23,492 nt of DNA from Deltaproteobacteria bacterium (lineage in GTDB: Bacteria > DRYD01): positions 1 through 23,492 of the forward strand of contig JAPYWL010000013.1 of the NCBI GenBank assembly GCA_028276365.1, in the 5' to 3' direction. Shown here piece by piece: positions 1-23,492 of the stretch. Below the pieces are notes generated by a model. That model saw nothing but the letters and a program-made list of their open reading frames with translations, was not told the DNA's origin and did not search any database. The first letter of the stretch is position 1, and the number at the start of each line of letters is the position of its first letter. The position numbers and the translations under genes are program-made.

Positions 1-503
1 TATATAATATAAAGTATAAATGGAATAAAACTTGCTAATGTCATAAAAACAAAATCCCAATGGAATATATGTCCTATTTCATGTGCTACTACTGATTTAA
101 CTTCATCTTCATTTAGGATTTCTAATAGTCCTCTTGAAAAAACTATTCTTGCATTAGATGGAAAATTCCCATATGTAAATGCTTCTGGTGTAAAATCATC
201 TATTATTCCTATTTTAGGTAATTTAGTGCCTCGTTTTTGAAATTCTTGAACTATAAAATTTTGTAAATATTCTGGTAATTCATTTATATTTACCCATTTT
301 AAGTTATACATGAATTTTAAAGTGAAATCCATTATAAATGGGGATATAAAAAATTGGATAATAGAAAATACAAAAGTAAAAATAACAGCAAATGATATAG
401 CAGTTAATCCATCTAATCCTCCTATAATGAAAAATAAAAAAGATATTATAAATACAATAAAGTACATAAAAATAAGTGAGGAAGTAGATATCAATCCAAA
501 CAT
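1..503 (-). CDS. M48 family (HtpX-like) zinc metalloprotease, C-terminus beyond window
   Basis: This is the N-terminal 167 codons of a membrane-bound M48 peptidase, read leftward from the ATG at 503 and cut by the left edge of the window. Two hydrophobic segments (about residues 8-28 and 34-55) precede the protease domain. A 'TPEAFTYG' segment near 105 and the zinc motif HEIGH (His141, Glu142, His145) are visible, followed by another hydrophobic stretch. M48 membrane proteases of this type degrade damaged or misfolded membrane proteins; the third zinc ligand would lie outside the window. A GAGGT ribosome binding site sits about 13 bases upstream of the start. The gene lies 62 bases downstream of the OsmC-type gene on the same strand, so the two could form a stress-related transcription unit (inference). 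I leave the symbol blank because the part that would separate true HtpX from other M48 members is missing. Confidence 0.85.
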   Translation of the reverse strand, partial: MFGLISTSSLIFMYFIVFIISFLFFIIGGLDGLTAISFAVIFTFVFSIIQFFISPFIMDFTLKFMYNLKWVNINELPEYLQNFIVQEFQKRGTKLPKIGIIDDFTPEAFTYGNFPSNARIVFSRGLLEILNEDEVKSVVAHEIGHIFHWDFVFMTLASFIPFILYII

Positions 504-565
504 AATTTATTTTTTATACCTCAACTGTGTTATTTTAATTTCATTGGGTTTTAATTTTTTAATTT

Positions 566-1084
566 TTAAACTTTAATATTGACATTTATAGGGATAGAGT
601 TTTTCATACACCATACAGCAGGGCATAGATTAAGTGCTGCTTCTTTAGCAGCTTCTATTTTAGACATATCTTCATCGCTTTCTATTTCTATTTCAAATTC
701 TACTCCTTTAGTTACTAGTTCATTACCTAAGTTTAGTGGAATAGATAAATTAAGCTTATTTTTGACAGTTAGTTTTAGTTTTTTGATATTTAAGTTCATT
801 TGGCTACAAACTATAGCAAAAGTGGATAAGAAACAGCTTCCTAAGCCCATTAAACAATATTGTATAGGATTAGGAGCTAAACCTTTACCTCCTAAACTTG
901 GGATTTGATCTATATAAAATGTAGTACTTTGATTATTTGAATAATTTAGGGTACATGACATTTGAGGTAGCTCTTCATTGAAGTTCCAATTTATTTCCAC
1001 CTTTAGCTCTTTTTCTAATAATGTTTTATCATTTTTTGCTTTCTCTATAAAATTGGTTAATTCATTTAAATTTACGTTTTTCAT
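566..1084 (-). CDS. OsmC/Ohr-family protein
   Basis: A 172-residue protein of the OsmC/Ohr family, whose members reduce organic or fatty-acid hydroperoxides with a pair of cysteines. Cys84 lies in the segment 'GLGSCFLSTF' and Cys154 in 'LCPAVWCM', which are the places of the peroxidatic and resolving cysteines in this family. Three extra cysteines (77, 93, 159) lie close to these. The 'APNPIQYCLMGLGSC' stretch matches the conserved family helix. The open frame extends to 1138, but the ATG at 1084 is preferred because a GGAGGG ribosome binding site (1089-1094 on the + strand) lies 4-5 bases upstream, and the upstream extension has no family similarity that I recognise. It is the first gene of a leftward pair with the M48 protease. 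It is an OsmC-like member rather than a clear Ohr; the substrate is not determinable from sequence. Confidence 0.85.
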   Translation of the reverse strand: MKNVNLNELTNFIEKAKNDKTLLEKELKVEINWNFNEELPQMSCTLNYSNNQSTTFYIDQIPSLGGKGLAPNPIQYCLMGLGSCFLSTFAIVCSQMNLNIKKLKLTVKNKLNLSIPLNLGNELVTKGVEFEIEIESDEDMSKIEAAKEAALNLCPAVWCMKNSIPINVNIKV

Positions 1085-1246
1085 ATTTCCCTCCTCTTTT
1101 TTATTGCTTTTGTTTAATAGTATTACAAATAGTAGCAATCCTAATAGTTAATTTATTTTTCTAATATATTAATTTTCTTTTTTTGTTTAAAATCCTTTTG
1201 AAATTTAAAAGGATTTTGTTAAATAAGGTTTAATAATAAAAAAGGT
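1085..1246. other. Divergent intergenic region with perfect 11-bp inverted repeat
   Basis: This is the gap between the leftward OsmC-type gene and the rightward 683-codon gene. It contains a perfect inverted repeat, AAAATCCTTTT (1189-1199) and AAAAGGATTTT (1207-1217), separated by seven bases. No T-run follows on the + strand and no gene ends here, so a terminator is unlikely. An operator or a 5'-UTR hairpin is more plausible. I see no convincing -35/-10 pair. Confidence 0.5.
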
Positions 1247-3298
1247 ATGATAGTAAATTCTCCTAATATACAGTTAAAAATAAGTCCGAATTTAAAGTAT
1301 ATTGCTTTACTTCATGGTAATAGTTTATTGTTATATAGGGAAAGAACTTTTTTATTTGAAAAAGTAATTAAAGGTATGGATTTAAAATTATTAGCAGTTT
1401 CAGATAATGGAAATATATTAATTCAGACTCAAACTGATTTGTTATTAATTGACTTAAATCAGCAAGAAATCGTTTTAAACACTAAATTTAAGGAAGGTGG
1501 TATTTTATCTGATTTTAATTTGCTTAATAAAAAAGTATTCTTTTATAGAAAAACTCCAGATAAATCGTTTTTAAATATTTTAGCTAAAAAAGAAGTTTAT
1601 ATTCATGAATTGGGGATGCTTAATTTGGAAAATTTTAAAGAAGAAATATTCTTTTCCAAAAAAATAGAATCTAATGAAAGTATAAATTTTAAGTTATCTC
1701 CTTTTGCTAATTATATTCTCATTAAAGATAAAAATCTAATAGAAAAAATTAATTTAAATACTTACAAAGTAGAATTATCTTATGAATTGGGAGATATTCA
1801 AATAATAGATTATTTTGTAAATAATTCGGGTGATATAATTTTTTATCTTAAAGATAAAGAAAAAGAAGCTTTTTATTTTATTTCTAACACTAATAAATTT
1901 ATAATAAAATTACCTGATGAGGCTAAAGACAATATTATTATTTCTTTTAATCCTAATAAAATTGTTGTAAGACTTAAAAGCTATCCTCAGATTTTTATTT
2001 TAAATAAATTAGGAAATATTGAGTTAAAGTTTTTAATTAATGATATTGAGAATTTAAATTACCCTCTGTGGGCTATTTTGTTTCCTACTTATGAAGATAT
2101 TATAACTTTATATTTAAGACAGCTTAAATTACCTTTAGATATGTTTTACTTTACTTATGAGAATTTTAAGATAGAAGTTACGAGATGGAAAGCTACTGAA
2201 TTCAAAAAATCAAAAACTGTAGATAGATTAACTTCTCTAATTGAGGAATCTATTAAAGAAAGAGAGCAAATGATAGAACAAAGAAACAAAGGTATTGAAA
2301 AATTAGAAAAGGAAATTTTAAAGCAAGAAAACATAGAAGAAAAGGAAAATAAGGGTGAGTATAAAAAAGAATCAGAGAAAACAAAAGAGAAAGTAGTTAT
2401 TGATAGTGAAAAATTATTAAAATTAACTTTAGAATCTACTGAATCTCGACCTACCAATGTAGATACCTCTAAATTAATGGAATTACTAAAAAATGATGAA
2501 GCTAGTGAGGAAGATGAAAATAAAGCCGAAAAAGTAAACAAAAATATTGAAAATATTAAAATAAATAATGAAATTAATAAAGAAAAGGAAAATAAAAAAG
2601 TAGAAGAACTAAAGAAAAAAATAGTATCTGAAGATGAATTAATAAAGAAAGCTTTAGATGAAACTAAAGAGCAAGCAAAAAATATCACTTATGATACTTC
2701 TAAATTAATTAAGTTTTTAGAAGAAAGTGAAGAAGAAGATACTAAGGAAATTAAAGTTGATAATGAATCACAAACTATAAGTTTTGATAAACAGATAAAA
2801 GAACCTAAATTAAAAGTAGATTTTAATAAAGTTTTAAATGAGAAGGAAATTACTTTAAAGGAATCAAAAAAAATAGAAATTAATAAGATTTTAGACGAAG
2901 AAAAGGAAGAAGTATTAAAAATAGAGGATTCATCCATTAAAGTATCTAAGGAATCTCCTAAAAAAATGATAATAGAAGAATTTGATAAATTATTAGAAAC
3001 TGTTGAAACTAAAATAGAAAAAACACAAAAACAGGATAAAGAGAATATAAAGGAGTCCTTTATTAAAACTGAAACTATTAAAAGTGAAACAGGCTTAGAA
3101 ATAGAGATAAAGAAACAATTATCTCCTGAAGATATCAAAAAAATAGTTAAAGAAAAAGAGGAACTATTAAAACAAATTAACGAACTTAATTTCCTTAAAA
3201 GTATAGGAGATATAGATGAACAAGAATATAATCAAAAAATAAATGAAATAAAGAAACGATTAGAAGAAATTAAAAAACTATTAGAAGCTAATAAATGA
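1247..3298 (+). CDS. Unknown protein: beta-propeller-like N-terminus, repetitive charged coiled-coil C-terminus
   Basis: I do not recognise this 683-residue protein as a named family. Residues 1-300 are rich in short beta-strand-like runs (for example 'NLKYIALLHGNSLLLY' and 'GNILIQTQTDLLLIDL') suggestive of WD40/TolB-type propeller blades. From about residue 320 the chain is dominated by Lys and Glu and should be helical or coiled coil. This tail contains related units. Residues about 387-430 and 460-506 both carry 'L-[IL]-K ... DTSKL[IM]xxL ... EEDE/EEED'. A second set at about 524-610 has 'FNKVLNEKE', 'INKILDEEK' and 'FDKLLETVE'. The last 50 residues are a short coiled coil resembling SHOCT-like C-terminal helices. 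There is no signal peptide or membrane segment, so a cytoplasmic scaffold or adaptor is a fair guess. No proper ribosome binding site precedes the ATG: AAGG touches the start codon. The start is therefore uncertain, although the N-terminal residues fit the fold. Confidence 0.75.
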   Translation: MIVNSPNIQLKISPNLKYIALLHGNSLLLYRERTFLFEKVIKGMDLKLLAVSDNGNILIQTQTDLLLIDLNQQEIVLNTKFKEGGILSDFNLLNKKVFFYRKTPDKSFLNILAKKEVYIHELGMLNLENFKEEIFFSKKIESNESINFKLSPFANYILIKDKNLIEKINLNTYKVELSYELGDIQIIDYFVNNSGDIIFYLKDKEKEAFYFISNTNKFIIKLPDEAKDNIIISFNPNKIVVRLKSYPQIFILNKLGNIELKFLINDIENLNYPLWAILFPTYEDIITLYLRQLKLPLDMFYFTYENFKIEVTRWKATEFKKSKTVDRLTSLIEESIKEREQMIEQRNKGIEKLEKEILKQENIEEKENKGEYKKESEKTKEKVVIDSEKLLKLTLESTESRPTNVDTSKLMELLKNDEASEEDENKAEKVNKNIENIKINNEINKEKENKKVEELKKKIVSEDELIKKALDETKEQAKNITYDTSKLIKFLEESEEEDTKEIKVDNESQTISFDKQIKEPKLKVDFNKVLNEKEITLKESKKIEINKILDEEKEEVLKIEDSSIKVSKESPKKMIIEEFDKLLETVETKIEKTQKQDKENIKESFIKTETIKSETGLEIEIKKQLSPEDIKKIVKEKEELLKQINELNFLKSIGDIDEQEYNQKINEIKKRLEEIKKLLEANK

Positions 3299-3312
3299 TT
3301 AAGATAAAAAAT

Positions 3313-3338
3313 AATTAGCTTAAGTATCTTAAGTAATT
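3313..3338. terminator. Possible bidirectional terminator hairpin
   Basis: In the 30-base gap between convergent genes, an AT-rich inverted repeat pairs AATTAGCTTAAG (3313-3324) with CTTAAGTAATT (3328-3338), with a three-base loop and one bulge. It overlaps the stop codon of the leftward ABC gene. The position suits a shared terminator, but the stem is weak and there is no clear T-run. Confidence 0.25.
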
Positions 3339-4120
3339 GAATAAAAGAAATCTTTAATAATTGGTAAGTGGGTATCATAATTGTTGGGATTATGTAAAAT
3401 GTTTTTTAAATCGTGAATGGTTCCTTTAAATAAAATTTCTCCTTTATAAATGAATATTATATAATCTGAGATATTTAAAGCACTATTAACATCATGCGAA
3501 ACTATTATATTAGTTATATTAAAATTTTTGTTAATGCTTAGTATTAGCTTATCAATAGAGTTAGATATTATGGGATCTAAACCACTTGTAGGTTCATCGT
3601 AAAATACTATTTCTGGATTTGATATAATAGCTCTTGCAAAAGCTACTCTCTTTTGCATACCTCCACTTAAGGAATTAGGATAATATTTTTCTACTCCTTT
3701 CAAATCCAGTTTTTCTAGTATTTCTAAAACTTTTTCAAGATAAGTTTTATAATTCTTTTTAAAGTCGTATTTGTTTCTTATTTTTAAAGGAAGGAGTATA
3801 TTATCTAATACTGTTAAATAATCAATAAGAGCACTATATTGGAAAACAAATCCAATTTTTTTCCTTATTTCATATAAATCATTTATATTTGATATATCTT
3901 TATTTAGTATTTTGATATTTCCAGAAGTTGGAAAAATTAAACCTGCTGATATTTTTAAAATAGTGGTTTTTCCTGAGCCACTTGGACCCATTATAAACGT
4001 ATTACTGCCTCTTTTTACTTTAAAAGATATATCCTTTAAAATTTCCTTATCTTCTATTTTTAAACTAACTTTGTTAAATTCTAATACAAAGGAGTTATTT
4101 AGATCATTGTTTTGATTCAT
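3329..4120 (-). CDS. ABC transporter ATP-binding protein, MlaF/Mkl-like
   Basis: A 263-residue ABC ATPase with every catalytic motif in place: Walker A GPSGSGKTT (45-53), Q-loop Gln94, signature LSGGMQ (151-156), Walker B IVFYDE with catalytic Glu176, D-loop 'SGLDP' and H-loop His209. The 'GGMQKRVAFARAI' signature and 'DEPTSGLDPI' resemble the MlaF/Mkl branch, which powers phospholipid or steroid movement by MlaE permeases with MCE-domain proteins. Neither a permease nor an MCE protein lies next to it, so it is an orphan here and its substrate cannot be read from context. The C-terminal tail after about residue 235 is short. No convincing ribosome binding site precedes the ATG at 4120; the gap upstream is very T-rich on the + strand. 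It diverges from the one-TM protein at 4225. Confidence 0.85.
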   Translation of the reverse strand: MNQNNDLNNSFVLEFNKVSLKIEDKEILKDISFKVKRGSNTFIMGPSGSGKTTILKISAGLIFPTSGNIKILNKDISNINDLYEIRKKIGFVFQYSALIDYLTVLDNILLPLKIRNKYDFKKNYKTYLEKVLEILEKLDLKGVEKYYPNSLSGGMQKRVAFARAIISNPEIVFYDEPTSGLDPIISNSIDKLILSINKNFNITNIIVSHDVNSALNISDYIIFIYKGEILFKGTIHDLKNILHNPNNYDTHLPIIKDFFYSIT

Positions 4121-4224
4121 ATATTATTTTTTATTTATTTTTTTTATTTTCCCTTCATTTATATTTTTTAGTTAAAGGTTTTTTTTATTTTGTGTAAAAA
4201 TGTATATTATAGAAGGTTTATATT

Positions 4225-5142
4225 ATGAATAAATCATATGTTTTATTTAACCTATTATTTTCAAAAATAAAAATTCTCTTATCATTTTTTATTATTTTTG
4301 TATTTTCTACTTCAATCCTTGTTTTAGCTAATCTTTTTTTAAATTTAAAATTAAAATTATTAGAAAATCAAGTCTTAACTTACCAGCAAGCTAATTATTA
4401 TTATATCCCATTTATTCAAACTAAAAAGGGATTTAATTCTCAAGAAAGGATAATTTTTAGTGTAAAAAATTTAAAAAATAATGGAGAAACTTATACAAAT
4501 GAATATACTATTAATACTTTTATATCTCAAAATTTTAAGCAGGATTCTTTAAATTTAATTAATAATTTTTTACTTAAAGGTTTTAAGGTTATTTTTGTTA
4601 TGAAATCTAATTATGAATTAATTTATTCCCCTGAAATAATTTATTTTTATGAGAATTTACCTGATTACGAAAAAAATAAAAATCTTGTTCAAGATTTAAA
4701 GAATAATGAATATTTTCTAAATATTGCTAAAAATAGTATTACTTGGATGAAACCTTTAAATGATGGTGAATTAATCTCAGAATATCAAGATGGGTACGTT
4801 AAGTTTAATATAAAAGTAAATTATAATTTTATTGGTTATAAAACTATTGATTTAAATAAAAGATTAGCTAAATTAAATACAATGTTATATAAAGCTGAGG
4901 GTAGGGTTTTATCAGTAAATTCTAATTTAAATTTATTTAATGGTTTGGAATTAGTAGATTCGCAGATAAATTCTTTTGAATATTATGAAAAGGATACACA
5001 TATTCCTGTTTTGCTACAAAGGGAATTAAAAATGAAATTTAATATAATTGATGATAATTTTAGAAAAGAGTATTATAAAAATACTGGTAGTAAGTACTTT
5101 CAATTTGAATTATTAAGAACTTTGATGCTAGTTAGTAAGTAG
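4225..5142 (+). CDS. Unknown membrane-anchored protein
   Basis: A 305-residue protein of unknown function. A single strong hydrophobic segment (about residues 14-40) follows a basic N-terminus containing Lys3, Lys14 and Lys16. The rest is hydrophilic and Tyr/Asn-rich, so it is probably anchored in the membrane with its bulk outside the cytoplasm. No repeats, cysteines or catalytic motifs stand out. The layout of one N-terminal TM plus an external domain vaguely recalls the first half of MacB/FtsX-type permeases, but there are no C-terminal membrane helices, so this is speculation. An AGAAGG ribosome binding site lies about 8 bases before the ATG. It diverges from the orphan MlaF-like ATPase, and its end lies only four bases before the 75-bp tandem repeat in front of the flavoprotein gene. 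Confidence 0.7.
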   Translation: MNKSYVLFNLLFSKIKILLSFFIIFVFSTSILVLANLFLNLKLKLLENQVLTYQQANYYYIPFIQTKKGFNSQERIIFSVKNLKNNGETYTNEYTINTFISQNFKQDSLNLINNFLLKGFKVIFVMKSNYELIYSPEIIYFYENLPDYEKNKNLVQDLKNNEYFLNIAKNSITWMKPLNDGELISEYQDGYVKFNIKVNYNFIGYKTIDLNKRLAKLNTMLYKAEGRVLSVNSNLNLFNGLELVDSQINSFEYYEKDTHIPVLLQRELKMKFNIIDDNFRKEYYKNTGSKYFQFELLRTLMLVSK

Positions 5143-5145
5143 GAT

Positions 5146-5295
5146 ATTTAGAATAATTATAAGAAAGAATATAAAAAGGAGATTTACTAAGAGGGGAAAG
5201 GGAGAGATGGAATATGAAAGATTTAGAATAATTATAAGAAAGAATATAAAAAGGAGATTTACTAAGAAGGGAAAGGGAGAGATGGAGTATGAAGG
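5146..5295 (+). repeat. 75-bp tandem duplication of the flavoprotein gene leader and start codon
   Basis: Two directly adjacent 75-base units, 5146-5220 and 5221-5295, match at 72 of 75 positions. The three differences (5193/5268, 5212/5287, 5219/5294) are all A/G transitions. Each unit is purine-rich and holds AAAGGAG, AAAGGGAGAG and then an ATG followed by codons for Lys-Asp. In the second unit this ATG (5289) starts the flavoprotein gene. In the first unit the equivalent ATG (5214) opens a five-codon mini-ORF, MKDLE, ending with TAA at 5229-5231. The start signal has therefore been copied, leaving an upstream decoy or leader start. Confidence 0.95.
5214..5231 (+). promoter_or_regulatory. 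Five-codon upstream mini-ORF (MKDLE) in the flavoprotein gene leader
   Basis: ATG AAA GAT TTA GAA TAA arises from the first copy of the 75-bp tandem repeat. It has the same AAGGGAG ribosome binding context as the real start 75 bases downstream, so ribosomes could initiate here and stop after five codons. Whether it regulates translation or is only a by-product of the duplication cannot be told from sequence. Confidence 0.4.
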
Positions 5296-7133
5296 ATATA
5301 ATAGTAGTGGGCGGAGGGTTAGCGGGCTTAATGGCTACTTTAAGATTAGGAGAAAAAGGATATAGAATAAAACTATTTTCTATAGTACCTGTAAAGAGAT
5401 CCCATAGTGTCTGTGCCCAAGGTGGGATAAATGCTGCTATTAATGCTAAAGGAGAAGGAGATAGTCCTTGGTTACATTTTTATGAAACTATATATGGTGG
5501 TGATTTTTTAGCAAATCAGGTACCTGTTTTAGGGATGGCTGAATTAGCTCCCAAAATTGTTTATTTATTTGATAGAATGGGGGTCCCTTTTAATAGGACA
5601 CCTGAAGGAACTATAGATTTTAGGAGATTTGGTGGTACTTTATTTCATAGAACAGCCTTTGCAGGAGCTACTACTGGTCAGCAATTACTTTATGCTCTTG
5701 ATGAACAAGTTAGAAAATTAGAGGTAGATCAAAAAGTTGTTAAATATGAACCCTATCAGTTAATGAAATTAATAATATCAGATGATGGAGTTTGTAGGGG
5801 AGTAGTTGTAATGAATTTGTATAATGGAGAAATTGAAGCTCATATGGCAGATGCTGTGATATTAGCTACTGGTGGATTAGGTTATATGTTTAAAGAAAAT
5901 ACAAACAGTATAATAAATACTGGCTCTGCGGGTTCTATTGCTTATCAGCAGGGTGCGTATTTTGCTAATCCTGAGTTTATACAGGTTCATCCCACTGCTA
6001 TGAAAGGTTATGATAAAAACAGATTAATTTCAGAGAGTGTGAGAGGAGAAGGTGGTAGGGTTTGGGCTTATGATGCTAATGGTAGGAAAGTTTATTTTTT
6101 AGAAGAATGGTATCCTGGCTATGGGAATCTTGTTCCAAGGGATATTGCTTCTCGGGCTATTTTTAAAGCTGTTCATGAGTTAGGGTATCATACTGCTGAA
6201 GGTGAGCCTATGGTTTATTTAGATATAACTGAATTAGTTAAACAAAAGGGTAGGGATTATGTTAAGTCTAAGTTAGGGGGAGTTTTAGAAATTTATGAAA
6301 AATTTACTGGAGTTGATCCTTATAATAATCCTATGAAAATATTTCCTGCAGTACATTATTCTATGGGGGGATTATGGGTAGATTATAATCAAATGACTAA
6401 TATACCAGGGTTATTTGCTATAGGTGAGCAAGATTATCAATATCATGGAGCTAATAGGTTAGGAGCTAATTCCTTACTTTCTTGTTTATATGCAGGTTAT
6501 ATTATGCCTAATATTATTGATAATTATGTAAAACAAGTAAGCAAGGATTACGATGAACAAAAATTAATTAAAAGGTATGTAGATGAGGTTAAGGATGAAT
6601 TAAATAAGATTAGAAACTTAAGAGGAAATATAAATCCTTATAAATTAGCTGATGAATTTAGGACTGTTATGAGTAAATACGTAACTGTTATAAGGAATCA
6701 TGAAGGTTTAGTTTATGCTTATAATTTTGTAAGAGAGGCTTTAAATCGTTATAATGATATAAATATATATGATAGTGAAAATTATTATGCTAACACTACT
6801 ATATCTTATGTAAAGCAATTAAAAGATATGATGATTTTAGCATTAGCTATAATTAAAGGGGCATTAGAAAGAAAGGAATCAAGAGGTGCACACTATAGAA
6901 CTGATTATGAAAAACGAGATGATGATAATTATCTTAAAACTACCAAAGCTAAATTTAATCCTAATACTTTGGAACCTGAGATATCTTATGAAGAGGTAGA
7001 TACAAGATTAATTCCTCCTCAAGAAAGGGAATATAAATCTAGTCATAAAGAGAAAATAGTAAAAGCTTTAAAACTTTATGAACAAGCTAAGCCTATTATT
7101 GAAAAACTGGATATTTATGCTAACTTCGTTTAA
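5289..7133 (+). CDS. Fumarate reductase / succinate dehydrogenase flavoprotein subunit
   Basis: A 614-residue flavoprotein that interconverts fumarate and succinate at a covalently bound FAD; the complex normally works at the cytoplasmic membrane. The N-terminal Rossmann motif GGGLAGL (8-14) is followed by 'RSHSVCAQGGIN', whose His39 is the expected covalent FAD attachment site. That feature separates it from L-aspartate oxidase, which has no such His. Further family signatures are 'HRTAFAGATTGQQ', 'ILATGGLGYMF', 'FIQVHPTA', the substrate and proton-relay region 'SESVRGEGGR', 'HYSMGGLWV' and 'YQYHGANRLGANSLLSC'. The length and the last motif resemble the B-type flavoproteins of Bacteroidetes/Chlorobi-like bacteria and Bacillus rather than E. 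coli SdhA. No iron-sulfur or cytochrome b subunit gene adjoins it. The start is set by AAAGGGAG 9-10 bases upstream and by homology of the first residues; the leader is duplicated (see repeat). Confidence 0.92.
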   Translation: MKDIIVVGGGLAGLMATLRLGEKGYRIKLFSIVPVKRSHSVCAQGGINAAINAKGEGDSPWLHFYETIYGGDFLANQVPVLGMAELAPKIVYLFDRMGVPFNRTPEGTIDFRRFGGTLFHRTAFAGATTGQQLLYALDEQVRKLEVDQKVVKYEPYQLMKLIISDDGVCRGVVVMNLYNGEIEAHMADAVILATGGLGYMFKENTNSIINTGSAGSIAYQQGAYFANPEFIQVHPTAMKGYDKNRLISESVRGEGGRVWAYDANGRKVYFLEEWYPGYGNLVPRDIASRAIFKAVHELGYHTAEGEPMVYLDITELVKQKGRDYVKSKLGGVLEIYEKFTGVDPYNNPMKIFPAVHYSMGGLWVDYNQMTNIPGLFAIGEQDYQYHGANRLGANSLLSCLYAGYIMPNIIDNYVKQVSKDYDEQKLIKRYVDEVKDELNKIRNLRGNINPYKLADEFRTVMSKYVTVIRNHEGLVYAYNFVREALNRYNDINIYDSENYYANTTISYVKQLKDMMILALAIIKGALERKESRGAHYRTDYEKRDDDNYLKTTKAKFNPNTLEPEISYEEVDTRLIPPQEREYKSSHKEKIVKALKLYEQAKPIIEKLDIYANFV

Positions 7134-7192
7134 TGAAAAACTGCTTTTATAGTTATATAATTAGAAATACTATTTAAAAATTAAAATTAAGT

Positions 7193-7996
7193 ATGATGGT
7201 AGGATTTACATTGTTTATTAAATATTTTGTAATGTTTATTTTATTGTTGGATTTTATATTTAATTTATTTTTTTGTTTAAAAAATAGGTTATTTATTTTT
7301 TTAATTTTTAAATTTATTTTATTTGCTTTAAGTGTTTTAGTTTTTAATAATGACTTGATGTTGATCTTATTGTTGTTGCTTAATTTAGGGTTAAGTATGT
7401 TGATGGGATTTGCTTTTCAGCTTGAGTATAGATATTTTTTTACAAAATATTATAAGTTAAATACTTTTGATGCTATGAAATTTTTAGGGGTTTATGAAGA
7501 AGTTTCTATTAGTAAATTTATAGATGAGTTAGTGGAAGCGGTTTTTGAGTTAAGTGCTAAGAAAATAGGGGCTCTTATTGTTATAGAAAGAAAAGTTTCT
7601 TTGGATTATTATATTTCAAATGGTTATTCTTTGATATCAGAGGTATCTTTAATAGTATTGGAAAGTATTTTTAATATGAATAGTTTATTACATGATGGAG
7701 CAGTTATTATAAGAGATTATAAGATAGTGGCAGTAAAATGCTTTTTACCTATGGATACGTCAAATAGTATTGATTTTTCAGTAGGGGCTAGACATAGAGC
7801 TGCTATTGGAATAACTCAAAATACTGATGCTATTGCTATTGTTGTTTCTGCTACCAATGGGTATGTATCTTATGCTGTTGATGGTAAAATGTTTTATAAT
7901 ATAGATAATCAAAAACTTACTCAATATTTACAAAGAGATTTAGTTCATAATAAAATTGATTTTAATAAGTTACACAGATTAGCTAATAAAAAATAG
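7193..7996 (+). CDS. cdaA: Membrane-bound diadenylate cyclase, CdaA type (DisA_N domain)
   Basis: A 267-residue protein with about three N-terminal membrane segments (residues 5-75) and a cytoplasmic DisA_N/DAC domain from about 95. It should condense two ATP molecules into the second messenger c-di-AMP, which in other bacteria controls potassium uptake and osmotic balance. The two key motifs are present: DGA (168-170, in 'LHDGAVII') and RHR (200-202, in 'GARHRAAIGIT'). The third conserved segment, usually 'VSEETG', reads VSATNG (218-223), so both glutamates are replaced; 'GISE' likewise reads GITQ. The start is uncertain: there are two consecutive ATGs and no visible ribosome binding site. 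It lies 111 bases before rpsK. In Firmicutes cdaA usually sits with cdaR and glmM; neither is here. Confidence 0.88.
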   Translation: MMVGFTLFIKYFVMFILLLDFIFNLFFCLKNRLFIFLIFKFILFALSVLVFNNDLMLILLLLLNLGLSMLMGFAFQLEYRYFFTKYYKLNTFDAMKFLGVYEEVSISKFIDELVEAVFELSAKKIGALIVIERKVSLDYYISNGYSLISEVSLIVLESIFNMNSLLHDGAVIIRDYKIVAVKCFLPMDTSNSIDFSVGARHRAAIGITQNTDAIAIVVSATNGYVSYAVDGKMFYNIDNQKLTQYLQRDLVHNKIDFNKLHRLANKK

Positions 7997-8037
7997 TTTT
8001 GTAAAAAATAGTTTTGAAAAAAAATAGTTTTTAAAAT
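7988..8037 (+). repeat. Short AT-rich direct repeats after cdaA
   Basis: The unit AAAAAATAGTTTT occurs three times in about 50 bases, the first copy overlapping the cdaA stop codon. It looks like slippage-generated low complexity; I assign no function. Confidence 0.6.
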
Positions 8038-8107
8038 AAAAGGATTATTGAAAACTAAATAGAATAATAATAATAAGTTGATTAAGTGAAAAGGGGGATA
8101 GTAGTAA

Positions 8108-8482
8108 ATGGCAAAGAAAAAAAAGCAAAAATTAGTGTCTTCTACAGGAGTAGCACATATTCATTCTACTTTTAATAATACCATAATAACTATAACTGAT
8201 GAGAATGGTAATACTATAAGTTGGGCTAGTGGAGGTACTGTTGGATATAAGGGTTCTAGGAAAAGTACTCCTTTTGCAGCTCAGTTAGCAGCAAAACAGG
8301 CAGCAGAAAAAGCTATAAATGCAGGTTTAAGAGAAGTTAAAGTTATAGTTAAGGGACCTGGTATGGGAAGAGAAGCTGCTATTAGGGCTCTTAAAGCTGC
8401 AGGGCTTGAAATTAGTGATATTAAAGATGCTACTCCTATACCTCATAATGGCTGTAGACCTCCTTCAAGAAGAAGAGTTTAA
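8108..8482 (+). CDS. rpsK: Ribosomal protein S11
   Basis: A 124-residue S11 protein of the 30S platform, where it contacts 16S rRNA near the E site and the Shine-Dalgarno helix. The family is unmistakable from '[18 protein letters not shown]', '[19 protein letters not shown]', '[15 protein letters not shown]' and the C-terminal '[15 protein letters not shown]'. The length is normal. A run of five G (8093-8097) gives a strong ribosome binding site about 10 bases before the ATG. In most bacteria rpsM precedes and rpsD, rpoA and rplQ follow. Here the order rpsK-rpsD-rpoA is kept, but cdaA sits upstream in place of rpsM. A weak promoter candidate (TTGAAA at 8048-8053) lies upstream, without a good -10. 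Confidence 0.98.
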
Positions 8483-8529
8483 AGCTTTTTAGGAGTATAT
8501 TTTAAAAGTATAAGTTTAGGTAAGTAAAA

Positions 8530-8605
8530 AGAAATTTTATGATATTTTATATTATTCCCGCTTATAGCAAGAGAAGCGGAATACAAATTTCTCTTGCTTT
8601 TATTT
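8530..8605 (+). promoter_or_regulatory. Attenuator-like leader between rpsK and rpsD, candidate S4 autoregulatory element
   Basis: Two mutually exclusive folds can be drawn. Fold A pairs 8554-8563 (ATTCCCGCTT) with 8574-8582 (AAGCGGAAT), a nine-pair stem with one bulged C and a ten-base loop. It is enclosed by an eight-pair helix joining AGAAATTT (8530-8537) to AAATTTCT (8585-8592). Fold B pairs AGCAAGAGAA (8566-8575) perfectly with TTCTCTTGCT (8589-8598) and is followed by TTTATTT, a terminator-like layout. The folds share 8574-8575 and 8589-8592, so forming one breaks the other. Ribosomal protein S4 represses its own mRNA in other bacteria, so S4 is the natural ligand guess (inference). Confidence 0.6.
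8566..8605 (+). terminator. Intrinsic-terminator-like hairpin upstream of rpsD
   Basis: A perfect ten-pair stem, AGCAAGAGAA/TTCTCTTGCT, with a 13-base loop is followed directly by TTTATTT. It lies 18 bases before the rpsD start. It could end part of the rpsK transcripts or serve as the terminator half of a conditional leader; the T-run is interrupted by one A. Confidence 0.55.
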
Positions 8606-8622
8606 AGAAACGAAAGGTTGTT

Positions 8623-9261
8623 ATGGGTAGATATATAGGACCAGTTTGTAAATTATGTAGAAGGGAAGGAATTAAATTATATCTTAAAGGAGAAAAATGT
8701 TATACTGAGAAATGTCCTTTAGAAAAGAGGAATTATCCACCAGGGCAACATGGATTTGCTAAAAGGAGACCTAAATTAACTACCTATGGATTAAGGTTAA
8801 GAGAAAAACAAAAGGTTAGAAGGATATATTGGCTTAGTGAGAAGATGTTCAGAAAATATTTTGCAGAAGCTAAAAGATTAGCAAGATTAGGTAAGGGATT
8901 TACAGGACCTAATCTAATGAGGATTTTAGAAAAAAGGTTAGATAATGTATTATATAGATCTAATTTAGCAGTTTCCAGATTACAAGCAAGACAATTAATT
9001 ATTCATAATTTTGTTAAAGTTAATAATATCAAAGTTGATATACCTTCTTATTTAGTTAAAGTTGGGGATGTTATTCAATTAGATCCTAAAGCTTTAAATA
9101 TTATAAAACCTTATTTAGAAAGCTCTAATAAATTAAATATTCCTTCTTGGTTAAATGTTAATTTTGATAATTTAACTATTAAAATTGTAAGAGAGCCAGA
9201 AAGAAGTGATATTGAATATCCAATTGAAGATAATTTAATAGTAGAGTTCTATTCAAGATAG
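8623..9261 (+). CDS. rpsD: Ribosomal protein S4, zinc-binding (four-Cys) form
   Basis: A 212-residue S4, a primary 16S rRNA-binding protein that nucleates assembly of the 30S body and lines the mRNA entry site. The N-terminal zinc motif is intact: Cys9, Cys12, Cys26 and Cys31 in 'CKLC...CYTEKC'. This 'C+' form and 'YPPGQHG', 'YGLRLREKQKVRRIYWLSE' closely resemble the Thermus-type S4. The S4 RNA-binding domain follows ('RLDNVLYRSNLAVSRLQARQLIIH'), and the protein ends with 'LIVEFYSR', as the family does. AAAGG lies five bases before the ATG. The 140-base gap after rpsK is unusually long for this operon and contains the attenuator-like leader. The next gene is rpoA, 36 bases on. S4 is a likely autoregulator of this unit, by analogy with Bacillus and E. 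coli. Confidence 0.98.
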   Translation: MGRYIGPVCKLCRREGIKLYLKGEKCYTEKCPLEKRNYPPGQHGFAKRRPKLTTYGLRLREKQKVRRIYWLSEKMFRKYFAEAKRLARLGKGFTGPNLMRILEKRLDNVLYRSNLAVSRLQARQLIIHNFVKVNNIKVDIPSYLVKVGDVIQLDPKALNIIKPYLESSNKLNIPSWLNVNFDNLTIKIVREPERSDIEYPIEDNLIVEFYSR

Positions 9262-9297
9262 AATATTTTTTATTTAAGGTAAGGAGGGCTTTAGAAG

Positions 9298-10248
9298 ATG
9301 TTAGTTATAAATGAGAGTTTAAAAGCGGGTACTTTAGTATTAGAGCCTACTTATGGTAGATTCTTAATAGAGAATTTACCTAAGGGAATGGGAATAACAT
9401 TAGGAAATACTTTAAGAAGAATTTTATTATCTTATATACCTGGTGCTGCTATTTTTTATGTTAAGTTTTCTAATGTTGTTCATGAATATGAATCTATTGA
9501 AGGGATAAAAGAGGATCCTATAGATATTATTCTAAATCTTAAGGGTGTTAGATTTAGGTATGATAATAAGGAGCCATTTGTTAAGGTATTTTTAAGTGTA
9601 AGAGGTCCTGCTCAGGTTTTGGCTAAAGATATAAAATGTCCTGAAAGAGTAAGTGTTATTAATAGGGATCATTATATAGCTACTATTACTACTAATACTA
9701 CATTAGAATTTGAAGCTGGGGTTATGCTAGGAATTGGATATGTGCCTGCTGAGGATCATATTTTCCCTCCTGAAATTCCTGCTACTATCGGATATATTAA
9801 AGTGGATAGTATATTTTCTCCCATTGTTCAAGTTAATTATTATACGGAACCTGAAAGAAAAGGAGAAAAAATTACTTCAGAAAAATTATATTTAGAAATT
9901 TGGACTGATGGTAGTATTACTCCTAAAGAGGCTCTTTCTAAAGCTTTATTTATTGTTAAAGATTATAATGATAAACTTATTAGTGAATATGCTGTTTCTC
10001 AAGATTTAGTTTCTAATATCCCAGTTTCTTCAAAATCTAATATAAATATAAATAATTTAACTTTAAAGGATTTAAATTTATCTTCTAGAGCTTTAAATGC
10101 TTTAAAAAGAATTGGTATTAATACTCTTGAAGAATTATTGAATTATTCAGAAGATGATTTATTAACTGTTAGAAATTTAGGAGGTAAATCATTAGAAGAA
10201 ATAAAGGAAAAATTAAAAGAACTTGGGTTATCTCTTAAAAAAGTATAA
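9298..10248 (+). CDS. rpoA: DNA-directed RNA polymerase alpha subunit
   Basis: A 316-residue alpha subunit. The N-terminal domain (1 to about 230), which dimerises and binds beta and beta', shows 'GMGITLGNTLRRILLSYIPGAA', 'EYESIEGIKEDPIDIILNLK' and 'LEIWTDGSITPKEAL'. A linker rich in Asn and Ser leads to the C-terminal domain (about 252-316), which binds UP elements and activators and shows 'LNLSSRALNALKRIGINTLEELL' and 'VRNLGGKSLEEIKEKL'. AAGGAGG (9281-9287) lies 10 bases before the ATG. rplQ, the usual next gene, is absent; a hairpin with a T-run and then an unrelated protease gene follow. It is probably transcribed with rpsD and, depending on the leader, rpsK. Confidence 0.98.
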   Translation: MLVINESLKAGTLVLEPTYGRFLIENLPKGMGITLGNTLRRILLSYIPGAAIFYVKFSNVVHEYESIEGIKEDPIDIILNLKGVRFRYDNKEPFVKVFLSVRGPAQVLAKDIKCPERVSVINRDHYIATITTNTTLEFEAGVMLGIGYVPAEDHIFPPEIPATIGYIKVDSIFSPIVQVNYYTEPERKGEKITSEKLYLEIWTDGSITPKEALSKALFIVKDYNDKLISEYAVSQDLVSNIPVSSKSNININNLTLKDLNLSSRALNALKRIGINTLEELLNYSEDDLLTVRNLGGKSLEEIKEKLKELGLSLKKV

Positions 10249-10323
10249 AATTTATTAAAAAAAATACTATACTAAACAAAGAATTAGAAATAATTGAAAA
10301 TTAAAATTTAAAAAATGTTATAG

Positions 10324-10352
10324 TTGACAACTGATAAAGAAAAGGATGTTAT
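10324..10352 (+). promoter_or_regulatory. Sigma-70-type promoter candidate for the protease gene
   Basis: A consensus -35 TTGACA (10324-10329), a 17-base spacer and TGTTAT (10347-10352, four of six matches to TATAAT) lie upstream of the metalloprotease gene. Transcription would begin near 10359, leaving a leader of about 64 bases. It overlaps the left side of the hairpin at 10352-10368. Confidence 0.45.
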
Positions 10353-10382
10353 CCCTTTGTAAAAGGGAAATCTTTTTGTTTT
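10352..10382 (+). terminator. Candidate terminator of the rpsK-rpsD-rpoA unit
   Basis: TCCCTTT (10352-10358) and AAAGGGA (10362-10368) form a seven-pair stem with a three-base loop, followed by AA and TCTTTTTGTTTT. This fits an intrinsic terminator about 100 bases after rpoA. An alternative stem upstream, AAAGGAT (10341-10347) with ATCCCTTT (10351-10358), would compete with it. Confidence 0.5.
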
Positions 10383-10422
10383 GAAAATGAAGAAATTTGC
10401 TTTTTAGAGGGGGTATAAGGGA

Positions 10423-13182
10423 ATGCTTTATTTTCAAAAAAGATCATGTATAAATCTGATTGTTTTTTTTATTATTATTTTACTTATTATTATTTTATTT
10501 GATAATTCAGTGTTAGCTAATTCTGATATAGATCTGTATAATAAGGAAGTTTTTTCTAATGTTTCAGTAAATTCTAAAAAACAAGTATTAGTTTCTGAAA
10601 GTTCTAGTATAAATATAAAGGATTTTTTAGTAAAAGCTAAAAAGCAGGAAGGTTTATTAAACGTTTATAACTATAATAATCAATTTTTTATTGAATTGCC
10701 TAAGGATAAATTGAATAAATTATTTTATTCCTATTTATCAGTTTCAAAGGGTATTAGTGTTTATCCTTTTTTGGGTGGGTTAACTTTACCTATTTTTAAT
10801 TATGATTATTCTGTTGCTATTTATTTTGATATAGATAAAAACGTAGAATTAAAAGATAATTCTTCAGTTAAACTTTACTTAAAATTGAAGAACTTAAAAT
10901 ATAGAAATGATTCTTTAAATACCTGGGCTGATGAATTACTAAAAAAATCTTATTCTGATTCTTTAATTTCTGTTATTAATTCTATATATTATGATGGAAA
11001 ATTTTATATAAATGCTGATAATTTCTTAAATATTAATCTTTTTCCTTTTTCTAAAGAATTTTCTAAAACTATGGTTATTAAACCTTTTAAAATAGAAAAT
11101 ATTTCTTCTTTTCCTAAGAACATCAATGTAAAAATTTCGTATACTATTGATTTTAATAATCCATTAATTTATAATTATTTAAATAATATAGAAGGTAATA
11201 TAGTGGAATTAAATTGGGGGATATTTGTCAATGATAACAAAGATTATCAAAGAAGGGAATATGATAAGAGAGTAGGTTATTTTGCTACTACTTATGCTGA
11301 TGTTTCTGAATTAAAAGGAGATGATGGATATAGAACTATTAAAAGATATATTAATAGATGGGATCTTTCAAATGGAAAAAAAATAACTTATTATATAGAA
11401 AATACTTTTCCTAATGAATATAGAGAAGTAGTAAAAGAGGGGATATTGGAATGGAATAAGGCTTTTAATAGAATAGGTTTTAATGATCCTATTGAAGTTA
11501 AGATTCAAGAAGATAATGCTTTATGGGAGCCTGAGGATGTAAGATATACTACTATAAGATATCAAGATAATAGTGTTAGTGCTTTTGCAATTGGACCTTC
11601 AATTGTTGATCCTGTTACAGGTGAAATTGTTGATGCTGATATTGTTTTTTATGCCCCTATGCTTAGAATTATTAATTCTTATTATGATCTAAGTTGGGAA
11701 ATCTTTGCTAATGAGGCATTAAAAGCTCAATATGATCCGTTTTATAAATTTTATTATGATTTATTCTATTTTAAAAAGGTTTCGAGTATAAATGATCTTA
11801 TTGAAGAATTAAGTAATTTTTTAAATAATTTAGGTAATTTAAAGAATAATGAAATTTACAGGAATATGTGTGTATATGCTTTAGAAAAAACTCAAGATTC
11901 TATTATAGCATTGGCTGCTATTGCTATTGATAATCCTGTTAAATATTCTAATTTAAAAGATAAATTAGTAAAAGATTATGTTAAGGATGTAATTATTCAT
12001 GAGGTAGGCCATACTTTGGGTTTAAGGCATAATTTTAAGGCTTCTTCTTTTGTAAATGAAAAACAATTATTAGATCCTAATTATACTTCTAAAAATGGGA
12101 TTTGTTATTCTTGTATGGATTATAATCCAGCTAATTTACATTTTATAAATAATAGACCTTATTATACTAATGATATATTTATGACTACTATAGGTTATTA
12201 TGATTATTTAGCAATAGAATATGGTTATAAGAATGCTGATAAAAAGGAGTTAGAAAGGGTAGCTCAAGAAGCTGGTAAATATTATGGGCCTGATGAAGAT
12301 TTACTTTCTTTAGATCCTAATATTAGACAATTTGATTTATCTTCTGATCCTTTAAATTGGGCATACCAAAATTCTTTAATTAGTAAATATATTTTAGATA
12401 ATTCTGTTTATAAGTTATCCAAATCAGGTAAATCATATGATTTGATTTATTTAGCTAATTATAATGCTATTAATAGAATTTTAACAACTAAATTTGAAAA
12501 TTTAATTTATTATAATTTTGGGAAACATATTAGTAGGAGTTTTGTTAATGATGTAGATTATCCTCCTGTTAGTTATATTGATCTAAAAGATGTTTATAAG
12601 ATTAATAATATTATTTTAAAAGATATAGTTTCTAAGGATTTATTAATAAATGAAAATGTAATAAAAAATTCTATTTTATTAGGGGATTATGAATGGGGTA
12701 GTAGATCGTTCTTTACTAAAACTATATTAGGTAATGCTTATTTAATTGATAGAATCTATAGATTATTATCTATGTTGGTATTAGTTTTACCTAATCCTTA
12801 TTTAACTGAGAGAGAATATTATGAAAAGAATAATATTTTAAGGAAAAATTTATATAATTTATATTATGCTATATTTACTGATTTTAAAGGAGATAAAAAA
12901 ATTGATTTAATTAGAAAGCAAAATATAGAAGATTTTATATATTTATTAGTTTTATTAAGTGGATATAATACTAAGCAAGTGGGGACTGGTTTTGCTTTAA
13001 ATATGTCCGTTTTATCATCTTCAATTTACAGGGACTCTATTTTTGATATAATTTCTAAGATAGAAGGAAAATTAGATCAGGTAATTAATAATAAGAAATC
13101 ACTAAATGAGAATAAAATTTTTGCAAAGAGATTAAAGAAATATTTAGATTTAGCTTTTAGTAATGATGAAATGAAGAAATAA
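10423..13182 (+). CDS. Secreted zinc-dependent metalloprotease (metzincin type, DUF4953/DUF5117-like)
   Basis: A 919-residue exported protease. Basic residues and a long hydrophobic stretch (residues 12-27) followed by 'SVLANSD' give a signal peptide with probable cleavage after about Ala32. The metzincin zinc motif HExxHxxGxxH reads HEVGHTLGLRH (His526, Glu527, His530, His536), and the Met-turn 'CMDY' is at 564-567. The segment after it, 'YNPANLH ... YYTNDIFMTTIGYYDYLAIEYGY', matches the uncharacterised zinc-dependent metalloprotease family tagged DUF4953/DUF5117, known from Bacteroidetes and others (recalled, not searched). Normal-looking propeptide-like N-terminal strands fill residues 35-300. 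AGAGGGGG lies 9 bases before the ATG. It stands alone between rpoA and atpA, with its own promoter candidate. Substrate is unknown; a role in digesting external peptides is an inference. Confidence 0.85.
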   Translation: MLYFQKRSCINLIVFFIIILLIIILFDNSVLANSDIDLYNKEVFSNVSVNSKKQVLVSESSSINIKDFLVKAKKQEGLLNVYNYNNQFFIELPKDKLNKLFYSYLSVSKGISVYPFLGGLTLPIFNYDYSVAIYFDIDKNVELKDNSSVKLYLKLKNLKYRNDSLNTWADELLKKSYSDSLISVINSIYYDGKFYINADNFLNINLFPFSKEFSKTMVIKPFKIENISSFPKNINVKISYTIDFNNPLIYNYLNNIEGNIVELNWGIFVNDNKDYQRREYDKRVGYFATTYADVSELKGDDGYRTIKRYINRWDLSNGKKITYYIENTFPNEYREVVKEGILEWNKAFNRIGFNDPIEVKIQEDNALWEPEDVRYTTIRYQDNSVSAFAIGPSIVDPVTGEIVDADIVFYAPMLRIINSYYDLSWEIFANEALKAQYDPFYKFYYDLFYFKKVSSINDLIEELSNFLNNLGNLKNNEIYRNMCVYALEKTQDSIIALAAIAIDNPVKYSNLKDKLVKDYVKDVIIHEVGHTLGLRHNFKASSFVNEKQLLDPNYTSKNGICYSCMDYNPANLHFINNRPYYTNDIFMTTIGYYDYLAIEYGYKNADKKELERVAQEAGKYYGPDEDLLSLDPNIRQFDLSSDPLNWAYQNSLISKYILDNSVYKLSKSGKSYDLIYLANYNAINRILTTKFENLIYYNFGKHISRSFVNDVDYPPVSYIDLKDVYKINNIILKDIVSKDLLINENVIKNSILLGDYEWGSRSFFTKTILGNAYLIDRIYRLLSMLVLVLPNPYLTEREYYEKNNILRKNLYNLYYAIFTDFKGDKKIDLIRKQNIEDFIYLLVLLSGYNTKQVGTGFALNMSVLSSSIYRDSIFDIISKIEGKLDQVINNKKSLNENKIFAKRLKKYLDLAFSNDEMKK

Positions 13183-13220
13183 ATAACTAAAAAATAGTTG
13201 TACGGGAAAAGGAGGATATT

Positions 13221-14777
13221 ATGAGTGAATTATTGAAAATAGATGAGTTATCTACTATAATAAAGCAGCAAATTGAAAAAAATAAGGATTTATTATTAGA
13301 GCAGCAAGAAATAGGGACTGTTATACAGATTGGTGATAATGTTGCTCAGATTTATGGATTAAAATCTGTTAAGTATGGAGAAATTGTTGATTTTGGTAAT
13401 GATAGATATGGTTTAGCATTTGATCTACAGGAAGAAAGTGTTGGAGTTATATTATTAGGTGCTTATAGTGATATACATGAGGGGGATATTGTTAAGAAAA
13501 CTAATAGGGTGTTAGAGATAGGTTGTGGAGAAGGATTAATTGGTAGGGTAGTGGATCCATTAGCAAGACCTTTAGATAATAAAGGTGAGTTAAAATTAGA
13601 AGCTACAAGACCATTAGAAGCTTTAGCACCTGGGGTTATTGACAGACAACCTGTTAATGAGCCTTTATATACTGGTTTAAAAGCTATTGATATGTTAATA
13701 CCTATTGGTAAAGGGCAAAGGGAATTAATAATTGGTGATAGGCAAACAGGGAAATCTTCTTTAGTTATAGATACTATTCTTAATCAAAAAGGAAAAGATG
13801 TTATTTGTATATATGTTTCTATAGGTCAGAAAGCTTCTTATGTTTCTTATGTAGTTGAGGAATTAGAAAAATACGGTGCAATGGATTATACAATAGTTGT
13901 ATCTACTACTTCTACAGATGCTCCTTCTTTACTTTATATTGCTCCTTATGCTGGGTGTGCAATGGGAGAATATTTTATGTATAAAGGAAAGCATGTTTTA
14001 ATTATTTATGACGACTTAAGTAAGCATGCTAAAGCTTATAGAGAAATAGCGTTGTTATTAAGAAGACCTCCTGGTAGAGAAGCTTATCCTGGTGATGTTT
14101 TTTACTTACATTCTAGGTTATTAGAGCGTGCATCTAAATTAAGTGATGAGTTAGGTGGAGGTAGTTTAACTGCTTTACCTATTATTGAGACTCAATTAGG
14201 TGATGTTTCTGCTTATATACCTACTAATGTTATTTCTATTACAGATGGTCAGATTTATTTAGATACTAATTTATTTAATAGAGGATTTAGGCCTGCTATA
14301 GATGTAGGGTTATCAGTTTCACGGGTTGGAGGTGCTGCTCAGATTAAAGCAACTAAACAAGTAGCGGGACAATTAAAACTTGATTTAGCTATGTTTAGAG
14401 AATTAGAAGCTTTTACTAAGTTTGCTTCAGAGTTAGATGAAGCTACCCAAAAACAAATAAGAAGAGGACAAGCTCTTATGGAACTATTAAAGCAGGATCT
14501 TCATCAAGTTATGCCTATTGAAGAGCAAATATTATCTATTTTTGTTGGTACTAAAGGATTCTTAGATGATTTATCTTTAAATCTTATTAAAGAATTTGAA
14601 AAAGAATGGATTGAATATTGTAAAGCTAATAAAAAACATATTATAAAAGAAATAACTGATAAAAAAGAGTTATCTAAGGAATCTTTAGCTGAATTAGAAG
14701 AGACTGCTGCTTCGTTTAAACAAAAATTCTTATTATCCAGAAAAGAGGCTACAGGAGTTACTGTTAGTATTAGTTAA
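13221..14777 (+). CDS. atpA: F1F0 ATP synthase subunit alpha
   Basis: A 518-residue alpha subunit of the F1 sector. The alpha subunits alternate with beta around the rotor and carry the non-catalytic nucleotide sites. The P-loop GDRQTGKSS (172-180) is intact, and '[10 protein letters not shown]' (about 366-375) holds the conserved arginine that reaches into the neighbouring beta site. 'PVGxGLLGRVVDxLGxPLD' is represented by '[20 protein letters not shown]', a slightly divergent form. The length is typical. AAAGGAGG (13208-13215) lies five bases before the ATG. No other ATP synthase gene is nearby: usually delta precedes and gamma and beta follow, whereas here a protease precedes and dxr follows. 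Complex assembly therefore needs balanced expression from separate loci. Confidence 0.97.
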
Positions 14778-14800
14778 TTTTTTTGTAAAAAAAAAGATAG

Positions 14801-14825
14801 TTATTGAAATAGTTATTGAAAATAA
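14801..14825 (+). repeat. Small tandem repeat between atpA and dxr
   Basis: ATAGTTATTGAA occurs twice in succession in the 68-base atpA-dxr gap. It resembles the AATAGTTTTGAAAA units after cdaA. Probably low-complexity slippage. Confidence 0.5.
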
Positions 14826-14845
14826 TTTATTTATGATAAGTTAAT

Positions 14846-16006
14846 ATGAAAAAGAAAATTTGTTTATTAGGAAGTACTGGATCTATTGGGATACAAGCAG
14901 TTCAGGTTATTTCTGAATTTTTAGATAGATTAGAATTAGTTTCCATTGCAAGTTATGGGAAAAATATTAATATTGTTTTAGATCAAATAAAGAAGTTTAA
15001 TATAAGAAAAGTAGCTATATTTAATGAGCAAGATGCTTTAAAATTAAGAGAGATAGTTGGCAATGAGGTAAAGGTTTTATCAGGGATAGAAGGTTTAATT
15101 GAGTTAGTAGTTGATGAAGATGTAGATATAGTAATTAGCGCAATAGTGGGGTTTATAGGATTAATTCCTACTTATGAAGCTGCAAAAAAACTAAAAAGAA
15201 TAGCTTTAGTTAACAAAGAATCAATGGTTGTTGGTGGACATCTTTTTAGACCATATTTAAATAATATTATTCCAGTAGATAGTGAGCATAGTGCTATTTT
15301 TCAGGCTTTGGAAGGTAATAGAGATTATTTAAAAGAGATTATATTAACTGCTTCTGGGGGACCATTTCTTAATTTACCTTATGAAAAGTGGGAGGATATT
15401 ACTTTAAATGATGCTTTAAAGCATCCGGTATGGAGGATGGGGGCAAAAATAACTATTGATAGTGCTACTTTAATGAATAAAGCACTTGAAATTATTGAAG
15501 CTTATTTTCTATTTAATATTTATCATTATAATATAAAAGTTCTTATTCATCCTCAAAGTATTGTACATTCTTTTATTGTTTTAAAAGATGGTTCTTATTT
15601 AGCACAGCTAAGCTTACCTGATATGAAGTTGCCTATTTTATATAGTTTAAGCTATCCTCAAAGGTGGGAAAATAATTTTCCTAAATTGGATTTAACTAAA
15701 ATAGGAAATTTAGCATTTCAAGAAGTACCCTCTAAATTTAGGGCAATTAATTTAGCTTATAGTGTATTATCAAAAGGAGGAGTTTATCCAGCTATATTTA
15801 ATGCTGCTAATGAAGAGGCTGTTAAGTTATTCTTAGAACAAAAAATTAAATTTATAGATATAGTTAAGTTAATTGAGGATGTTTTATCAATATTCTCTGA
15901 TAAAAATATTGATAATCCGACTATAGATGAATTAAAATATTATGACAATTGGGCTAGAAATAATGTAATTAATTTAGCTGTGAAATCCAAGATTTTTTAT
16001 TCATAA
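14846..16006 (+). CDS. dxr: 1-deoxy-D-xylulose 5-phosphate reductoisomerase
   Basis: A 386-residue enzyme that converts 1-deoxyxylulose 5-phosphate to 2-C-methylerythritol 4-phosphate with NADPH, the committed step of the MEP isoprenoid pathway in the cytoplasm. The NADPH motif GSTGSIG (9-15), the metal-binding 'VDSEHSAIFQ' (Asp145, Glu147), 'TASGGPF', the active-site loop 'HPVWRMG' (from about 193), 'KITIDSATLMNKALE' and 'IHPQSIVHSF' are all in place. The loop differs from the common HPNWSMG/HPNWNMG, but an Arg in this loop also occurs in other lineages, so the enzyme is likely active. The length is normal. The ATG at 14846 has no clear ribosome binding site. It is not beside uppS, cdsA or rseP, its usual neighbours. 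It may be transcribed with atpA upstream and gltX downstream (82-base gap). Confidence 0.96.
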   Translation: MKKKICLLGSTGSIGIQAVQVISEFLDRLELVSIASYGKNINIVLDQIKKFNIRKVAIFNEQDALKLREIVGNEVKVLSGIEGLIELVVDEDVDIVISAIVGFIGLIPTYEAAKKLKRIALVNKESMVVGGHLFRPYLNNIIPVDSEHSAIFQALEGNRDYLKEIILTASGGPFLNLPYEKWEDITLNDALKHPVWRMGAKITIDSATLMNKALEIIEAYFLFNIYHYNIKVLIHPQSIVHSFIVLKDGSYLAQLSLPDMKLPILYSLSYPQRWENNFPKLDLTKIGNLAFQEVPSKFRAINLAYSVLSKGGVYPAIFNAANEEAVKLFLEQKIKFIDIVKLIEDVLSIFSDKNIDNPTIDELKYYDNWARNNVINLAVKSKIFYS

Positions 16007-16088
16007 TAACTTTTATTTGATTTTATATTTATTATTTTATATTTTAAAATTGTATTTTTAATTATGTTTTCTAAGGGGGTTAAGGTTA

Positions 16089-17528
16089 ATGAGTATTATT
16101 AGAGTTAGGTTTGCTCCTTCTCCTACAGGGTATTTACATATAGGTGGTGCTAGAACTGCTTTATTTAATTACTTATTTGCTCGTAAAAATAATGGAAAGT
16201 TTATATTAAGAATAGAGGATACTGATTTTGAAAGATCTAAAAGAGAGTATGAGGATGTTATAATAAGGGATTTAAAGTGGCTAAATATAGAGTGGGACGA
16301 GGGACCTGATATTGGTGGTGATTATGGACCTTACAGGCAATCTGAAAGGTTGGAAATATATAAAGATTATGCTGATAAATTAATAAAAGAAGGTAAAGCT
16401 TATTATTGTTATTGTACAGAAGAAGAATTAGAAATTCAAAGACAATTACAATTAAAGGAGAAGAAACCACCAATTTACGATAGAAGATGCTTAAATTTAA
16501 CTACTAAGAAAAAACAAGAATATGAATTACAAGGCAGAAAACCTTCGGTTAGATTTTTAGTACCTTATAAGCAATTAGAATTTCAAGATTTAATACATGG
16601 CAGATTATCAATTGATACAAAATTGGTTTCTGATCCGATAATATTAAAGAGTAATGGAGTTCCTACTTATAATTTTGGGGTGGTTATTGATGATCATTTA
16701 ATGGAAATAACTCATGTAATAAGGGGAGATGAACATTTAGATAATACTTATAGGCAGTTATTAATATATGAGGCTTTATCTTGGAATCCACCATTTTATG
16801 GACATATTCCAATGATATTAGCCCCTGATAGATCTAAATTATCTAAAAGACATGGGGCTACATCTGTTGAAGAATTAAGAAAATTGGGATTTATTAATAA
16901 AGCTGTTGTTAATTATATTGCTTTATTAGGTTGGTCTCCTAAAGATAATACTGAAATAATGCCTATAAATGAGATTATAGAGAAGTTTGATTTAAGCGGG
17001 GTTTTGGATCATCCTGCTGTTTATGATATTGAAAAAATGAAATATTTTAATCATTATTATATCGCTAATATTTTACAAAATACAGAAATTTTACAAGCTT
17101 TAAAAGAATTGGAAAAATTAAATGAATTAGAATATAATTTACAAGATAATTTAAAATTAAGGGTTATAGAATTAGAGAAAAATAGGATTTATCTATTAAC
17201 AGATTTCTTTGAGTTATTTGATATTATTCAATATGATCCAATATTTAGTGATGATATTTTAAATGAATTAAATAATTTTGATAAAAATATTTTTGAAATA
17301 GTTATAAATTCTTTAAATGAGTTTGATAATTATGATGATATTGAAAAAATAAAGAGTTATTTAAAGGATGTAGCTAAGAAAAATAATTTAAAACCTGGTA
17401 GTATTTATAAATTAATTAGGTTATTATTAACGGGTAAGCATGAGGGACCTGAATTACCTAAAATTATTTATTTCTTAGGTAAAAAAGAAACTATTAAAAG
17501 AATTAATAAAATTAAAGAAATAGTTTAG
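16089..17528 (+). CDS. gltX: Glutamyl-tRNA synthetase
   Basis: A 479-residue class I aminoacyl-tRNA synthetase that charges tRNA(Glu) and, in many bacteria, also tRNA(Gln) for later amidation. The HIGH motif appears as 'HIGG' (17-20, after 'VRFAPSPTGYL'), and the KMSKS motif as 'KLSKRHG' (about 249-255). 'FRIEDTDxxRS' is seen as 'LRIEDTDFERS', and 'GDEHLDNTYRQLLIYEAL' is characteristic. The C-terminal anticodon-binding part is AT-rich and divergent, but it ends with 'IRLLLTGKHEGPELPKIIYFLGKKE', which fits bacterial GluRS. AAGGGGG (16073-16079) lies about nine bases before the ATG. It ends 14 bases before the end of the convergent RNase-family gene. Discrimination between Glu and Gln tRNA cannot be judged here. 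Confidence 0.97.
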   Translation: MSIIRVRFAPSPTGYLHIGGARTALFNYLFARKNNGKFILRIEDTDFERSKREYEDVIIRDLKWLNIEWDEGPDIGGDYGPYRQSERLEIYKDYADKLIKEGKAYYCYCTEEELEIQRQLQLKEKKPPIYDRRCLNLTTKKKQEYELQGRKPSVRFLVPYKQLEFQDLIHGRLSIDTKLVSDPIILKSNGVPTYNFGVVIDDHLMEITHVIRGDEHLDNTYRQLLIYEALSWNPPFYGHIPMILAPDRSKLSKRHGATSVEELRKLGFINKAVVNYIALLGWSPKDNTEIMPINEIIEKFDLSGVLDHPAVYDIEKMKYFNHYYIANILQNTEILQALKELEKLNELEYNLQDNLKLRVIELEKNRIYLLTDFFELFDIIQYDPIFSDDILNELNNFDKNIFEIVINSLNEFDNYDDIEKIKSYLKDVAKKNNLKPGSIYKLIRLLLTGKHEGPELPKIIYFLGKKETIKRINKIKEIV

Positions 17529-17542
17529 AAAATATTATAAAG

Positions 17543-19261
17543 TTATACAAATTTAAAAATTATTTCTTGATTTTTAACTAAATCACCTTTTAAGATTTTA
17601 ATATTATCCTTGTTTTCTTCTATTTCTAAGAAATAATCTGATAAGTAGATTTTTATCATATTATTTGTTATATTGATTACGTAGCCTTTTAAAGTGTTTA
17701 TGTTATTAAAATATAAAAAATGTTTTATATAGTATTTGAAATAGTTTCTATATAGATTATTTTTTTGTAGATTTTCATTATTAGTAATTTTAATAAATTC
17801 TGTAAGTCCTTGTTCATCGTAGTAGGGTGGGGTATTATAAAAGATTGATAAAAGTTGTCTTTGATTGATAATATCTATAAATCTTCTTATGGGGCTTGTT
17901 ATATGAGTGTAGCTTTTTAGTCCTATTAAATTATGATTTTTTTTACTCAATGAATAAAAAGAGAATTCTAAATTTTTAGTTATATTATATATTTCTAAAG
18001 GATTAGTTATTATCCTTCCTTTTAGGGCATTATCAATTTGACTATTATTATGTAAGTAAGCAAAAGGTATGTTGTGTTTTATGGCTATTTTTGAGGCTAT
18101 ATAATTTGTAATTATCATCAGTTCTTGGATAATAAATCTGTAGTTATTTAGTGTATAAATTGGCTCTATTTTTTTTAAATTTTTATCTAATTTAAATCTA
18201 GGGATGTTTAAAAAGATACCACCTTTATTTAATCTATCATTAAATAAAATCTCAGCTATTTTATTTATATTATATTCGTAAAATAATTTATATTTATCTG
18301 CTAATTCATAAGAATAGTTTTCTTTTATATTTATTACTTTAAAATCGAATTCAAAATTAAGAAGTTCTAAGTTTTTAGAAAATAATAATCTAAAAATCAA
18401 AGCTGGCCTTATACTATTTTTTATTAATGAAAAATTTTTTATAATTTTTTTATTTATTAGCATATAAAAATTGTTATAAGTAAAATATAATGAATTTAAG
18501 TTATTATAGGCTAAGTGGAATAAAGACAATGGTATATACTCGCTTAGGTCTGCTATTCCTATTAAAATTTCTATTTTATTATTAATTTTATTTACACATA
18601 TTACATCATCTATTTCTATAGTATTTTTTTCATCTATGCTAATGAAATTATAACTATTTAGTAAAACTCTACCTTTTATTACATACTTATAATTGAATTC
18701 TATATCGTTAAATATATGTTTTTTATCTATTTTAGTTTTATAGGTATGATATAGTTTATAATTTAGTTTTGTTAAGCTATAAAAGATACTCTTTTCGTAA
18801 TCTGATAATATTTTTTTTATTTCCTTTAATTTTGATTTCTTGGATTTTCCTAATATTTTCGATATTAATAAAAACATAGTGATTAATTTATGAATTGTAA
18901 TCAATTTGCTTTGTTCGTATTTAAATATTATATATTTTGTTATAAATAGGGTAATATAATTTTTAGGTTTTTTCAAAAATTTTCGACTACTAATTAGGTT
19001 ATTATTGATTAAAACTAAAGATTTTGAAATAATAAAGAAAGTATAAACTAAATATAAAGATAGTATCTGGGTGTAATTTTTTTGGTGAATTTTTTGATTT
19101 AATATTTTTAGAATCCTATTGATTTTATTTAAAAAAGTTAACAATTTATATATATTTTTGTTTTTATTTATATTTAAATTTAAGATAAAGTAAATAGGTA
19201 ATTTTTTATTTATTAGTAGAATCTTGAGTATATTAGATTTCATTAAATTTATTTTTAACAT
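17543..19261 (-). CDS. Divergent RNase II/R (RNB) family exoribonuclease
   Basis: A 572-residue protein with an RNB catalytic domain at about 190-535. RNB enzymes degrade RNA processively from the 3' end, using four acidic residues and two metals. The site reads 'SIDEKNTIEIDD': Asp210, Asp218 and Asp219 fit three of the four E. coli RNase II aspartates, and Glu216 replaces the fourth (Asp207). 'YTHITSPIRRFIDIINQRQL' (451-470) matches the conserved Y-H-TSPIRR-D-xxxR block. The first 190 residues are Lys/Ile/Asn-rich and helical, with no cold-shock domains that I can recognise. The C-terminal 40 residues could be a reduced S1-like strand set. The chain is poor in Gly, Val and Ala. The start is uncertain (Met1 or Met7; no ribosome binding site). 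A TATAAT on the - strand (19304-19299) lies about 38 bases before the start codon. Confidence 0.75.
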   Translation of the reverse strand: MLKINLMKSNILKILLINKKLPIYFILNLNINKNKNIYKLLTFLNKINRILKILNQKIHQKNYTQILSLYLVYTFFIISKSLVLINNNLISSRKFLKKPKNYITLFITKYIIFKYEQSKLITIHKLITMFLLISKILGKSKKSKLKEIKKILSDYEKSIFYSLTKLNYKLYHTYKTKIDKKHIFNDIEFNYKYVIKGRVLLNSYNFISIDEKNTIEIDDVICVNKINNKIEILIGIADLSEYIPLSLFHLAYNNLNSLYFTYNNFYMLINKKIIKNFSLIKNSIRPALIFRLLFSKNLELLNFEFDFKVINIKENYSYELADKYKLFYEYNINKIAEILFNDRLNKGGIFLNIPRFKLDKNLKKIEPIYTLNNYRFIIQELMIITNYIASKIAIKHNIPFAYLHNNSQIDNALKGRIITNPLEIYNITKNLEFSFYSLSKKNHNLIGLKSYTHITSPIRRFIDIINQRQLLSIFYNTPPYYDEQGLTEFIKITNNENLQKNNLYRNYFKYYIKHFLYFNNINTLKGYVINITNNMIKIYLSDYFLEIEENKDNIKILKGDLVKNQEIIFKFV

Positions 19262-19298
19262 ATTTTTATTAAAAATATATTAAAAGGGTGTTTACATT

Positions 19299-19304
19299 AT
19301 TATA
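19299..19304 (-). promoter_or_regulatory. Possible -10 element for the RNB-family gene
   Basis: A perfect TATAAT on the - strand would place a transcription start about 30 bases before the ATG at 19261. The sequence 17 bases further upstream is not a good -35, and such hexamers are common in AT-rich DNA. Confidence 0.25.
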
Positions 19305-19463
19305 TTGTAAAATTTCAAAAAGAATTCCTTAAATTAGTTACTTATTAATAATTGAAGTTAAAAATATTGATTTTGATAATAATAGGAGAAATATAGATAG
19401 ATAGTGAATGGAAATAGATTAGGGTTTAGTTAATAAAATGGAGTTATTAATTATGATTATTAG

Positions 19464-21176
19464 TTATTCATCTGGTTGGTCATATACAAAACCGAAGATA
19501 TCGGTTTTCATTTTTTTATAACCCTGAGATTCTAAATATTCTTTAGTTTGGTAGTCATAAGATTTAACTTGATAGATTTCTGGTTGTGAGTAGTAGTTAT
19601 AGTTATCTCTGTAGTATTGTATATTATCAAAACCACTATAAGCAGGAACCCTGTAAATTTCGTTAGTTAGTGGATCTTTAGCATAGGTTTCATTATTTAT
19701 TGCAGCAGAAAAAGCGTTAGTAAATGCTTCCCTATCCATAGCAAAGCCTTTTTGGATATCTCTAAATATTGTACTACTATATTCATTACTTTCTTTTAGT
19801 TTTTTATACATATTAGATCTATGTTGATTTTCTTTCCCTATTTCGTTGTATATTATATCTGATATCTCTTTTGATGTTTCATATCTCTTTTGAGAATTTT
19901 CCATTTCTATTTTTTCTTTATTTACTATGTAATTCATCTTTTCAACAATAAAGTTAAAGTCATACTTTATACTATTATATAGGTTAATAACTATAGTTAA
20001 AAAGGTATTAAAATCTAAAGTTGGATTATTTTGAATTAAATTATTTTGATTTAATTTATTTTGAGTATAATAGCTTAATTCATATCTTACAATAGCTGTA
20101 TTATACCCTGTTATAATAAGAAGATATAAAAAACCTTTTAAGGATTTTTGATTATTATTAAATGTTATAAGTAAGGGGATAGTATTTACTCTTTGTAATT
20201 TAATAGTATGAATAGATAAAGCATCTAAATTTATGTTATATATGTTTTCTGGAATTACTTCTAAATTTAAAGTAGATTTAAAAAAATACAGTACTAAATT
20301 TAAGATATCGTTTATATTATAAATGTTGTTAAAATAAAAGCTTAAGTTATATTTACCTAAGTAATTTGAAAATGTTCCTTTTATTGTGCTATTAGAGTAT
20401 GTATTAATTATATTTATTATTATTTCACCATTTTGTAAATTTATATTTGAATTTGGATATAATATATGGTAAAAAAGTTTGTAATCTATTAAGTTAAAGA
20501 ATATATATGGTTTTACTTGATTATTTACTAAATTTATATTACCTATGAGTTTGTTATTTATTTTTATAGGATAAGTAGTATAAACTAATTTTTCACTTTC
20601 TTTTATAGAATTTAATAAAAATTCTTTATACCAGTTAGATTTATTAAAATCATTAAAAAAAGTATCTGATAGTAAGATATATATTATTAGTTCATTTTGA
20701 TTTAAGAATTTAAGTCCTAATTCTAATTTAAATATGAATTGTTGCCTAAATAGATACCTTAATTCTAATAATCTTTCACCAATAATAAGAAATGGATTTT
20801 GAATATAAACATCAAATCCTAAATTTAGGGGTATAATTTTTTGGTTATTAGTATTAGGATTTTGAAATATTTTATTAAGTTCTAATAGATATAATTTATA
20901 TCCTTGAGGATTAGGATAATTTATAAATTCTAATAATTCTTTTATTGGATATTCTAGATCTTGAGTATTATTAAATTTTATTTTATTTGATATTATTAAG
21001 TAATTAACTGCTATGGTATTGTAAGTAGGGTAATTAAAGTTTAATAGAGTTAAAGCTATTTTGGTTAGTTTTATATGTTTTACGAGTGTATTATAAGGTA
21101 TTTTAAAAGTAATTCCTAAGTATATATCTTTGTATTCTATAGGATTTGTATAATTGCCTATTAGAAAATTTAGCAT
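19464..21176 (-). CDS. Unknown 570-residue protein with charged C-terminal region
   Basis: I do not recognise a named family. Residues 1-400 are rich in Leu, Ile, Asn and Tyr with alternating strand-like and helical stretches, and have no signal peptide or clear membrane segment. About 405-475 is charged and probably coiled coil ('EKMNYIVNKEKIEMENSQKRYETSKEI'). The last 100 residues have a different composition. They include 'DPLTNEIYRVPAYSGFDNIQYY', which recalls the 'DPxTGExYxVPxxYxxYW' pattern I associate with C-terminal modules of uncharacterised bacterial proteins; this is memory of a pattern, not a search. It begins 11 bases after the end of the histone-deacetylase-family gene, so the two are almost certainly co-transcribed and may be translationally coupled, since no ribosome binding site is visible. 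A 202-base gap separates it from the RNB-family gene downstream. Confidence 0.7.
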   Translation of the reverse strand: MLNFLIGNYTNPIEYKDIYLGITFKIPYNTLVKHIKLTKIALTLLNFNYPTYNTIAVNYLIISNKIKFNNTQDLEYPIKELLEFINYPNPQGYKLYLLELNKIFQNPNTNNQKIIPLNLGFDVYIQNPFLIIGERLLELRYLFRQQFIFKLELGLKFLNQNELIIYILLSDTFFNDFNKSNWYKEFLLNSIKESEKLVYTTYPIKINNKLIGNINLVNNQVKPYIFFNLIDYKLFYHILYPNSNINLQNGEIIINIINTYSNSTIKGTFSNYLGKYNLSFYFNNIYNINDILNLVLYFFKSTLNLEVIPENIYNINLDALSIHTIKLQRVNTIPLLITFNNNQKSLKGFLYLLIITGYNTAIVRYELSYYTQNKLNQNNLIQNNPTLDFNTFLTIVINLYNSIKYDFNFIVEKMNYIVNKEKIEMENSQKRYETSKEISDIIYNEIGKENQHRSNMYKKLKESNEYSSTIFRDIQKGFAMDREAFTNAFSAAINNETYAKDPLTNEIYRVPAYSGFDNIQYYRDNYNYYSQPEIYQVKSYDYQTKEYLESQGYKKMKTDIFGFVYDQPDE

Positions 21177-21187
21177 ATTTGCTTATA

Positions 21188-22135
21188 TCAATAATTAATT
21201 ATATTAGTTATTAAATTAAGTGAGCTATATTTAAGAACATTTAGGTTATATCCTCCTTCTAAAACCCATAATATTTTGTATTTTTTTAAGTTATTTATCA
21301 ATGTTTTATGTAATTTATCTATCCCTTCATCTGTTATTCTCATATATGTTATAGGATCATTTAAATGTATATCATATCCTGCTGAAATTATAATAAATTC
21401 TGGTTTAAATTCATTTATTATTTTAGGTACTTCAAGTTTATATATATTTAATATTTCTTCATTATTAGCTAAAACATTTAGGGGGTAATTAAATTTATTA
21501 AATTCGGGCTTAGATTTATATCCAGTAAATGGGTAAAATGGGTAAGCATGAGTTGAAAAAAATAATATATCTTTATCATTTAAAAAAATATCTTCTGTAC
21601 CATTCCCGTGATGTGCATCAAAATCTATTATTGCTATTTTCTTTATTTTTAAATATTCTTTTAAGTAATTTGCTATTACTGCTACATTATTTATAATACA
21701 GAAGCCCATAGCTTTATTTTTTTCTGCATGATGTCCTGGGGGTCTTATATATCCTATTGCATTATCTATTACATTGTCTAATAAATCTTGAACTAAATTT
21801 AAGAGTAATTTAATATTTGTGTTTATAACATTTAGGGTATTTTCATTAAAATATGTATCTGGATCTAAATTATATAATCCCTTTACTTTGTTTGTTAATG
21901 ATAAAAGATTTTCTATATATTTTTCTTCATGAGTTAATTTGTATAGCTTATATAAGAATTCATCATCTATTTGTTTTATATTATCTTCATTTATTAAGTT
22001 AGTATTTGGTAATTCTTTGTTTTGATTTAATTTTTCTAAGAGTTCTATAATAGTTTTAGTTCTTAATGAATTTTCAACATGATTAGGATCATTATGTAAA
22101 TAATCTTTGGTATTGTAAGCTATTTTTAATCTCAT
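21188..22135 (-). CDS. Histone deacetylase / acetylpolyamine amidohydrolase family protein
   Basis: A 315-residue zinc hydrolase of the arginase/deacetylase fold. Bacterial members remove acetyl groups from polyamines, proteins or other amines. The catalytic set is intact: 'RPPGHHAE' (131-138, with the paired His135 and His136), 'IDFDAHHGNGT' with zinc ligands Asp173 and His175, 'SAGYD' with the third zinc ligand Asp255, and 'LEGGYN' with the transition-state Tyr296. 'CIINNVAVIA' after the HH pair is also typical. The length is close to the family's minimal catalytic domain. The real substrate cannot be inferred from sequence. It is the first gene of a leftward unit with the 570-residue protein 11 bases on; its own start at 22135 has only GG touching the ATG, so translation signals are weak. 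It diverges from recG across about 100 bases. Confidence 0.9.
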   Translation of the reverse strand: MRLKIAYNTKDYLHNDPNHVENSLRTKTIIELLEKLNQNKELPNTNLINEDNIKQIDDEFLYKLYKLTHEEKYIENLLSLTNKVKGLYNLDPDTYFNENTLNVINTNIKLLLNLVQDLLDNVIDNAIGYIRPPGHHAEKNKAMGFCIINNVAVIANYLKEYLKIKKIAIIDFDAHHGNGTEDIFLNDKDILFFSTHAYPFYPFTGYKSKPEFNKFNYPLNVLANNEEILNIYKLEVPKIINEFKPEFIIISAGYDIHLNDPITYMRITDEGIDKLHKTLINNLKKYKILWVLEGGYNLNVLKYSSLNLITNIINY

Positions 22136-22234
22136 CCTAATTAATTATTTTGTATGATAGGTTTAAATCCTTTCTTTTTTAGATGAATTTAATTATAAAA
22201 AAAGAATAAATAAAAATAGGGAAAATATTAAATT

Positions 22235-23492
22235 ATGATTGAAAAACTTAAAAGCTTGTTTGAAAAAATATTAAAGATTATAGAAAAAGAAGAATCATTG
22301 AATTATAATAATACTGCTTTTTTTGCTGGTATTTATTTAGTAATTAAAAATACCTTAAATGAGATACATAATTTGTTGCTAAATAGCAATTTAATAAATA
22401 ACAATTTAAGTTCAAATATATTACAAAATAATAATTATATTCAAAATCTGAAAAACTTAGAATTGGTTTTATTAGATTATCATAATTTGAATTTAATTAA
22501 TAGAAAAAAAACTTTAGAAAATTTTAAAAATAGAGTATCTCAATTATATAATGAAATTTTAATTAATTTTAATAAGCTAAAAGAGAATCAGCAAAATTTG
22601 ATAAATGATATTTCAGATAATAATAATAAATATCTTGATGGAGATTCAATATTAATTAATGAGGATTTTTTGAAAAAAATTTTAAAACTTGATAAGTTAT
22701 ATGAATCAAATAGAAAGTTAGAGGATAAGATAGAGGTAATTTTAAATAGAAAAGATAATCTTTTTAAATTTCTAAAGAAGAATAATATAAATACTATTAA
22801 TGATTTATTATGGTTTTTACCACGGTCCTATTCTGATAGAAGAAATGTTGGAATTTATCAAGATAAGATATACGCTAAATTAAAAATAATATCTAATCAT
22901 TTAGAATTAAATACCAATAAAAATATAAAAATAATTAAATATGAAACAATTGATGATAATAATAAGAAGCATTATAGCTTAGTATTTTTTAATCAAGAAT
23001 TTGTTAAATATTCTATAAAGAAGGGGGATATTATAAAAGTATTTGGAAGGATTATAAAAGGTAATGAAATTGTACCTGAAGAATGGGAAAAAGAAACTTT
23101 AAAAACTTTAAATTTTGATAAAATTGTCCCTATCTATCCCTTGGGAAATAATAAATTAAAACAATCAAAATTTAGAAATATTATTTATCAAGCTCTTAAA
23201 AATTATTATAAATATATCAATGATTCATTATTTGATTTAATAATCTATTTAAAGAATGTGTTAAATTTAGATATTGATTTTTTAGATTTAAAAAATTCAT
23301 TACTAAATATTCATTATCCAAAGGATTTTGAGTATTTAGAGAAGGCTAGAAATAGATTAGCTTTAGAGGAAATAATATATACTCAAGTATTATTAAATAC
23401 TTTATCAAAAAAAGAAGAAAAATCAAATATAAAAATAGATTTAATTAAAACAAAGGATAAATTAGAAGAAATAAAAAAAATATTACCATTTA
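22235..23492 (+). CDS. recG: ATP-dependent DNA helicase RecG, N-terminal part (cut by window end)
   Basis: An open frame of 419 codons from the ATG at 22235 runs off the right edge. From about residue 187, 'INTINDLLWFLPRSYSDRRN' is the RecG 'DLLxxxPRRYxDR' motif that begins the OB-fold wedge domain, which splits replication forks. 'IVPIYPLGNNKLKQSKFRNIIYQAL' (about 296-320) and 'IHYPKDFEYLEKARNRLALEEIIYTQVLL' (about 357-385) lead into the helicase motor domain, which starts just at the edge ('ILPF'). About 185 residues precede the wedge, far more than in E. coli RecG but like the extended Thermotoga type. This extension is helical and Asn/Lys-rich. The helix-hairpin-helix before the wedge lacks the usual GVGP signature. 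No good ribosome binding site is seen; a GGG lies about 16 bases upstream. Confidence 0.88.
   Translation, partial: MIEKLKSLFEKILKIIEKEESLNYNNTAFFAGIYLVIKNTLNEIHNLLLNSNLINNNLSSNILQNNNYIQNLKNLELVLLDYHNLNLINRKKTLENFKNRVSQLYNEILINFNKLKENQQNLINDISDNNNKYLDGDSILINEDFLKKILKLDKLYESNRKLEDKIEVILNRKDNLFKFLKKNNINTINDLLWFLPRSYSDRRNVGIYQDKIYAKLKIISNHLELNTNKNIKIIKYETIDDNNKKHYSLVFFNQEFVKYSIKKGDIIKVFGRIIKGNEIVPEEWEKETLKTLNFDKIVPIYPLGNNKLKQSKFRNIIYQALKNYYKYINDSLFDLIIYLKNVLNLDIDFLDLKNSLLNIHYPKDFEYLEKARNRLALEEIIYTQVLLNTLSKKEEKSNIKIDLIKTKDKLEEIKKILPF

Follow-up and report, generated by a model that had tools for sequence, protein, structure and literature searches.

A predicted leader pseudoknot upstream of rpsD that recurs before many unrelated genes in one bacterial family

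The leader of rpsD in the window (the whole 23,492-nt stretch of DNA analysed, which is contig 43 in a draft genome of 1.59 Mb) is predicted to hold an H-type pseudoknot composed of two short helices, P1 and P2 (Table 1). The same element recurs upstream of numerous other genes, in one orientation and at characteristic spacing to the start codon, and among the genomes searched it is restricted to one family. The structure before rpsD is probably one instance of a cis-acting leader pseudoknot that is specific to this family and acts in translation initiation.

The nearest named relatives of the window belong to the Candidatus Calescibacterium group, which is known from hot springs; they are metagenome genomes. 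Comparison within the family covered six genomes, 71–90% complete: that of the window, one more of the same genus (G001; genus g1), and four of a second genus (G002–G005; genus g2). G003 and G005, being closely related, do not provide independent sites. The alpha operon of the window is split; rpsK, rpsD and rpoA stand together at 8108–10248, preceded by a cdaA-like gene, and neither rpsM nor rplQ is with them. The rplQ gene is located elsewhere in the genome (locus L073) and has its own pseudoknot copy in the window's genus.

A preliminary description of the window had noted three pairings in the rpsD leader, all of which are present in the sequence as written. The first is a helix of 10 perfect pairs between AGCAAGAGAA (8566–8575) and TTCTCTTGCT (8589–8598), with a 13-nt loop and followed by TTTATTT; the second pairs ATTCC(C)GCTT (8554–8563) with AAGCGGAAT (8574–8582), with one bulge; the third, an outer helix, pairs AGAAATTT (8530–8537) with AAATTTCT (8585–8592). 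They had been described as mutually exclusive, but the first two overlap only at 8574–8575; apart from these two bases they interleave to give an H-type pseudoknot, the loop of P1 pairing with sequence 3′ of that helix. Since all six genomes share this arrangement at rpsD, the two most likely form together, and the short helices spotted in the preliminary description appear to make up a real, selected RNA structure. The competing outer helix did not hold up: it is weak, an exact 8-mer complement occurring in 11 of 200 leader shuffles, and is unsupported outside the window's genus. Its counterpart in G001, the only further genome from that genus, is bulged (4/200 shuffles), and there is no room for it in the second genus, because rpsK ends 3–5 nt before P1. 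The nested, pseudoknot-free leader fold was no more stable than shuffled sequence (z of −0.39 and −0.89), as is expected if the real structure cannot be represented by nested folding. MFE folding is uninformative here because it cannot form pseudoknots, and stability alone proves nothing, since the nested leader folds no better than shuffles.

Table 1. Features of the rpsK–rpsD region of the window
Feature	Position	Strand	Remarks
rpsK, ribosomal protein S11	8108–8482	+	Identified from ORF and sequence; cistron upstream of the pseudoknot, same neighbour in relatives
Conserved A, four bases before CCGC	8554	+	A in 114/121 sites (92% in genus g2, 100% in that of the window); no other base upstream of P1 is conserved
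P1 5′ arm (CCGCUU)	8558–8563	+	Pairs with 8574–8579; fifth pair covaries; CUGC/GCAG in G002 orthologues
P2 5′ arm (AGCAAGAG), inside the P1 loop	8566–8573	+	Pairs with 8591–8598; GCUGG../..CCAGC at the same place in the sister genus
P1 3′ arm (AAGCGG)	8574–8579	+	The ten-pair helix of the preliminary description would take 8574–8575 from this arm
Conserved linker AAUACAAAUUU (consensus WAUANAARU), P1 to P2	8580–8590	+	WAUA fixed by the search pattern
P2 3′ arm (CUCUUGCU), closes the pseudoknot	8591–8598	+	P2 pairing assessed against swapped partners over all sites
Spacer to rpsD start	8599–8622	+	24 nt from P2 to AUG; weak SD-like AAAGG at 8613–8617; U-rich start is the terminator tract of the preliminary description, not conserved in the sister genus
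rpsD, ribosomal protein S4	8623–9261	+	NCBIfam TIGR01017 (3.9e-62), PRK05327 (6.5e-69); cistron behind the pseudoknot

The rpsD gene was found in all five other family genomes, and P1 and P2 are arranged just before it in six of six, in the common order CCGC(UU), first arm, GCGG, linker (A/U)AUANAAAU, and second arm complementary to the first. P2 reads GCAAGAG/CUCUUGC in the window's genus, where it is followed by CUUUUAUUU/CUUUUAUAAUU, versus GCUGG(AU)/(AU)CCAGC in the second genus. The U-rich tail which, together with the hairpin, had given the leader its terminator-like appearance is limited to the window's genus, and the other genus has CCC..GGG there; a terminator reading is therefore not general.

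Covariance analysis across relatives, as suggested in the preliminary description, revealed compensatory changes in both P1 and P2. Over all sites, the P2 pairing score was ≥14 in 90%, compared to 11% when partners were swapped between sites of different genes, and the 122 sites contain 96 distinct P2 5′ arms. The fifth pair of P1 is U-A, C-G, U-G or G-C in 112 of 122 sites. A double change in P1 was found among copies missed by the strict pattern: an acs-like gene of G002 and a gene which we take to be rpoZ from reading its sequence (NCBIfam gave no match at the threshold used) carry CUGC/GCAG, whereas the orthologues in G003–G005 have CCGC/GCGG. Judged by compensatory change in both helices, the predicted pseudoknot structure is demonstrated. 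Conserved bases outside the helices are the A four positions before P1 and AUA-N-AA(A/G) after it. The invariance of CCGC, GCGG and WAUA is partly by construction, because the search pattern fixed them; the A at −4 and the AA(A/G) following WAUAN were not fixed, and the positions after the WAUAN-type part are A in 121/122, A in 122/122, A or G in 122/122, and U in 99/122 sites. The element, about 40 nt in length, thus combines a P1 and an A-rich linker that are nearly invariant in sequence with a P2 whose sequence is free but whose pairing is held.

Searches with the core pattern returned about eight or more sites per family genome and none for the same pattern read backwards; for a looser core pattern, the reversed control gave nearly none. 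Strict and model searches identified 12–32 sites in most family genomes and 13–14 in the least complete, and 122 sites were collected with their surroundings from the six genomes. Genome-wide rates were estimated from two samples of ~386 and 358 kb, and in such unbiased samples approximately 1–2% of the genes carry the element (7/333 in G002 and 4/306 in the window's genome). A covariance model built from 55 sites did not match, at E ≤0.01, the sister family genome G006 or any of 137 other genomes (138 in total), the pattern was at background in 380 other genomes (0–2 per genome, as for the control), and viral contigs gave no matches. A known RNA family was rejected, as the leader had no Rfam match at the gathering threshold or at E ≤5.

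Clustering of the pseudoknot-bearing genes resulted in 52 gene families. Targets named by NCBIfam include the ribosomal proteins S2, S4, S15, L5, L7/L12, L17, L31 and L32; ribosome recycling factor (frr), trigger factor (tig), and asparaginyl- and alanyl-tRNA ligases; Jag/EloR (KhpB), RecA, SSB and acyl carrier protein; malate dehydrogenase (mdh), GAPDH, aldolase, PPDK and ribose-phosphate diphosphokinase; and SufC, IspH and a membrane pyrophosphatase. No pathway is common to these genes. rpsD is the only gene with a pseudoknot in all six genomes, carrier genes otherwise differing between the genera. The jag/khpB gene, which codes for an RNA-binding protein, carries the element in five of six (L281, L156, L089, L044 and L045), the genome without it being 71% complete; its product is a candidate recogniser of the pseudoknot, and may regulate its own synthesis.

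The sites are closely tied to start codons. When ORFs of ≥60 residues were considered, the first ATG of an ORF on the same strand was 8–70 nt downstream at 117 of 121 testable sites, compared to 3–4% of random positions, and none of the sites preceded an ORF start in the opposite direction. The spacing between P2 and the AUG has two peaks: P2 ends 10–13 nt before the AUG at 32 sites, four of which have a Shine-Dalgarno (SD) motif, and 17–21 nt before it at 33 sites, 18 with such a motif. Among spacers of ≥26 nt, 18 of 29 begin with a hairpin abutting P2 (mean 2.3 and maximum 7 in 500 shuffles), and in 14 of these 18 the hairpin ends 12–15 nt from the AUG; the hairpins restore this distance, and the extra spacer sequence is therefore folded away.

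Several other roles were rejected. Within genus g2, 71 of 92 sites are located between cistrons with the upstream stop codon ≤12 nt away or inside the pseudoknot, a placement that speaks against a promoter or an element of transcription start, and neither a promoter motif nor a −10 pattern was found at a fixed distance from the g2 sites. The pseudoknot is not a simple SD replacement, because SD-like motifs are about as common elsewhere and not depleted overall at pseudoknot genes (0.385 vs 0.42 and 0.24 vs 0.35 for pseudoknot genes and elsewhere, respectively). A function as marker or booster of highly expressed genes is likewise unsupported, the codon bias of pseudoknot genes, used as a proxy, not being above background (p = 0.20).

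Position, spacing and orientation of the sites fit an action on initiation at the downstream cistron, not on transcription start, and it is from position that we infer the mechanism. The pseudoknot may work as an mRNA platform during translation initiation; its invariant core would be recognised by the 30S subunit or by one common RNA-binding factor, and the element would set how readily the ribosome reaches the AUG. A role in promoting initiation, or as a standby structure, is slightly favoured. At rpsD, the output of S4, and perhaps also of the downstream rpoA, could be set separately from rpsK. The preliminary description had proposed that S4 itself sets the alpha-subunit level in this way; with rpsD one target among more than 50 gene families, its control would instead be part of a wide network and not S4 feedback.

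Precedents for such a role are two known kinds of initiation platform: the rpsO (S15) leader pseudoknots of mycobacteria and E. coli, which are situated at or upstream of the initiation site and serve either to dock the mRNA or to control access of the 30S subunit (PMC10931766, PMC3858243), and the tisB 5′UTR pseudoknot of E. coli, which is needed for 30S loading (PMC7708055). As in mycobacterial rpsO and in tisB, the element described here lies 5′ of the start codon, and its role may be similar. However, rpsO represents one gene with one ligand, S15, whose recognition relies on a U-G/C-G motif, whereas here an invariant core precedes dozens of unrelated genes; and the tisB pseudoknot, on a single toxin mRNA, lies about 100 nt from the ribosome binding site (RBS) and works together with bS1, whereas the sites described here are mostly 10–25 nt from the AUG in genomes in which no bS1 was found, so that dependence on bS1 is not a shared feature.

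An S1-domain search did not find ribosomal protein bS1 in the six family genomes. S1 domains occur there only in one or two large proteins (open frames of 568–706 residues), which we take to be of PNPase and RNase size. The sister-family genome G006, which is free of the pseudoknot, encodes a bS1-like protein of 375 residues with four S1 domains (C63:2226-3224). Because the genomes are largely complete, a chance absence from all six is unlikely, and Calescibacteriaceae appear to have lost bS1; the link to the pseudoknot is drawn from this single contrast with one sister genome. bS1 helps other bacteria to load structured mRNAs. Rather speculatively, with bS1 lost, the one invariant pseudoknot core might be read directly by either the 30S subunit or a protein dedicated to this, in a genome-wide set of structured initiation modules placed at a fixed distance before chosen start codons. 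If true, bacteria would here have a cis-acting ribosome-recruitment element in use throughout a genome. The coincidence of the pseudoknot with the apparent loss makes it possible to test how translation is initiated in bacteria that have no S1.

A realistic, if tentative, possibility is that the element is the operator for one trans-acting translational repressor or, riboswitch-like, for a metabolite, serving global growth or stress control. The ligand would bind the core (A-4, P1 and WAUANAAR), stabilise the pseudoknot and block the 30S subunit from the nearby AUG, which makes this a sub-case of the action in translation with its direction fixed as repression. A nearly invariant core joined to a freely varying P2 across unrelated genes resembles a recognition site; the end of P2 at many sites is only 10–13 nt from the AUG, within the ribosome footprint; and the presence of the element at jag/khpB would fit autoregulation. 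PreQ1-I and similar riboswitches are likewise small H-type pseudoknots that lie near the RBS and have an A-rich third loop. The sequence of the element described here is different, however, no Rfam family matches it, and its targets lack the metabolic coherence seen for metabolite riboswitches.

It is improbable that the copies are a mobile or dispersed repeat (MITE- or REP-like) landing in intergenic DNA, or a structure that processes or stabilises mRNA without a direct role in initiation. A near-identical subfamily in G001, with ~40 nt of upstream sequence common to three read copies, indicates that copies can spread, but the P2 arms are unrelated between sites yet nearly always paired, and orthologous copies are conserved with compensatory change, so that mobility is already disfavoured. 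The single orientation and the restored distance to the AUG speak against either version, and a role in mRNA stability would not need fixed spacing to the AUG. Assignment to MITE or REP elements, near-identical copies in either orientation, was rejected, as the sites have one orientation and divergent P2 arms and near-identity is confined to the G001 subfamily.

Feedback specific to S4, the ligand suggested in the preliminary description, is unlikely at rpsD. That S4 represses its own cistron by binding to the rpsD leader has very little probability, even though only rpsD carries the element in all six genomes and S4 uses a pseudoknot in the alpha operon of E. coli (PMC10931766). The core also stands before more than 50 other gene families (rpmE, recA, ssb, mdh, acpP and others), some of them unrelated to ribosomes, which would require S4 to act as a global regulator; an autogenous leader was therefore rejected, the element being neither restricted to S4-encoding transcripts nor matched by any Rfam leader. 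The E. coli Alpha_RBS is likewise a pseudoknot in an S4-containing operon and acts at translation, but it includes the rpsM RBS and is S4-specific, in contrast to the general distribution found here; the B. subtilis leader, also directly before rpsD, regulates that gene and forms no pseudoknot (PMC10931766).

Hardly credible is the two-state transcription attenuator of the preliminary description, in which the P2 hairpin would be the intrinsic terminator, opposed by an antiterminator made of P1 and the outer helix. It could draw on the U-rich stretch after P2 in the window's genus and on the bulged outer-helix counterpart in G001, but is contradicted by the compatibility of P1 and P2, predicted to co-form as a pseudoknot, by the 13-nt loop, by a U-run that is not conserved (the sister genus has no U-tract after P2, and most other sites are A-rich there), and by the impossibility of the outer helix where rpsK ends 3–5 nt upstream.

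The known leader pseudoknots (rpsO, tisB, S4) are cases of a single gene, a single operon or one pathway. Here, in a deep-branching family from hot springs, one pseudoknot core has been adapted to dozens of unrelated genes, with P2 rewritten for each and the distance to the AUG held. This points either to global control at the level of translation or to an initiation mechanism, absent from Rfam and from the literature searched.

The near-identical subfamily of G001 (CCGCCTGCAGACC..GGTCTGC; in RNA, CCGCCUGCAGACC..GGUCUGC) comprises about a dozen copies, among them loci L050, L165, L262, L266, L268, L270 and L275, mostly followed by a CAAAAGTGTA..TACACTTTTG hairpin (CAAAAGUGUA in RNA). The ~40 nt upstream of the three read copies are promoter-like (GTTAGGTTTTGT..CATATAATTAGTA), and the subfamily looks as if a promoter-plus-leader cassette had recently spread. 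The GCGG(A/U)AUA core (8576–8583 in the window) resembles, in our reading and possibly by coincidence, GCGGUAAUAC of the universal 530 loop of 16S rRNA, near the S4/S12 region. Variants with P1 loops of 27–56 nt occur only in genus g1 (L261, L263, L265, L267, L269, L271 and their G001 counterparts), and some of them contain an inner hairpin, e.g., ATATCCCTTTAGGGATAT in L271.
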